A DNA stretch of 64,000 bases, taken from Actinomycetota bacterium (GTDB taxonomy: Bacteria; Actinomycetota; Humimicrobiia; Humimicrobiales; Humimicrobiaceae). Of the stretch, positions 1-64,000 are shown one piece after another. Where the stretch lies: NCBI GenBank assembly GCA_028698215.1, contig JAQVDY010000003.1, positions 1-64,000 of the forward strand, written 5' to 3'. How positions within the stretch are numbered: position 1 is the first letter of the stretch; every line of letters begins with the position of its first letter. The position numbers were made by a program, and so were the translations under genes. The notes beneath the pieces were generated by a model, which saw nothing but the letters and a program-made list of their open reading frames with translations, was not told the DNA's origin and did not search any database.

Positions 1-134
1 GATGGCACCGCAGCCTTGACAGCGACATAGCAAAAGAAAAGCGGACTTAATTATACCAAAGATTTTATAGTTATTATAATTTGCTTCTTGTTTTTTTGGC
101 TAAAATTTCATATAGTATAAAAGAAATTTTATAA

Positions 135-794
<660 letters not shown>

Positions 795-806
795 AAAAGG
801 TGTTTT

Positions 807-1739
807 GTGCTAACAGGGAGAAGTTTACTCAGTATAGAAGATTTGAATAAAGGGGATATAGAGCTGGTCCTAAAAAACGCCAGCTCTTTTATGGAAGTAT
901 TGGACCGGAAAGTTAAAAAGGTACCGGCATTGAGGGGTAAAACCATAGCTACCGTCTTTTTTGAACCAAGTACCAGGACCAAGAATTCCTTTGAGATAGC
1001 AGCTAAAAGGCTGAGTGCGGACCTTATTACTTTTACTTCTTCTACCAGCAGCTTAAAAAAGGGAGAATCCATAACTGACACCATAAACACTATTACTGCT
1101 ATGAAGGTAAACCTATTAATTATCAGGCATGCCCATAGCGGAGTACTTAATTTTCTGGCTCAAAAAACTGACATACCCATCATAAATGCCGGGGATGGCA
1201 AACATCAGCATCCATCACAGGCTTTGCTGGATTTATATACTATATATAAGCATTTTGACCGATACAATGGACTAAAAATAGCCATAGTGGGAGATTATCT
1301 CAATAGCAGGGTAGCCCGTTCTAATGTGTGGTTATTTAAAAAAATGGGAATGGATGTGACTATTGTGGCTCCCAGTATGTTTCTTCCGGAAGATGCATCG
1401 ATTACGGAAGCTAAATTAGCCTCTACCATAGATGAGGTAATCGAAGAGGCGGATATAGTATATATGCTTAGAATGCAGGTAGAAAGACAGGGTAGAAAAT
1501 TATATCCTTCCGTTAATGAATATAACCGTTTTCTGGGTTTAAATTTGGAAAGACTTGGAAGGATGAAGAAAGAATCCATAGTAATGCACCCGGGACCTGT
1601 TAACAGGGGAACAGAAATAAGTGAAGAAATTATGGAAAAATTAACGGGCTCCAAAGGAAACAGCAAAATTATGATTCAGCAGCAGGTGACCTGCGGGGTA
1701 GCAGTGAGGATGGCCTTATTATATTTAATATTAAGTTAG
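807..1739 (+). CDS. pyrB: Aspartate carbamoyltransferase catalytic chain
   Basis: PyrB condenses carbamoyl phosphate with aspartate, the committed step of pyrimidine synthesis, in the cytoplasm. The 310-residue product has the carbamoyl-phosphate-binding STRT motif at residues 55-58, the 80s loop (SSLKKGES), HPSQALLDLY in the middle and PGPVNRG near the end. The last of these favours aspartate over ornithine carbamoyltransferase. It starts at GTG 807 with AAAAGG (795-800) upstream. No pyrI regulatory subunit is visible, so this is probably the unregulated homotrimer as in Bacillus, with control through the leader attenuator. pyrC follows after 15 bases. Confidence 0.96.
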   Translation: MLTGRSLLSIEDLNKGDIELVLKNASSFMEVLDRKVKKVPALRGKTIATVFFEPSTRTKNSFEIAAKRLSADLITFTSSTSSLKKGESITDTINTITAMKVNLLIIRHAHSGVLNFLAQKTDIPIINAGDGKHQHPSQALLDLYTIYKHFDRYNGLKIAIVGDYLNSRVARSNVWLFKKMGMDVTIVAPSMFLPEDASITEAKLASTIDEVIEEADIVYMLRMQVERQGRKLYPSVNEYNRFLGLNLERLGRMKKESIVMHPGPVNRGTEISEEIMEKLTGSKGNSKIMIQQQVTCGVAVRMALLYLILS

Positions 1740-1754
1740 GCAGGTTATTATAAA

Positions 1755-3044
1755 TTGGAAATAAAAAAGCCAGATATTCTTGTCAAAAATGCTGAAGTAA
1801 TAGACCCTTACCGGAATAAGAAATTTAAATCCGATATATTTATAAGTAAGGGCCTGATAGCAGAGGTGGCTGATAGTATTGAAAGCAGTGGAAAGGTAAG
1901 GATAATTGAAGCCAAAGGCCTGACAGTAAGCCCGTCATTAATAGACATGCATGTACATTTACGGGATCCCGGGGATGACCGGGAAGAGGATATAATCAGC
2001 GGAATCAAATCAGCCTTGGCGGGAGGTTTTACCACCATAGCATGCATGCCTAATACTATGCCAGCTCTAGATTGCCCATACCTGGTAAAATATATTGCCA
2101 GTCAGGCTAAGATCAATGATTTTAACCTTTTACCGGTAGCTGCCATGACTAAAGGTCTGGAAGGTAAGGAAATAACCGAAATGGGGCTTCTCCTGGGGAG
2201 CGGAGCAGCAGCTTTCTCCGATGACGGTAAGTGCGTACAGGATTCTAGATTAATGTTTGAAATAATGCGCTATGCCCAACAATTGAAAGCGCTGCTTATA
2301 CTCCATGAGGAAGATTATCAATTTTCAGCGGAAGGACTGGTTCATGAAGGCTACTATGCTAATAAATATGGCCTGGAAGGTATATCTGCTTTAAGCGAGG
2401 AGCTGGTAATAGCCAGGGATTTAATGCTGGCCGCTAAAACAGGGGCACGGATACATATAACCCATGTAAGTACAGCGGGTACAGTGGAGATGATTAGGGA
2501 GGCTAAAATGAATAAAATTCAGGTAACCTGTGACGTAACTCCACACCACCTTTATTTTGAGCATAGCAGTCTGGGCAGTTTCAACCCAAACTTAAAAGTT
2601 AAGCCTCCCCTAAGGGGTCCCGAAGACAGGGAAGCCTTAATAGAAGGGGTTAAGGATGGCACCATTGATGCTATTGCCAGTGACCATGCACCTCATTTAA
2701 ATGCAGAAAAGAATACAACAATGAAAGACGCTGCCTTTGGGGTCATAGGAATGGAAACTTCGTTTAAGGCTGCTTATAGTAAATTGTGCGCTGAACAAAA
2801 AATGGATTTACTGGATTTGCTAAAACTATATACTTCCGGACCTTCCAGTATTTTAGGTTTAGACCCTGTTCCGATTGAAACCGGTATTGCTGCCAACCTG
2901 GTAGTAATAGATACAAAAAAAGAGGGAAAAGTAGGACCCAATTTTTACTCCAAAAGTAATAATTGCCCTTTTATTGGCCATAATCTTAAGGGAGAAGTCC
3001 TTTATACTATTAACAATGGCAATCTATCTTATATAAGAGAGTGA
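1755..3044 (+). CDS. pyrC: Dihydroorotase
   Basis: PyrC is a zinc amidohydrolase that cyclises carbamoyl aspartate to dihydroorotate. The 429-residue product has the metal-binding HVHLRDPG motif near residue 66, then HEED, HITHVST, the CDVTPHH segment and the C-terminal SDHAPH metal/catalytic motif. Length and motifs fit the long class I-type dihydroorotase found in Bacillus pyr operons, not the short E. coli type. Start is TTG 1755, the only start compatible with the family N-terminus. carA follows after five bases. Confidence 0.95.
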   Translation: MEIKKPDILVKNAEVIDPYRNKKFKSDIFISKGLIAEVADSIESSGKVRIIEAKGLTVSPSLIDMHVHLRDPGDDREEDIISGIKSALAGGFTTIACMPNTMPALDCPYLVKYIASQAKINDFNLLPVAAMTKGLEGKEITEMGLLLGSGAAAFSDDGKCVQDSRLMFEIMRYAQQLKALLILHEEDYQFSAEGLVHEGYYANKYGLEGISALSEELVIARDLMLAAKTGARIHITHVSTAGTVEMIREAKMNKIQVTCDVTPHHLYFEHSSLGSFNPNLKVKPPLRGPEDREALIEGVKDGTIDAIASDHAPHLNAEKNTTMKDAAFGVIGMETSFKAAYSKLCAEQKMDLLDLLKLYTSGPSSILGLDPVPIETGIAANLVVIDTKKEGKVGPNFYSKSNNCPFIGHNLKGEVLYTINNGNLSYIRE

Positions 3045-3049
3045 TTTAA

Positions 3050-4153
3050 TTGAGCAAAAAAGCAATTTTAATGTTGGAAGACGGAATGGTATTTGAGGGC
3101 AGGAGTTTTGGCTGCCCGGGGGAAACTATTGGCGAGGTAGTGTTTAATACCTCAATGACCGGTTACCAGGAAATATTAACTGATCCCTCATACTGCGAAC
3201 AGATAGTTAATATGACTTATCCACAGATAGGAAATTATGGCGTAAATCATGAGGATGTTGAGTCTAATCGTCTGCAGGTTAAAGGTTTTATAGTTAGGGA
3301 ATATATGGATGCTTACAGTAATTGGAGGGCAGAAAAAAGCCTGCAGCAGTATTTGATGGAAAATAGTATAGTGGCAATATCAGAAGTTGATACCAGGAAA
3401 ATTACCCGCCATATAAGACAGCGGGGCGCCATGAAAGGCCTTATCACTACGGAGACTGAAAGTAGGACCCATTTGCAAAAAAAGCTAGATATTTTTCCTC
3501 CTATTGAGGGCAGAAACCTGGTGGATTTGGTAACCTGTAAACAACCTTATATATACCAGCCTGATAAAAAAGATTATAAATATAAGATAATTGCTGTTGA
3601 TTATGGAGTGAAATTAAATATTTTAAGAGGGCTTGCCGGAGCAGGCTTTTACATAACTGTAGTTCCAGCAGACACCAAAGCTGAATACATCTTAAAACAA
3701 AAACCGGATGGGGTACTGCTTTCCAATGGTCCCGGCGATCCTGCGGCTGTAGAGTATGCCACTTCCCAGATCAAATCTTTAATAGGAAAGCTGCCTATAT
3801 TTGGAATATGCCTTGGCCATCAATTGTTAGGCCTGACCTTGGGAGCTAAAACCTATAAGCTAAAATTTGGACATCATGGCGGTAATCATCCGGTCAAGAA
3901 CCTAAGGACCAATAGAGTGGAAATTACGACCCAGAACCATGGTTTTGCCCTGGATGAGGCTTCTTTAAGCCAGATGAAGGGTGTTAAATATAAATTAACC
4001 CATATAAACTTAAATGATAATACCATAGAGGGGATTGAATATCCGGATCTGGCTGCCTTTAGCGTACAGCATCATCCGGAGGCGGGCCCTGGTCCTCATG
4101 ATAATAGTTATATTTTTGATTGTTTTGTAAAGTTAATAGATAATTTTAGATAG
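3050..4153 (+). CDS. carA: Carbamoyl-phosphate synthase small (glutamine amidotransferase) subunit
   Basis: CarA hydrolyses glutamine and channels ammonia to CarB for carbamoyl phosphate synthesis. The 367-residue protein has the typical N-terminal small-subunit domain (1-150) and a C-terminal class I glutamine amidotransferase. The nucleophile is Cys254 in GICLGHQ, with His342 and Glu344 in the HHPEAGPG motif. Start is TTG 3050, five bases after pyrC. Placement inside the pyr operon suggests pyrimidine control; whether this is also the arginine-pathway enzyme cannot be told from this window. Confidence 0.96.
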   Translation: MSKKAILMLEDGMVFEGRSFGCPGETIGEVVFNTSMTGYQEILTDPSYCEQIVNMTYPQIGNYGVNHEDVESNRLQVKGFIVREYMDAYSNWRAEKSLQQYLMENSIVAISEVDTRKITRHIRQRGAMKGLITTETESRTHLQKKLDIFPPIEGRNLVDLVTCKQPYIYQPDKKDYKYKIIAVDYGVKLNILRGLAGAGFYITVVPADTKAEYILKQKPDGVLLSNGPGDPAAVEYATSQIKSLIGKLPIFGICLGHQLLGLTLGAKTYKLKFGHHGGNHPVKNLRTNRVEITTQNHGFALDEASLSQMKGVKYKLTHINLNDNTIEGIEYPDLAAFSVQHHPEAGPGPHDNSYIFDCFVKLIDNFR

Positions 4154-4162
4154 GATGAATAT

Positions 4163-7100
4163 ATGCCCAAAAGGAAAGATTTAAAAAAGATATTAATAAT
4201 AGGTTCCGGTCCGATAATTATTGGACAAGCTTGTGAGTTCGATTATTCCGGCACTCAGGGATGCAAGGTTTTAAAAGAAGAAGGCTATAAGGTAGTACTG
4301 ATAAACAGCAATCCTGCTACTATCATGACTGACCCTGATTTTGCTGATAAGACCTACATAGAGCCTTTAACCCCAGATTTTGTTACCAAGGTTATCAAGA
4401 AGGAAAGGCCGGATGCTTTATTGCCTACCTTGGGAGGCCAAACCGGCTTGAATATAGCAGTTTCGCTGGATAATTCCGGAGTATTAAAACAATATGGGGT
4501 AGAGCTTCTGGGTGCTAATGCCGATGTTATAAACAAAGCCGAAGATAGGGAATTATTTAAACAGGCCATGAACAATATTGGTCTTTATGTACCCCCCAGC
4601 GGATATGCTCACAGCCTGGAAGAAGCTATTAGGTTTGGAGAAGAACTCAAGTATCCCTTGGTAGTGAGGCCTAGCTTTACTTTAGGCGGTTTGGGGGGAG
4701 GAGTAGCTTTTAATAAGGACGAGTTTACCGAAGTAGTGGTAAGGGGGTTAGACTTGTCTCCTGTAAACAGGGTTCTAATTGAAAAATCAGTGGCAGGCTG
4801 GAAAGAGTTTGAGCTGGAGGTAATGAGGGACAAAGCAGATAATGTAGTTATAATCTGCTCTATTGAAAACTTTGATCCCATGGGGGTCCATACCGGTGAC
4901 AGCATAACCGTAGCTCCAGCCCAAACACTAACCGATAGCGAATATCAGGGTATGCGTAATGCTGCTATAAAAATAATGAGAGAAATCGGGGTGGAAACTG
5001 GAGGATCAAATATCCAGTTTGCTGTGGATCCCGAAAATGGGAAAATGGCGGTAATAGAGATGAATCCCAGGGTTTCCAGGAGCAGCGCTCTGGCTTCCAA
5101 GGCTACCGGCTTCCCTATTGCTAAAATTGCGGCCAAGTTGGCTATTGGCTATACCCTGGACGAGATACCCAATGATATAACCAGGGAAACCCCGGCTTGT
5201 TTTGAGCCAGCTATTGATTATGTCGTAGTAAAGTTTCCCCGATGGGCTTTTGAAAAATTTCCAGGCACTGATCCTACTCTAACTACTAGAATGAAATCGG
5301 TAGGGGAGGTAATGTCTATTGGAAGAACTTTTAAAGAAGCTTTACAAAAATCAATCAGGTCCCTAGAGATAGACCGCTATGGTTTGGGAGCTGATGGTTA
5401 TGATTCCATAGATAAGGAATTACTTCATGATAAATTGGCGGTACCTAACCAAGACCGTATTTTCTATATAAAGTATGCTTTGGAAATTGGTAAAACGGTG
5501 GAAGAAATTTTTGATTACACCAAGATCGACCCTTGGTTTTTAAACAATATAAAACAATTGGTTGACTTTGAAAAAGATTTTAACGGTAAGAAATTAAACC
5601 AGATAAGCCAGGATCAATTAAACCAAGCCAAGAGAATGGGATACTCAGATACGCAGATTGCATATATGTGCAATTCTACCGAGGACAAGGTACGGGCTTT
5701 AAGGAAAAAATGGAACATAAACACTACCTTTAAGACTGTTGATACCTGTGCTGCAGAATTTGAAGCCTATACCCCCTATTATTACTCTACCTACGAGCAG
5801 GAAGATGAAGTAAAATCTTCTTCTAAGCAGAAAATTATAATACTGGGCAGCGGTCCCAATAGAATTGGCCAGGGAATAGAATTTGATTATTGCTGTGTAC
5901 ATGCATCTTTTGCCCTCCATGAAGATGGCTATGAGACTATTATGATTAATTGCAATCCGGAGACGGTGAGCACTGATTATGATACCTCGGACCGCCTCTA
6001 TTTTGAGCCTTTAACCTTTGAAGACGTAATGAATATAATAGAAGCTGAAAAGCCTGTGGGAGTTATAGTACAATTTGGGGGCCAAACTCCTCTAAAGTTA
6101 GCTTTAAGGCTGCAGCAGGCAGGGGTCAATATACTGGGAACATCACCGGACAGCATAGATTTGGCTGAAGATAGAAAAAGATTTGGGGCCATGCTTTCCG
6201 AACTGGATATCCCCCAACCTGATAATGGTACTGCATTAAATATTGAGCAGGCTGTAGATATTGCCAACCGTATCGGTTATCCGGTATTGGTAAGGCCCTC
6301 TTACGTGTTGGGTGGTAGGGCTATGAGTATAGTATATGACCAGCAATCCCTAACTAATTATGTACGGGATGCAGCCCTGGTTTCCCCCGATAGGCCTATC
6401 CTGGTTGATAAATTTTTAGAAAGAGCCATTGAAGTGGATGTAGATGCTGTATATGATGGCCAGGAAATATATATAGGGGGCATCATGGAGCATATTGAAG
6501 AGGCAGGAATACATTCCGGAGATAGTGCCTGTGTAATTCCTCCTTTTACCCTAAGTGCAGATAATATTGATGCTTTACGAAAATATACCTATCAGATTGC
6601 AAAAAAGCTGAAGGTAAGGGGACTTATCAATATACAGTATGCCATAAAGAATTCCAAGGTTTTTGTACTGGAGGCTAACCCCAGGGCTTCACGCACTGTT
6701 CCCTTTATCAGTAAGTCAATAAATATACCTTTAGCCAAAATTGCTTCCAGGGTTATGACTGGTAAAAGTTTAAAAGAACAGGATTTTAACCGAAAGGACT
6801 CTACCAGGTTGAATTACTTCAGCATAAAGGAGGCAGTAATGCCTTTTAACCGTTTTCCTGGTATTGATACTATATTAGGCCCTGAGATGAAATCTACTGG
6901 TGAAGTTATGGGCATAGACCCCAGCTTTGGCATAGCATTTGCTAAATCACAAATTGCTGCTAACCAGAAATTTCCGGTTAGGGGTACAGTATTCATAAGC
7001 GTTAGCGATAAAGATAAAGAGCAGATAGCGGAAATTGCCCGTGCTTTTATGGAACTAAATTTTAAAATAATCACTACCAAGGGAACCGGGGAGTTTTTAG

Positions 7101-7375
7101 AGGGTCAGTCCATAAAATGTGATTCAGTACTAAAGATAAGGGAAGGAAGGCCCAATGTTTTGGACCTGATAAAGAATGGAGAGGTTGACCTGATTATCAA
7201 TACTCCGGAAGGAAGTTCTGCCAGGAGTGATGGATATTATCTCCGTACGGCAGCAGTACTTCATAACGTGCCTTCCATAACTACCATATCCGGTGCGTCT
7301 GCTGTAGTGCAGGGTATCAGGGAATTAAGGAATAACAGTAATTTAAAAGTTAAAGCTATACAGGACTATGAATGA
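4163..7375 (+). CDS. carB: Carbamoyl-phosphate synthase large subunit
   Basis: CarB makes carbamoyl phosphate from bicarbonate, two ATP and ammonia supplied by CarA. The 1070-residue protein shows the internal duplication of the family. The carboxyphosphate half begins near residue 10 ([11 protein letters not shown]) and the carbamoyl-phosphate half near residue 560 ([12 protein letters not shown]); each has an ATP-grasp domain with [12 protein letters not shown] or SRTVPFISK-type segments. A C-terminal MGS-like allosteric domain occupies about 940-1070. Length is normal. It overlaps pyrK by four bases (ATGA), implying translational coupling. Confidence 0.97.
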
Positions 7376-8157
7376 AATCATCAAGCGGCGAAATAGTAAA
7401 CAATAATAAAATTGGTGAAGATTTATATAAAATTGATATTTTTTCTCCCTACCTGTGCAAAAACAGCAAATTAGGCCAGTTTATTAATATTAAATGCGCG
7501 GAACCAAAGCAATACGATCCATTACTGAGAAGGCCTTTTGCCATATATGATATGGAAAATGATTTCAATGTAGTCACCATTTTATACCAGTTAAAAGGCA
7601 AAGGTACCAAGTACCTGTCAGGCTTAGTAAAAGGGGATGTTATTGATTTTTGCGGTCCCTTAGGGCAACCTGTAGAGCTAGAAAATAACAAAGTGCTGCT
7701 TATAGGGGGAGGAATTGGAATAGCTCCCCTGTTTTTTATAGCCAGGCAATGCGTAAACCAGTCCAGGGAGGTACATATAGTTGCAGGGTTTAAAGACCAG
7801 AGCTATAGGCTGATTGAAAGGGATATAATGAGGCTTAATATAAATTACCGTATTTATTGCGAACAGGAAAATTGGGCGCATACCGGACAGGTAGTAGACG
7901 GGCTGACCGATATCGGTAATTTTGATAATTATGATATATATTGCTGTGGACCCAAGCCAATGCTTAAGGCTTTGCAGGATAAATTAAGTTTCAGGCAAGG
8001 CAAAACCGTAGCTATCCTTGAGGAATGGATGGCCTGTGGGGTAGGGGTATGTGCAGGTTGTGCGGTAAAGATAAAACAGGGTGAAGATAGGTTTACTTAT
8101 AAAAAAGTATGCAGCGATGGCCCTGCCTTTAATCTAATGGAGGTAGTTTTTGACTGA
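7372..8157 (+). CDS. pyrK: Dihydroorotate dehydrogenase B electron-transfer subunit
   Basis: PyrK carries FAD and a 2Fe-2S cluster and passes electrons from PyrD to NAD+. In the 261-residue product the flavin-binding RRPFAIYD is at 53-60 and the nucleotide-binding GGGIGIAPL at 112-120. Four cluster ligands, Cys222, Cys227, Cys230 and Cys247, have the C-x4-C-x2-C-x16-C spacing expected for PyrK. It overlaps carB by four bases and pyrD by eight. With the adjacent class 1B pyrD it indicates NAD-dependent rather than quinone-linked dihydroorotate oxidation. Confidence 0.95.
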
Positions 8158-9079
8158 GCAGAAAACCCCTAACTTAAAAGTAAGGCTGGGTAACCTGGTG
8201 TTGCAGAATCCAGTAGTAACCTGCTCCGGGACATTTGGTTCTGGCATAGAATATTCAAATTTTTACGATACAAGTGTTTTGGGGGCAGTAACTACTAAAA
8301 GTTTTTCCCTAAACCCTAAACCGGGGAATCATCCTCCCCGGATATTTGAGACCACTGGCGGAATCTTGAATTCCATAGGTCTGCAGAACCCGGGTATAAA
8401 CAGTTTTCTAGAAAACGATCTCCCTGCCATTAGTAATCTTAATATAAACGCAATTCTTAGTATTTTTGGGGAAAGCAGGGAAGAATTTGAAATGATTGCA
8501 GAATTGATAGCAGGAATTCAAGATAAACTATTAGCCTTAGAGCTAAACCTTTCCTGCCCCAATGTGGATAAGGGTGGGATGGCTTTTTGTAGTTATCCCG
8601 GGGATATAAAAGATATAACCTTAAGGGTTAAAAAATTTTTGGACATTCCCCTTATAGTGAAACTAAGCCCCAATGTAGGGGATCTAAGGGAGCAGGCCCT
8701 GGCAGCCAGGCAGGGAGAGGCAGACGCTGTTTCCCTCATAAATACAATAGTAGGCACTGCTTTTGACATAGATACTTTCCGGCCGCGGCTGGGAAATATT
8801 ACTGGTGGTCTTTCCGGTCCTGCCATTAAACCGATTGCCCTGGCCAAGGTGCTGGAATTATGTCGCCAGGAAATAATTCCGGTTATTGGTATGGGGGGTA
8901 TTTTTGATTACAGGGATGCTTTGGAGTTTTTAATTGCAGGTGCGTCTGCTATTGGAATAGGCACTGTTAATTTTATCGATTATAATGCGGGAAAAAATAT
9001 AATTAATGGTATTACCGATTATCTGGTTAATAAAAATATTGATGATATAAATTACATAATAGGAAAGGCTTTTAGATGA
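8150..9079 (+). CDS. pyrD: Dihydroorotate dehydrogenase, class 1B catalytic subunit
   Basis: PyrD oxidises dihydroorotate to orotate using FMN; electrons leave through PyrK. The 309-residue barrel has the class 1 signature LSCPNV with catalytic Cys near residue 130, the flavin-binding KLSPNVGD segment and the C-terminal GMGGI / GASAIGIGT phosphate-binding loops. There is no N-terminal membrane segment, so it is not class 2. Start is TTG 8150 inside the end of pyrK, with GGAGG about ten bases upstream. It overlaps pyrF by four bases. Confidence 0.96.
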   Translation: MTEQKTPNLKVRLGNLVLQNPVVTCSGTFGSGIEYSNFYDTSVLGAVTTKSFSLNPKPGNHPPRIFETTGGILNSIGLQNPGINSFLENDLPAISNLNINAILSIFGESREEFEMIAELIAGIQDKLLALELNLSCPNVDKGGMAFCSYPGDIKDITLRVKKFLDIPLIVKLSPNVGDLREQALAARQGEADAVSLINTIVGTAFDIDTFRPRLGNITGGLSGPAIKPIALAKVLELCRQEIIPVIGMGGIFDYRDALEFLIAGASAIGIGTVNFIDYNAGKNIINGITDYLVNKNIDDINYIIGKAFR

Positions 9080-9810
9080 TGAACAGGAAACTGGAGCCAT
9101 ATGAACGTTTAATAGTAAGCATTGATGTCCCTACCAGGCAGCAAGTTATTGAGATTTGTCAAAAAATCGATAATAAGATTAAAAAGGTTAAGATTGGATT
9201 GGAGCTTATCTATAGCCAAGGCCTGGATATTCTAGACACGGTAAGAAGTTTTGGCTACGATATTATGTTGGATGCTAAACTTATGGATATTCCCAATACT
9301 GTTTCCGGGGCCTGCAGGGCTATTGCCGGACTGGCTCCTTTTGCCGTTACTGCCCATACCCTGGGAGGTCCTAAAATGATTGCCGAGGCTAAATCAACTT
9401 TAGCAGATTCTGCTGCCAGGGCATTTCAGATGCCTCCCTTACTGCTGGGGGTGACCATATTAACCAGCCTCGATGATGATGATTTATTGAATATGGGTAT
9501 TAAACGCAGCTATATGGATATGGTAGAGCATCTGGTAAAGATGTCTTTAGCTTCAGGAATTGACGGAATAGTGTGCTCGCCCCGGGAGGTAGCCAATTTG
9601 AGAAAAAAGTTTGGGCAAGATTTTTATATAGTAACTCCAGGTATCAGGCTTGACCGGGATGAAAAAGGTGACCAGAAGAGGGTTAGTACCCCTGGACAAG
9701 CCATTTTGGACGGCGCTGATTTCTTAGTAGTAGGCCGTTCCATAACTGCTAAAGATGATGTATCATCAGCAATAAATGATATTATTGAGGACATGGAAAG
9801 GGTTTTATGA
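9076..9810 (+). CDS. pyrF: Orotidine 5'-phosphate decarboxylase
   Basis: PyrF decarboxylates OMP to UMP. The 244-residue protein has the catalytic Asp-Lys-x-x-Asp array in LDAKLMDIPNT (Asp66, Lys68, Asp71), the HTLGG segment, and a C-terminal PGIRLD phosphate loop followed by FLVVGRSIT. Length is that of the bacterial short family. It begins at ATG 9076 (ATGATGA overlap with the pyrD stop; ATG 9079 is equally possible) and is followed one base later by pyrE. Confidence 0.95.
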   Translation: MMNRKLEPYERLIVSIDVPTRQQVIEICQKIDNKIKKVKIGLELIYSQGLDILDTVRSFGYDIMLDAKLMDIPNTVSGACRAIAGLAPFAVTAHTLGGPKMIAEAKSTLADSAARAFQMPPLLLGVTILTSLDDDDLLNMGIKRSYMDMVEHLVKMSLASGIDGIVCSPREVANLRKKFGQDFYIVTPGIRLDRDEKGDQKRVSTPGQAILDGADFLVVGRSITAKDDVSSAINDIIEDMERVL

Positions 9811-9811
9811 A

Positions 9812-10411
9812 ATGTTAAAAGTGGTAAGCAATAATTCCAGTATCGATATTATGGAGATGCTTAGAGAAACAGGGGCTATACTAGAAGGACATTTTAAACT
9901 CACTTCAGGTTATCACAGCCAGTACTACCTGCAGTGTGCAAAATTGCTAAGGTATCCGCGCCTTACCTCTAAATTAGCGGAGGAGGCCAAAAATATGATA
10001 GCAAAATCTGTTGATTTAAATCAAATAGATACCGTTATTTCCCCGGCTATGGGAGGTATTCTGTTTGGATATATGATGGCTTATCATATGGACAGGGAAA
10101 TGATTTTTACTGAAAGAAAATCAGAGAAAATGGAGCTGAGGAGAGGTTTTAGCCTAAAAGAGGGCCAGAGGGTAATTATAGCTGAAGATGTGGTTACCAC
10201 TGGCGGTTCAGTTAAAGAGGTAATTGAAATATGCCAGGAGAGAAAAGCAAAAATTTTAACAGTTACCTCGATTGTAGATCGTTCCCAAAAGGTTGATTTT
10301 GGTGTGCCCTATTACCCTCTTATCAGTCTTAGTATAGAAAATTTTTTACCACAGGATTGCCCCTTATGCCGGGAAGGTGTTAAAATTGATGCGCCAGGCA
10401 GTAGAGTATAG
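9812..10411 (+). CDS. pyrE: Orotate phosphoribosyltransferase
   Basis: PyrE joins orotate to PRPP to give OMP, the step before PyrF. The 199-residue product has the N-terminal LTSGYHSQYYLQC substrate segment and the PRPP-binding loop IIAEDVVTTGGS. ATG 9812 is chosen because it lies just after the pyrF stop and gives the usual N-terminus; GGAAAGGG lies near 9795-9802. Longer upstream extensions would run inside pyrF and lack family support. It is the last pyr gene, and the mihF/gmk run begins about 60 bases later without an obvious terminator. Confidence 0.94.
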   Translation: MLKVVSNNSSIDIMEMLRETGAILEGHFKLTSGYHSQYYLQCAKLLRYPRLTSKLAEEAKNMIAKSVDLNQIDTVISPAMGGILFGYMMAYHMDREMIFTERKSEKMELRRGFSLKEGQRVIIAEDVVTTGGSVKEVIEICQERKAKILTVTSIVDRSQKVDFGVPYYPLISLSIENFLPQDCPLCREGVKIDAPGSRV

Positions 10412-10472
10412 CGGTTTTCTCTGCGGGATATAAGCTAAAACTACAATTACTAGTTATGGAGAATTGTTTATC

Positions 10473-10805
10473 ATGCCTTTCAATAATTTATCTAAAGAAA
10501 CCAGGCAAAAGGGATTAATTAAGGCCAGGGAAATAAGAAAAAAAAGGGCTGAACTCAAGCAGAATTTAAAAAGTGAAAAAACTAGCCTCAAGGCTGTATT
10601 TGAAAACCAAGAATTCTTTCAACAAGTGATAAGCAATATGAAGGCTCTGGAGCTTATTAGCTCTTTGCCGGGGATAGGAAGGATAAGGGCGGAAAATATA
10701 TTAACCAGTGAACTAAAAATAAATACCTCCAAAAAAATCGGAGGCTTGGGAAATAATCAGAAAAAACGTTTTTGTGAATATTTTAAGATTGGTGATAAAT
10801 GGTAA
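10473..10805 (+). CDS. mihF: Actinobacterial-type integration host factor (mIHF)
   Basis: The 110-residue basic protein follows the mycobacterial mIHF pattern: a helical basic N-terminus with KKRAELKQNLK, a middle V-x3-MKALELISSLPGIG helix-hairpin element, and a C-terminal GLGNNQKKRF helix. mIHF is a nucleoid-associated protein that binds and bends DNA and is known as an actinobacterial family. Start ATG 10473 has GGAGA ten bases upstream; TTG 10464 is too close to that site. The order pyrF/pyrE-mihF-gmk-rpoZ is the actinobacterial synteny. It overlaps gmk by seven bases. This gene is a main reason for the taxonomic call. Confidence 0.88.
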   Translation: MPFNNLSKETRQKGLIKAREIRKKRAELKQNLKSEKTSLKAVFENQEFFQQVISNMKALELISSLPGIGRIRAENILTSELKINTSKKIGGLGNNQKKRFCEYFKIGDKW

Positions 10806-11377
10806 ACAGGGGTAAGGTATTTGTGATTTCCGGGCCGTCTGGAGCCGGGAAAAGCAGCCTGATAAGAGATGCTCTGATGGAATTGGATGGGTTCATTAAA
10901 TCCATTTCGGTTACCACCAGGCCTATGAGAAATAATGAAGAAAAAAACAAACATTATAAATTTATAACAGAATCTCAGTTCCAGGAGTTGATACAGAAAG
11001 AACAATTGCTGGAATGGGCCCAATATTGCGGTTACCTGTACGGCACGCCTATTGATTTTGTCTATAATAATTTGGAAAAAGGGATAAACGTAATACTGGA
11101 AATAGAGGTCCAGGGAGCTATGCAGGTAAAGAAAAAAATGGAAGATGCCTATATGATATTTATTACTACAGGCAGTTTGGAGGAGTTAAGGAATAGGCTT
11201 TTGGATCGAAATACAGATGAACAGCACCAGATAGACCGTAGGCTGCTGGTTGCAGAGGAGGAATTAAAGTATGCCAGTCACTATGATTGCATAATTGTAA
11301 ATAATAACTATAATGAAGCTTTATTAAATTTAAAGGATGTACTATTAAAGGAAAGAGGAGGAATAAATATTGACTGA
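10799..11377 (+). CDS. gmk: Guanylate kinase
   Basis: Gmk phosphorylates GMP to GDP with ATP. The 192-residue product has the P-loop SGPSGAGKS at residues 11-19, the GMP-binding SVTTRPMR segment and the EIEVQGAMQV strand region, all at family positions and normal length. ATG 10799 overlaps the end of mihF, and the stop overlaps rpoZ by eight bases, so mihF, gmk and rpoZ are likely translationally coupled. Confidence 0.96.
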   Translation: MVNRGKVFVISGPSGAGKSSLIRDALMELDGFIKSISVTTRPMRNNEEKNKHYKFITESQFQELIQKEQLLEWAQYCGYLYGTPIDFVYNNLEKGINVILEIEVQGAMQVKKKMEDAYMIFITTGSLEELRNRLLDRNTDEQHQIDRRLLVAEEELKYASHYDCIIVNNNYNEALLNLKDVLLKERGGINID

Positions 11378-11606
11378 AGTACCATATATAGATACCTATA
11401 TTAAAAAAATTGATAATAAATATAATCTATGCATAGCAGTGGCCAAAAGGGCCAGAGAGCTGGGCAACTATATGTCTGCCAAGAGGAATATGGAAAGAAT
11501 AAACGTAGTACCTCCTTTAGTAGATATAGAGTCTAGCGATCCGCTGGAAATAGCCTTAAATGAAATTAGAGAAGGGGCTGTCAGCTATATTAGAACTGAC
11601 AAATAA
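11370..11606 (+). CDS. rpoZ: RNA polymerase omega subunit
   Basis: Omega is the small subunit that assists assembly of the beta' subunit into RNA polymerase. The 78-residue product has the conserved CIAVAKRAREL helix and the C-terminal PLEIALNEIREGAVSY segment. Start is TTG 11370 with a strong GAGGAGG about ten bases upstream. The gmk-rpoZ-coaBC order is conserved in Actinobacteria and Firmicutes. It is short but normal for the family. Confidence 0.92.
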   Translation: MTEVPYIDTYIKKIDNKYNLCIAVAKRARELGNYMSAKRNMERINVVPPLVDIESSDPLEIALNEIREGAVSYIRTDK

Positions 11607-11609
11607 TCA

Positions 11610-12815
11610 ATGGTTTCCATATTTGAAGGAAAAAAAATTATCCTTGGAGTTACGGGATCGATAGCAGCTTACAAAGCTGCCCAAATTTGCAGCCTTTTAA
11701 TAAAAGAGGGGGCGATAGTTTATCCGGTTATGACTCCAAATTCCCTTTATTTTTTAGGTCCTGCCACTCTCGGTGCCATCAGCGGAAATGAAGTCAGATG
11801 CAGTCAATTTAAAAGCCAGAAAACTGACCATGTGTCTTTAGCCCAAAGCGCAGCTGCTATAGTTGTTGCTCCTGCTAGCGCTAATACTATATCCAAGTTA
11901 GCCCAGGGCATATGCGATAATTTCCTTACTACTACTGTACTTGCGTTTAATGGGCCCGTTATCATAGCTCCAGCCATGAATGAAAAAATGTATATGGAGC
12001 CCATAATACAATCTAATTTGGATATCTTAAAAAAAACAGGTAAATATTCTATAGCAGGGCCCCAGAAAGGTAGGCTGGCTTGTGGAGAAGAGGGTTGGGG
12101 AAAAATGGATAGTCCAGAGAATATAGTGGAAAACCTGGTTCAAGTGTTGAACTTTTCCCAGCAACTGAAAGGTAAAAAAGTTTTGGTTACTGCCGGTGGT
12201 ACCAAAGAATATATTGATGCTGTAAGATTTATTTCCAATGCTTCCAGCGGAAAGATGGGCTACGCTATGGCCCAGGAAGCTAAAAGGAGGGGTGCAGACA
12301 GGGTTATGCTTATTACTAGTGCTGATAGGATGGCCCCTTATGGTGTCGAAGCATTTTTGGTAGAAAGCTCTGAAGATATGGCCCAAAAGGCTACGGAATT
12401 GTTTGAGGAGGCTGATATAACCATTATGTCAGCAGCAGTAAGCGATATTATCCCCGTTAAAAAATTTAACTACAAGTTAAAGAAGAAAGATGATATATTA
12501 TCCAAATTGAGTTTTAAGCTAAACCAGAATATTTTGCAGCTTTTAGCCCAAAAAAAGAAACCTGGCCAGATATTGGTTGGCTTTGCAGCTGAAAGCGGTC
12601 TGGATGAAGAAGATGTTTTAGCAAAATTTAAATCTAAAAAGGTAGATTTAATAGTAGCTAATGACATATCAAGACAGGATATTGGTTTGGCCAGCGACTA
12701 TAATGAAGTTATGCTGCTCAGTGAGGGAAATAGGCATAAGATATTAAAAAGAGCCAAAAAAGAGATTATTGCCCGGCGAATATGGGACCATATAATTACA
12801 AAATTTATAAGATAA
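11610..12815 (+). CDS. coaBC: Bifunctional phosphopantothenoylcysteine decarboxylase / phosphopantothenate-cysteine ligase
   Basis: CoaBC carries out two consecutive steps of coenzyme A synthesis. The 401-residue protein has an N-terminal flavoprotein decarboxylase (about 1-185) with the flavin loop GSIAAYKA, the PAMNEKMY motif and the Cys-containing GRLACGEEG lid. A C-terminal ligase (about 190-401) has [19 protein letters not shown] and AAVSD. It starts three bases after rpoZ. coaD, the next-but-one step of the pathway, lies about 9 kb downstream. Confidence 0.95.
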
Positions 12816-12840
12816 TTTAAGAATTCAACAGGGGGCACAA

Positions 12841-14046
12841 ATGACAAAGAAGGGTACTTATTTATTTACTTCAGAATCTGTGACTGAAGGTCATCCAGAT
12901 AAAATGGCAGACCAGATATCAGATGCCATACTAGATGCCATAATAGTAGATGATCCCAAGTGCAGGACGGCCATAGAGACCTTGCTTAAAACAGGTTTGG
13001 TAGTTGTGGCAGGAGAAGTTACAACAGAGACCTATGTAGAAATACCGGATATTGTAAGGTCAACTATTAAGGATATTGGCTATACCAGGGCCAAGTACGG
13101 TTTTGATTACGAAACATGTGGAGTAGTGGTATCTATAGGGAGACAGTCCACCAATATAGCACAAGGAGTAAACAAAGCTTATGAAGCCCGGTTAGGCAAT
13201 GGTTATGAGGATGAGATTGATTACCAGGGTGCTGGAGATCAGGGAATGATGTTTGGCTATGCCTGTAATGAGACTGAAGAGTTGATGCCTTTACCCATAA
13301 TGTTAGCCCATAAATTGGCTCACCGGCTCTCTGAAGTAAGAAAGGCTGGTATCCTTCCTTATCTGAGACCGGACGGAAAGTCACAGGTAACTGTCAAATA
13401 TGAAGATGGAAAACCGGTTAGCGTAGAAACTATTGTGCTTTCCAGTCAGCATGCCCCCAATATTGATACTGAAACCCAGATTAAGCCAGACCTGAAAGAA
13501 TTCGTAGTAAAACCTATAATACCAGAGGAACTTCTGGCCAAGGACTACCAGCTTTTGGTTAATCCTACCGGCGAATTCACTATTGGAGGACCCATGGGTG
13601 ATACTGGAGTTACTGGTAGAAAAATTATAGTGGATACTTATGGGGGAGTAGCCCGGCATGGCGGTGGCGCCTTTTCCGGGAAAGACCCTTCCAAGGTAGA
13701 CCGTTCTGCTGCTTATGCAGCCAGGTATGTAGCCAAGAACCTGGTAGCTGCCGGAGCAGCTGATAAACTAGAGATAGAAGTAGCATATGCTATTGGAAAA
13801 TCTCATCCTGTATCCTTGATGGTGGAAACTTTTGGCACTGAAAAGGTGGAAGTAGCCAAAATTGAAAAAGCAGTACAAGAGATATTTGACTTAAGGCCGG
13901 GAGCCATTATAAGGGATCTGGATCTGTTAAGGCCAATTTATAAAAAAACTGCTTCTTATGGTCACTTTGGCCGACATGACCGTGATTTTACCTGGGAAAA
14001 ACTGGACAAGGTTGAGCAGATTAAAGGTATGCTAGGAATAAAATAA
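12841..14046 (+). CDS. metK: S-adenosylmethionine synthetase
   Basis: MetK forms SAM from methionine and ATP. The 401-residue product shows the three-domain family: [14 protein letters not shown] near the N-terminus, the signature [16 protein letters not shown] near residue 125, and the phosphate-binding [16 protein letters not shown] near residue 275. A 25-base gap separates it from coaBC, with AGGGGGC upstream of the ATG. SAM supports the methyltransferases encoded nearby (rsmB, rsmD, trmD). Confidence 0.97.
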
Positions 14047-14062
14047 AACCTAGTATTAATAA

Positions 14063-16468
14063 ATGGTTAAGACATACCAATATGCAGAAGTTATCTTAGG
14101 GATAAAGGCACTGGATATAAATCATCCCTTTGATTATTTTATTCCCCATAATTTATCCGGCAGCCTAAAAATAGGTACCATGGTTATGGTCCCCTTTGGT
14201 TCAAGGCTGGAAGTAGGGTATGTGGTAAAGCTAAAAAATTCTACAACCGTGAGCCAAAAACAGCTAAAGGCTATTAACAGGGTAATAGAGGCAGAGCCGA
14301 TATTTGACTTTCCTAGAATTAAATTAATATACTGGATGGCTTTCTATTATGTTCAGCCATTAGCTAGCGTAGCTGCTTTATTTACTCCTCCTGGAAAGAA
14401 GATAGAAATTGATAAAATATGGTCAGCAATTACCCAAGGTGAAGAATTAGCTTCTACAGGCCTAAGTTTTCCATTACAGGATAAAGAGCTTAAATCCAAG
14501 CCAAAGCTACGCAAGATGTTGCTTGATTTGGAAAAAAAAGGCTTGTTAAGGCTTGACTATGTGTTAAGCAAAAGCCCTGCTGGTTTTAAATACCAGCAAA
14601 TGGTGGGGCTGGATAAAAAAAAGCTGGCTGCTTATGAACAATCTGCTAGCTGCCACCGGAATAAAGCTCAGGCAAGAATAATAGGTTACTTAAAACAAAA
14701 GGGCCGGGTAAGCAAATCGGAACTTATTCAAAATTCCAAGGCCGGTTATAGCAGCTTAAAGTCGTTACAGCAAAAGGGAATCGTGGAAATAGTCCCAGAG
14801 AGGGTCAAAAGGGATTTTAAGTATTTCACCCCTCCAGGGCTAAAACCTAATCATATTTTAAATAATTACCAGAAAGAAAGTCTAAGAAATATTTCTGAAG
14901 CTATAGATAAAAAACAATACAGGGCATTTTTGCTTCAGGGGGTAGCTGGCTCGGGTAAAACCAGGGTATATTTAGAGGCTTGCAAAAAAGTTTTGGGCCA
15001 AGGCAGGCAGGTCTTAATAATGACTCCTGAAATATCCCTCACTCCGCAGCTCTTTTCCCGGTTCAACCAAGAGCTGGGAGAAAAGGTATCTGTTTATCAT
15101 TCCAATATGAGCCCGGCAGAGAGATATGAAAGGTGGATGGAGGCTGCCCAGGAGCAAATCGAAGTGGTTATTGGTACCAGGTCTGCTCTTTTTTTACCTC
15201 TTAGAAATTTAGGTTTAATAGTAGTGGATGAAGAGCATGATCCTTCTTATAAGGAAAATTCACAAGTAAGATATAATGTTCAGGATGTGGCACTAAAGCT
15301 GGCTAAAATACTTAAGATACCGATAGTTTTTGGCAGCGCCACTCCTTCTGTATCCATGCGATACAGGTCTGAACGGGATAATGAATTTAAATTGCTGCTT
15401 ATGCCGGTTAAAGCTGCCACCGATCAAAAGGTAATAAAGGAAGTAGTAGATTTAAAAAGCATGGAACCTGGAAGCCACAGTAGAATTATATCCAATACTC
15501 TTCATAAATCAGCAAAAGAGGAACTAAATAAGGGCAATAAGGTAATAATTTTTTTAAATAAAAGAGGTTACAGTAATTTTTTAATATGTGGTTCCTGCGG
15601 GCATGTCCCCAAATGTCCTGCCTGTAACCTATCCTTAAAATACCATCTGGCTGATAACCTGCTAAAGTGTCATCATTGTGGCAGGGAATTTGATTTCAGT
15701 CAGCATTGTTCCCAGTGCGGCCAAAAAAATGTGATGCTAAAGGGTACAGGAATACAGAAGGTAGAAACTCAGCTGAATCTTAGATTTAAGCCAGTTCAAG
15801 TAATAAGGATGGATTCAGATGCAACCATGGGGAAAAAATCTCATCAGCAAATACTTAACCGGTTTATAAAACCGGGAGCTGCCATATTGCTAGGTACCCA
15901 GATGATTGCAAAAGGGCTGGATATAGAAGATGTGACCTTAGTGGGCATTATTAATACCGATTCAATGATGGAGCTGCCGGACTATCATATGAATGAAAGG
16001 GTATATCAATTAATAAGCCAGGTAGCAGGCAGGGCAGGGCGGAAAGATAAACCCGGCAAGGTAATTATCCAAACTTATAACCCCCAACACGAAGTTATAA
16101 AATGTTTTATGGAAAAACCCTATCACTATTTCTACCAGCAGGAATTAAAAAATAGAAAAGAGTTAGATTATCCTCCTTTTACTCATATTATAAATATTGT
16201 GATATCAGGTATCGATGCGTCCAAGGTGGAAGAAGATTGTTATGCTGTCTTTACAGAATTAAGCAAAATACTTACAATTAACAATAGCCTATTGGGACCT
16301 TCACCTGCTCCTTTCAGTAAGGTTAACGGGTATTACCGATGGCATATTATGATTAAAACCAAGTCTTTTAATCAGACCTTGGTTGGTATTAATAAAAAAA
16401 TGAAGCAACTAAAGAAAGATGTGGAAAATAAAATTATAATTGATGTTGATCCGGCATGGATTTTATAA
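14063..16468 (+). CDS. priA: Primosomal replication restart helicase PriA
   Basis: PriA reloads the replisome at stalled forks. The 801-residue product has the N-terminal DNA-binding domain (1-200), a winged-helix region, a Walker A GVAGSGKTRVY near residue 295, the DEEHD Walker B, and two helicase lobes. Between the lobes is the zinc module with paired cysteines (CGSCG, CPAC, CHHCG, CSQCG). The late QVAGRAGRKDKPG motif VI is intact. Length is typical. Location between metK and def matches Actinobacteria and, without metK, Bacillus. Confidence 0.95.
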   Translation: MVKTYQYAEVILGIKALDINHPFDYFIPHNLSGSLKIGTMVMVPFGSRLEVGYVVKLKNSTTVSQKQLKAINRVIEAEPIFDFPRIKLIYWMAFYYVQPLASVAALFTPPGKKIEIDKIWSAITQGEELASTGLSFPLQDKELKSKPKLRKMLLDLEKKGLLRLDYVLSKSPAGFKYQQMVGLDKKKLAAYEQSASCHRNKAQARIIGYLKQKGRVSKSELIQNSKAGYSSLKSLQQKGIVEIVPERVKRDFKYFTPPGLKPNHILNNYQKESLRNISEAIDKKQYRAFLLQGVAGSGKTRVYLEACKKVLGQGRQVLIMTPEISLTPQLFSRFNQELGEKVSVYHSNMSPAERYERWMEAAQEQIEVVIGTRSALFLPLRNLGLIVVDEEHDPSYKENSQVRYNVQDVALKLAKILKIPIVFGSATPSVSMRYRSERDNEFKLLLMPVKAATDQKVIKEVVDLKSMEPGSHSRIISNTLHKSAKEELNKGNKVIIFLNKRGYSNFLICGSCGHVPKCPACNLSLKYHLADNLLKCHHCGREFDFSQHCSQCGQKNVMLKGTGIQKVETQLNLRFKPVQVIRMDSDATMGKKSHQQILNRFIKPGAAILLGTQMIAKGLDIEDVTLVGIINTDSMMELPDYHMNERVYQLISQVAGRAGRKDKPGKVIIQTYNPQHEVIKCFMEKPYHYFYQQELKNRKELDYPPFTHIINIVISGIDASKVEEDCYAVFTELSKILTINNSLLGPSPAPFSKVNGYYRWHIMIKTKSFNQTLVGINKKMKQLKKDVENKIIIDVDPAWIL

Positions 16469-16483
16469 GTTAGGTGGTTAAAA

Positions 16484-16987
16484 GTGGCAGTAAGGAAAAT
16501 TAGAACTATGGGTGACCCTGTATTAAGGGGTAAAAGTAAGGCTGTAGATAAAATAGATGATGGCATACTAACTCTAGCCCAAGATATGATAGATTCCATA
16601 AATACTGGGTATCAGGAAGGAATAGGTTTAGCAGCACCCCAAATTGGGGTATCCAAGAGAGTTATTGTAATTAATTTAGATGAAGATATTAAGGTTTATA
16701 TTAACCCTGAATTGGAAACCATAGATAAAGATATAGAAATGGAAGAAGAAGGATGTTTGAGTGTGCCGCACCTGAAAGCTGAAGTTCCCAGAAAGAAAAA
16801 AATAAGGGTAAAAGCACTAAACCTTAATAGTGAAAAAATTGAGTTGGAGGCATCAGGCATTTTAGCCCGGGTTTTTCAGCATGAAGTTGATCACCTGGAT
16901 GGAGTATTGTTTGTAGACAGGCTGGATAAAAAAACCAAGAGGCACCTGTTATTTGAGTATAACAGCCAACAAAAGCAGGAGGAATAA
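16484..16987 (+). CDS. def: Peptide deformylase
   Basis: Def removes the formyl group from new polypeptides. The 167-residue product has all three metalloprotease motifs: GIGLAAPQIG (47-56), EGCLSVP with metal ligand Cys91, and HEVDH with His133, Glu134 and His137. It starts at GTG 16484 with TAGGTGG upstream. It precedes fmt by five bases, pairing the deformylase with the enzyme that formylates initiator tRNA. Confidence 0.96.
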   Translation: MAVRKIRTMGDPVLRGKSKAVDKIDDGILTLAQDMIDSINTGYQEGIGLAAPQIGVSKRVIVINLDEDIKVYINPELETIDKDIEMEEEGCLSVPHLKAEVPRKKKIRVKALNLNSEKIELEASGILARVFQHEVDHLDGVLFVDRLDKKTKRHLLFEYNSQQKQEE

Positions 16988-16992
16988 AACCG

Positions 16993-17928
16993 GTGAAATT
17001 GCTTTTTTTAGGTTCTTCTGAATTCTCAGTGCCTTTTTTAGAATCCCTGTACTGCTCATACCATGATGTGGTTATGGTGGTTACCTCAACAGATGCCCCT
17101 CAGGGCAGGGGCAAGAAAGTGTTACCAAATCCGGTAAAAAAAAAGGCGGCCGAGCTCGGAATAAGGGTATTGGAAGCAAACAGTATTGGAAAAAGGGAAT
17201 TAGCTTTTATAAAAGGGGAAGAATTTCAAGCGGCGGTAATAGTATCCTGCGGCATTATACTGCCTCAGTCTTTTCTGGATATTTTTCCCCATAAATGTAT
17301 AAATGTCCACCCTTCATTATTGCCTTTACACAGAGGACCTGCACCTATTACTGAGGCTATTAAGAAAGGGGATGATGTAACTGGCGTTTCTATTATGGAA
17401 GTAACCTTAAAGCTAGACTCAGGCCCTATTTTTACCCAGGTAAAGTTAAGGATTAATCCATTGGATAACCGTCAGAGCTTGAAGAAAAAATTAATTAAGC
17501 TGGGATGTCCTTTGCTGGAAGCTACCTTAAGTATGATAGAACAGGAAAACCTAACACCCTTTGAACAGGACGAAAGCAAAGCAACCTATACTAAAAGGTT
17601 TGAAACCCAAGATTTGAAAATAGATTGGGCTAAAAAATCCAGCCATGTTTTAAACATGATTAGGGCTTATAGCCCCTCTCCCGGGTGTTTTACTTTTTTA
17701 AAGGGTAAGCGGATAAAACTAATAGAGGCAGCACTGGCTGACAGCAAGTACAAAGACCAAACTCCCGGCAGCGTAGTCTCCATTGACGATAAACGGGGTA
17801 TTTTAGTAAGCTGCGGGCAGGATACAGGACTAATAATAAAGGTGCTGAAACCTGAAAATAAAAGGGCCATGAACTTTAAGGATTTCTTAAATGGCTATGA
17901 TTTAATGCCAGGTGAAAGATTTGAGTAA
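16993..17928 (+). CDS. fmt: Methionyl-tRNA formyltransferase
   Basis: Fmt formylates the initiator Met-tRNA from 10-formyl-tetrahydrofolate. The 311-residue protein has the N-terminal Rossmann fold (LLFLGSSEFSVPFL), the catalytic Asn/His segment NVHPSLLPLHRG near residues 106-117, the Asp of LDSGPIF, and a C-terminal oligonucleotide-binding domain. GTG 16993 follows AGGAGG at about the right distance. An A9 run (17136-17144) lies in frame and does not disturb the gene. The stop overlaps rsmB by eight bases. Confidence 0.95.
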   Translation: MKLLFLGSSEFSVPFLESLYCSYHDVVMVVTSTDAPQGRGKKVLPNPVKKKAAELGIRVLEANSIGKRELAFIKGEEFQAAVIVSCGIILPQSFLDIFPHKCINVHPSLLPLHRGPAPITEAIKKGDDVTGVSIMEVTLKLDSGPIFTQVKLRINPLDNRQSLKKKLIKLGCPLLEATLSMIEQENLTPFEQDESKATYTKRFETQDLKIDWAKKSSHVLNMIRAYSPSPGCFTFLKGKRIKLIEAALADSKYKDQTPGSVVSIDDKRGILVSCGQDTGLIIKVLKPENKRAMNFKDFLNGYDLMPGERFE

Positions 17929-19285
17929 AAACAAAGCCAGAGATGCTGCCTATCACATACTACAGCAATACTTCGAAACGGGCAGGCCCCTTGGTTTTTT
18001 CATAGATAACCTGCTTGATCCAGGCATGCTACAAGTGGATAAAAATCTGGCCTATAATATGGTCAAGGGCACTGTTAGAAACTGGATGCTTCTAGACTAT
18101 GGCTTAAGCCGGGTTTCTGACAGGGAGATAAAAAAATTGGACCTTAATGTGGCTGCCATACTACGGTTAGGCCTATACCAATTGTTTTTCCTGGAGAAAG
18201 TGCCCTCTTATTCTATAGTTGATGAGTCGGTAAAACTAGCCCGGCGGTATGTACATGTAGGAGCATCTAAGTTTGTAAATGCAGTTTTAAGGAAGGCAGC
18301 TAACTGGAAAAACCCCATTCAGTATTTATACCTTCTAATTGACCAGGAAAAAGCTGGGTTGGAATACAAGCTAAGTTTAAAGTATTCCTTTCCTCTGTGG
18401 CTGGTAGAATATTGGTTTCAATCTTATGGTACAGCTACTGCCGAAAAAATAATGCAATCTTTGAATCAAAATCCTGATACTTTTATAAGGTTTAATTCCG
18501 TATTAACAAGGGCACAAGTAATAGAGAAATTATCTTTAAGGGAACCTAGGGATAGCGTAGAAAAACAGATGCCGCCAGAACTGGCTTCCATTAATTTCAG
18601 GGTCATGACCCTGGGGCAAATAGTGGAAAGTCAATTATTCAGGGAGGGATATTTGACTGTACAGGACTTATCTTCACAGATAGCAGTAAAATATTTCCTT
18701 AATCCAAAGCCGGGTGAGAAAATATTGGATCTTTGTGCCGCCCCTGGCGGAAAATCTATTTTTGCATCAGAGCTTATGAAGCAGGATGGCAGCATAGTGG
18801 CCATAGATATAAATCAGGCTAAATTAGCTAAGATGGAAGAAAATATTGAAAGGTTAAAACTGGAAAATATTACCCTAGTAAGAGACGACGCCACCAAGCT
18901 GGATAGTTTAGGGACGCAAGTTTTTGATAAGGTTTTTGTGGATGCTCCTTGCAGCGCTTGGGGCACTATCTCTAAAAATCCAGATGCAAAATATGCCAGG
19001 GATTACGCTGAAATAAGGAGATTAGCCCAAAATTCATATAAAATTTTGTCCAAAGCTGCTCAACATGTTAAACCTGGGGGAGAGGTAATATTTTATACCT
19101 GCACTCTCTCTCCAATAGAGAACCAGCAAACTATAAACAAGTTCTTGGCTGCTTTTCCGGAATATTACATTCCACCGGATTTACCACTTTCCATGGCAAA
19201 TCTAACTGTGGATGCTGGAGTGGAAATAATGCCCTATTATTTTAATAGTGAAGGCGGGTTTGTATGCAGGATGGTAAAAAGATAG
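17921..19285 (+). CDS. rsmB: 16S rRNA m5C967 methyltransferase RsmB (Sun family)
   Basis: RsmB methylates a cytosine in 16S rRNA using SAM. The 454-residue product has an N-terminal NusB-like RNA-binding domain (about 1-135) and a C-terminal Rossmann methyltransferase. The SAM motif is DLCAAPGGKS, the first active-site Cys is in DAPCSAWGT and the second in YTCTLSP. I prefer TTG 17921 because AGG at 17910-17912 then has an eight-base spacing; GTG 17912 would overlap that site. It ends two bases from the convergent rpmB stop, with no terminator between them. Confidence 0.93.
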   Translation: MSKNKARDAAYHILQQYFETGRPLGFFIDNLLDPGMLQVDKNLAYNMVKGTVRNWMLLDYGLSRVSDREIKKLDLNVAAILRLGLYQLFFLEKVPSYSIVDESVKLARRYVHVGASKFVNAVLRKAANWKNPIQYLYLLIDQEKAGLEYKLSLKYSFPLWLVEYWFQSYGTATAEKIMQSLNQNPDTFIRFNSVLTRAQVIEKLSLREPRDSVEKQMPPELASINFRVMTLGQIVESQLFREGYLTVQDLSSQIAVKYFLNPKPGEKILDLCAAPGGKSIFASELMKQDGSIVAIDINQAKLAKMEENIERLKLENITLVRDDATKLDSLGTQVFDKVFVDAPCSAWGTISKNPDAKYARDYAEIRRLAQNSYKILSKAAQHVKPGGEVIFYTCTLSPIENQQTINKFLAAFPEYYIPPDLPLSMANLTVDAGVEIMPYYFNSEGGFVCRMVKR

Positions 19286-19287
19286 GC

Positions 19288-19479
19288 TTATATTACTTTT
19301 TTTACCTTATTTGATTTCAGGCACCTGGAACATATGCTTACTCTTTTAACCTTACCGTCAATTTCTGCCTTTATTTTCTGTAAATTAGGTTTAAAAACTT
19401 TTCTGGTTTTTTTATGTGAATGGCTAACATTGTTACCAAACATCGGACCCTTGCCGCATATATCACATTTTCCGGACAT
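19288..19479 (-). CDS. rpmB: Ribosomal protein bL28, zinc-binding form
   Basis: bL28 is a small large-subunit ribosomal protein. The 63-residue product begins [21 protein letters not shown] and carries CxxC pairs at Cys5/Cys8 and, near the C-terminus, CSRC, so it is the zinc-ribbon (C+) paralogue type. On the minus strand AGGAG lies about six bases before the ATG. It is the only minus-strand gene here and is divergent from fakA. A TATAAT box on the minus strand (19535-19530) could belong to its promoter, with a poor -35. Confidence 0.93.
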
Positions 19480-19658
19480 TGATACTCCTGATATATTATT
19501 TTCAAATTTAAAACAGGTAGAAATATAGCATTATATTTTTTAATTAGCAAGATAAACTAATTTTATTTCTTTTTCCAGGAAACAATTTTAATAAAAAGTA
19601 GTCAATAGCAGTATTTGGGGATTAATATTTTTAAATATTTTTGTATACTTATTTGTTA

Positions 19659-19677
19659 GGATATCCCCTATAATAGG
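19659..19677 (+). promoter_or_regulatory. fakA promoter -10 box within two adjacent palindromes
   Basis: A perfect TATAAT (19669-19674) lies 39 bases before the fakA ATG. It forms the centre of the palindrome CCTATAATAGG (19667-19677), directly preceded by the palindrome GGATATCC (19659-19666). No good -35 is visible: TTGTAT at 19641 is 22 bases away. The rest of the 228-base rpmB/fakA gap is AT-rich, and I see no small gene in it. A promoter is likely; an operator role for the dyads is inference. Confidence 0.4.
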
Positions 19678-19707
19678 AATGTTAAATTTTATTAAAGGTG
19701 AAAAGTT

Positions 19708-21390
19708 ATGTTTCAAAAGTTAAATCCGGAAATAGTAAAGAAAACTATCTCAATTATAATTGAAACTTTTTCAGAAAATGAGGAGCAAATAAATAACCTT
19801 AACGTATTTCCGGTTCCTGATGGGGATACTGGCACCAATATGCTATTGACTTTAAAATCCATAGATGAAGAAATCAACAAAATTAAAAACTATAATCTTA
19901 AAAATATTTCTGAATCGGTCTCCTTTGGCGGTTTAATGGGGGCCAGGGGTAACTCAGGGGTAATATTATCCCAAATACTTAAAGGTTTTTTTGACATTAT
20001 AATGCAGCAGGAAGATATTGATCTAGAAGTTCTAAAACAGGCCCTGGCTTCTTCCAAGGAGATGGCTTACAGTTCAGTTCAAAATCCCACTGAAGGTACC
20101 ATGCTTACTACAATTAAAGATATACACCAGGCTTTGCTGGATGTGGTAAACGGTAATAAGAATGGCCTGAATTACAAAAAACTACTTAACCAGCTAATAA
20201 AAGAAACTGAAAAATCTGTAACCAGAACTACTTATCTGTTGCCGGTTCTAAAACAAGCTGATGTAGTAGACGCGGGTGCCAAAGGTATTTTGGTCATACT
20301 ACAAGGCCTAAAAAGAGCCATGGAAGAACTAAATATGGTTGATGAAAACATTAATTTAAAGGATAAAGGATCAAAGGCAGCTAAATTTAAAACCCCTGGA
20401 AAACAACCTTTACCATCCAGGGAAACCTACAAGCAGCTGGGCCAGTTAAATGTATCTGCAGATATTAAATATACCTACTGTACTGAACTTATAGTAAAGG
20501 GTGAAAACATCAATGTGGAGAGGCTTAAGGACAACATAGAAAGCTATGGAGACAGCGCCATGGTGGTAGGAAATGAAAGGGTAGTTAAAATTCATGTTCA
20601 CACCAATCACCCCCACAAAGTTCTTAAGAGAGCTATCAGGGAGGGCAGCTTGCATGAAATACAGATAAATAATATGGTGGAGCAAAGCAAGCAGGCTAAA
20701 ATTATAGAAGGTGAAAGTAAGCTGCCTCAAATTAAAAAAGTAGCTCTGGTGGCAGTAGCCAATGGGGAAGGGCTGGTGGAGATATTTAAAAGCATAGGAG
20801 TAGATTATATTATCAGTGGCGGCCAGACCATGAATCCTTCTACCTATGATATGGTAAAAGCTATTAATAATATGGAAGCCGAATCCATAATTATACTGCC
20901 TAATAATAAAAATATTATTGCTACTGCCAAACAGTGTAAAAGAATTGTTAAAAAAGAAGTAGAAATCATACCAACTGAAACTATAGTACAAGGAATAAGT
21001 TCCGTGCTTAGTTTCAACCAGGACCTGGATATAGATGAAAATGTATTTAATATGACAGAGGCTGTTAAGGCAGTAAAAAGCGGGGAAATTACACAGGCGG
21101 TAAGAGATGCCAATTTGCTGGTAGGAGAAATAAAGAAAGGCGAATATATTGGCTTAAATGATGGCAAGGTCAGGGTCATATCAGATAACTTGGTAGATGC
21201 TACGCTGGATTTAGTAAGGGATATGATTAAAGGCCAGGAAGAAGTAATAACTTTCTATGCAGGCCTAGATTTAAAAAAAGAAGAAATGAATGCCATAAGA
21301 GAAAAGGTAAAACAGCATTTTACAAACCTGGAGGTTGAATTTCATCAGGGCGGGCAACCTCTTTATCCAGTAATCTTCTCAATAGAATAA
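19708..21390 (+). CDS. fakA: DAK2-domain fatty acid kinase subunit FakA (YloV family)
   Basis: FakA is the ATP-binding subunit that, with an acyl-carrier FakB, phosphorylates exogenous or recycled fatty acids for the PlsX/PlsY route. The 560-residue product has an N-terminal DAK2/DhaL nucleotide domain with FPVPDGDTGTNM (about 34-45) and GARGNSGVILSQI, followed by the DegV-like C-terminal region of YloV proteins. Start ATG 19708 follows AAAGGTG. No fakB is in the window; plsX and acpP lie 7 kb downstream. recG, a common neighbour, is missing between this gene and rsmD. Confidence 0.88.
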   Translation: MFQKLNPEIVKKTISIIIETFSENEEQINNLNVFPVPDGDTGTNMLLTLKSIDEEINKIKNYNLKNISESVSFGGLMGARGNSGVILSQILKGFFDIIMQQEDIDLEVLKQALASSKEMAYSSVQNPTEGTMLTTIKDIHQALLDVVNGNKNGLNYKKLLNQLIKETEKSVTRTTYLLPVLKQADVVDAGAKGILVILQGLKRAMEELNMVDENINLKDKGSKAAKFKTPGKQPLPSRETYKQLGQLNVSADIKYTYCTELIVKGENINVERLKDNIESYGDSAMVVGNERVVKIHVHTNHPHKVLKRAIREGSLHEIQINNMVEQSKQAKIIEGESKLPQIKKVALVAVANGEGLVEIFKSIGVDYIISGGQTMNPSTYDMVKAINNMEAESIIILPNNKNIIATAKQCKRIVKKEVEIIPTETIVQGISSVLSFNQDLDIDENVFNMTEAVKAVKSGEITQAVRDANLLVGEIKKGEYIGLNDGKVRVISDNLVDATLDLVRDMIKGQEEVITFYAGLDLKKEEMNAIREKVKQHFTNLEVEFHQGGQPLYPVIFSIE

Positions 21391-21405
21391 AGGTGATTAT
21401 AAATT
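21391..21405 (+). promoter_or_regulatory. Ribosome-binding site and AUU start of rsmD
   Basis: AGGTGAT (21391-21397) matches the extended Shine-Dalgarno complement. Nine bases after its AGG lies ATT (21403), in the rsmD frame. An in-frame TAA at 21400-21402 blocks any earlier start. The first ATG, GTG or TTG in frame is more than 130 bases downstream and would remove conserved sequence. The same nine-base spacing is seen at nusA and infB. Confidence 0.7.
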
Positions 21406-21954
21406 AGGATCATTTCGGGTAAGTTTAAAGGCAGAAAACTAAAGGTACCTTCCAGCCTGGAAATTAGGCCCACACAGGATAGGGTCAAAGAAAGCATATT
21501 TAATGTAATCGGTTCCCAAATTGAACAAAAAAAGGTTTTGGATTTGTTTGCCGGCAGCGGATCTTTAGGTCTGGAAAGCTTAAGCAGACAGGCAAAATTG
21601 GTATGTTTTGTGGACCAAAGCTGGCAGGCAGTAAAGCTTGTAAGGGAAAATATTGCCCTGTTGGGCTTGGAGCCAGACAGCTATTCCGTGGTCCAAGCTG
21701 AGGCAGAGAGTTTTTTAAAAAAATATTCGGGTCCCATATGGGATATTGTTTTTTTAGATCCTCCCTATCGTGTAGCTGAATCAAAAATGAAAAAGATTTT
21801 TGATATTCTTGCTCAAGGAAAAATGATAGACAAAAATTCTTTTTTGATTTATGAATATTTTTTTAAAAAAAACATATATCATGAAATAAAAAAACTTAAT
21901 ATAATAAAGGAATACCTTTATGGAGACAAAAAAGTTACTTATTTAACCATTTAA
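21403..21954 (+). CDS. rsmD: 16S rRNA m2G966 methyltransferase RsmD, probable AUU start
   Basis: RsmD methylates G966 of 16S rRNA with SAM. The 183-residue product contains the whole family: N-terminal RIISGKFKGRKLKVP, RPTQDRVKESIFNV, the SAM motif VLDLFAGSGSLGLESLSR and the catalytic DPPY (FLDPPYR). The conserved N-terminus begins immediately after an ATT codon that follows a strong AGGTGAT. Starting at the first conventional codon (TTG 21538) would delete the RIISG and RPTxDR motifs. So the gene either uses AUU or has suffered a point change in its start. coaD follows ten bases later, as in most bacteria. Confidence 0.88.
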   Translation: MRIISGKFKGRKLKVPSSLEIRPTQDRVKESIFNVIGSQIEQKKVLDLFAGSGSLGLESLSRQAKLVCFVDQSWQAVKLVRENIALLGLEPDSYSVVQAEAESFLKKYSGPIWDIVFLDPPYRVAESKMKKIFDILAQGKMIDKNSFLIYEYFFKKNIYHEIKKLNIIKEYLYGDKKVTYLTI

Positions 21955-21964
21955 AGGATTATTT

Positions 21965-22459
21965 ATGGAAAGAATAGCTATATGCCCTGGAACCTACGAT
22001 CCTATTACGGAAGGTCACCGGGATATTATTATCAGGTGTTCAAAAATTTTTAAGAAACTAATAGTAGCGGTTTCAGAAAACCCCAAGAAAAAACCTCTTT
22101 ATTCATTATCAAAAAGGATGGAATTGGTCCAAAGGACTTTGGGGGAGTGTAAAAATGTGGAAATAGTTTCCTTTAACGGTTTATTGGTGGATGTTGCTAA
22201 AAAAGCAAATGCCGGGGTTATAGTTAAGGGATTGAGGGCTATTTCAGATTTTGAGTATGAGTTCCAGATGGCACAGATTAATAAGAAGATTAATCCTGAA
22301 GTTGAAACTATGTTTTTAATGACTAATCCAAAATATGCTTACCTAAGTTCCAGTGCTGTTAAAGAGATAGCTTCCCTGGGGGGAAGCATAAAAGATTTGG
22401 TCCCGGGAGAAATTGAAGAAGAAATTACAAAAAGTTTTGAAAATAATTTATTTGAATAA
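21965..22459 (+). CDS. coaD: Pantetheine-phosphate adenylyltransferase
   Basis: CoaD adenylates 4'-phosphopantetheine to dephospho-CoA. The 164-residue product has the nucleotidyltransferase motif PGTYDPITEGH (8-18), with the T/HxGH signature as TEGH, then VKGLRAISDFEYEFQMA and the ISSS-like YLSSSAVKEIA segment. Length is typical. It lies between rsmD and the SepIVA-like gene. Together with coaBC it places two CoA pathway genes in the window. Confidence 0.96.
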   Translation: MERIAICPGTYDPITEGHRDIIIRCSKIFKKLIVAVSENPKKKPLYSLSKRMELVQRTLGECKNVEIVSFNGLLVDVAKKANAGVIVKGLRAISDFEYEFQMAQINKKINPEVETMFLMTNPKYAYLSSSAVKEIASLGGSIKDLVPGEIEEEITKSFENNLFE

Positions 22460-22476
22460 ATAATGGAGAGGTAAAC

Positions 22477-22935
22477 ATGGATACTTTAGAAATAGTAGAC
22501 AAAATTGAAGAATTAGTGGAAAAAAGCAAAAAACTACCATTCTCATCAAATGCCATAATAAACGAAAATGAAATCTATGATTTGGTAGACGAGCTCAGAA
22601 GCCTGCTTCCTGAAGAGCTTAAGCAAGCCAGGTGGATAGTAAAAGAAAGAGAAGGCATGATAGAGGAAGCAAAGAGGCAGTCTGTTCGAATAGTAAAAGA
22701 AGCAGAAGAAAGGGCGCAAGTACTGGTAAGCGAAACTGAAGTATTGAAAAATGCCAATAAAAAAGCAGAGGAAATAATGACAATGGTAGAGGCAAAGGCC
22801 AGGACCATTAGATTGGAAGCCGAAGATTATGCAGATGAAAAATTAGCAAACCTGGAAGCAGTTCTCCATAAATTATTATCTGCAGTAGAAAAGGGTAGAG
22901 AACAGTTCAAGGCGACTTTAAAGTCCGAGCAATAA
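22477..22935 (+). CDS. SepIVA-like DivIVA-domain coiled-coil protein
   Basis: This 152-residue, highly charged helical protein resembles the ends of mycobacterial SepIVA (Rv2927c family), a DivIVA-type septation factor also found beside coaD. An N-terminal segment with VDKIEELVEKSKKLP, then NEIYDLVDELRSLLPEEL, leads into a Lys/Glu/Ala-rich coiled coil (about 50-125) and a C-terminal DEKLANLEAVLHKLL segment. It is shorter than SepIVA (about 240), mainly through a shorter coiled coil. The likely role is at the septum or growing pole, by family and position only. A strong GGAGAGG precedes the ATG. Confidence 0.65.
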   Translation: MDTLEIVDKIEELVEKSKKLPFSSNAIINENEIYDLVDELRSLLPEELKQARWIVKEREGMIEEAKRQSVRIVKEAEERAQVLVSETEVLKNANKKAEEIMTMVEAKARTIRLEAEDYADEKLANLEAVLHKLLSAVEKGREQFKATLKSEQ

Positions 22936-22937
22936 CA

Positions 22938-22965
22938 TTGAATAATTAATATTTTATGGTATAGT
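22938..22965 (+). promoter_or_regulatory. Promoter upstream of rpmF
   Basis: TTGAAT (22938-22943) and TATAGT (22960-22965) are separated by 16 bases. A start near 22972 would give a leader of about 58 bases before the rpmF ATG. The architecture matches that seen upstream of nusA, rpsP and rpsB. It would drive rpmF and perhaps acd. Confidence 0.6.
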
Positions 22966-23029
22966 AATATGTTTGTTTGGGCTTATAACAAGATTGCAAC
23001 ATTTTATACTTAGTAGGAGGTAGTACATA

Positions 23030-23218
23030 ATGGCGGTTCCAAAAAGGAGAACCACAAGCAGCAAGAGAGATATGCGCAGAAGCCACGATAGGCTAAAACC
23101 CTTAAATGTGGTGGATTGCCCCAGGTGCCACAGTAAAAAGTTGGCACATAGGGTATGCGGCAGCTGTGGTTATTACAATAACAAAGAAATAATAAAAATG
23201 GCAACAGAAAAAAAATAA
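23030..23218 (+). CDS. rpmF: Ribosomal protein bL32, zinc-binding form
   Basis: bL32 is a small large-subunit protein. The 62-residue product begins AVPKRRTTSSKRDMRRSH, the usual basic start, followed by a four-cysteine zinc ribbon (CPRC and CGSC, about residues 31-47). AGGAGG lies ten bases upstream of the ATG. DUF177 (YceD), which normally precedes rpmF, is absent. The next gene is acd rather than plsX or rnc. Confidence 0.95.
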   Translation: MAVPKRRTTSSKRDMRRSHDRLKPLNVVDCPRCHSKKLAHRVCGSCGYYNNKEIIKMATEKK

Positions 23219-23240
23219 AATTAATATTAGATGGAGGTAG

Positions 23241-25343
23241 ATGGTGAGTCTCGATAGTTTATTTTGTCCCCGTTCAATAGCCGTGGTTGGAGCTTCTAGA
23301 GAAAGTGGCAAAGTAGGGAATACCATATTAAACAATGTTATTAATTCCAAGTATGAAGGGAAAATATTCCCCATAAATCCCAAATCAGATAAAATTCACG
23401 GCCTTAAATGCTATAAATCTATTTTGGATGTACCTCAGGATATTGACTTGGCAGTAGTAGTAATACCCGGTAAATACGTTCTTTCGACTTTAGAAGACTG
23501 TTCCAAGAAAAATGTGAAAGCAGCAATCATTATTTCTGCCGGTTTCAAGGAAGTTGGTAAAGAAGGCGCCAAACTGGAAATGGATATGGTAAAAAAGGCT
23601 AAAGAGTATGGAATAAGGATATTAGGCCCCAATTGTTTGGGAATGATTGATACCACCTGTCCGCTGGATGCTTCTTTTTCACCGACCCTGCCTGATCAAG
23701 GAGGCATAAGCTTTATATCACAATCGGGAGCATTGGGAACCTCTGTGTTGGACTGGGCAAAATTTTCTGATATAGGAATGTCTAAGTTTGTTTCCCTGGG
23801 TAATAAAGCAGATATTTCTGAAGACGACTGCATACAGTATTTGGAAAAAGACGACAGTTGCAAAGTAATTACTGCTTACCTGGAAGGAGTAAGGGATGGA
23901 AGGAAATTTATTGATATAAGCAGACAAGTGTCCAAGAAGAAACCTATAATAGTAGTAAAGTCTGGCAATACCAGCGCCGGTGCCAAGGCAGTTTCGTCCC
24001 ATACAGGAACTCTGGCCGGTTCAGGTAAAGCTTATGAAGCAGCTTTCAAACAATCTGGAATCATAAGGGCCCATACTATTAAGAATCTTTTTGAATATGC
24101 CAACACATTAGCCAATCAGCCTCTACCTAAAGGTAAGAATGTAGTAATAATCACCAATGCTGGTGGGCCAGGTATTATGGCTACGGACGCTTGTGAAGAA
24201 ATAGGCATACCTTTAGCTTCTCTGGAAAAAAAGACCATAGAAAAGTTAAAAGAATTCTTGCCAGCAGCGGCAAACTTCTATAATCCGGTAGATGTGTTGG
24301 GAGATGCTGGAGCAGACCGTTACCAGCAAACCATGGAGGTAGTGCTTAAGGATAAAAGCGTGGATGCAGTTTTAGTTATCTTAACTCCCCAAACCACCAC
24401 CCAACCTTTTAAAACCGCGCAGGCCATAGTGGAAGAGATTAATAATAGTGGTACTAAAGTTCCGGTTATTACCTGTTTTATGGGTGGCGGACAGGTGCAA
24501 AAAGGTATTAAGTACCTGCGCGATCATGGAATACCTAATTATGAAATACCTGAAACTGCAGCGGAAACTCTGAAAATAATGATGGATTACAGTGATTGGA
24601 AAAAGAAAAAAACACCAAAGATTCAAAAAATTAAAGCGGATACCAAGAAAGTAAAAGACCTTTTTTTAGCCAGTAAGAAAGCAGGCAGGCTGGAGCTGGG
24701 AGAAATGGAAGCCAGAACAGTATTGGAAGCATATGGAATTGATATACCTCAGGCTAAGCTGGCTACAGACGTAAATGAAGCAAAAATGATAGCTAAAAAG
24801 ATTGGCTATCCTCTAGTATTAAAAATAGTTTCTCCTGACATACTGCATAAAACAGATGTAGGAGGCATAAAAGTTGGAATCAGTGACCAGAAGGAGCTGG
24901 AAAAAGAATTTGAACTGATGCTAGAGAATGTAAAGAAATATATGCCGGATGCTGATATTAAAGGTGTTTTAATACAGGAAATGGTACAATCAAAAAAGGA
25001 AACTATAATTGGAATCAATAAAGATCCTCAGTTCGGGCCCATGATAATGTTTGGTCTAGGAGGAATATATGTGGAAGTGCTAAAAGATGTATCTTTTAGG
25101 ATTGCCCCTATTTCCAGAGATGATGCTCAAGAAATGATAAATGAAATAAAAACCATTAAATTATTAAAGGGAGCCAGAGGAGAAACTCCTTCAGATATTA
25201 ACAGCATCGTAGAGGTGCTGCTAAAGATATCTCAACTGGTAATGGATTTTCCGGAAATAATGGAGATGGATATTAATCCTCTATTTGTTAAGAGCGAAGG
25301 CCAGGGCTCCATTGCCGGGGATGTGAGAATTAGAATAGAATAG
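23241..25343 (+). CDS. Acetate-CoA ligase (ADP-forming), fused alpha-beta type
   Basis: This enzyme converts acetyl-CoA or a related acyl-CoA, ADP and phosphate into acid, CoA and ATP by way of a phosphohistidine. The 700-residue protein has a CoA-binding domain (about 1-130, IAVVGASRESGKVG), succinyl-CoA-ligase-like domains with SQSGALGTSVLDW, the phosphorylated His254 in SHTGTLAGS, and a C-terminal ATP-grasp domain (about 470-700, LVLKIVSPDILHKTDVGG). GGAGG (23233-23237) better fits GTG 23244 than ATG 23241. It suggests fermentative ATP formation; substrate range cannot be read from sequence. A DRTGG protein gene follows. Confidence 0.9.
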   Translation: MVSLDSLFCPRSIAVVGASRESGKVGNTILNNVINSKYEGKIFPINPKSDKIHGLKCYKSILDVPQDIDLAVVVIPGKYVLSTLEDCSKKNVKAAIIISAGFKEVGKEGAKLEMDMVKKAKEYGIRILGPNCLGMIDTTCPLDASFSPTLPDQGGISFISQSGALGTSVLDWAKFSDIGMSKFVSLGNKADISEDDCIQYLEKDDSCKVITAYLEGVRDGRKFIDISRQVSKKKPIIVVKSGNTSAGAKAVSSHTGTLAGSGKAYEAAFKQSGIIRAHTIKNLFEYANTLANQPLPKGKNVVIITNAGGPGIMATDACEEIGIPLASLEKKTIEKLKEFLPAAANFYNPVDVLGDAGADRYQQTMEVVLKDKSVDAVLVILTPQTTTQPFKTAQAIVEEINNSGTKVPVITCFMGGGQVQKGIKYLRDHGIPNYEIPETAAETLKIMMDYSDWKKKKTPKIQKIKADTKKVKDLFLASKKAGRLELGEMEARTVLEAYGIDIPQAKLATDVNEAKMIAKKIGYPLVLKIVSPDILHKTDVGGIKVGISDQKELEKEFELMLENVKKYMPDADIKGVLIQEMVQSKKETIIGINKDPQFGPMIMFGLGGIYVEVLKDVSFRIAPISRDDAQEMINEIKTIKLLKGARGETPSDINSIVEVLLKISQLVMDFPEIMEMDINPLFVKSEGQGSIAGDVRIRIE

Positions 25344-25373
25344 GCGAGAATAAAAAACGGAGAGGAGGCAGAT

Positions 25374-26438
25374 ATGTACCCTTTGTTTTTCATTTCAAAT
25401 AAGCCTTATTCAGGAAAGAGCTCCATCTGCGTGGGGGTAGGCAAGAAACTAATAGATGACGGATTTAAGGTGGGTTATATGAAGCCTGTAGGCACACTTC
25501 CGGTAAAGGAAGGCAATATAACCACGGATGAAGACGCCAGGTATATTGCCGGAATACTGAACCTTAAAGATGATTTGCAGTCTATTACCCCTATTGTCAT
25601 GACCCAGCAATCCATAATTGAAAGTTTGAGAGACATTGCTTTTTCCCAAGGTTTTCTAAATCTGGTAGGGAAAGCTTACCAGAAGATTAAGCAGGATAAA
25701 AACCTGGTAATAGTAGAAGGTGCAAAGAGCGTAGAAGACGGCTATTTTATGGGGGTCTCTTCTCGGGAGATTTGCCGCAGGATAGGGGCAAAAGCAGTTA
25801 TGGTAATGAGGTTTTGTCCAGAAATAGTGGATCAAATTCTTTATGCCCGGGAATTTTTGGATGACTGTTTTGGGGGAGTAATCATAAATTGGGTGCCCAA
25901 AGACCAGGTGGGATTTTTAGAAGAAATGGTTCTGCCCTTTCTAAACAGCAAACAGGTCAAAGTGTTTGGCTATATTCAATCCAATAAAATACTTTCTTCA
26001 GTTAGTGTTAAGGAAATGGCCCGGCAACTGGAAGGAAAAATTATTTGTGCTGAAGATAAGACCGATGAACTGGTGGAATCTTTTATGGTAGGGGCAATGG
26101 GTCAGGAACAGGCTTTGAAATTTTTCAGGAAAAAAGCAAATAAGGCAGTAATAACTGGCGGAGATAGGGCAGATGTACAGTTAGCTGCCCTGGAAACACC
26201 TACCAAATGTTTGATACTGACCGGTAATTTCCAGCCTTCTACCATAGTTCTGGGGAGAGCAGAGGAATTGGGGATTCCCATGATTCTGGTTAACTATGAT
26301 ACCCTGACTGCGGTGGAGAAGGTAGAAAAGATTATTGGTCATGTAAGATTTCATGATGTGAAAAAAATTGACAAGATGGTGGAAGTAGCAGAAGAGTGCA
26401 TTGATACTGAAGCTTTGATAAATCTGGCAAAAGGCTAA
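25374..26438 (+). CDS. Phosphotransacetylase-like P-loop and DRTGG-domain protein
   Basis: The 354-residue product has an N-terminal BioD-like P-loop domain with NKPYSGKSS (9-17), the region VVEGAKSVEDG, and a DRTGG domain from about residue 210, with ITGGDRADVQLAAL in its core. The same two domains form the N-terminal part of large Pta proteins, but the phosphotransacetylase catalytic domain is absent. Such stand-alone proteins are usually annotated as phosphotransacetylase family, with no proven reaction. Its place 30 bases after acd, with GGAGAGGAGG upstream, suggests a nucleotide-sensing or regulatory partner in acyl-CoA energy metabolism. That role is inference. Confidence 0.75.
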   Translation: MYPLFFISNKPYSGKSSICVGVGKKLIDDGFKVGYMKPVGTLPVKEGNITTDEDARYIAGILNLKDDLQSITPIVMTQQSIIESLRDIAFSQGFLNLVGKAYQKIKQDKNLVIVEGAKSVEDGYFMGVSSREICRRIGAKAVMVMRFCPEIVDQILYAREFLDDCFGGVIINWVPKDQVGFLEEMVLPFLNSKQVKVFGYIQSNKILSSVSVKEMARQLEGKIICAEDKTDELVESFMVGAMGQEQALKFFRKKANKAVITGGDRADVQLAALETPTKCLILTGNFQPSTIVLGRAEELGIPMILVNYDTLTAVEKVEKIIGHVRFHDVKKIDKMVEVAEECIDTEALINLAKG

Positions 26439-26459
26439 AATTGAAAGGGCAACAGAGGG

Positions 26460-27467
26460 GTGGAATCTAAAAAATACAGGGTATTTATAGATGCCATGGG
26501 TGGAGATTATGCTCCGGCAGAAGTAGTAAAAGGTGCGGTTAGGGCATTAGGCTTAGAAGATATTGAGCTTATTTTAACCGGTAATCAAAAAAAAATAGAT
26601 TATTCGGCCAGGGAAGCTGGTTTAGATTTGAGCCAGATTCAAGTTATTGAGGCTAAAACCGAAGTATCAATGGACCAGTCGCCATCGGAAGTAATAAAAC
26701 ATTACCAGGATTCATCTCTTTATGTTGCTGCCAGCAAAGCTTCACAAATAAAAAATGGAGCTTTTTTGTCAGCGGGCAATACTGGGGCAGCTATGGCTTG
26801 TGCCTTATTTAATCTTAAAAGAATTCCTGGGGTACTAAGGCCGGCTATAGCGGTAGTGATACCTTTGGGTAACCAGAGAATGGTATTGCTGGATGCTGGA
26901 GCAAATGTAGACTGTAAACCGCAATACCTGAAGCAATTTGCCATAATGGGTAAAGTTTATGCCCAGAATATATTAAATATTAGTAATCCAAAAATTGGAT
27001 TACTGAATATCGGCGGAGAAGAAAAGAAAGGCAATGAGCTTACCTTAAACACTTATCCTTTATTGAAGGAATCAAATATTAATTTTTTTGGCAATGTTGA
27101 AGCAAGAGAATTATTTGGCGGTGTGGTAGATGTAGCAGTTTGTGATGGATTTATTGGAAATATTTTATTAAAATCAGTAGAAGGATTAGCCAGCCTGTTG
27201 CTGGGAGAGGTAAAAAGAGCCTTAACAGCAAATATATTTAATAAAATATTGGCATTAGGTTTAAAAAACTCATTAGGGTCCCTAAAAAAGAAATTTGATT
27301 ATGAAGAGTATGGGGGAGCATACTTGTTAGGTCTAAATGGGGTAACCGTAATTTCCCACGGCAGTTCCAGGGAAAAAGCAATATTCAATGCCATAAGGGT
27401 TGCCTATGAGGGCATTAAGACCAATTTGGTGGAAAAAATCAGGCAAGAAATAAATAGCAACCAATAA
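26460..27467 (+). CDS. plsX: Phosphate acyltransferase PlsX
   Basis: PlsX makes acyl-phosphate from acyl-ACP for phospholipid synthesis. The 335-residue product has the N-terminal VFIDAMGGDYAP, TEVSMDQSPSEV, the GAFLSAGNTGAAMA segment and a C-terminal YGGAYLLGLNGV, all diagnostic. Start GTG 26460 follows AAAGGG (26444-26449). It precedes acpP by 12 bases, so the acyl donor carrier and the acyltransferase are co-expressed. FakA upstream may feed the same acyl-phosphate pool. Confidence 0.95.
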   Translation: MESKKYRVFIDAMGGDYAPAEVVKGAVRALGLEDIELILTGNQKKIDYSAREAGLDLSQIQVIEAKTEVSMDQSPSEVIKHYQDSSLYVAASKASQIKNGAFLSAGNTGAAMACALFNLKRIPGVLRPAIAVVIPLGNQRMVLLDAGANVDCKPQYLKQFAIMGKVYAQNILNISNPKIGLLNIGGEEKKGNELTLNTYPLLKESNINFFGNVEARELFGGVVDVAVCDGFIGNILLKSVEGLASLLLGEVKRALTANIFNKILALGLKNSLGSLKKKFDYEEYGGAYLLGLNGVTVISHGSSREKAIFNAIRVAYEGIKTNLVEKIRQEINSNQ

Positions 27468-27479
27468 TCAGGAGGAATA

Positions 27480-27713
27480 ATGGAGAATTTTGAAAAGGTA
27501 AAAGAGATTTTAGTAGATGTTCTGGGAGCAAAAGAAGAGGAAATTGCCCCTGAAAGTAAATTTGTAGAAGACCTTGGTGCAGATTCTCTGGATCTGGTAG
27601 AGCTAATTATGTCTTTAGAGGACAAATTTGGTATTGAAATCAGTGATGAAGAAGCCGAAAAATTGGAAACAGTGCAAGATGCATTAAATTATATAGACGA
27701 GCATATAAAATAA
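27480..27713 (+). CDS. acpP: Acyl carrier protein
   Basis: ACP carries acyl chains on a phosphopantetheine arm. The 77-residue acidic protein has the modification site Ser36 in [10 protein letters not shown] and the usual four-helix pattern. GGAGG precedes the ATG by about five bases. It lies between plsX and rnc as in Bacillus; the fab genes usually found before acpP are not here. Confidence 0.96.
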
Positions 27714-27733
27714 TGAAAGCCCTGCTATAGTTC

Positions 27734-28447
27734 ATGGAAGAAGGTATTTTAGGAAAGAGAATCAGTACTTGGCTTGAAAGCATAGGGGTAGTATCCCAAG
27801 ACCCAAATATATATATACAAAGCTTAACCCATAGGTCTTTTGCCAGGGAATTAAATGTTGAATCCAGGGGAAACGAACAGCTTGAGTTTTTAGGAGACAG
27901 CATCATTTCTTTTATATTAACCTCTTACCTTTATAAGCAATACGGCAGCTATAGTGAGGGAAAGCTGGCTAAAACCAGGGCTATACTAATAAATATGAAA
28001 ACATTAGCTCAGGTATCCAGGGAAATTGGTATTGATAAACAAATCTTATTGAGTGAAAATGAAGAAAGTTGCCAGGGCAGGGAGAAGGAATCTATTCTGG
28101 CTGATAGCTTTGAAGCCTTTGTAGGTGCATTATATTTGGACCAGGGCATTAAATTTGCCAGAGAATGGTTATTAAAAAGGTTTAAGGACAGGATAGAAGA
28201 AAGGGTATTAAGGCCTAAGATTACAGACTATAAAACTTATTTACAGGAAGCGGTACAAGCTGATTACGGCAAGTTGGTTAAATATAAATTGGTGAAATCA
28301 GATGGGCCTGACCATGATAAGCTTTTTTATTCGGTATCCATGATGGATGAACAGATAATCGGCAGAGGGAAGGGCAAAAGTAAAAAGGAATCGGAACAGA
28401 AAGCAGCGAAGGATGCCATATCATCCCTTTATAATTTGGAAAAATAG
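27734..28447 (+). CDS. rnc: Ribonuclease III
   Basis: RNase III cleaves double-stranded RNA in rRNA processing and mRNA turnover. The 237-residue product has the signature NEQLEFLGDSI (47-57) with metal-binding Glu51 and Asp55, a second acidic cluster DSFEAFVGALYLDQG, and a C-terminal double-stranded RNA-binding domain (about 165-235) ending KKESEQKAAKDAI. Length is normal. It is followed by smc without the intervening mutM common in Actinobacteria. Confidence 0.96.
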   Translation: MEEGILGKRISTWLESIGVVSQDPNIYIQSLTHRSFARELNVESRGNEQLEFLGDSIISFILTSYLYKQYGSYSEGKLAKTRAILINMKTLAQVSREIGIDKQILLSENEESCQGREKESILADSFEAFVGALYLDQGIKFAREWLLKRFKDRIEERVLRPKITDYKTYLQEAVQADYGKLVKYKLVKSDGPDHDKLFYSVSMMDEQIIGRGKGKSKKESEQKAAKDAISSLYNLEK

Positions 28448-28462
28448 AAATATTACAGGAAA

Positions 28463-30673
28463 TTGTATCTAAAAACTATCACTCTTCGAGGATTTAAATC
28501 ATTTAAAACTAAAAATACTTTGGTTTTTGAACCTGGAGTAAGCGTAGTCGTTGGCCCTAACGGCAGCGGCAAAAGCAATATTGCTGATGCCATATCCTGG
28601 GTTTTGGGCGAACAAAGCCCAAAATCATTAAGGGGAGCCAGCATGGGTGACGTAATTTTCAGGAATAAAGAAGAAGAGATGGGGATAGCAGAAGTATCTC
28701 TCATTTTTGATAATAAGGACAAGGCCATAGATCTTGATTTCAGTGAAGTTAAATTTACCAGGAGGGTATATTCCGAGGGAGGAAGTGATTATTTTGTAAA
28801 TAGCTCTCCCTGCAGGCTGATGGATATACAAGAGCTTCTGGCAGATAGCGGAATCGGCAAGGGTCTATATACCATTATAAATCAAGGCCAAATCAACGAA
28901 ATGGCTATTTTAAAACCCCAAGAAAGAAAACAAATAATTGATGAGGTAGTAGGGATTTCCAAGCACAAGATAAGAAGAGAAAAATCAGAGCAAAAGTTGA
29001 AGGACGTAGAAGAGGACATGGGGAGAATCAATGACTTGATGGGAGAGATAAAAAGAACCATGGACCCCTTGGAGATTGAAGCGGCCAAGGCCAGGGAGTA
29101 TTCAGAGGTGGCCAATCAATTAAAGAATCTGGAGTTATCCCTATTTATTACCCAAATTAATCAATTAAACCAGGCTTGGAATAATAAAAATAAGTTAGGG
29201 CATGGCCTTGAACAAAAATTAAAGGAATCAAAGCTTAAACTAGCACAGCAAACTAAAAGATATAATCAATACCAAGAGGAAATTGGCAGTGAACTTAATG
29301 AATACCGGTATTGGGAAAATACAGTAAACCAAATAGAAGTGCAGTCCGGCAGGCTATCTAATATTAAAGAATTATGCTCCAGCAAAGTAAACGTTTTTTC
29401 TACTTTGGCCAGTATGTTTGAATTTAGGATGGAGCCGGTGAAAGAAAAGGAGGAGGATACCTGGTATCAAAAATTGGAGAGGGTACAGATTTTGTTTGAG
29501 GATTTTTTTGAGAAAGTGGAGAAAAGTTTGGACAGTAGCCCTCAGGCCCAAAAATTAAGCAACCTGGGCAAAAATATAAAATTAAAAATAATAGAAATAT
29601 TAAAACTATACGGGCAGGAAAAGAAAAAAATAGAGAGGCTGGAAGAAAAAAGAAAAATAGGACAAGCCTTAAGGAAGGCCTGCCTTACCTATTCCCAGGA
29701 ATCCAAAAGGCTGCTGCTGGCGGTAAAGGGTTTACAGCAGGGGGCAAAATCCTTGAAGGGTAAAGCTTATCCTGAATATGACAAAATAAAAAGGGAGGTC
29801 CAACAGGAAAGATCAGCCATTGAAAGCCTGAACCAGGAATTGAATCAAATTAAAAATGAAAACAGCCAAATGGAAAACCAGATTTATAAAAACAACTTAG
29901 ATATTGAACAAATAAAGGAAAAAACAGAGAATTTGACCAGGTATATAGTAGACAATTATAACCTGTCCATCGATTATATTGTTAAGAATTACCAACCAGC
30001 AGACGAAATGGTCCGCACCAGGGAAATAATTAGTAAACTAAAAGCAAGAATGAGAAACTTTGGGAACATCAATCCCAATGCTTCAGTGGAGTTCGAAAGG
30101 ATTAAAAAAAGATTTGATTTCCTGAACAGCCAGAAAGAGGATTTGCTGGGAAGCAAAGAGAAACTGGAAAAGCTTATAATGGATATGAATACGCAGATAA
30201 AAGATATGTTTCTGCAAAAATATGAGCGAATAAATGAGAGCTTTAATTATTACTTCAAGGTCTTGTTTCCGCTGGGAAATGGTGAGCTTATTCTAGCTAC
30301 TGATGGGAATGAAAAGGATATGGGAGTGGATCTTAAAGTGGACATCGGTAACAATAAATTTGTTCCTTTATCATTGCTTTCCGGAGGAGAAAAAACCCTG
30401 GTATCCATGGCTTTTCTGTTTTCAATATTTGCCACTAACCTTTCTCCTTTTTACATTTTAGACGAAGCTGATGCTGCCTTGGATGATGTAAACATTGACC
30501 GGTTTTTGTCATTATTAAAAAAATTTGCCGAAACCCAGCAAATAATATTGATAACCCATCAGAAAAAAACCATGGAAATAGCGGATACCATATATGGGGT
30601 AAGCATGCAATCGGATGGAGTATCCAAAATAGTGTCAGAAAAAATAGAAAGAAGCGATGAGAAAGTTAATTAA
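28463..30673 (+). CDS. smc: Short SMC-family ATPase lacking a recognisable hinge
   Basis: SMC proteins fold and segregate chromosomes. This product is 736 residues against about 1170-1190 for normal bacterial SMC, in one unbroken frame. The head is complete: Walker A GPNGSGKS (31-38), Q-loop NQGQINEM (140-147), signature LSGGEK (639-644), Walker [13 protein letters not shown] (664-675) and switch His699. Head-proximal arms keep family sequence ([16 protein letters not shown] at 164-179; a [14 protein letters not shown]-type stretch at 534-562). The centre (about 310-390) has none of the Gly-rich hinge pattern and no CxxC zinc hook. A turn is possible at DSSP (357-360). TTG 28463 is the only usable start. 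The order rnc-smc-ftsY argues that this is the resident smc. Confidence 0.85.
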
Positions 30674-31529
30674 GAATTTCAATTATTTTGTAAATAAATT
30701 AAAAAATAATGACCAGGATGTATGGGAAGAGCTGGAAGAAGAGCTTATATTGGGAGATATAAATGCTGCTACTGCCGCTTTCTTGCTGGAAGAAATAAAG
30801 ACTGCAGTGCTAAGCGAAAAGATAATCAGTCCGGATAGAGTAAAAGAATTGTTGAAACAAAAAATTGAAGATATCCTAAATGCGCAGAGTGTTGAAGGCT
30901 TAAAGGACCCAGACTACATTCCGGCAGTTTATTTGATAATAGGGGTAAACGGGGTGGGTAAAACCACTACCTTGGCAAAAATAGCACGGTTGCTTCAGAG
31001 AGATGGTAAAACGGTTCTTATTGCTGCTGCTGACACTTACCGGGCAGCTGCTGTAGAGCAAATAGAGCACCATGCCCAGGCAATAGGAATACCAGTAGTT
31101 AGCCACCAAAGGAATTCAGATCCGGGGGCAGTGGTATATGATAGTATAGAGAAAGCTATAGCTAACCAAATAGATGTAGTACTAATAGATACAGCAGGAA
31201 GGATGCAGACCTCCTATAACCTTATGGAAGAATTAAAAAAGGTAAGCAGGGTAGTAAACAAGAAGCTGGGCAGGGATCCGGATGAAGTACTGCTGGTATT
31301 AGACTCCACTACCGGGCAGAATGCAAAAACACAAGCTGAAATATTTAACCAGGCCTTAAAAGTAACCGGATTGGTACTAACTAAAACTGATGGTACTTCT
31401 AAGGGAGGAATAGCGGTTACCATAAAGCATGAATTGGGATTAGGGGTAAAACTTATTGGTAGTGGTGAAAAATTAGACGATCTATCATATTTTGACCCTA
31501 AAAAATATGTTGATTTATTGATATCCTAA
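30657..31529 (+). CDS. ftsY: Signal recognition particle receptor FtsY
   Basis: FtsY is the membrane-associated GTPase that receives SRP-ribosome complexes. The 290-residue product is essentially the NG core: N-domain helices (1-85), P-loop GVNGVGKTT (96-104), the DTYRAAAVEQ segment, DTAGRMQ, and TKTDGTSKGG near the C-terminus. The acidic A domain of E. coli FtsY is lacking, as in many Gram-positive-type bacteria. It starts inside smc (17-base overlap), suggesting coupling, and is followed after 13 bases by its partner ffh. Confidence 0.96.
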   Translation: MRKLIKNFNYFVNKLKNNDQDVWEELEEELILGDINAATAAFLLEEIKTAVLSEKIISPDRVKELLKQKIEDILNAQSVEGLKDPDYIPAVYLIIGVNGVGKTTTLAKIARLLQRDGKTVLIAAADTYRAAAVEQIEHHAQAIGIPVVSHQRNSDPGAVVYDSIEKAIANQIDVVLIDTAGRMQTSYNLMEELKKVSRVVNKKLGRDPDEVLLVLDSTTGQNAKTQAEIFNQALKVTGLVLTKTDGTSKGGIAVTIKHELGLGVKLIGSGEKLDDLSYFDPKKYVDLLIS

Positions 31530-31542
31530 AAGGGGTAGTAAA

Positions 31543-32874
31543 ATGTTTGAATTCTTATCAGATAAATTTGAAAATCTTTTTTTTAAAATAAAAAATAAGG
31601 GGAAACTTTCCCCCCAAGACCTCGATGCTGCATTAAAAGAAATAAAATATGCCTTACTGGAAGCCGATGTAAATTTTAAGGTGGTCAAAAAACTCTTAGA
31701 GGAGATAAAAGAAAAAGCAATCGGGGAAAAAATCACAGAAAGCCTAACCCCCTATCAACAGGTGGTTAAAATTGTAAATGACCAGATTGTAAATATACTG
31801 GGTGGCTCTACGGGGACCATTAATCTTACCAATAAGCCGCCTACCATTATCATGACTGTAGGTCTTCAGGGTACCGGTAAAACCTCTTCAGTGGTAAAAA
31901 TGGCTAATTATTTTAAAAATGAACATCAAAAAAAAGTATCAGTGATAGCATCAGACGTATATCGGCCGGCAGCTATACTGCAATTAAGGGATATGGCGGA
32001 GACCATAGGAGTAGAGGTTTATTCAGAAAAAGGGGATGACCCGGTAAGCATATCAGCCAATGGTGTGGCTAAATTTAAAAAAGAAGGCAGTGATATTGTG
32101 ATAATCGATACTGCAGGACGACTGCAGATTGATCAAAAAATGATGACAGAGATTACTAATATTAAACATAAGGTCAAACCGCATCAGGTATTATTGGTAT
32201 TGGATGCCATGACTGGCCAGGAAGCAGTAAATATTGCTACCGCCTTTAATGCTGAGGTTGACTATGACGGATTAATTATGACCAAAATAGATAGTGATTC
32301 TAGGGGAGGGGCAGCCTTATCAGTTCATTATGTAACCAAGAAGCCTATTAAGTTTATGTCCACCGGAGAAAAAGTGGATGACTTTGAGCTGTTCCATCCT
32401 GACCGCATAGCTTCAAGGATCTTGGGTATGGGGGATGTATTAACCCTGATTGAAAATGCAGAAAAAGCTATTGACCAGAAGTCTGCCCAGAGATTTGAAC
32501 AAAAAATAAGGAAAAATGAACTTAATTTTGAGGATTTTATAGAGCAGCTGAAAAGTGTGAGGAAGATGGGTTCCATGGATAAGATTTTTTCCATGTTGCC
32601 GATAGGTGGTAAAAACAAGATTCTTAAAAACATTAACCTGGATGATTCTCAGCTAAAACCCATTGAAGCGATGATTGGGTCTATGACCGTGGAGGAAAGA
32701 AGAAATCCCATGATTATAAATGGGAGCAGAAAAAGAAGGATTGCCAATGGAAGTGGCACATCAGTGGCAGAAGTAAACAGGCTGATAAAACAATTTGCAG
32801 CTACACGGCAGATGCTCAAACAGTTTTCTGGAAACATGTCAGGAATGGATTTGCCATTTGGAAAAATGAGATAA
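31543..32874 (+). CDS. ffh: Signal recognition particle protein Ffh
   Basis: Ffh binds signal sequences and SRP RNA. The 443-residue product has an N domain, a GTPase with P-loop GLQGTGKTS (107-115), DVYRPAAILQL, DTAGRLQID and TKIDSDSRGG. A methionine-rich C-terminal M domain (about 300-443) contains the RNA-binding segment NGSGTSVAEVNRLIKQF. Length is typical. Both SRP GTPases are adjacent here; the 4.5S RNA gene was not seen in the window. Confidence 0.97.
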   Translation: MFEFLSDKFENLFFKIKNKGKLSPQDLDAALKEIKYALLEADVNFKVVKKLLEEIKEKAIGEKITESLTPYQQVVKIVNDQIVNILGGSTGTINLTNKPPTIIMTVGLQGTGKTSSVVKMANYFKNEHQKKVSVIASDVYRPAAILQLRDMAETIGVEVYSEKGDDPVSISANGVAKFKKEGSDIVIIDTAGRLQIDQKMMTEITNIKHKVKPHQVLLVLDAMTGQEAVNIATAFNAEVDYDGLIMTKIDSDSRGGAALSVHYVTKKPIKFMSTGEKVDDFELFHPDRIASRILGMGDVLTLIENAEKAIDQKSAQRFEQKIRKNELNFEDFIEQLKSVRKMGSMDKIFSMLPIGGKNKILKNINLDDSQLKPIEAMIGSMTVEERRNPMIINGSRKRRIANGSGTSVAEVNRLIKQFAATRQMLKQFSGNMSGMDLPFGKMR

Positions 32875-32884
32875 TAAAAAAATT

Positions 32885-32912
32885 TTGCAAGATGTTGATA
32901 AAAATATATAAT
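32885..32912 (+). promoter_or_regulatory. Promoter of the rpsP operon
   Basis: TTGCAA (32885-32890) and TATAAT (32907-32912) are 16 bases apart. Transcription starting near 32919 would give a leader of about 40 bases with AGGAGG before rpsP. It lies in the only sizeable gap between ffh and rplS, so it should serve rpsP-khpA-rimM-trmD and probably rplS. Confidence 0.65.
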
Positions 32913-32957
32913 AATTAGACAATGGCTATATATTTAGTAATTTAGGAGGTTAAGGTA

Positions 32958-33215
32958 TTGAGCGTAAAGATTAGATTGACCAGGATGGGTTTTAAGAAAA
33001 AGCCATTCTACAGGATTGTAGTAGCAGATAGTAGATCTCCCAGAGATGGTAAGTTCATTGATAATATCGGAACTTATGATCCCAAGAGCGAGCCTTCCAA
33101 GATAGAAGTTGATAAGGAGAAAGCTCTGGAATGGATTAAAAAGGGGGCCAAGCCCAGCAATACAGTGCAGAAGCTTTTCGAAAAAATTAATTTAATCAGT
33201 AGTGACAACAAATAA
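32958..33215 (+). CDS. rpsP: Ribosomal protein bS16
   Basis: bS16 is a small-subunit assembly protein. The 85-residue product has the family N-terminus [29 protein letters not shown] in essence, then IGTYDP and [17 protein letters not shown]. Start is TTG 32958 with a strong TAGGAGGT upstream. It opens the rpsP-khpA-rimM-trmD-rplS cluster. khpA begins 16 bases after its stop. Confidence 0.96.
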
Positions 33216-33231
33216 GAACTGGAGGTCAATT

Positions 33232-33465
33232 GTGAAAGAACTACTAGAGTACATGGTAAAAGAACTGGTTGATAATCCTGAGGAGGTTCAAATTACCGAA
33301 GAAGAGGAGGATGAAAAGACAGTAATTTTTAAGTTAAAAGTAGCTGAAGACGACCTTGGCAAAGTAATTGGCAAGAAGGGAAGAACAGCCAATGCGCTTA
33401 GAGTGGTTATGAGAGCAGCTTCTGCAAAAAGAGGAAAATCATCTATTGTTAAAATATTGGATTGA
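33232..33465 (+). CDS. khpA: KH-domain RNA-binding protein KhpA
   Basis: KhpA is a small RNA-binding protein that in Gram-positive bacteria acts with KhpB. The 77-residue product is almost entirely one KH domain with the GKVIGKKGRTANALR loop (about 46-60). GTG 33232 is chosen because GGAGG (33221-33225) lies six bases upstream and the protein then starts VKELLEYMVKELV like its relatives. An upstream extension would overlap rpsP. Its position after rpsP is the standard one. Confidence 0.92.
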   Translation: MKELLEYMVKELVDNPEEVQITEEEEDEKTVIFKLKVAEDDLGKVIGKKGRTANALRVVMRAASAKRGKSSIVKILD

Positions 33466-33486
33466 TGCCTCAAGTTTTTTAAAATA

Positions 33487-33492
33487 TATAAT
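33487..33492 (+). promoter_or_regulatory. Possible -10 box just upstream of rimM
   Basis: A perfect TATAAT ends 12 bases before the rimM ATG. With TTGATG at 33462-33467 the spacer would be 19, which is long. A transcript from here would start about five bases before the ATG, i.e. be nearly leaderless. No Shine-Dalgarno sequence is present before rimM. The surrounding sequence is AT-rich, so chance is a real alternative. Confidence 0.3.
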
Positions 33493-33504
33493 TTTAGACA
33501 TCTT

Positions 33505-34029
33505 ATGTCTTTAAGAATTATTGGGATAATCGGTAAACCACACGGGGTTAAGGGGTATATAACTTTAAGACTCTATACCGATTATCCCAAATCTATTAAA
33601 GAGGGAGAGATACTGTCAGTTTCTAAAACAGGTTCCAAAACCCTTACTGTTGGCAGCATTAAAGCAGGGGGCAGAAGCGATTGCCTGCTGGTAAAGTTTT
33701 TGGAGCTGGATAGCCGTGATGCAGCAGAATCCTATAGGGGCTGCCCCCTATACCGGCTTGACCAGCATAAGCACCAATTGGATCCAGGGTCTTATTGGGC
33801 TGATGATTTGCCAGGGTGCAAAATTTATTTTAAAAAAAAGTATGTAGGAATGGTGGCAGAGGCCTGGGATATGCCCGCAAATTATGTTTTATCAGTAGAT
33901 ATTGACAATGAAGATCTGCAGAAGAAGTTAGGCGGAAACATATTAATACCTTTTACAGAAACCTATATTGATGAAGTTGATTCTAATAGGGGTATAATCA
34001 CTTTAAAGCTGCTGCCGGAATATATCTGA
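33505..34029 (+). CDS. rimM: Ribosome maturation factor RimM
   Basis: RimM assists 30S head maturation, contacting uS19 and the bS16 region. The 174-residue product has the N-terminal GIIGKPHGVKGYITLRLYTD domain and a C-terminal PRC-barrel with GSYWADDLPGC and ILIPFTETYIDEVD. No Shine-Dalgarno sequence is visible before ATG 33505, unlike the strong sites before rpsP and khpA. That would lower its expression relative to the ribosomal proteins, as is known for the E. coli operon. Confidence 0.94.
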   Translation: MSLRIIGIIGKPHGVKGYITLRLYTDYPKSIKEGEILSVSKTGSKTLTVGSIKAGGRSDCLLVKFLELDSRDAAESYRGCPLYRLDQHKHQLDPGSYWADDLPGCKIYFKKKYVGMVAEAWDMPANYVLSVDIDNEDLQKKLGGNILIPFTETYIDEVDSNRGIITLKLLPEYI

Positions 34030-34039
34030 TTTTATAATT

Positions 34040-34738
34040 ATGTTACACATAAGCATTATAACCATTTTTCCTGATATATTTAATGATTTTTTTAAACATG
34101 GAATCATAAGAGAGGCTCTTGCCCAGAGTCTCTGTAAGGTGGATATCCATAATCTTAGGGATTTTACCAGTGATAAACATAAAAAAGTAGATGACCGCCC
34201 TTATGGTGGAGGGGCAGGGATGGTATTTATGCCCCAGCCGTTAGATGATGCTATTAATCATATCCGGTCTAAAACAGCTAGGGGGCAGGTAATGCCAAAA
34301 ACCATTCTGCTTACCCCGAAAGGGCAGACTCTTACCCAAAACTTATTATACCGCATGCTTGAATTTGAAAACATGATTCTGGTATGCGGTAGGTATGAGG
34401 GAGTGGACCAAAGGGTAATAGACCTGGATATAGATATGGAAATATCCATAGGGGATTATGTATTATCTGGAGGCGAGGTTCCTGCTATGGTGGTTATGGA
34501 TGGTTTAATAAGGCTTCTTCCAGGTGCGGTGGGGAAAAAGGAGTCTGTGGAGCAGGAGTCTTTCCAAACAAACCTGCTGGATTATCCCCAATATACCAGG
34601 CCTCCGGTTTTCAGGGGGTTAAAAGTGCCAGAGGTGTTGTTAAGCGGAAACCATCAGGAAATAAAAGCATGGCGAAATATCCAGTCTATAAATCTTACTA
34701 GAAACAGAAGGCCTGATTTATTTGACAAAAAAAGTTAA
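34040..34738 (+). CDS. trmD: tRNA (guanine-N1)-methyltransferase TrmD
   Basis: TrmD makes m1G37 in tRNAs, preventing frameshifts. The 232-residue product has the knotted SPOUT fold motifs: IFPDIFNDFF near the N-terminus, DRPYGGGAGMV, the SAM-binding LVCGRYEGVDQRV and IGDYVLSGGE, followed by LLPGAVG. It starts ten bases after rimM without a visible ribosome-binding site. Its neighbours are those of the classical rpsP operon. Confidence 0.96.
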   Translation: MLHISIITIFPDIFNDFFKHGIIREALAQSLCKVDIHNLRDFTSDKHKKVDDRPYGGGAGMVFMPQPLDDAINHIRSKTARGQVMPKTILLTPKGQTLTQNLLYRMLEFENMILVCGRYEGVDQRVIDLDIDMEISIGDYVLSGGEVPAMVVMDGLIRLLPGAVGKKESVEQESFQTNLLDYPQYTRPPVFRGLKVPEVLLSGNHQEIKAWRNIQSINLTRNRRPDLFDKKS

Positions 34739-34798
34739 ATTTCTTATATTTGTTTAGTTTTGAAAAAGTTAATAAATTAATATACAGGTTGGTGAAAA

Positions 34799-35143
34799 AT
34801 GAATACGCTGGATAAGGTAGAAAATAAATATATCAGATCAGACATTCCCGAGTTTAAGCCAGGGGATAAAGTCAAGGTCAATATCAAGATCAGTGAAGAA
34901 AACAAGGACCGGGTACAGACTTTTGAGGGCATAGTCATAAAGAAACAGGGAAGCGGCTTGAATGAGACTTTCACTGTTAGAAAAATATCCTTTAACAATA
35001 TAGGAGTAGAAAGAACATTCTTGGTTAACTCTCCGGTAATACAGTCTATCCAGAGAATGGAACAGGGCTTGGTGAGGCGGGCTAAGCTGTATTACCTCAG
35101 GGATAAGATTGGTAAAAAGTCTAAAGTGAAATTTAAAAAATAG
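34799..35143 (+). CDS. rplS: Ribosomal protein bL19
   Basis: bL19 sits at the 30S-50S interface. The 114-residue product has IPEFKPGDKVKVNIKI, the RVQTFEGIVI strand, the KQGSGLNETFTVRKIS segment and the basic tail RRAKLYYLRDKIGKKSKVKF. AGGTTGGTG precedes ATG 34799. A TTGAAA/TATACA pair upstream is too close to the start to leave room for a ribosome-binding site and was not accepted as a promoter. Confidence 0.96.
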   Translation: MNTLDKVENKYIRSDIPEFKPGDKVKVNIKISEENKDRVQTFEGIVIKKQGSGLNETFTVRKISFNNIGVERTFLVNSPVIQSIQRMEQGLVRRAKLYYLRDKIGKKSKVKFKK

Positions 35144-35155
35144 CACGCCTGCTAA

Positions 35156-35683
35156 ATGACAAAAAAAAATAAATTAAAAGAATTCTTAGGCTACCTGATA
35201 GTAGTAGTTATTGCGGTAGCCTTTTCTTTAACTCTAAGGACTTTTATATTTGAGCCTTTTATTGTTCCCACCCCTTCTATGGAGCCCACTTTGCTGGTAG
35301 GAGATAAGGTTATAGTAAACAAACTTTCTTACAGGTGGGGAAAAATAGGGAGAGGGGATCTGGTAGTTTTCTATTCGCCTACAGAGCCAGGCAAGGAATT
35401 GGTAAAAAGGGCTATCGGCCTTCCCGGGGAAGAAATAACTTTGACTACCGAGGGCCAGATATTGATAAATGGCCAAAATATGGAAGAAAACTATTTTACA
35501 CCACCATCTAATACCAGTTACCAGAACCAGACCATAATTTTGGGCCAAGAAGAATATTTCGTGATGGGGGATAACCGCCAGAATAGTTTGGACAGCAGAT
35601 ATTTTGGTCCTATTCCCAAATCCACCATATTTGGTAAACTGGTATTTATATACTGGCCTCCTAATAGGCTAAGGGCCATATAG
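35156..35683 (+). CDS. lepB: Signal peptidase I
   Basis: LepB cleaves signal peptides on the outer face of the membrane. The 175-residue product has one N-terminal transmembrane helix (about 10-28), the catalytic Ser41 in TPSMEPTL, the catalytic Lys84 in VKRAIGLPGE, and the C-terminal GDNRQNSLDSR motif. It is short and single-spanning like Gram-positive SipS-type enzymes. It follows rplS by 12 bases and precedes rnhB. The N-terminus contains an A9 run (35161-35169) read in frame. Confidence 0.95.
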   Translation: MTKKNKLKEFLGYLIVVVIAVAFSLTLRTFIFEPFIVPTPSMEPTLLVGDKVIVNKLSYRWGKIGRGDLVVFYSPTEPGKELVKRAIGLPGEEITLTTEGQILINGQNMEENYFTPPSNTSYQNQTIILGQEEYFVMGDNRQNSLDSRYFGPIPKSTIFGKLVFIYWPPNRLRAI

Positions 35684-35740
35684 GCCTTTATTTATCATTA
35701 GGCATGGCTGCAGTAAAACTACCTAGAATTTTGTTCCGCT

Positions 35741-36364
35741 ATGGATATAAAGGAAACCAACAGATTACTTAATTACTGTGTTTTTGAAAATAGCCTGTAT
35801 GAGTGCGGTTTTAAAAACATAGCAGGTGTAGATGAGGCAGGCAGGGGATGTTTAGCCGGCCCTTTGGTAGCGGCAGCAGTAATTATGGATCAAAAAAGCT
35901 TACTTATAGAGAGACTCAATGATTCCAAAAAGCTGACGCCATTACAACGGACAATTTTGTTTGATGAAATTATTAGCCGCAGCATCTGCTGGTCGGCCGC
36001 AGCGGTAAGGCCGAACCAGATAGACGAAATTAATATTGGCAGGGCAAACCTTTTGGCGCTTAAGCGGGCCTCAGAAAAGTTAAAGGTACAGCCTGATATT
36101 ATATTATCAGATTTTTTTCAATTTGAGTCTTCGGTAGATGTGATACCATTAACTGGAGGTGACCGTCTTAGTATTTCCATTGCCGCAGCTTCAGTGGTAG
36201 CCAAAGTGATAAGGGATACTATAATGGTAAAGATGGACCAGCTTTATCCCGAATATGATTTTAAAAAAAATAAGGGTTATGCTACCAGGGATCATCTATT
36301 AAGGCTTCAGAAGTATGGGCCGTGCCCCATACACAGAATGAGCTTTTCCGGGGTATTAACTTAA
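35741..36364 (+). CDS. rnhB: Ribonuclease HII
   Basis: RNase HII removes ribonucleotides and RNA primers from DNA hybrids. The 207-residue product has the family signature GVDEAGRGCLAGPL with metal-binding Asp31 and Glu32, LNDSKKL, and the late ASVVAKVIRD segment with DFKKNKGYAT. Length is usual. It lies between lepB and dprA; yraN and comM, common neighbours in this cluster, are not present. Confidence 0.95.
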   Translation: MDIKETNRLLNYCVFENSLYECGFKNIAGVDEAGRGCLAGPLVAAAVIMDQKSLLIERLNDSKKLTPLQRTILFDEIISRSICWSAAAVRPNQIDEINIGRANLLALKRASEKLKVQPDIILSDFFQFESSVDVIPLTGGDRLSISIAAASVVAKVIRDTIMVKMDQLYPEYDFKKNKGYATRDHLLRLQKYGPCPIHRMSFSGVLT

Positions 36365-36372
36365 ATACATAT

Positions 36373-36399
36373 TTGACTATATGTACATAATAATATAAC
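36373..36399 (+). promoter_or_regulatory. Possible promoter before dprA
   Basis: TTGACT (36373-36378) and TATAAC (36394-36399) are 15 bases apart, or 16 if the -35 is read as TTTGAC. The start would be near 36406, within a few bases of the dprA start region, so the leader would be very short. This spacing weakens the call. Confidence 0.35.
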
Positions 36400-36407
36400 C
36401 TGTAGGG

Positions 36408-37259
36408 GTGGTAATTTCAGAAACAACCCAGAAATTAATCTACCTGATTTATGTCTTGGGAATCAGGAAAGAAAGATTGATGGCTGTATACCGCAAATTT
36501 AGCGATAATATGGATAAAACTTTCCGTTATTTTAATGTCAGACCTTCCTTTAAAAATAGTACCAAACTGTATAATATCCTTAAATCAATAAAAAATAATG
36601 GCATTGGGGCCATTGATATAACTGATGTAGATTACCCCTGGCTTTTAAAAAATATTATTACAGCCCCGCCCATACTGTTTATAAAAGGCAGGCCTTTACT
36701 GCAAAACCTTAAAATAGCAGTTGTGGGTACCAGAAAGGCTTCCAGTTACGGTCTTAAAGCTGCCGCTTATTGGGGAGCAAGGCTATCGAAAGCGGGGTTA
36801 ACCGTCGTTAGCGGCTTGGCCCACGGTATTGATAGCAGCGCCCAGGAGGCAGCACTAAATCATAAGGGAGGAAGCATTGGCGTACTGGGTTGCGGCATAG
36901 GTTACGTTTATCCTATCCAAAATAATTATTTATTTAAAAGAATAGTCCAAAACGGAACTTTAATATCTGAATATCTTCCCTATAGTACTCCCAAAAAAAT
37001 AAATTTTATACAAAGGAATAGAATAATAAGCGGCTTGTGCGGCGGCACCTTGGTGGTAGAGAGCGCGGAGCGGGGAGGTTCATTGATTACTGCTAATTTT
37101 GCTTTAGAGCAGGGAAGAGAAGTATTTGCGGTGCCGGGAAGCATATTCAGTCCGGTAAGCCAGGGCACCCATAATCTTATACAGAACGGGGCCAAACTTG
37201 TTTACCGGCTGGAGCATGTTTTGGATGAATTAATAGAAGCCGGTAATAAGTTGTCATAA
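36408..37259 (+). CDS. dprA: DNA-processing protein DprA (Smf)
   Basis: DprA protects incoming single-stranded DNA and loads RecA during transformation; it is also widespread in non-competent bacteria. The 283-residue product has an N-terminal SAM-like region (1-70) and a Rossmann core with IAVVGTRKASSYG, VVSGLAHGIDSSAQEAAL, GVLGCGIGYVYP and a late VFAVPGSIFSPVSQGTHNLIQ-like segment. No C-terminal winged helix is present. The start is uncertain: GTG 36408 overlaps its only Shine-Dalgarno candidate (AGGGG 36404-36408), while ATT 36414 has better spacing. Confidence 0.92.
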   Translation: MVISETTQKLIYLIYVLGIRKERLMAVYRKFSDNMDKTFRYFNVRPSFKNSTKLYNILKSIKNNGIGAIDITDVDYPWLLKNIITAPPILFIKGRPLLQNLKIAVVGTRKASSYGLKAAAYWGARLSKAGLTVVSGLAHGIDSSAQEAALNHKGGSIGVLGCGIGYVYPIQNNYLFKRIVQNGTLISEYLPYSTPKKINFIQRNRIISGLCGGTLVVESAERGGSLITANFALEQGREVFAVPGSIFSPVSQGTHNLIQNGAKLVYRLEHVLDELIEAGNKLS

Positions 37260-37330
37260 AACCTGTTTATATATGCTCAATATGATTATAATAAAAGCAA
37301 TATATTTACCAAATTAGTAAAGGTTATATT

Positions 37331-37738
37331 ATGGGTTGGTTTAGAAAAAAGAGGGTGGAAAGGCCCAAGAATCCCTTAGGGGCAGCTTTGTATGATTACG
37401 ACCATACCTGGGGAGCAATTAAAAAGATTACTGCTAATGTGCAGGCAGGTAAACCAGTAAAGGTAGACCGGGTAAAAAAATTACTTATACAGAATAAAGC
37501 TAAATTAAACCAGATACTGAAAGACATCTCCAAAGAGAACCTTAAAGTTGATTACCGGTCCGATAAAATAAGATATAAAATCAGCGATATGGTCATACAA
37601 TTAATAGATTTTTTGGATATGGGCCAAAAACATAATTTTGATGATCAATTCGTGGATGCCAGCAGGCTAGATAATCTAATGGATAGAAGGGAAAGCCTAA
37701 AAAAAGATATGAAAGATATTGAAAGTGATTACCTATAA
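37331..37738 (+). CDS. Uncharacterised helical protein between dprA and xerC
   Basis: I do not recognise this 135-residue, highly charged protein. It begins MGWFRKKRVERPKNPLG, then YDYDHTWGAIKKI. The remainder is predicted helical by eye (Lys/Asp/Leu-rich, KVDRVKKLLIQNKAKLNQILKDI and a C-terminal RRESLKKDMKDIE-type helix), with no Cys, signal peptide or membrane segment. Its stop overlaps the xerC ATG by one base, which suggests co-expression and supports it as a real gene. A TATAAT box (37287-37292) lies 44 bases before the ATG. A structural or adaptor role would be pure guesswork. Confidence 0.75.
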   Translation: MGWFRKKRVERPKNPLGAALYDYDHTWGAIKKITANVQAGKPVKVDRVKKLLIQNKAKLNQILKDISKENLKVDYRSDKIRYKISDMVIQLIDFLDMGQKHNFDDQFVDASRLDNLMDRRESLKKDMKDIESDYL

Positions 37739-38646
37739 TGCTGGATTTAAAAAAAGGTTTAAATCAATATTTGGATTTTTTGCGGTTTCAGAAAAATTTA
37801 TCTCCCCACACTATAGATTCCTATAAAAGAGATATAGTCCACCTGTTACAATATTTACAGAAAACGGGGGTTAAATCCATAGAGGAGATAAATGTGGAAA
37901 ATTTCCGCCGGTATATAAGATTTTTAGATAATTTTAGCTATGCCAACCGTACTATTATCAGGAAGTACTCTTCATTTATAAATTATTTTAAATTTCTGGA
38001 AAAAAAAGGCATAATGGCCAACAATTTAAGCCAGCAGCTAATTCCGCCCCAAAAGAATCAGAGATTCTTCAGTTTTTTATCCATAGCAGAGGCAGAAAAG
38101 CTGATGGCCAGCATTGATTTGGACAGCGATGCTGGAAAAAGGGATAAAGCTTTGTTGGAATTGATGTATTCTACTGGGGCCAGGATAAATGAAATAGAAA
38201 GTATAAAGCTTAATGATATAGATTTATCAAACCAGGAGATAAAGGTTATAGGAAAGGGCAACAAACAAAGAATAGTATACATTAACCGCAGTGCTTATGA
38301 TAGTTTGCAAAATTATTTAAAAATAAGGAATAATTTCCTATTCCAGCACCAGTCCTACAAGCAAAGCAAATTCCTTTTTTTAAATTTTAGGGGAGGGCCT
38401 CTTTCGGCCAGGGGCATCAGAAACATAATAAAGAAGTATGTTTTAAAATCAGACATCAAAAAGAATATTACCCCCCACAGCTTAAGGCATAGTTTTGCCA
38501 GCCATATGCTGCAGAGGGGGGCAAATATTAGGGAAATTCAAGAACTGCTGGGACATGAAAATATCTCTACTACCCAAATATATACCCATTTAAACATTAA
38601 AAAACTGAAACAGGATTATCAAAATTTCCATCCCCGGGCAAAATAG
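37738..38646 (+). CDS. xerC: Tyrosine recombinase XerC/XerD
   Basis: Xer recombinases resolve chromosome dimers at dif. The 302-residue product has an N-terminal SAM-like core-binding domain (about 1-90) and a catalytic domain with all six key residues: Arg149 (GARINE), Lys173, His247 and Arg250 (HSLRH), His273 (LGHENISTTQ) and the nucleophile Tyr282. Position next to dprA and before rpsB is that of actinobacterial xerC, so I use that symbol, although C and D types are hard to separate. FtsK at the window end is the usual partner. Confidence 0.88.
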   Translation: MLDLKKGLNQYLDFLRFQKNLSPHTIDSYKRDIVHLLQYLQKTGVKSIEEINVENFRRYIRFLDNFSYANRTIIRKYSSFINYFKFLEKKGIMANNLSQQLIPPQKNQRFFSFLSIAEAEKLMASIDLDSDAGKRDKALLELMYSTGARINEIESIKLNDIDLSNQEIKVIGKGNKQRIVYINRSAYDSLQNYLKIRNNFLFQHQSYKQSKFLFLNFRGGPLSARGIRNIIKKYVLKSDIKKNITPHSLRHSFASHMLQRGANIREIQELLGHENISTTQIYTHLNIKKLKQDYQNFHPRAK

Positions 38647-38647
38647 G

Positions 38648-38675
38648 TTGAAAATTCTGTAAAAAAGTATAGAAT
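38648..38675 (+). promoter_or_regulatory. Candidate rpsB promoter
   Basis: TTGAAA (38648-38653) and TAGAAT (38670-38675) are 16 bases apart, immediately after the xerC stop. A start near 38682 would leave a long leader of about 138 bases before rpsB, long enough for regulatory structure. A TTGACA at 38722-38727 has no -10 at a normal distance. Confidence 0.45.
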
Positions 38676-38741
38676 CTTGGGAGTTTATGTATTTGCTCAT
38701 TGAAATGTATTGTGATAAACTTTGACATTAAGTAAATACAC

Positions 38742-38788
38742 ACACCACTTGTAGTATTATGGTGTCACCCTAAAAAGTTAAAGTGGTG
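38742..38788 (+). promoter_or_regulatory. rpsB leader with competing CACC/GGTG pairings
   Basis: ACACCA (38742-38747) can pair with TGGTGT (38760-38765), and CACC (38766-38769) with GGTG (38785-38788). Alternatively CACCAC (38743-38748) can pair with GTGGTG (38783-38788). The two arrangements are mutually exclusive and sit upstream of the GGAGG of rpsB. Ribosomal protein leaders often carry autogenous control elements; no known S2 motif was recognised here, so the regulatory role is inference. Confidence 0.3.
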
Positions 38789-38819
38789 GAGGAAAAACCA
38801 TAAAAACGGAGGTACTATT

Positions 38820-39608
38820 TTGAGCATTGTAACCATGAAACAATTGCTGGAGGTGGGGGTACATTTCGGCCACCAAACCAGAAAGTGGAATCCCAAAATG
38901 AAAAAATATATATATGCTGCCAAGAATGGCATATATATCATAGACTTGCAGCAAACTATGCAGTTGCTGATGGATGCATATGACTACATCAAGAACCTGG
39001 CCAGTGAAGGAGGCATAGTTCTATTTGTAGGAACCAAGAAACAGACCCAGGACACTATAGAAAAATATGCCCAGGAATGCGGCATGCCTTATGTAAAGAA
39101 CCGTTGGCTGGGAGGCACTCTCACTAATTTTGAGACTATCAGCAAAAGAACCAAGAGGCTGGCCGAGATCGAAGATATGGAGGCCAGTGGTGTTTTTGAC
39201 AAACTTCCCAAAAAGGAAGTGCTGGGTATAAAAAAAGAATATGAGAAACTGCTATATAATATAGGCGGGATAAGAGACATGAAAAGAATTCCAGATGCTT
39301 TGTATATAGTAGATCCCCATAAAGAGGTTATTGCCTTAAATGAAGCAAAAAAATTGGGCATACCTATCGTGGCTATAACCGATACTAACTGTGATCCTGA
39401 TAATATTGATTTCGTCATTCCCGGCAACGATGATGCTATAAGGTCTTGTAGTTTGATAACCAGCGTAATCGCGGATGCAGTAAAGAAAGGTGCCCAGGAA
39501 AGAGTAAAAATTAAAGAAAGCCCAGAACAGGAAGAGGCAAAAGAGGATGAACTGGAATTAACAGAGGATGAACTGGAAGATAAGCCTGAAGATGATGTAT
39601 GGGTTTAA
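38820..39608 (+). CDS. rpsB: Ribosomal protein uS2
   Basis: uS2 joins the 30S subunit late and helps anchor bS1. The 262-residue product has [40 protein letters not shown] and [13 protein letters not shown], all diagnostic. It ends in a strongly acidic tail (about 235-262, Glu/Asp-rich). Start is TTG 38820 with GGAGG seven bases upstream. It heads the rpsB-tsf-pyrH-frr run that is nearly universal in bacteria. Confidence 0.97.
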
Positions 39609-39625
39609 ATTTAGGAGGAATTTAA

Positions 39626-40225
39626 ATGGAAATAAAAGCGGAATTAGTTAAACAACTTAGGGAAAAATCTGGCGTAGGCATGATGGATTGCAAAAAGGCA
39701 TTAACCGAGACCCAGGGAGATATGAATAAGGCAGAAAAGCTGTTAAGGGAGAAGGGCTTAGCTGCAGCTTCCAAAAAAGCAGCCAGGGTAACCAAAGAGG
39801 GCATAATTGACAGCTATATCCACCCGGGAGCAAGGGTAGGGGTAATGCTGGAAGTAAACTGTGAAACAGATTTTGTAGCTAAAAATGAATTGTTCCAGTC
39901 TTTTGTGCATGATGTAGCTTTGCATATAGCTGCTTCTGGGCCAACATATGTATCCAGGGAAGAAGTACCGGAAGAAATAATTGCACAGGAGAAGGAAATT
40001 TATAAGAAACAGGCTTTAAATGAAGGTAAGCCTGAAAAGATAGTGGAAAAGATTGCTGAAGGCAAGCTCAATAAATTTTTTGCAGAAATTTGTCTTTTGG
40101 AACAGCCTTTTGTAAAAGACAATGATATGACGGTAGAAGAATTAGTAAAGCATACCATAGCTAAAATAGGTGAAAATATAAATATCAAAAGGTTTGCCCG
40201 ATTTGTGTTGGGTGAAGAATCATAA
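39626..40225 (+). CDS. tsf: Elongation factor Ts, short form
   Basis: EF-Ts exchanges GDP for GTP on EF-Tu. The 199-residue protein has the N-terminal UBA-like domain ([19 protein letters not shown]) and one dimerisation-type core with [14 protein letters not shown], the residues that contact EF-Tu. It matches the short form seen in Thermus (about 196) rather than the 270-290-residue form of E. coli or actinomycetes. GGAGG precedes the ATG. pyrH follows after six bases. Confidence 0.96.
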
Positions 40226-40951
<726 letters not shown>

Positions 40952-40954
40952 ACA

Positions 40955-41512
40955 ATGAAAGATGAAATTTTTAAAGAATCGGAACAAAGAATGCAGCAAT
41001 CTGTGGAAAAGACCCAGCATGAGTTCAATACTATTAGAACCGGCAGAGCCACTATAGCCTTGTTAGATGAAATATATATTGATTATTATGGAGCAAAGAC
41101 GCCTTTAAAACATATTTCAAACATAAGCATACCAGAGGCAAGGACTATGGTTATTGCACCTTACGAGCCAAAATTTTTAAAGGAAGTTGAAAAGCAGATA
41201 CTGGCCTCCGATCTGGGTATTACACCTAATAATGATGGTAAATCAATAAGGCTAAATATACCGGCATTAAACGAGGAAAGGCGTAGGGAGCTGGTTAAAT
41301 TAGTGAAAAAGATTGCGGAAGATGGAAGAATCGCTGTTAGAAATATAAGGCGCGATCTAAATGATGGCTTAAAGAAGATGGAAACAGATGGGGATATTAC
41401 TGAAGATGACCATACCCGTATGCAGAAAGAAGCCCAAGAATTAACTGATACATATATAGAAAAGATCAATGAAGCCTTATCCAATAAAGAAAAGGAAATT
41501 ATGGAAGTGTAG
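40955..41512 (+). CDS. frr: Ribosome recycling factor
   Basis: RRF, with EF-G, splits ribosomes after termination. The 185-residue product has the tRNA-mimic pattern: N-terminal helix, EFNTIRTGRA, YYGAKTPL, then IPALNEERRRELVKLVKKI and VAVRNIRRD-like AVRNIRRDLND, ending in a helical tail. It starts three bases after pyrH; uppS follows after nine. Confidence 0.97.
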   Translation: MKDEIFKESEQRMQQSVEKTQHEFNTIRTGRATIALLDEIYIDYYGAKTPLKHISNISIPEARTMVIAPYEPKFLKEVEKQILASDLGITPNNDGKSIRLNIPALNEERRRELVKLVKKIAEDGRIAVRNIRRDLNDGLKKMETDGDITEDDHTRMQKEAQELTDTYIEKINEALSNKEKEIMEV

Positions 41513-41521
41513 GTAAAAATA

Positions 41522-42283
41522 TTGAATTTTATTTCCAATTTTCTTTCCTCAATACTGACCCCGCAGGTTAGTGACCTGCAAAAAGGTAATATACCTCAGC
41601 ATGTGGGAATAATCATGGATGGTAATGGAAGGTGGGCAGCTAAGAGGCATTTGCCCAGAATAGCAGGTCACCGTGCTGGAGTTGAAGTTATGAGGCAAGT
41701 AATAACTACATCAGTAGAAGTTGGTATAAAATACCTTACCGTATTTGCTTTTTCCAGTGAGAATTGGGACAGGCCGGAGCATGAGGTTAATTTTTTAATG
41801 GATTTATTTGTAGATACATTAAACCGGGAACTGGGTTCCTTAAATAGTAATGGTGTAAACGTAAAACTGATAGGAAGCAGGAAAAAAACTCCGGATAAAG
41901 TGTTGGATTGTTTTAAAAATGCAGAGCATATTACTGCCGGCAATAAAACCATGGTATTCAATATTGCTATTAATTACGGTTCCAGAGGGGAAATTATTGA
42001 AGCTGTTAAAAAAATAGGTACTGAATGCAAAGCAGGCCAAGTAGAGGTTGAAAATATTAATGAAGACTTATTTTCAAAGTACCTTTATACCAGTCATTGT
42101 CCGGATCCTGATCTAATAATAAGAACCAGTGGGGAATACAGGATGAGCAATTTTCTGTTATGGCAGAGTGCTTATGCTGAGTTATATATAACTAAAACCT
42201 TATGGCCCGATTTCAGTAAAAAACATTACTTAAAGGCTATACAGAATTATCAAAAAAGAAACCGGCGGTTCGGTAAGGTCTAG
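41522..42283 (+). CDS. uppS: Isoprenyl (undecaprenyl) diphosphate synthase
   Basis: UppS condenses isopentenyl units in cis to form the lipid carrier for cell wall synthesis. The 253-residue product has the catalytic Asp in GIIMDGNGRWA, RIAGHRAG, FAFSSENWDRP, and the C-terminal DPDLIIRTSGEYRMSNFLLWQ region. Start is TTG 41522. In most bacteria cdsA and dxr follow; here the next gene is rseP. It needs isoprenoids from the pathway containing IspG, encoded 2 kb downstream. Confidence 0.95.
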   Translation: MNFISNFLSSILTPQVSDLQKGNIPQHVGIIMDGNGRWAAKRHLPRIAGHRAGVEVMRQVITTSVEVGIKYLTVFAFSSENWDRPEHEVNFLMDLFVDTLNRELGSLNSNGVNVKLIGSRKKTPDKVLDCFKNAEHITAGNKTMVFNIAINYGSRGEIIEAVKKIGTECKAGQVEVENINEDLFSKYLYTSHCPDPDLIIRTSGEYRMSNFLLWQSAYAELYITKTLWPDFSKKHYLKAIQNYQKRNRRFGKV

Positions 42284-42292
42284 TAAAACATT

Positions 42293-43357
42293 ATGGATTT
42301 TTTACTAATGCTGGGCCAATACGTATTGGCCATATTAGGCTTCTCCTTTATAATAATGGTGCATGAATTCGGTCATTTTGTTATGGCTAAATTAAGCGGT
42401 ATGCACGTGGAAGAATTTTTTTTAGGATTCGGCCCCAAATTATTAAAATTTAAATCCCGCTCTGGTACCCTTTGGGGTATCAATGCCATACCTGTAGGTG
42501 GATATAATAAGATTTTAGGTATGGAAAGAGAGGCCGCAATTCCTGAAGACTTGAAGCATAGATCCTATTCCCATAAACCTTATTACAAAAAGTTCCTGGT
42601 AATTATAGGGGGCGTACTGTTTAATGCTGTAGCGGCAATATTGATGATTATGCTGTTTCTAAGTATGGGAGTATACGAGGCCAATACCACTATAGATTAC
42701 ATAGATCCGCAAGCTCCTGCCTATCAATATGGGTTTGAGGTGGGAGATAAGGTTATAGCTATCGATGGAAAACCAATAGACAGCTGGGATGAATTTTCCA
42801 GTTCTACTCAAAAACATCAGGGTTCTGATGCCATCTATACTATTGTTAGGGAAGAAAAACAGCTAGATATTGCAGTTGTTTTGGAGCAAAAGGATGAAGG
42901 CTATTACCTGGGTATTGGGCCCCAAGTGGTAAAAAAGAACCTATCTTTTTTACAGGTGATAAAGCAATCTTTAAATATGGTCTGGGATATTATTAAAACC
43001 TATGTAGGGCTGATAGGCATGCTTTTTAAGGGCCAGTTATCTTTTAACCAGGCCAGGCCGGTGTCACCGGTAGGCGTAATAAGTATTTTCCAGCAGTCTG
43101 CAGCTATGGGTATGCAGAACTTTATTTTATTTATAGCCTTAATATCCCTAATTGTAGGAATTGGAAACCTTATACCTATTTTACCACTGGATGGGGGGCA
43201 TGTAGTAATATTGGCCATAGAAAGTATCCGTAGAAAGCCGGTGCCTAAAAAAGTTTTGGAAGTGTTAAATGCCATAGGTATAATTATGCTGGTCTCTCTT
43301 TTAGTTATAGGTTTTGTTTATGATATAATAAGTCCGTTTAATATTCAGAATATGTAA
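42293..43357 (+). CDS. rseP: RseP/RasP-family site-2 zinc metalloprotease
   Basis: This membrane protease cuts transmembrane segments of anti-sigma factors and signal-peptide remnants. The 354-residue product has the zinc motif HEFGH (His24, Glu25, His28) within the first membrane helix, further membrane segments near 100-125 and in the last 90 residues, a PDZ domain (about 130-205), and the third metal ligand in LPLDGGHVV (about 303-311). Placement between uppS and ispG/proS is the usual one. Confidence 0.94.
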   Translation: MDFLLMLGQYVLAILGFSFIIMVHEFGHFVMAKLSGMHVEEFFLGFGPKLLKFKSRSGTLWGINAIPVGGYNKILGMEREAAIPEDLKHRSYSHKPYYKKFLVIIGGVLFNAVAAILMIMLFLSMGVYEANTTIDYIDPQAPAYQYGFEVGDKVIAIDGKPIDSWDEFSSSTQKHQGSDAIYTIVREEKQLDIAVVLEQKDEGYYLGIGPQVVKKNLSFLQVIKQSLNMVWDIIKTYVGLIGMLFKGQLSFNQARPVSPVGVISIFQQSAAMGMQNFILFIALISLIVGIGNLIPILPLDGGHVVILAIESIRRKPVPKKVLEVLNAIGIIMLVSLLVIGFVYDIISPFNIQNM

Positions 43358-43358
43358 A

Positions 43359-44429
43359 ATGAATATAACCAGGAAAAAAACCAAGCAGATTAAATTAGGA
43401 AATCTAGCCATTGGCGGGTTTAGTCCTATTGTAGTGCAATCCATGACCAAGTCCAAACTTCATCAGCTTAGGGCAATAAGGAAAGAAATCGACCTGCTTA
43501 CCAAAGGGGGTTGTGAAGTAATAAGGATAGCTGTACCTGATATAAATAGCTTGGACTATCTTAAGGTCCTTAAACAGGAAAACATATTTAAGGTTCCGGT
43601 AGTAGCAGACATACAGTTTGATTACAGGCTGGCTTTGGGCTGCCTGGATTTAGGTATTGAGTGCATCAGGATTAACCCTGGAAATATTGGTGGAAAAGAA
43701 CGTTTGGCTAAGGTTATCAATAAAGCTATAGGTAAAGGTGCGGCCATAAGAATAGGAGTAAACTCTGGCTCTTTGGAAAAAAGTATACTTAGGAAAAATA
43801 AGGGAGACATAGTGGATTCCATGGTGGAAAGCGTATTGGAGAGTGTTAAGTTTTTTGAAAGACTCCATTTTTACAACTTCAAGATTTCAGCTAAGGCTTC
43901 TTCTGTACTGGATACCATAAATGTATATGAAAAAATTTCATCCAAGGTGGATTACCCTTTACACCTGGGGGTAACTGAAGCCGGCCCATTATTGGGGGGA
44001 AGCATCAAATCCTCTCTGGGTTTAGGCATACTTCTTTCTAAAGGTATCGGGGACACTATAAGGGTTTCACTTACCGATTCTTCCTTGCAGGAAGTAAAGG
44101 CAGCTTACCTTATATTAAATAATTTGGGATTAAGGAGTTTTGGCGTTGATATAATTTCTTGTCCTACCTGTGGTAGAACCAGGGCAGATTTACTGAGTAT
44201 TGTTAAAGAAGTGGAGGCCATAACAAGGGGAATTAAAAAACCGCTAAAGATTGCAGTCATGGGTTGCATTGTTAATGGGCCTGGGGAAGCAAAGGATGCA
44301 GATTTGGGAGTTGCTTTCGGAAAAGAGAAAGCAGCTATTTTTATTAAAGGCAAGATTAAAAGAAGAGTGGAAGAAAAGTCGGTTTTAGACGAATTTGAAA
44401 AGGAATTACAAATACTATTGGATAGGTGA
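43359..44429 (+). CDS. ispG: 4-hydroxy-3-methylbut-2-enyl-diphosphate synthase
   Basis: IspG is the 4Fe-4S enzyme of the MEP isoprenoid pathway that converts MEcPP to HMBPP. The 356-residue product has the barrel start IVVQSMTKS, RINPGNIGG, GVTEAGPLLGGSIKSSLGLG, and the C-terminal cluster ligands in CPTCGR and CIVNGPGE. It starts one base after the rseP stop. Its presence implies the MEP pathway even though dxr is not in its usual place beside uppS. Confidence 0.95.
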   Translation: MNITRKKTKQIKLGNLAIGGFSPIVVQSMTKSKLHQLRAIRKEIDLLTKGGCEVIRIAVPDINSLDYLKVLKQENIFKVPVVADIQFDYRLALGCLDLGIECIRINPGNIGGKERLAKVINKAIGKGAAIRIGVNSGSLEKSILRKNKGDIVDSMVESVLESVKFFERLHFYNFKISAKASSVLDTINVYEKISSKVDYPLHLGVTEAGPLLGGSIKSSLGLGILLSKGIGDTIRVSLTDSSLQEVKAAYLILNNLGLRSFGVDIISCPTCGRTRADLLSIVKEVEAITRGIKKPLKIAVMGCIVNGPGEAKDADLGVAFGKEKAAIFIKGKIKRRVEEKSVLDEFEKELQILLDR

Positions 44430-44432
44430 CCT

Positions 44433-46130
44433 ATGAGATTTACACAATATTACATACCTACTTTAAAGGAAAATCCTAGTGAATCTGAGCTAAAAAGCCA
44501 TGCTTTAAGTTTGAGGGCAGGTTTGATAAGGAAAGTGGCTTCAGGAATATATACCTACCTGCCCCTAGGATTGAGGGTACTAAGAAAGATAGAGAACATA
44601 GTGAGGGAAGAAATGGACCGGGCCGGAGCTATTGAACTTTTGCTTTCGGTAATACAACCATCTGATTTATGGCAAAAATCAGAAAGATGGGATCAATACG
44701 GTCCAGAAATGTTTAGATTAAAAGACCGCAGCCAAAGAGATTTCTGTCTTGGCCCCACCCATGAAGAATTAATCACTTATCTGGCTTACCTGGATATAAA
44801 ATCCTACAAAGACCTCCCGGTAAACCTTTACCAGATTCAAACCAAATTCCGGGATGAAATAAGGCCAAGATACGGCCTGTTAAGGGCCAGGGAATTTATA
44901 ATGAAAGATGCTTATAGCTTTGGCAAAGATCAAAAAGATTTAGATCAGGCATATCAGGCCATGTATGAAGCTTACAGCAAAATAACAGAGAGGCTGGGGC
45001 TTGAATATCTGGTAGTAGAAGCTGATACAGGCCTGATTGGGGGAAACTTTTCCCATGAATTTATAATCCTGGCCGAGCAAGGTGAAGAGGTCCTAATCTT
45101 ATGTCCCAGCTGCCATTATTCAGCTAAAATGGAAGAGGCTCAATTTTCATTTCCTGATCCTGGTTCGGAAGCTCAGAAAGACTTGAAGAAAGTTCATACC
45201 CCTGGGGCATCAACCATAGAGGAGCTGGCGCAACAGTTAAAAGTAAGTAAACAAAGAATAGTAAAATCATTACTATTGGAAGGAAAGGACGGCCAGCTGT
45301 ATTCATTTCTGGTAAGCGGGGAAAGAGAGCTGGACACTGATCTTGCTTCAAAGCTGGTTGATAGCCGGTTAACACTGGTAAACCAGGATAAAGTTAAAGA
45401 CATACCATTAGGTTATTTGGGCCCCGTAGGTGCTAAAGAAGGGATTAAATTTTATGCAGACCGTTCTCTGCAGGAAAAAAGCAATTTTATAATAGGCGCC
45501 AATATTAAGGACTACCATTATATTAATGCCAACCTGGAACGTGATTTTAAGGTTGATGGTTGGGGGAATTTTACCTATCCGGTAGAAGGTGACCTTTGCT
45601 ATAAATGCGGCACCCCATTGGAATTTAAAAAGGGAATTGAAATTGGCCATATATTTAAGCTGGGAACTAAATACAGTAAAAAACTCGATGCTAATTTTTT
45701 AGACGAACAGGGCCAGAGGATACCTTTTCAGATGGGCTGTTACGGAATAGGAGTAAGCAGGATAATGTCGGCTGCCATAGAGCAATTAAGCGATGAGGAT
45801 GGAATAATATGGCCAGATTCCATAGCCCCGTTTGAAGTAGAAATTATAACTATTAATATGGATGACCCCCAGATGGTAGAGGTGGCAGAAAACCTGTATA
45901 GCCAGCTGGACGGTATAGGTATTGATGTTATATATGATGACCGCAATATAAGGGCTGGGATTAAATTCAAGGATGCAGCCCTAATAGGTATACCAATAGT
46001 TATCATAGTGGGTAAAAAAAGCATTCAAGAACATAAGGTGGAAGTAGAATTTAGGGGCAGCAGGCAAAAACAGGAAATACCCATATCAGACCTGCCACCA
46101 TTTATAGACCAATATAAAAAAACAAATTAA
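44433..46130 (+). CDS. proS: Prolyl-tRNA synthetase, bacterial type
   Basis: ProS charges tRNA-Pro. The 565-residue class II enzyme has motif 1 near residue 60, motif 2 in the TKFRDEIRPRYGLLRAREFIMKD region (described by position 130-155), and motif 3 with GIGVSRIM (about 437-444). The bacterial-specific YbaK-like editing insertion lies between motifs 2 and 3 (about 225-390, with TIEELAQQLKVSKQRIVKS), and the C-terminal anticodon domain contains DDRNIRAGIKFKDA. It starts three bases after ispG. Confidence 0.96.
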   Translation: MRFTQYYIPTLKENPSESELKSHALSLRAGLIRKVASGIYTYLPLGLRVLRKIENIVREEMDRAGAIELLLSVIQPSDLWQKSERWDQYGPEMFRLKDRSQRDFCLGPTHEELITYLAYLDIKSYKDLPVNLYQIQTKFRDEIRPRYGLLRAREFIMKDAYSFGKDQKDLDQAYQAMYEAYSKITERLGLEYLVVEADTGLIGGNFSHEFIILAEQGEEVLILCPSCHYSAKMEEAQFSFPDPGSEAQKDLKKVHTPGASTIEELAQQLKVSKQRIVKSLLLEGKDGQLYSFLVSGERELDTDLASKLVDSRLTLVNQDKVKDIPLGYLGPVGAKEGIKFYADRSLQEKSNFIIGANIKDYHYINANLERDFKVDGWGNFTYPVEGDLCYKCGTPLEFKKGIEIGHIFKLGTKYSKKLDANFLDEQGQRIPFQMGCYGIGVSRIMSAAIEQLSDEDGIIWPDSIAPFEVEIITINMDDPQMVEVAENLYSQLDGIGIDVIYDDRNIRAGIKFKDAALIGIPIVIIVGKKSIQEHKVEVEFRGSRQKQEIPISDLPPFIDQYKKTN

Positions 46131-46136
46131 ATCCTA

Positions 46137-48299
46137 ATGGTTTCTCCACAGACAGAAATAATAGTGGGAGTTTTAGAAAGAATTTTATTCAATAACCCCG
46201 AAACTGGTTTTTTAGTGGGTAAAGTTCGGCTTGATGCCAATCATCAATTAGTGACCATCGTGGGAAGCTGCCCTGACATGGAATGCGGGCAACACTTGGA
46301 GATTAAAGGGCAATGGAGCCAGGATCCCAAATATGGCCGCCAGTTTAAAATAGATAACACTAAGATGATAGCACCCCAGACCTGTGAAGGCATAGAAAAA
46401 TACCTGGGTTCAGGCCTTATAAAAGGAATAGGCCCCGCTATGGCCAAAAAAATTGTAAACAAGTTTCAAATGGAAACTTTAAACATACTGGAAAAAGATC
46501 CCGGAAAGCTTTCCCTGATAGAAGGTTTTGGGCCCCAGCGGATAAAAAATATTAAAAAAGCATGGGATAAACACCGGGACCTCAGGGAAGCTATGGTATT
46601 TTTAAGGACCTATGGTTTAGGGCACGCTTTATCAATTAAAGTATATAGGCACTATGGTAAAAAGTGCATAGATATTATCAAAAAGAATCCCTACCGTTTA
46701 TGTGAAGATATATTTGGAATCGGGTTTAAAACGGCAGACCTGATTGCTGTAAATATGGGAATAGAAAAGGATTCTATCTTTAGGGCCAAGGCAGGTATTA
46801 TTTATTTATTGGAAAACATGGAGAGTGCCGGCCATTGTTATCTACCATATCAACAGCTAATAGACAGTGCTGCTGATTTTTTACAGGTTGAGGTTAGCCT
46901 GGCCCATAAAGCGGCAGGGCAACTTAAGCAAGAGAAAAAAGTAGTTATAATACAGGACTATGAACCAAGGATTTATCTAAAAGATATATATGAGTCAGAA
47001 ATTTATGTTTCCAAAAAATTACGCCAAATTCAAGATAAGGGTTTAAAAGAAAGCAAGGCAAAGATAATAAATTTAACTGAAACCATGGAGAAGCTAGCCG
47101 GACAAAATAATATTTTTTTAGATACTGAACAGACACAGGCTATTATTGCCGCCAACATTGAAAAGGTGCTGGTTATCACTGGCAGCCCGGGTACAGGCAA
47201 AAGTACTATCATGAACTTTGTATTAGCTACATTGAGGTTGAATAAAAAAAAGGTAATGCTGGCGGCACCTACCGGCAGGGCGTCCAAAAGGCTTTCCCAA
47301 ACTACGGGCAAAGAAGCTAAGACCATTCACCGGATGTTAAAATATAATCCTAAAACCAATAGTTTTATCATGAATGAAAAGGATAGGTTAAATGCTGATG
47401 TGCTGGTAATAGATGAAGCTTCCATGATAGATATCAGGCTTTTTTATGCCTTGCTGAAAGCAGTTAAAGAAGAATCCCAGCTGATACTGGTAGGGGATGC
47501 TGACCAGTTACCATCAGTAGGTCCTGGCAATATATTAAAGGATATAATTGACAGCCGGAGGTTTCCGGTAATCACCTTAAAAAAAATATACAGGCAGGAA
47601 GGACAAAGCTTAATTATACAAAATGCCCACAAAATAAGGGATGGAATTTTCCCTTATACTGGGAAACCTAAGAATGACGACTTCTTTTTCATAGAAAAAA
47701 ATGATCCCCAGCAGGTGGTAGACCTTATAATGGATCTGGTTCTGCAGAAGCTTCCAAAACGGTTTGGGTTTGATCCCTTGAGCGATATACAGGTATTGGT
47801 GCCCACTAATAAGGGTATTGTAGGAGTTGAGAATTTGAACCGGTCCCTTCAGGACCATATAAATACCAGCAGCTTAAAAATTAATGGAAACGGTATAGAA
47901 TACAGGCTAAATGATAAGGTGATACAGTTAAAAAATAATTATGAAAAGGATATTTATAACGGGGATATCGGGTTTATAAAATATATTGAGCCAAAACTAA
48001 AGGAAATAACCGTTAATTTTGAAGGCAGGAATATTCTATATAATTTTTATGAACTAGATGAAATAAGCTTATCTTATGCCATATCTATTCACAAGTCCCA
48101 GGGATCTGAATTTCCCTGTATTATTGTACCTATCCTTACTTCACATTATATGCTGCTGCAAAGGAATTTATTGTATACTGCTATCACCAGGGCTCAGCAG
48201 GTAGCAGTGCTTATTGGTTCAAAAAAAGCAATGGGGATAGCCATAAACCGTAATATTGTGGGAGACAGATTTACCGGGCTAAAAGAAATGCTGGTTTAG
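46137..48299 (+). CDS. recD2: RecD2/YrrC-family DNA helicase
   Basis: RecD2 is a 5'-3' superfamily 1B helicase not tied to RecBC and linked to DNA repair and fork progression. The 720-residue product has an N-terminal OB-like domain (VLERILFNNPETGF, GQWSQDPKYGRQF), helix-hairpin-helix repeats (GIGPAMAKKIV, IEGFGPQRIKNI), Walker A GSPGTGKST (about 349-357), DVLVIDEASMID Walker B, and a C-terminal SH3-like and motif VI region (ISIHKSQGSEFP, LYTAITRAQ). This gene is not standard between proS and nusA, where Bacillus has polC. Confidence 0.93.
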   Translation: MVSPQTEIIVGVLERILFNNPETGFLVGKVRLDANHQLVTIVGSCPDMECGQHLEIKGQWSQDPKYGRQFKIDNTKMIAPQTCEGIEKYLGSGLIKGIGPAMAKKIVNKFQMETLNILEKDPGKLSLIEGFGPQRIKNIKKAWDKHRDLREAMVFLRTYGLGHALSIKVYRHYGKKCIDIIKKNPYRLCEDIFGIGFKTADLIAVNMGIEKDSIFRAKAGIIYLLENMESAGHCYLPYQQLIDSAADFLQVEVSLAHKAAGQLKQEKKVVIIQDYEPRIYLKDIYESEIYVSKKLRQIQDKGLKESKAKIINLTETMEKLAGQNNIFLDTEQTQAIIAANIEKVLVITGSPGTGKSTIMNFVLATLRLNKKKVMLAAPTGRASKRLSQTTGKEAKTIHRMLKYNPKTNSFIMNEKDRLNADVLVIDEASMIDIRLFYALLKAVKEESQLILVGDADQLPSVGPGNILKDIIDSRRFPVITLKKIYRQEGQSLIIQNAHKIRDGIFPYTGKPKNDDFFFIEKNDPQQVVDLIMDLVLQKLPKRFGFDPLSDIQVLVPTNKGIVGVENLNRSLQDHINTSSLKINGNGIEYRLNDKVIQLKNNYEKDIYNGDIGFIKYIEPKLKEITVNFEGRNILYNFYELDEISLSYAISIHKSQGSEFPCIIVPILTSHYMLLQRNLLYTAITRAQQVAVLIGSKKAMGIAINRNIVGDRFTGLKEMLV

Positions 48300-48319
48300 G
48301 TTTTACTACTGTCACTATG

Positions 48320-48347
48320 TTGAATTTTTTTTATTTTATGTTATACT
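48320..48347 (+). promoter_or_regulatory. Promoter of the nusA-infB operon
   Basis: TTGAAT (48320-48325) and TATACT (48342-48347) are 16 bases apart, 20 bases after the recD2 stop. A start near 48354 would place the intrinsic terminator at 48381 about 27 bases into the nusA leader. Box sequences and spacing match those upstream of rpmF. Confidence 0.65.
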
Positions 48348-48380
48348 AAAAACAAATTTCAGTAGCAATAATGTTTAAGG

Positions 48381-48409
48381 ATAGTGGGCATGCCCCACTA
48401 TTTTTATTG
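48381..48409 (+). terminator. Intrinsic terminator / attenuator in the nusA leader
   Basis: ATAGTGGG (48381-48388) pairs perfectly with CCCACTAT (48394-48401) around the loop CATGC, followed by TTTTTATTG. This is the clearest intrinsic terminator in the window besides the pyr attenuator. It would end recD2 transcripts. Because a good promoter lies upstream and nusA begins 27 bases downstream, it also stands in the path of nusA transcription, so it may act as an attenuator. Confidence 0.8.
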
Positions 48410-48436
48410 TTTATCTAATTTTAAAGGTGATGAGAT

Positions 48437-49477
48437 TTGAATAGAGAATTAATAGTGGCTTTAAGGGAGCTGGAAAAAGAGAAAGGTATCAAAATGGATA
48501 CCATAATAGAGGCGTTAAATGTTGCCCTTAATTCTGCTTATAAGAAAAATTATAAAATTGATTATGACAGCAGGGTTGATGTAGATACAGAGACTGGTGA
48601 AATAAAGGTATTTAAAGTTTTGACCGAGGAAGAGAAAGCTGACAGTAATGAAGACGAACTGGAAGTTACCCCTGATAATTTCGGCAGGATTGCTGCCCAG
48701 ACAGCTATGCAGGTTATAAAGCAGAGGATTAAAGAAGCTGAACGGGAAATTATGTATGATGAGTTTAAGGACAGGGTTGGTGATTTGGTCACAGGGATTA
48801 TACAGCAAAGCGATACCAGGTTTACTTTAGTGGATCTTGGAAAGGTAGAAGCTTTGTTGCCCCAGCATGAACAGGTTGCCAATGAAAGATATAAACATGG
48901 GGAGAGAATAAAAGCTTATATCTCGGAAGTAAGAAAGACTACCAAGGGACCCCAGGTAATAGTATCCCGGACCCATACAGGTCTTATTAAAAAATTATTT
49001 GAACTTGAAGTGCCTGAAATCGGGGAAGGTATTGTAGAAATAGTAAATATCGCCAGAGAGCCTGGTTATAGGACCAAGATTGCAGTTAAGTCAAATGATA
49101 AAAACGTTGACCCGGTAGGTGCTTGCGTGGGACCCAAAGGCTCCAGGGTAAGAATGGTGGTAGATGAACTGGGTGGAGAAAAAATAGATATCGTATGCTA
49201 CAGCGAAGATGTAGTAGACTTTATAAAGAATTCCTTGTCACCGGCCAGGGTAACCAAAGTGCTGACTGAAGAGGAAAGAAAGTTTGCCCTGGTAGTAGTT
49301 CCGAATGACCAGTTGTCGTTAGCCATAGGAAGAGAAGGTCAAAATGCCAGGCTGGCAGCCAAGCTTACTGGATGGAAGATTGATATTAAGAGCCAAAAAC
49401 AATTTGATGAAGAGCTAGAGGAAGCCCGGAGAGAAAGATTGAAGACCAGGCAACATTCGGAGGAGCAAGAGCAATAA
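48437..49477 (+). CDS. nusA: Transcription termination/antitermination factor NusA
   Basis: NusA binds RNA polymerase and modulates pausing, termination and antitermination. The 346-residue product has the N-terminal polymerase-binding domain (1-125), an S1 domain (about 135-200, GDLVTGIIQQSDTRF, VEALLPQHEQ), and two KH domains (VGACVGPKGSRVRMV; LAIGREGQNARLAAKLTGWKID in part). It lacks the C-terminal acidic repeats of E. coli NusA, as in Gram-positive-type NusA. Start is TTG 48437, nine bases after the AGG of AAGGTGAT. rimP, the usual upstream gene, is missing. A terminator in its leader suggests self-regulation. Confidence 0.96.
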   Translation: MNRELIVALRELEKEKGIKMDTIIEALNVALNSAYKKNYKIDYDSRVDVDTETGEIKVFKVLTEEEKADSNEDELEVTPDNFGRIAAQTAMQVIKQRIKEAEREIMYDEFKDRVGDLVTGIIQQSDTRFTLVDLGKVEALLPQHEQVANERYKHGERIKAYISEVRKTTKGPQVIVSRTHTGLIKKLFELEVPEIGEGIVEIVNIAREPGYRTKIAVKSNDKNVDPVGACVGPKGSRVRMVVDELGGEKIDIVCYSEDVVDFIKNSLSPARVTKVLTEEERKFALVVVPNDQLSLAIGREGQNARLAAKLTGWKIDIKSQKQFDEELEEARRERLKTRQHSEEQEQ

Positions 49478-49488
49478 ATCTGTGGATG

Positions 49489-49505
49489 GGAAGTGATCTA
49501 AAATT
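49489..49505 (+). promoter_or_regulatory. Extended ribosome-binding site and AUU start of infB
   Basis: GGAAGTGATC (49489-49498) differs at one base from the perfect anti-Shine-Dalgarno complement GGAGGTGATC. Nine bases after its AAG lies ATT (49503), in frame with IF2. TGA at 49494-49496 closes the frame just upstream. No ATG, GTG or TTG occurs in frame before ATG 49554. The spacing equals that at rsmD (ATT) and nusA (TTG). Confidence 0.75.
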
Positions 49506-51608
49506 AGAGTATATGAAATAGCTAAGCAAAATAAAATATCGTCTAAGAAATTAATGACGCTTCTAAAAGAAGCAGGCATAGAAGTAAAAAGCCATATGTC
49601 TTCATTGGATGAAGACCAGGAACAAAAGCTGCAAAAACTGCTGGCAGGCAAAACACCTGAAAAAAAAGATACCCAAAATTGGGAGGAAGAAAAAAGGCGA
49701 AATATCAGGAGTGTTTTGGATAAAGAGCTGGATAAAGAAGAAAAGAACGGAAGAATCAGGTTAAAGAGTACTACCAGGCGTAAGAAACCTACTGCAGCTA
49801 AGACGGATAAATCCAAAGAGAACGGTACGCCCACTATTGAAAAGAAGCCTGTCCGACCCCAAATAAAGAAAATATTGGAGTTGCCTGATGGCATAACTGC
49901 CAAACAGCTTTCTGAGAGAATAGGTATTTCTTCCAGTGATATTGTTCAGGCTTTATTTAATTTAGGAGAAATAGTAAATATTAACCAACCACTGGATAAG
50001 GATTCGGTTGAATTGTTATCTAATGAGTATGGTTTTAAATACAGTATTATTGGTTTTGAAGAAAGACTGGATGAAGTCTATGATGATTCTGACCAGGATT
50101 TGGTAGTAAGGCCTCCCATAGTTACAGTTATGGGCCATGTTGACCATGGTAAAACTACCTTGCTGGATTCCATCAGGAATACCAAGGTGGCTACCCGGGA
50201 GGCGGGAGGCATTACCCAGGATATAGGAGCTTATCAAATAAAACATAAAGGTAAAAAAATTACTTTTATTGATACCCCTGGCCATGAAGCATTTACTACC
50301 ATGAGGGCAAGGGGTGCCCAGGTAACAGATATAGCAGTAATTGTAGTGGCTGCTGATGACGGAGTCATGCCCCAGACAGTGGAAGCTATTAATCACGCCA
50401 AAGCTGCAAAAGTCCCTATTATAGTAGCTATTAATAAAATTGACCTGCCCAATGCTAACTCCAATAAAGTAAAGCAGGATCTTACGGAATATGAACTGGT
50501 ACCAGAAGAATGGGGAGGCGATACCATTTGTGTAGAGCTTTCTGCAGAAAAGAAGATAAATATTGAAGAATTACTGGAAATGATCCTACTGGTGGCAGAG
50601 ATGAATGAAATCAAAGGAAACCCCAATGCTGAGGGAAGCGGCATTATAATTGAATCCAGGCTGGATAAGAGCATGGGGCCGGTGGCTACAGTGATTATTA
50701 AAAGAGGAAAAATTGAAGTAGGCGACTCTTTTGTAACCGGAAGCTCTACAGGCAGGGTAAGATCTATAATTGATGAAAAAGGAAAAAGAATTAAAAAAGC
50801 CCTGTTATCCCAGCCTATAGAAATAATGGGATTTTCTACAGTGCCCCAGGCCGGGGATAAATTATTTGTGGTTAAAAATGAAAAAGTAGCAAAGGAAATA
50901 GCCAGCAGAAAAGATTATGATCTTAAGATGTCAAAGATGGCTGAAACAAAAAAGAGCATGACCCTGGAAGAGCTTTCCAGGATTTCAGAGGAAGAAGAAG
51001 TAAAGAAATTGGCCATTGTATTGAAGGCAGACTCCAACGGTTCCCTAGATGCTGTAGCCAAGGCTTTAAATAAAATAGAAGAGGAGGATATCATCATTGA
51101 TATCATTCACAGAGGAGTTGGGGCCATAACTGATACCGATATAATTTTAGCGGCTGCTTCCAATTCCATAGTTATAGGTTTTGGAGTAGTTCCCACTAAT
51201 AGTGCTAAGCAGGCTGCCAAAAAAGAAGATATTGAAATTAGGACTTATAATATAATATATAAATTAATAGATGATTTGAGCCTGGCTTTCAAGGGATTGT
51301 TAGAACCTAAAATAGAGATAATTGAAAAAGGCAAAGTGGAAGTAAGGGAACTTTTTAAATTACCTAAAATAGGTTCAGTAGCTGGCTGCTATGTTCTGGA
51401 AGGTGAAGCGGAAAGAGGAAATCCTGTGAGGGTAATAAGGGATGGAAAAATAATCTATGAGAGTAAAATTGGGACTATCCACCGATTTAAAGAAGATGTG
51501 AAAAAGGTATCAGCTGGATATGAATGCGGTATAAGAGTTGAAAACTTCCAGGATTTGAATAAGGGCGACATCATTGAAGTTTTTCAAGAACAAGAGGTTG
51601 AACCGTAA
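49503..51608 (+). CDS. infB: Translation initiation factor IF2, probable AUU start
   Basis: IF2 is the GTPase that places formyl-Met-tRNA on the 30S subunit. From ATT 49503 the product is 701 residues: the conserved IF2 N-terminus [17 protein letters not shown] and [13 protein letters not shown], a charged linker, an IF2N domain (about 125-175), the G domain with GHVDHGKTT near residue 210, DTPGHEAF and NKIDLPNAN, then domains II, III and the C-terminal tRNA-binding domain. Starting at ATG 49554 would remove RVYEIAK, which is conserved across bacteria. ylxR and ylxQ, normally between nusA and infB, are absent. Confidence 0.95.
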
Positions 51609-51618
51609 AGTGATAACC

Positions 51619-51966
51619 ATGGACCGTACCAGAAAATTAGAAATTGATTTAAAAAGGGAATTAGGATTTATTATAAATAATCTCATAAAAGATCCAAGGC
51701 TTGGTTTTGTAACCATAACCGGATTAAACTTATCCCCTGATTTTCAATACCTGGATATATATATAAGTATTATGGGTAGCCCGGACGAAATACAAGAAAG
51801 TTTAAACACTCTAAAGAGAGGCTCTGGATTTATCAAAAAGAAGCTCGGCCAAAGAATTAAATTAAGAACTATACCTGCTCTGCGGTTTCAGTATGACCAG
51901 TCCATTGATAGAGGTATGAAGATTACTGAGATTCTAGAAACCCTTAAAAAAAATAACCAACTATAA
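51619..51966 (+). CDS. rbfA: Ribosome-binding factor A
   Basis: RbfA is a cold-linked 30S maturation factor. The 115-residue KH-like product has TRKLEIDLKRELGFIINNLIKDPRLGFVTITGL-type order (first strand and helix), the SPDFQYLDIYIS strand and a C-terminal RFQYDQSIDRGMKITEIL segment. ATG 51619 is chosen: TAAAGTGAT at 51606-51614 precedes it and the protein then starts like other RbfA. GTG 51610 is possible; longer frames would run inside infB. Confidence 0.93.
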   Translation: MDRTRKLEIDLKRELGFIINNLIKDPRLGFVTITGLNLSPDFQYLDIYISIMGSPDEIQESLNTLKRGSGFIKKKLGQRIKLRTIPALRFQYDQSIDRGMKITEILETLKKNNQL

Positions 51967-51980
51967 CAGGTAGTATTAAC

Positions 51981-52976
51981 TTGGACACGGCTAAGGAAAT
52001 AGAGTCAATTTCAAACATAATTAAAGGCCACGATCTTTTTTTAATATTTTCCCATATTTTTCCAGATGGAGACTCCCTGGGCTCCCAGGCAGCCGCTTAC
52101 TGCCTGTTAAGGGAATTGGGTAAGAAGGCTTATATGGTTTGCAGCGATGAAATACCTTACCAGTATAGATATTTGCCAAATTTAGGCCAGGTTATAAAAG
52201 ATTATAAAGATATCCCGCTTCCCAGCCGCCCGGTAATCTTATGTCTGGATTGTGCAGACGAAGCCAGGATGGGAATTGATTTTGAAAGTCTTAAGCAGCA
52301 GTCAAAGGTTATTGTCAATATTGATCACCATACTATAAATTCCAGGTATGGGGATATAAACTTAATAGATTCCCGAAAGTGTGCTACAGCACAGATCCTG
52401 TTTGAAATTATGGATAAAAACTTTGGCCGGCATATTAACCGTGATATTGCTATAAGTATATATACCGGCATTTTAACTGATACCGGGAAGTTTCAGTATG
52501 AGAATACTACAGCTACGGTGCATAAGATTGTAAGCAGGCTTTTGGAGTTTGATATAATACCTGCCGAAATTTTTTCCAATATTTATGAAAACGAGCCATT
52601 TAACCGCATCAAATTATTGGAGCTGGTATTTAAAAGGATTAAACTTATAAACGACCAGGGGATAATCTACTCCTATACACTTCAGGAAGATTTCAAGAAA
52701 CTAGACTTACCTTTTTCTGCCCAAGACGGAATAATAGAGATACTTAGGGGCATTGAAAAAATTAAAATAGCAGCTTTAATAAAACAGGTAGAGGGTAATA
52801 GATTTAAGGTTAGCCTAAGGACTTCGCGAAAAAATTTAAATGTGGCAGAGCTGGCAGCTAGATTTGGAGGGGGAGGCCACCAAATGGCAGCAGCCTATTC
52901 CCAAGAAGGCAGTATTGAAGCTATAGTCAAAGATTTGCTAGAAAGCGTTAAAAATCATGGAAAAAATAGATTTTAG
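51981..52976 (+). CDS. nrnA: DHH-family oligoribonuclease NrnA
   Basis: NrnA degrades short RNAs and often pAp. The 331-residue product has the DHH phosphoesterase motifs SHIFPDGDSLGSQ (about 24-36), LDCADEARMG and the signature NIDHHTINS, and a C-terminal DHHA1 domain with GGGGHQMAAAY. Start is TTG 51981. The position between rbfA and truB matches many Actinobacteria and Firmicutes clusters. Its last 20 bases overlap the expected truB start. Confidence 0.93.
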   Translation: MDTAKEIESISNIIKGHDLFLIFSHIFPDGDSLGSQAAAYCLLRELGKKAYMVCSDEIPYQYRYLPNLGQVIKDYKDIPLPSRPVILCLDCADEARMGIDFESLKQQSKVIVNIDHHTINSRYGDINLIDSRKCATAQILFEIMDKNFGRHINRDIAISIYTGILTDTGKFQYENTTATVHKIVSRLLEFDIIPAEIFSNIYENEPFNRIKLLELVFKRIKLINDQGIIYSYTLQEDFKKLDLPFSAQDGIIEILRGIEKIKIAALIKQVEGNRFKVSLRTSRKNLNVAELAARFGGGGHQMAAAYSQEGSIEAIVKDLLESVKNHGKNRF

Positions 52977-53885
52977 GCATAATAGCGGGCTTTTCCTGAT
53001 AAAAAAACCAAGTGATGTAAGTTCATATGACATAATTAGGGAAATAAAAAAGGTTTTTTTTTAAACAAAATTGGGCATGCGGGAACACTGGATCCTTTAG
53101 CGGAGGGCTTGCTACTAGTATTAATTAATAAAGCTACCAAGCTTTCTTCCTATTTTTTGGGTTTGGATAAGGAATATAAGGCTACCATCAAGCTTGGAAT
53201 AACTACTGATACCTGGGACGTGACTGGAAGAATAATAAAAGAGGCTATTCCCGCTTTTTATTCCCGGAAGGATTTAGAAGCATTATTGAAAAAATTTGAA
53301 GGGGAACAGTACCAAACTCCGCCTATGTTTTCAGCTTTGAAATATAAAGGCAGGCCTTTATATTCTTATGCCAGGGAAGGCAAGTCGGTAAAGGTTGAGA
53401 AGAAAAAAATAAATATCAGCTCTATAGATTTTTTAAACTTTAAAAACAATCAGTTAACTTTAAACATTAACTGTAGTTCTGGAACTTATATAAGATGGTT
53501 GGCGCAGGAGTTAGGCTCAAACCTGGGCTGTGGCGCAGCTTTACAGAAATTAATAAGGACCAGGATTGGGAATTTTTATTTAAAAGATTCGGTAGAAGTT
53601 AGCCAAGTCAGGGAACATGGCAAAGACAGCTTGTTAGGGATAGATAAAGCACTTAAAGGTTGTCCCCAGGTTATTATAAAACCCGAGTTTGAGTTTAAGT
53701 TTGAAGATGGCCACTGGTTAAGAGAAGCTATGCTGGTGAGACAGGATTATTTCGATCTTCATCTTAAAGAAGATAGCATGGTTATGGTTAAAGATAGTAA
53801 AAATAATTTGAGGGCAGTTTATAAGGTTTCAGCAGATTCCCAAAGAAATAAAGGTATATTAAGGCCGGTATTGATTTTAACTTAG
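52957..53885 (+). CDS. truB: tRNA pseudouridine-55 synthase TruB, interrupted by a -1 frameshift at a T9 run
   Basis: TruB makes pseudouridine 55 in the tRNA T loop. Two frames together give a normal protein of about 309 residues. From ATG 52957 the first frame encodes MEKIDFRHNSGLFLIKKPSD and continues to KKVFF. At nine T (53054-53062) it hits TAA (53062-53064). The other frame resumes as LNKIGHAGTLDPLAEGLL, with catalytic Asp in TLDPL, and runs to 53885. Ten T would restore one frame. The cause could be a sequencing or assembly error, a true loss, or polymerase slippage on the homopolymer. No second defect is visible. It would otherwise be read from 53109. Confidence 0.85.
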
Positions 53886-53901
53886 GCAAGGAGTACAAAC
53901 T

Positions 53902-54843
53902 TTGACAGAAATAATTGAGTTAAGCCGTATAGGACAGGATTATTTTGCTGATAAAAAAATAGCAGTAGTAATAGGGTTTTTTGACGGGCTTCATCTCGGG
54001 CATCAGCAGATCATAACCTTGTGTAAAAACGAAGCTGATAAAATCAATGGGTGCAGCCTGGTCTTTACTTTTGATAAACCTCCCCTAAATGTTATACAAG
54101 GCTCCTTACACAAGAAACTTATTATTTCTTTTGAGGAAAAATTAGAAAGAATTAGCTCTTTAGGGGTTGACTATATCATAACCCAAAATTTTAATTCCGA
54201 ATTTTCAAAAATTAGTCCATTAAAATTTTGCCGAGATATCTTGGTAAATAAATTCAATCTGCTGCAAATATTTGTAGGCAAAGGTTTTAAGTTCGGCTAT
54301 AAGGGTCAAGGAGATGAACAATTTCTCCAGCATTTTTTTAAACCTATGCAAATTAAGGTAAACATAATTCCTTTGCATAAGATAGAAGGAATCACAGTTT
54401 CCAGCACTAATATAAGGAAATATTACAGCCAAGGTAATATAGATAAAATAAAGCTTTTACTGGGCAGACAACCTTGTACCTCCGGGATAGTGCAAACGGG
54501 AGCAAAAAGGGGGAGACAGTTGGGGTTTCCAACCGCTAACATTTCTCTACCTGACCAGTTTATAGCACCGGGGGATGGAGTTTACCTGGGAGAGGCTGAA
54601 CTAAATCTTAACCAAAAACTTCCATGTGTAATAAATATTGGCAGCAATCCAACCTTTAACAATAAGCATACTCAAATAGAGGTATTTATTATGAATTTTA
54701 ATAAAAACATTTATGGTGCTAAAATAAAGATATGTTTTTTAAAAAAACTTAGAAGTGAAATCTGTTTTGAAAATGCACAGCAGCTCAAATTACAGATAGA
54801 AAAAGATATAAAAGCTGCCCGGCAGTTCTTTAAGTTAAACTAG
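53902..54843 (+). CDS. ribF: Bifunctional riboflavin kinase / FAD synthetase
   Basis: RibF converts riboflavin to FMN and FAD. The 313-residue product has an N-terminal FAD synthetase (about 1-190) with VVIGFFDGLHLGHQQI, KGFKFGYKGQGD and VSSTNIR, and a C-terminal riboflavin kinase with GRQLGFPTANI and CVINIGSNPTF. Start is TTG 53902 with AAGGAG about ten bases upstream. It lies between truB and rpsO in the usual order, and supplies FMN to PyrD and FAD to PyrK among others. Confidence 0.95.
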   Translation: MTEIIELSRIGQDYFADKKIAVVIGFFDGLHLGHQQIITLCKNEADKINGCSLVFTFDKPPLNVIQGSLHKKLIISFEEKLERISSLGVDYIITQNFNSEFSKISPLKFCRDILVNKFNLLQIFVGKGFKFGYKGQGDEQFLQHFFKPMQIKVNIIPLHKIEGITVSSTNIRKYYSQGNIDKIKLLLGRQPCTSGIVQTGAKRGRQLGFPTANISLPDQFIAPGDGVYLGEAELNLNQKLPCVINIGSNPTFNNKHTQIEVFIMNFNKNIYGAKIKICFLKKLRSEICFENAQQLKLQIEKDIKAARQFFKLN

Positions 54844-54859
54844 GAGACATTTATTTTAA

Positions 54860-54888
54860 TTGTAATAATAAAATAGTTATGATAAATT
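54860..54888 (+). promoter_or_regulatory. Possible rpsO promoter
   Basis: TTGTAA (54860-54865) and TAAATT (54883-54888) are 17 bases apart in the 80-base gap before rpsO. The -10 is a weak match, and nearby TATGAT has a bad spacing. A start near 54895 would give a leader of about 30 bases containing AAAAGGAGAGGG. Confidence 0.35.
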
Positions 54889-54923
54889 ATTGAGCGATAT
54901 AAATACAAAAGGAGAGGGATAAG

Positions 54924-55193
54924 TTGGGTTTAGAGAAAGAAAGTAAAAGTAAAATTATTGATGAATATAAGGTAAATGAAAATGATACCGGTTCATCTGA
55001 AGTTCAGGTTGCATTGTTGACCGAAAAAATTAATAAATTAAATGAACATTTAAAAATGAATAAAAAGGACCATCATTCCAGGAGAGGATTGGTAATGATG
55101 GTAGGCAAGAGAAAAAGGTTGCTAAGGTACATGCAGGATAATGAATTAGAGAGATATAAGAAGTTAATTAAAAAGCTAGGTTTAAGGAAATAG
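54924..55193 (+). CDS. rpsO: Ribosomal protein uS15
   Basis: uS15 is a primary 16S rRNA-binding protein. The 89-residue product has [29 protein letters not shown] in order (described by motifs [23 protein letters not shown]), then [12 protein letters not shown], as in all bacteria. Start is TTG 54924 with a strong GGAGAGGG. It precedes pnp by 14 bases, the near-universal rpsO-pnp pairing. Confidence 0.97.
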
Positions 55194-55207
55194 TAAATAG
55201 TAAGGAG

Positions 55208-57382
55208 ATGTTAGGTAGTTTGGATAATAATTTTATACAAGAGGAAAAGTGTGAGTTAAAGGTTGGGGAAAGCACCATAGTATTTTCTACCGGCAAAATA
55301 GCTAAACAGGCCAACGGTGCAGTTTTAGCAAATTGTGGCGGCAATGGCGTTTTGGTTACGGCAGTTATGGGGGAGACTCCTAGAGAAGGAACTGATTTTT
55401 TTCCATTAGTAGTAGATGTGGAAGAAAGAATGTATGCTGCGGGTAAAATACCTGGAGGTTTTTTTAAGAGGGAAGGCAGATCATCAGAAAAAGCGATACT
55501 TACTGCTCGACTGGTAGACAGGCCCCTACGGCCATTATTTGATAAAAACATCAGAAATGAGATTCAGATAATAGCCACGGTTATGTCCGTGGATCAGATA
55601 TTCCCCTATGATATTTTAGTATTAAATGGTGCTTCGATGGCTTTATATATATCGGATATACCTTTTTATGAGCCCATAGGAGCAGTAAGGGTAGGAAAAA
55701 TAGAAGAAGAATGGATTGTAAATCCTACCTATAGCCAGCTGGAACAAAGCGAAATTGACATTGTAGTAGCAGGTACGGAAAAGGCCATAATCATGGTAGA
55801 AGCTAGTTCCAGGGAAGCAGATGAAGAAGTGGTATTAAAAGCTATAGATTTAGCCCATCAGGAAATAAAGAAAATAATAGAGCTGCAGCATTATTTTAAG
55901 GAAAAAGTAGGCAGGGAAAAAGTAGAAGTAGAAAAATTCGGTACACCTGAAGAAATAAATCAGAGAGTAAGAGAAATAAGCTATCCCAAGATTAAGTCTT
56001 TAATGGATACTATTGTAGGCTATTCAGAAAGGCCAGACAGGGAACAATTACTGGATAATACAAAAAAAGGCTTTTTCCAGGATGAACTTAAAATACTTCA
56101 GCAGCAGGTTCTGGAAGATCTCTCTGAAGAATTTCCCGAAGATACTGATTTTATTAAAACCAGCTTGAAAGAAATAGAACGGGAGCTGGTTAGGGATACA
56201 ATACTAAACAGGCAGATAAGGCCTGATGGCAGAAAACCACAAGATATAAGAAGAATAACCTGTGAAGTAGGGTTATTTCCAGAAACGCATGGTTCCGGGC
56301 TTTTTACCAGGGGGAAAACCCAAGCTTTAACCATATTGGCTTTAGGGTCTATAAAAGAAGCACAAAGAATAGACAGCCTGGGCGTGGAAGAGTTTAAGAG
56401 ATATATGCATCATTACAATTTCCCTCCTTTCAGTACAGGTGAAGTGTGGATGCTTAGAGGGCCCAAAAGAAGGGAAATTGGGCATGGCGCTTTGGCTGAA
56501 AGGGCATTGTTTCCCATGGTCCCCTCTGATGAAGAATTCCCTTATTCCTTAAGGCTGGTATCTGAAATATTGGAGTCAAACGGGTCTACTTCCATGGCCA
56601 GTGTATGTGGAAGCACCCTGGCTTTAATGGATGCAGGAGTTCCTATCAAGAATCCAGTTTCCGGTATAGCAATGGGGCTTATTAAAGGTGAAGATGACCA
56701 GTTTGTAGTCCTGTCTGACATACAGGGAATTGAGGATTTTTATGGGGATATGGATTTCAAGGTTGCAGGTACTGCAGAAGGCATAACTGCGCTTCAAATG
56801 GATATAAAGGTGAAAGGCATAAATCCTGAAATCTTAAGGCAGGCCTTGGAACAGGCTAAACAAGGCAGGCTTTACATACTGGAGAAAATGTTAGATACCA
56901 TAGCTAAGCCCAGGGAACAACTTTCCAAAACTGCCCCCAAAATAATATCTTTTAAGATTCCTAAAGATAAAATAGGGGAAGTAATTGGTCCTGGAGGAAA
57001 AAATATAAAGATGGTAAAAGAACAGTTTGGGCTGGAAGAGATTGAAATTACCGATTCAAACGGGGAAGGTTTCGTTTCTATCGTGGGCTATGATCAGGAA
57101 TCTATAGTTAATGCCAAATCAATGATTAAAACCATGCTAAAAGGTATTGAAGATATTGAAGAGGGTGAAGAGTTCTCAGGAACAGTGGTTGGTATTACCA
57201 ATTATGGGGCTTTTATAAACATTATTCCCAATATTGATGGTTTGCTTCATATTTCCAAGATTGCTAATAAACGGATTGAAAATGTTGAAGATTATTTAAA
57301 GCTGGGAGATAAAATAAAGGTAAGGGTTTCCAATATAGATCCTAAAACCAAGAAAATTGGGCTGGAGCGGGCTGATCTTTAA
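55208..57382 (+). CDS. pnp: Polyribonucleotide nucleotidyltransferase (PNPase)
   Basis: PNPase degrades RNA 3' to 5' with phosphate. The 724-residue product has two RNase PH domains (about 12-240 and 330-560, the second with TRGKTQALTILALGS and GDMDFKVAGTAEGITALQMD in part), a KH domain (GEVIGPGGKNIK, about 592-603) and a C-terminal S1 domain (FSGTVVGITNYGAFINI). Start is uncertain: ATG 55208 abuts AAGGAG, so TTG 55220 may be used. RNase J, another decay enzyme, is encoded 3 kb downstream. Confidence 0.96.
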   Translation: MLGSLDNNFIQEEKCELKVGESTIVFSTGKIAKQANGAVLANCGGNGVLVTAVMGETPREGTDFFPLVVDVEERMYAAGKIPGGFFKREGRSSEKAILTARLVDRPLRPLFDKNIRNEIQIIATVMSVDQIFPYDILVLNGASMALYISDIPFYEPIGAVRVGKIEEEWIVNPTYSQLEQSEIDIVVAGTEKAIIMVEASSREADEEVVLKAIDLAHQEIKKIIELQHYFKEKVGREKVEVEKFGTPEEINQRVREISYPKIKSLMDTIVGYSERPDREQLLDNTKKGFFQDELKILQQQVLEDLSEEFPEDTDFIKTSLKEIERELVRDTILNRQIRPDGRKPQDIRRITCEVGLFPETHGSGLFTRGKTQALTILALGSIKEAQRIDSLGVEEFKRYMHHYNFPPFSTGEVWMLRGPKRREIGHGALAERALFPMVPSDEEFPYSLRLVSEILESNGSTSMASVCGSTLALMDAGVPIKNPVSGIAMGLIKGEDDQFVVLSDIQGIEDFYGDMDFKVAGTAEGITALQMDIKVKGINPEILRQALEQAKQGRLYILEKMLDTIAKPREQLSKTAPKIISFKIPKDKIGEVIGPGGKNIKMVKEQFGLEEIEITDSNGEGFVSIVGYDQESIVNAKSMIKTMLKGIEDIEEGEEFSGTVVGITNYGAFINIIPNIDGLLHISKIANKRIENVEDYLKLGDKIKVRVSNIDPKTKKIGLERADL

Positions 57383-57414
57383 TACGCTGGTCCATAGAAG
57401 GATTTTTAGCAGGA

Positions 57415-58665
57415 TTGAAATTTGATGATTACCATATAACAGAATTAGACAATGGGCTTAAGGTTATTAGTGAAACTATACCCCACTTTAGGTCCATTTC
57501 TTTAGGTTTATGGATATCTGCAGGTTCCCGTAATGAAAATAAGTCTAATAATGGTATAACTCATCTAATTGAACATCTATTGTTTAAGGGTACCAAGAAA
57601 AGGGGTTACAGGGATATTGCCATAGCCTTTGATTCCATTGGTGCTGAATACAATGCTTTTACCGATAAGGAAAACAGTTGTTTCTATGCCGATTTTATAG
57701 ACTCCCACCTTACTGCTTGCTTGCAGCTTTTATTTGAAGTGGTATTTAGTCCTTCTTTTGAACCTTTAAATGTTGAAACTGAGAAAAAAGTAATATATGA
57801 AGAGATAAAAATGGTCGAGGACACTCCCAGTGAAAATATCTTTAACTATTTTTACCAAGATTTGTTCAAAGGCCACCCGCTCAGCTTGTCTGTATTAGGG
57901 AGATTAAAGTCTTTAAAAGCTATGGGCCAAAGAGAAATATGGGAGTATTTTAGAAAAAATTATAGCATGGATCATTGTATAATATCTGCTGCAGGCAATA
58001 TTAGCCATTACCAGTTAGTACAAGAAGTCAAAAGAAATATGGCTGAACTGGAAAATGAAGAATGGCTGGAAAGCCAGGCATCGCTTAAATTTAAGCTTAA
58101 CAAGGTTAAATTCAGGAATATCTATAAGGCTAGAACCAAAGCAGTACATATATGTTATGGGCAAATTGGCTGTAGCAGGATCAGCAATGACAGATACCCC
58201 CTTTCGGTCTTTACCACACTTTTTGGTGGTTCCATGAGCAGCAGGCTATTTCAAAAAATCAGGGAAGAGGAGGGCCTAAGTTATTCTATTTACTCTGCTA
58301 ATTCCCAGTATACAGATACCGGTGTAGCATTGACCTATGCTGCATCTTCACCTGAAAACAGCTTAAAAATTATAGATCTAATAGAAGATGAATTAAAAAA
58401 AATCAGGCATTCAGGTTTAAATCAGGAAGAGATAACAAGAGCTAAAGAAAACCTGAAAGGCAGCATCGTCTTAAATGTGGAAGATATAAGTTCCAGGATG
58501 TTCAGAATGGGAAAGGCCTTACTGGTAGATAAAAAAGTTTTGACTATTGATGATATATTAAAGAAAATAGATAATGTTACTAATAGGCAGTTAAATGATA
58601 TGGTAGATAAATATTACAATCCGGATAATATGAGCTTGGTACTGCTGGGTGATTTAAAGGAGTAA
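57415..58665 (+). CDS. M16-family zinc peptidase (MlpA/PqqL-like)
   Basis: This is a processing-peptidase-like zinc protease. The 416-residue product has the inverted zinc motif HLIEH near residue 50 with the downstream Glu of EKKVIYEEIKM, and a second, inactive-type M16 domain from about 190 with the RISNDRYPLSV region. Length fits the single-chain bacterial family found after pnp in Bacillus and Actinobacteria. Substrate is unknown. Start is TTG 57415. dapB follows eight bases later. Confidence 0.92.
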   Translation: MKFDDYHITELDNGLKVISETIPHFRSISLGLWISAGSRNENKSNNGITHLIEHLLFKGTKKRGYRDIAIAFDSIGAEYNAFTDKENSCFYADFIDSHLTACLQLLFEVVFSPSFEPLNVETEKKVIYEEIKMVEDTPSENIFNYFYQDLFKGHPLSLSVLGRLKSLKAMGQREIWEYFRKNYSMDHCIISAAGNISHYQLVQEVKRNMAELENEEWLESQASLKFKLNKVKFRNIYKARTKAVHICYGQIGCSRISNDRYPLSVFTTLFGGSMSSRLFQKIREEEGLSYSIYSANSQYTDTGVALTYAASSPENSLKIIDLIEDELKKIRHSGLNQEEITRAKENLKGSIVLNVEDISSRMFRMGKALLVDKKVLTIDDILKKIDNVTNRQLNDMVDKYYNPDNMSLVLLGDLKE

Positions 58666-58672
58666 TAATGGT

Positions 58673-59467
58673 ATGAGAGTGGCAGTGTTTGGAATATGTG
58701 GAAAAATGGGAAGGGCTATAACCAGTGAATTGCTGAAAGAAAGTGATATAAAGGTAGTAGCCGGTTTTGACCGTGTATGTGCTGGCCAGGATATTGGTAT
58801 TTTGCTTAAAGGGGATAAGCTGGGTGCCCGGATATATGATTCTTATTTACCTCTGGAATCAGCAGGGCTGGATGCAGTTATTGATTTTACCCGGGCTGAT
58901 ATCTGCGTACCTAACATTCATTGGGCCTTGGACCATGGTATTAATATAATAGTAGGGACTACAGGCATATCCAGTCATGATCTAAAGCTTATAGAAGATA
59001 AGGCAAAAAAAGGTAATAGCAAGGTGTTTATAGTTCCTAATTTTTCCATTGGAGCAGTGCTGATGATTAAGTTATCGGGCATGATTGCCCCATATTTTGA
59101 TAATTGCGAGATTATAGAGATGCATCATGACCAGAAGCAAGATGCTCCTTCAGGCACCTCCATATCCACTGCAGAGAATATCTGCCGATCGAAAGAATTC
59201 AACCAACAAAGGTTAAAAAAAGGGGAAAGCGAGGATATAGAGGCCAGCAGGGGCGGTTTTGTTAAAGGATTACATGTTCACAGCGTTAGGCTGCCGGGTT
59301 TGCTGGCTCACCAGAAAGTAATCTTTGGTGCTAAAGGACAGACTTTTTCCTTAAATCATGACAGCATAGACAGAGCAGGCTTTTATCCTGGAGTAATAAT
59401 GTCGCTCAGAATGTTGGAAAAGCTAGATAATTACACTTTTGGCTTAGATAAATTGATTCAATTATAA
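58673..59467 (+). CDS. dapB: 4-hydroxy-tetrahydrodipicolinate reductase
   Basis: DapB reduces the DapA product in the lysine/diaminopimelate pathway. The 264-residue product has the nucleotide-binding VAVFGICGKMGRAI (3-16), DFTRADICVPNI, GTTG, the catalytic segment EMHHDQKQDAPSGTS (His and Lys near 155-160), and the C-terminal GLHVHSVRLPG. It starts just after the M16 gene, with AAAGGAG upstream, and precedes dapA by 15 bases, so consecutive-step enzymes are adjacent. Confidence 0.96.
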   Translation: MRVAVFGICGKMGRAITSELLKESDIKVVAGFDRVCAGQDIGILLKGDKLGARIYDSYLPLESAGLDAVIDFTRADICVPNIHWALDHGINIIVGTTGISSHDLKLIEDKAKKGNSKVFIVPNFSIGAVLMIKLSGMIAPYFDNCEIIEMHHDQKQDAPSGTSISTAENICRSKEFNQQRLKKGESEDIEASRGGFVKGLHVHSVRLPGLLAHQKVIFGAKGQTFSLNHDSIDRAGFYPGVIMSLRMLEKLDNYTFGLDKLIQL

Positions 59468-59482
59468 AGGTTAGGAGCTAAA

Positions 59483-60367
59483 ATGATAGAATTTGGAGAA
59501 GTTATAACAGCGATGGTAACTCCCTTTGACCATGATCTTAAAGTTGACTTTAATTTAGCTCATAAACTAATGGAACACCTGGTAGCCAATGGCTCAGATG
59601 GTATTTTACTGTCCGGGACTACCGGTGAATCCCCAACATTAAGCGATGAAGAAAAACTAAAGCTTTTTCATTTCGGCCAGAAAAATTTTAGTTCAAAAGT
59701 TAAAATAATAGCAGGCACCGGCTCTAATGATACCAGGCATTCAGTACTGTTGTCGAAGCAGGCCGAGGATATGGGAGTAGATGCTTTGCTTATAGTGACT
59801 CCTTACTATAACAAACCATCCCAGGAAGGGCTGTACAGGCATTTTGAAGCCATAGCGTCCAGTGTTAATCTTCCAATTATAATATATAACGTACCTTCCA
59901 GGACGGGAGTAAATATAACTGCCGGCACTTGCTTAAAATTATCAGAAATAAATAATATTGCGGCGGTTAAAGAAGCCAGCGGAAACTTGGCCCAGATATC
60001 TGAAATCGCAAAGGGTGCCCGTGAAGATTTTTTAATTTATAGCGGTAATGACAGTGACACCTTACCAATTCTAAGTGTGGGGGGCTATGGGGTCATAAGT
60101 GTTGCTTCCCATTTGATGGGAAAGGAAATAAAGCAAATGATTAATGCCTATAAAAGTGCAGATGTCAAAAAAGCGAAGGCAATAAATAGCTATCTTCTGG
60201 ATTTGTTTAATGCCATTTTTATCACTACAAACCCTGTACCCATTAAAGAAGCATTGAATATGATTGGACTAAAGGTAGGAGGAGTAAGATTACCTTTATG
60301 CCAAATGTCTGATAATGAAAGAAAAACATTGATAAAAATAATACAAAACTACAAAACAGTAGTTTGA
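59483..60367 (+). CDS. dapA: 4-hydroxy-tetrahydrodipicolinate synthase
   Basis: DapA condenses pyruvate with aspartate semialdehyde, the first committed step to diaminopimelate and lysine. The 294-residue barrel has the GTTGESPTLSDEE loop, VTPYYNKPSQEGLY, the Tyr of IIYNVPSRTG (near 133) and the Schiff-base Lys in AAVKEASGN (near 161). The dapB-dapA-rnj order resembles Bacillus dapG-dapA-rnjB. TTAGGAG precedes the ATG. Confidence 0.96.
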   Translation: MIEFGEVITAMVTPFDHDLKVDFNLAHKLMEHLVANGSDGILLSGTTGESPTLSDEEKLKLFHFGQKNFSSKVKIIAGTGSNDTRHSVLLSKQAEDMGVDALLIVTPYYNKPSQEGLYRHFEAIASSVNLPIIIYNVPSRTGVNITAGTCLKLSEINNIAAVKEASGNLAQISEIAKGAREDFLIYSGNDSDTLPILSVGGYGVISVASHLMGKEIKQMINAYKSADVKKAKAINSYLLDLFNAIFITTNPVPIKEALNMIGLKVGGVRLPLCQMSDNERKTLIKIIQNYKTVV

Positions 60368-60389
60368 GGGAGGCTGGTTAGATATTTAA

Positions 60390-62048
60390 ATGCCAAAAAA
60401 AAGCAGTTTAAAAGTAATACCTTTAGGTGGATTAAATGAGATTGGCAAGAATTTAACGATATTTGAGAAAGATAATCAGATAATTATAGTAGATTGCGGG
60501 ATTATGTTTCCGGACGAGGAAATGATGGGAATCGATTTTGTGATTCCAGACTTTACCTACATTAAAAAAAACATACAAAAAGTTAAGGCCATCATCATAA
60601 CTCACGGACATGAAGATCACATAGGGGCACTTCCATTTTTATTGAAAGAGGTTAGAGCTCCTGTCTATGCTACCAAACTTACCCTGGGGTTAATTAAAAT
60701 AAAATTGAACAGTGCGCAAAAACAGGTAGAATTTCATGAAATCGATCCTGATATCCCGGTAGAAATAGGACCTTTTGATGTTCATTTTTTCAGGGTGAAC
60801 CACAGTATACCGGACGGAGTGGGACTGATTATAAAAACTGATATTGGAAATATCGTTCATTCTGGTGATTTTAAAATTGACCAGACTCCTATTGATGGTA
60901 GAATCACTGATTTTTTCAAAATAATTAAAGCAGGCGAGGAGGGGGTGCTGGCCTTGTTTTGCGATAGCACCAATGCCGAAGAATCAGGCTATACTTTACC
61001 GGAAAAAGATGTTGGTAAAACCCTGGTGGAAAAGTTTAACCAAGCAGATAAAAGAATAATAATTGCCACTTTTGCTTCTCATATCCACCGTATACAGCAA
61101 ATCATGGATGTAGCCCAACAATTTGGCAAAAAGGTAGCCATATCCGGAAAGTCTATGCTTAAAACTATTAGGATATCTTCCGAGCTGGGCTATCTGAAAA
61201 TCCCTGATAGAACTATTGTGCCTATAACTAAAATTGATGATTTACCGGTTAATGACATTGTTATTCTCTCCACAGGCAGCCAGGGTGAACCGCTGTCAGC
61301 ATTAAATAAAATGGCTATGGGTGAGCATAAAAGGGTGCAAATCATGAATGGGGATATGGTAATAATTTCTGCTTCCCCCATACCTGGCAATGAAAAGGCA
61401 ATATCTAATACTATAAACCGCCTTATAAAACAGGGAGCTGATGTATTTTATGAATCTATTGCCGGAGTTCATGTTTCCGGCCACGCGGCTCGAGAAGAAA
61501 TAAAGATGCTGATAGGCCTGGTCAGGCCTAAGTATTTTATTCCCATACATGGTGAAGATAAGCATAAAACCCAAAATGCTAAAATTGCCATAGAGATGGG
61601 CATAAATGAGAAAAATGTAATTATGGCCCAAAATGGCTCCGTAATTAAAATGAATTCAAACTTATGCCGTATATCCAATTCTTTAAACCTAAAGACTATA
61701 TATGTGGATGGAATAGGTAAGGGAAACATAGAGGATATGGTGTTAAAAGACAGGAGGCTACTATCCAGGGACGGAATAATATTAGCCCTGGCTGCGATAG
61801 ATGAAAAGAATAGGAAATTGGTCAACCAACCTGAATTTGTGCTAAAAGGGGTAGTATATTTAGATAATTTTGATGATATCATGCAAGACTGTAAGGAATT
61901 GGTAACAGATGCCATACAAAGTGCTTTTGATGAAAATATAATCAATGCGGCCATGGTGGAAAGCTATGTAAATGATAGGCTGGAGAAATATATTTTTAAA
62001 AAAGTCAAAATCCGGCCTATAGTAACTACCAAAATTACTAGCATATAA
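60390..62048 (+). CDS. rnj: Ribonuclease J
   Basis: RNase J is a metallo-beta-lactamase/beta-CASP ribonuclease with 5' exonuclease and endonuclease activity. The 552-residue product has VIPLGGLNEIGKN, the metal motif THGHEDHIGALP (about 69-80), HSGDFKID, CDSTNAE, and beta-CASP motifs near SGKSM, and VHVSGHAAREE (about 360-370). The C-terminal domain is complete. Length matches RNase J1/J2. It ends two bases before ftsK. Confidence 0.96.
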   Translation: MPKKSSLKVIPLGGLNEIGKNLTIFEKDNQIIIVDCGIMFPDEEMMGIDFVIPDFTYIKKNIQKVKAIIITHGHEDHIGALPFLLKEVRAPVYATKLTLGLIKIKLNSAQKQVEFHEIDPDIPVEIGPFDVHFFRVNHSIPDGVGLIIKTDIGNIVHSGDFKIDQTPIDGRITDFFKIIKAGEEGVLALFCDSTNAEESGYTLPEKDVGKTLVEKFNQADKRIIIATFASHIHRIQQIMDVAQQFGKKVAISGKSMLKTIRISSELGYLKIPDRTIVPITKIDDLPVNDIVILSTGSQGEPLSALNKMAMGEHKRVQIMNGDMVIISASPIPGNEKAISNTINRLIKQGADVFYESIAGVHVSGHAAREEIKMLIGLVRPKYFIPIHGEDKHKTQNAKIAIEMGINEKNVIMAQNGSVIKMNSNLCRISNSLNLKTIYVDGIGKGNIEDMVLKDRRLLSRDGIILALAAIDEKNRKLVNQPEFVLKGVVYLDNFDDIMQDCKELVTDAIQSAFDENIINAAMVESYVNDRLEKYIFKKVKIRPIVTTKITSI

Positions 62049-62050
62049 AA

Positions 62051-64000
62051 ATGACTGTAAATAAAAAAAAGTTAAAAAAGCCTAATCCCAGGCGTAATAC
62101 AAAATCTAAACCAGTTAATTTGGTAAAAAGAAGAACTGAGATTTATGGCATTATTATAATTGCATTATCACTTTTACTGATTATAGGTTTGTTTGGCTTA
62201 GGATCAAGAGGAATAATAACTATTTCAGTTAATAACTTCCTATCTTACATTTTTGGGTTGGGCAAATATATAATTCCCTTCCTTCTATTATTATGGGGGA
62301 TTAGTTTTTTTGTAAAAAAAATTAAATATTTGTCCCTTAGGTTTGGTTTAGGTTTTTTATTATTATTTTTATCCCTGCTGGGAATATTCAGCAGTACAGG
62401 ACAACTGGAAAATATCTTTGATAAGGTTTTAATGTATTCCAGGGGAGGTATAGCCGGAGCTGGGATATTCTATGGCCTGGCAAAATTGGTAGGTCCTATA
62501 GGCTCATTAATCATATTGGCTGTATTAACTATTATAGCTCTGCTAATAATAACCAAGATTAGTTTAATAGAGGTATTTAAAAAGATTGCCAGGCTGGTAA
62601 AATTTGAAAAGCCTCCCAAGGTAGAGATTAATGTGCCTGACAACAGGCAGGAATTTAAACCAAAGCAGCCGAAACCCCAAAAAGCTGAGGAGGAAAAGCC
62701 CCCGGAAGTAATAGATTATTCAAAAACAGAAGAAAAAACAGAAGTAATAAAAGTAGATAAACGGGGACAGTTAGAAATGCCTTTGGTGGAAAGCGAGGAA
62801 GAAGATACGGATTACAGACTACCACCAGTCCATTTGCTCCAGAAATCAAAAACTGTGCACCCCAGACTTTATAAGCAAAATGTGAGGGAAAGGGCAGCTA
62901 CCCTCAATCAGGTATTTAAAGATTTTAATCTGGCAGCTAAGGTTACCAGGGTAGTAAGGGGGCCATCAGTGACTTTGTATGAGCTTAGCCTGGCTCCGGG
63001 TGTTAAAGTTCAGAGGCTTCTAAGCTTGGAAGATGATTTCTGTGTTGCCATGGGATCACCTGATATAAGGTTTTTAACTCCTATTCCAGGTAAGGCAGCC
63101 ATTGGCATAGAAGTTCCTAACCAGATTCGAAGTCTGGTTACCTTGGGAGATATCTATGATGAAGAAAAATTATCTGATGAACGCGCTCTGCTGGAAGTTC
63201 CTTTGGGTAAAAATTTATCTGGAGATGTAGTATCCATGGACATTAGAAGTATGCCTCATGTCTTGATAGGTGGAGCTACCAATTCCGGTAAAAGTTCTTG
63301 CATTAACAGTATTATCATTTCAATGCTGCTAAAAGTAAAACCCAGTCAGGTCAAGTTTATAATGATAGATCCCAAGATGGTGGAGTTAAATATCTATAAT
63401 GGTATACCCCACCTGCTAACCCCCGTAGTAATCGAGCCCAAGAAAGCAGCTTCTGCCTTATCCTGGGCTACGGAAGAAATGGATAACCGGTTCAAAATAT
63501 TATCTGAATATAATTTTAAATCACTAGAAGAATACAACAGCAGGGTTAAAAAAGAAATTATTGATGACTTAAAGCCTTTGCCCTATATAGTAATAATAAT
63601 AGATGAGTTAGCAGACCTTATGATGATTTCAGCATCAGAGGTGGAGGAAAGTATTTGCCGCATCGCCCAGAAAGGAAGGGCAGTGGGAATACACCTAATA
63701 GTTGCCACACAAAAGCCTGTAGTTAAAATAATTACCGGCCTAATCCAGGGTAATATACCGGCGAGGATTGCCTTCAATGTAGCCAAGAATATAGATTCCA
63801 GGGTTATACTGGATCAAAGTGGTGCCGAGAAACTGATCGGCAAGGGGGATATGCTCTACAAATCCCCAACTTCCAGTACACCTTTAAGGCTGCAGGGAGC
63901 ATTTGTCACTACAAAGGAAATTGAAACAGTTACCAATTATATAAAGAATATTAAAAAAGCAGAGTATAGCCGTGAACTGGTAGAAAAGATAAATACTCAG
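62051..64000 (+). CDS. ftsK: DNA translocase FtsK/SpoIIIE, 3' part beyond the window
   Basis: FtsK pumps DNA across the closing septum and activates Xer recombination. The 650 residues visible from ATG 62051 contain four or five membrane segments (about 31-50, 67-88, 93-114 and 131-170), a Lys/Glu/Pro-rich linker (about 185-260), the alpha domain and the beta motor. The motor has Walker A GATNSGKS (408-415), Walker B VIIIDELADLMM (about 513-524) and ATQKPVVKIITGLIQGNIPARIAF-type motif III (from about 550). The C-terminal gamma domain and stop lie past 64000. xerC at 37.7 kb is its likely partner. Confidence 0.95.
   Translation, partial: MTVNKKKLKKPNPRRNTKSKPVNLVKRRTEIYGIIIIALSLLLIIGLFGLGSRGIITISVNNFLSYIFGLGKYIIPFLLLLWGISFFVKKIKYLSLRFGLGFLLLFLSLLGIFSSTGQLENIFDKVLMYSRGGIAGAGIFYGLAKLVGPIGSLIILAVLTIIALLIITKISLIEVFKKIARLVKFEKPPKVEINVPDNRQEFKPKQPKPQKAEEEKPPEVIDYSKTEEKTEVIKVDKRGQLEMPLVESEEEDTDYRLPPVHLLQKSKTVHPRLYKQNVRERAATLNQVFKDFNLAAKVTRVVRGPSVTLYELSLAPGVKVQRLLSLEDDFCVAMGSPDIRFLTPIPGKAAIGIEVPNQIRSLVTLGDIYDEEKLSDERALLEVPLGKNLSGDVVSMDIRSMPHVLIGGATNSGKSSCINSIIISMLLKVKPSQVKFIMIDPKMVELNIYNGIPHLLTPVVIEPKKAASALSWATEEMDNRFKILSEYNFKSLEEYNSRVKKEIIDDLKPLPYIVIIIDELADLMMISASEVEESICRIAQKGRAVGIHLIVATQKPVVKIITGLIQGNIPARIAFNVAKNIDSRVILDQSGAEKLIGKGDMLYKSPTSSTPLRLQGAFVTTKEIETVTNYIKNIKKAEYSRELVEKINTQ

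Follow-up and report, generated by a model that had tools for sequence, protein, structure and literature searches.

A rimP-leader-type attenuator predicted directly before nusA in a class of Actinomycetota with apparent loss of rimP

The rimP-leader, which precedes the rimP-nusA-infB genes, has been described as more ubiquitous than any other transcription attenuator (Naville and Gautheret 2010, PMC2965389). In the parts of that paper cited here, its terminator lies 4-130 nt before the first gene and the motif occurs nowhere else in the genomes concerned. Conservation of the stem and the lack of an antiterminator led its authors to a protein effector, probably NusA; RimP and NusA were weighed without a test. 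A 2025 review (PMC12288461, in the portion used here) describes Bacillus subtilis nusA as autoregulated through NusA-stimulated intrinsic termination in the nusA leader, and NusA as most active at weak hairpins and interrupted U tracts. RNA-seq of the Streptococcus agalactiae rimP-nusA-infB operon placed termination 31 nt past the start, with short and long RNAs sharing one start, and NusA feedback was proposed (PMC4448216, likewise in the portion used here).

We analysed a 64,000-nucleotide stretch of DNA (the window) from an Actinomycetota genome of 1.78 Mb in 63 contigs. From sequence comparison and by analogy with the systems above, we consider it probable that the nusA leader in this window is a promoter-proximal attenuator of the rimP-leader type, which would control nusA and the genes behind it with feedback from NusA.

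Promoter, hairpin and leader upstream of nusA

The first gene past the leader is nusA (48437..49477, + strand; TIGR01953 above cut-off), which begins with a TTG codon at the position given by the first-pass annotation and is followed by frames that include infB and rbfA (names from the first sequence reading). Its ribosome-binding site is AAAGGTGAT (48423..48431, +), and similar AGGTGA-type sequences stand before nusA in relatives. The upstream gene, which lies outside the switch, is recD2 (46137..48299, +; named from sequence reading), with its stop ending at 48299.

Between the two genes we read a -35-like hexamer, TTGAAT (48320..48325, +), and an extended -10 element, TGTTATACT (48339..48347, +), in which TATACT occupies 48342-48347, TG stands one base 5' of it and the spacer to TTGAAT is 16 nt. 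Re-reading the sequence confirmed the earlier placement of this promoter, TTGAAT-16-TATACT ending at 48347. The predicted transcription start, 7 nt past the -10 element, is 48354 (+). The candidate terminator hairpin, ATAGTGGG-CATGC-CCCACTAT (48381..48401, +), joins arms at 48381-48388 and 48394-48401 through eight perfect pairs around the five-base loop CATGC, and lies 38 nt from nusA. It is followed by the tract TTTTATTGTTTAT (48402..48414, +), which is interrupted by A at 48406 and G at 48409. The earlier description of a perfect eight-base-pair hairpin with a T tract at 48381-48409 is therefore right about the hairpin and needs amending for the tract. With a predicted stability of -14.7 kcal/mol, the hairpin is not clearly weak; the whole 107-nt leader has an ordinary stability (z -1.43).

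Counts of promoter-like sequences in the window are near the level expected by chance: 20 sigma-70-like promoters against a shuffle mean of 23.6, one TTGAAT-N15-17-TATAMT in 64 kb against 0.32 expected, and seven TGnTATAMT against 8.7 expected. The promoter alone is thus not significant within this genome. The hairpin motif is significant: AGTGGG-N3-10-CCCACT-N0-2-T4 has a single match in the window and is absent from all 100 shuffles. A candidate second copy elsewhere in the same genome (L002) proved to match over 30 bases within coding sequence and to lack the hairpin.

The 40 leaders of the class, compared below, contain no antiterminator, since leader sequence pairs with the 5' arm at a median of -0.8 kcal/mol at best, against a median of -12.4 kcal/mol for the hairpin. 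Nor is a sensor or ligand-binding domain visible in these 40 leaders, and the window matches no riboswitch or other Rfam family at the gathering score or up to E 10. Small frames present in some leaders were considered as leader peptides and set aside, as none is common to the family or has a consistent ribosome-binding site; a 15-codon frame from the ATG at 48373 (48373-48418) spans the window hairpin and recurs at the same length and place only in G003. The sequence AATAG, conserved 5' of the stem and reminiscent of the boxC site of mycobacterial NusA, was considered and rejected, as it is not conserved outside the family.

Conservation of the unit in family and class

NusA was found in all genomes examined, 35 of the family and 40 of the class. 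Conservation of the promoter-hairpin pair, which the first-pass annotation had named as a check on its reading, extends throughout the class (40/40 genomes), and it is this conservation that shows both elements to be real. In the family, a GTGGG...CCCAC hairpin precedes nusA in 35/35 genomes; an unfiltered search of the same stretch for the best -10 gives TGnTATA(A/C)T in all 35, at 30-40 nt from the stem in every case. The -35 element is TTGAAT in 21/35 and variable in the rest, and the spacer is 16 nt in 26/35. A second family (four genomes, G036-G039) and a third (one genome, G035) have the same unit, and over the 40 leaders the predicted start, again taken 7 nt past the -10, lies 23-35 nt from the stem. 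An extended -10 (TGnTAnnnT) stands 18-45 nt before GTGGG in 40/40 class genomes (shuffles, mean 3.5 and maximum 9; control window, 6/40); the class copies, G035 excepted, were chosen with a -10 filter, and the strict hairpin motif independently gives one place per genome. That motif, AGTGGG-N3-10-CCCACT-N0-2-T4, is found in 39/40 class genomes, at a single place in each when opposite-strand matches are counted as the same hairpin, and always in a nusA or rimP-nusA leader. The fortieth genome, G028, has one changed base, GGTGGG. In 14 leaders (G010-G017, G019, G025-G027, G029 and G030) the strict motif matches the other strand too, so there the hairpin could terminate in both directions.

Hairpin and nusA are 35-50 nt apart in 31 of the 35 family genomes and 79, 90, 181 (G034) and 189 nt (G032) apart in the others, so that 33/35 fall within the published 4-130 nt range. 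Across the class, the hairpin lies 131-242 nt upstream of nusA in six genomes (G032, G034 and G036-G039), where a second promoter may lie in between. The T tract is broken in 23/35 family genomes, with A or G following the five T that come after CCCACTA; 7/35 have an uninterrupted T8 tract.

Because the window hairpin sits between recD2 and nusA and would also block read-through from recD2, it might be simply the terminator of the recD2 unit, with nusA transcribed from elsewhere. We regard this as very improbable, since the gene upstream is not constant and in one case points away from the leader: many genomes have recD2 there and the rest have different genes (named by eye), while promoter, hairpin and spacing stay, and in G028 the closest large frame on the upstream side lies on the opposite strand, with only a 53-codon frame on the + strand intervening. 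Moreover, the promoter precedes the hairpin in every class genome, the same unit precedes rimP in other Actinomycetota, and mere termination would not require the stem to have a fixed sequence. As the hairpin-nusA distance and the upstream gene vary while the promoter-hairpin spacing is steady, the unit travels with nusA and not with the gene upstream.

The main structural fact is the invariance of the core sequence, which goes beyond what pairing requires. GTGGG/CCCAC is the same in all 40 class genomes, and its five pairs are unvaried across 35 distinct alignment rows. Among these rows, the pair next to the core is A-U in 34 and G-U in one; the one beyond that is U-A in 25, forms some other standard pair in five and is broken in five; and the inner c-g position is paired in nine and absent in 26. 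Two-sided changes affect two of ten pairs, a number equalled by 390 of 500 shuffles, so support from covariation is nil by this measure; a covariation score lies above all 500 shuffles, an excess that kinship among the rows can produce. Termination alone does not account for such extreme stem conservation, and the invariant GTGGG core suggests recognition by something. This weighs against a passive attenuator, at which a fixed fraction of transcripts would end whatever the supply of NusA, keeping basal expression low. Such a device would fit the lack of a visible sensor domain, but the invariant core and the reported autoregulation of B. subtilis nusA through leader termination (PMC12288461, portion used here) both speak for regulation, and we think a passive attenuator unlikely.

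Apparent absence of rimP and the gene probably served by the leader

The RimP N-terminal domain (RimP_N) was detected in only one of the 40 class genomes (G035), and likewise the RimP C-terminal domain, whereas 10/10 bacterial control genomes were positive for both. Of the 17 class genomes with completeness of 90% or more and contamination of 5% or less, none has a detectable RimP. Each of the 39 class genomes without detected RimP has the leader directly before nusA; in G035, rimP sits between leader and nusA. In a tree of NusA and IF-2 (21 genomes, 898 columns) the class is monophyletic (support 100/99) and G035 falls beside the other two families jointly (87/80). This order has moderate support, and it fits a single loss of rimP after which all 39 searched genomes of the two families retained the leader. 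A very divergent RimP may nevertheless be present in the class.

The missing RimP, a widespread ribosome maturation factor that appears to have been lost, is an observation in its own right: a survey of the phylum detected it in 335 of 396 genomes that are at least 90% complete. Among the 20 genomes listed of the 61 without RimP, 18 are class members (16 from f1 and two from f3). We place no trust in its absence elsewhere in the phylum, because some other families give weak matches (E about 1e-4). Two further peculiarities concern G035. Its nusA frame (contig C28, 14264-15242; L091 and L092) is split into two overlapping pieces, by an assembly error or a real frameshift, and a reverse-transcriptase-like frame (identified by eye; L092:1103-1621, - strand) stops immediately ahead of the hairpin of the rimP leader and shares sequence with the promoter region.

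A phylum-wide search for GTGGG-N3-10-CCCAC-N0-3-T4 gave matches in 188 of 396 Actinomycetota. Forty out-of-class copies were picked by hand from the matches listed so as to span families (mostly CCCACT, and not a random sample); 36 of these share the strand of rimP and precede it by 35-107 nt, and the other four (L155, L156, L162 and L165), away from rimP and nusA, were counted as misses. Next after rimP comes nusA in 35 of the 36, the stretch for the remaining copy (L140) ending before nusA is reached. An extended -10 (TGnTAnnnT) stands 18-45 nt before GTGGG in 34/36 rimP copies, its end falling within 18-33 nt in these 34 (200 shuffles, mean 1.5 and maximum 5; upstream control window, 0/36). 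A loose GGG/CCC pattern in four Firmicutes genomes was uninformative. The strict motif was then searched in 148 genomes sampled from the class of one of these four, a Ruminococcus record, and matched 23 of them. It precedes rimP in nine, and seven of the nine also have an extended -10 18-45 nt away; as the other 14 genomes carry it away from rimP, its specificity is lower in this class.

What is new here is the apparent absence of rimP from 39/40 class genomes that have kept the leader before nusA. Searches of the open-licence literature brought up no description of a nusA leader without rimP. A lineage of this kind amounts to a natural deletion experiment: it separates the two candidate effectors, RimP and NusA, and the apparent loss of rimP points to nusA, and away from rimP, as the gene served by the switch. 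It also argues against RimP as the effector in this class. That some other protein acts here (NusG, another product of the operon, or a further protein that reads the GTGGG stem or its DNA) would accord with a stem sequence conserved beyond the needs of pairing and with the frames past nusA named infB and rbfA. Yet the effector reported in B. subtilis is NusA (PMC12288461), and RimP, the other effector weighed in the parts of PMC2965389 cited here, is not found in 39/40 class genomes; we hold a different effector to be quite improbable.

Proposed mechanism and comparison with known leaders

NusA feedback is the best reading because the leader is of the rimP-leader type and NusA-stimulated termination is reported for the nusA leader of B. 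subtilis. On this proposal, transcription would start at about 48354 and meet the intrinsic terminator about 30 nt later, where part of the polymerases would stop and release a useless RNA of about 55 nt. Plentiful NusA would join the young elongation complex, slow it at the interrupted T tract and aid hairpin formation. High NusA would then mean more termination and less nusA expression, and scarce NusA would allow read-through, with no ligand-binding domain, antiterminator or conserved leader peptide involved. The first-pass proposal that transcripts would have to read through the promoter-terminator unit for nusA to be expressed fits all the comparative evidence. We infer the start site, termination itself and the part of NusA as effector; the presumed NusA dependence of the window's terminator is carried over from B. 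subtilis. Several observations weigh against the proposal: the chance-level promoter in this genome, a hairpin that is not especially weak, the uninterrupted T8 tract of 7/35 family genomes, a stem more conserved than termination would call for, and the long hairpin-nusA distance in six class genomes.

The conserved spacing adds the promoter itself to the features of the rimP-leader, a point not discussed in the parts of PMC2965389 cited here, and suggests that the decision is taken within the first 60 nt or so. Tentatively, the unit of extended -10, 18-42 nt and GTGGG hairpin, which this class has in common with other Actinomycetota and some Clostridia, might be a promoter-proximal gauge of NusA loading, in which a terminator near the start would read whether NusA has replaced sigma on the newborn polymerase; judging by the rimP-less class, such a gauge would belong to nusA, with rimP only a passenger. 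As a minimal, ligand-free attenuator, the predicted element could be tested with purified polymerase and NusA.

The first-pass annotation had noted that attenuation in the E. coli nusA operon leader is known by other elements. This comparison was too narrow: the rimP-leader type is widespread and E. coli has one too. The Gammaproteobacteria rimP leader (Rfam RF01770), viewed on the E. coli sequence, shares a GGGC...GCCC T-tract hairpin before rimP, and differs in its length of about 100 nt and in a second, upstream terminator hairpin; its covariance model gave no match to the window at the gathering score or up to E 10, and scored 102 bits on the E. coli control. The S. agalactiae leader (PMC4448216, portion used here) resembles the present one in a terminator close to the start and in the NusA feedback proposed for it. 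There, however, rimP is present and termination was mapped, whereas here termination is predicted from sequence. NusA autoregulation in B. subtilis (PMC12288461) offers the likeness of an intrinsic terminator in the 5' leader that gates entry into the gene, from which NusA dependence here is drawn by analogy; the B. subtilis leader before rimP (ylxS) is about 180 nt long (PMC2965389), against about 30 nt from predicted start to stem here, where rimP is absent. With the rimP-leader as described in the cited parts of PMC2965389, our element shares a terminator with conserved G-rich 5' and C-rich 3' arms and a T tract in the leader of a nusA-infB operon, the lack of an antiterminator, the usual distance to the first gene and a motif unique in each genome. 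It differs in standing directly before nusA and in that the inner C-G of GGGc...gCCC is mostly missing in the family. Since the first gene is not rimP in 39/40 class genomes, we file the element as a variant of the rimP-leader and not as a plain member.
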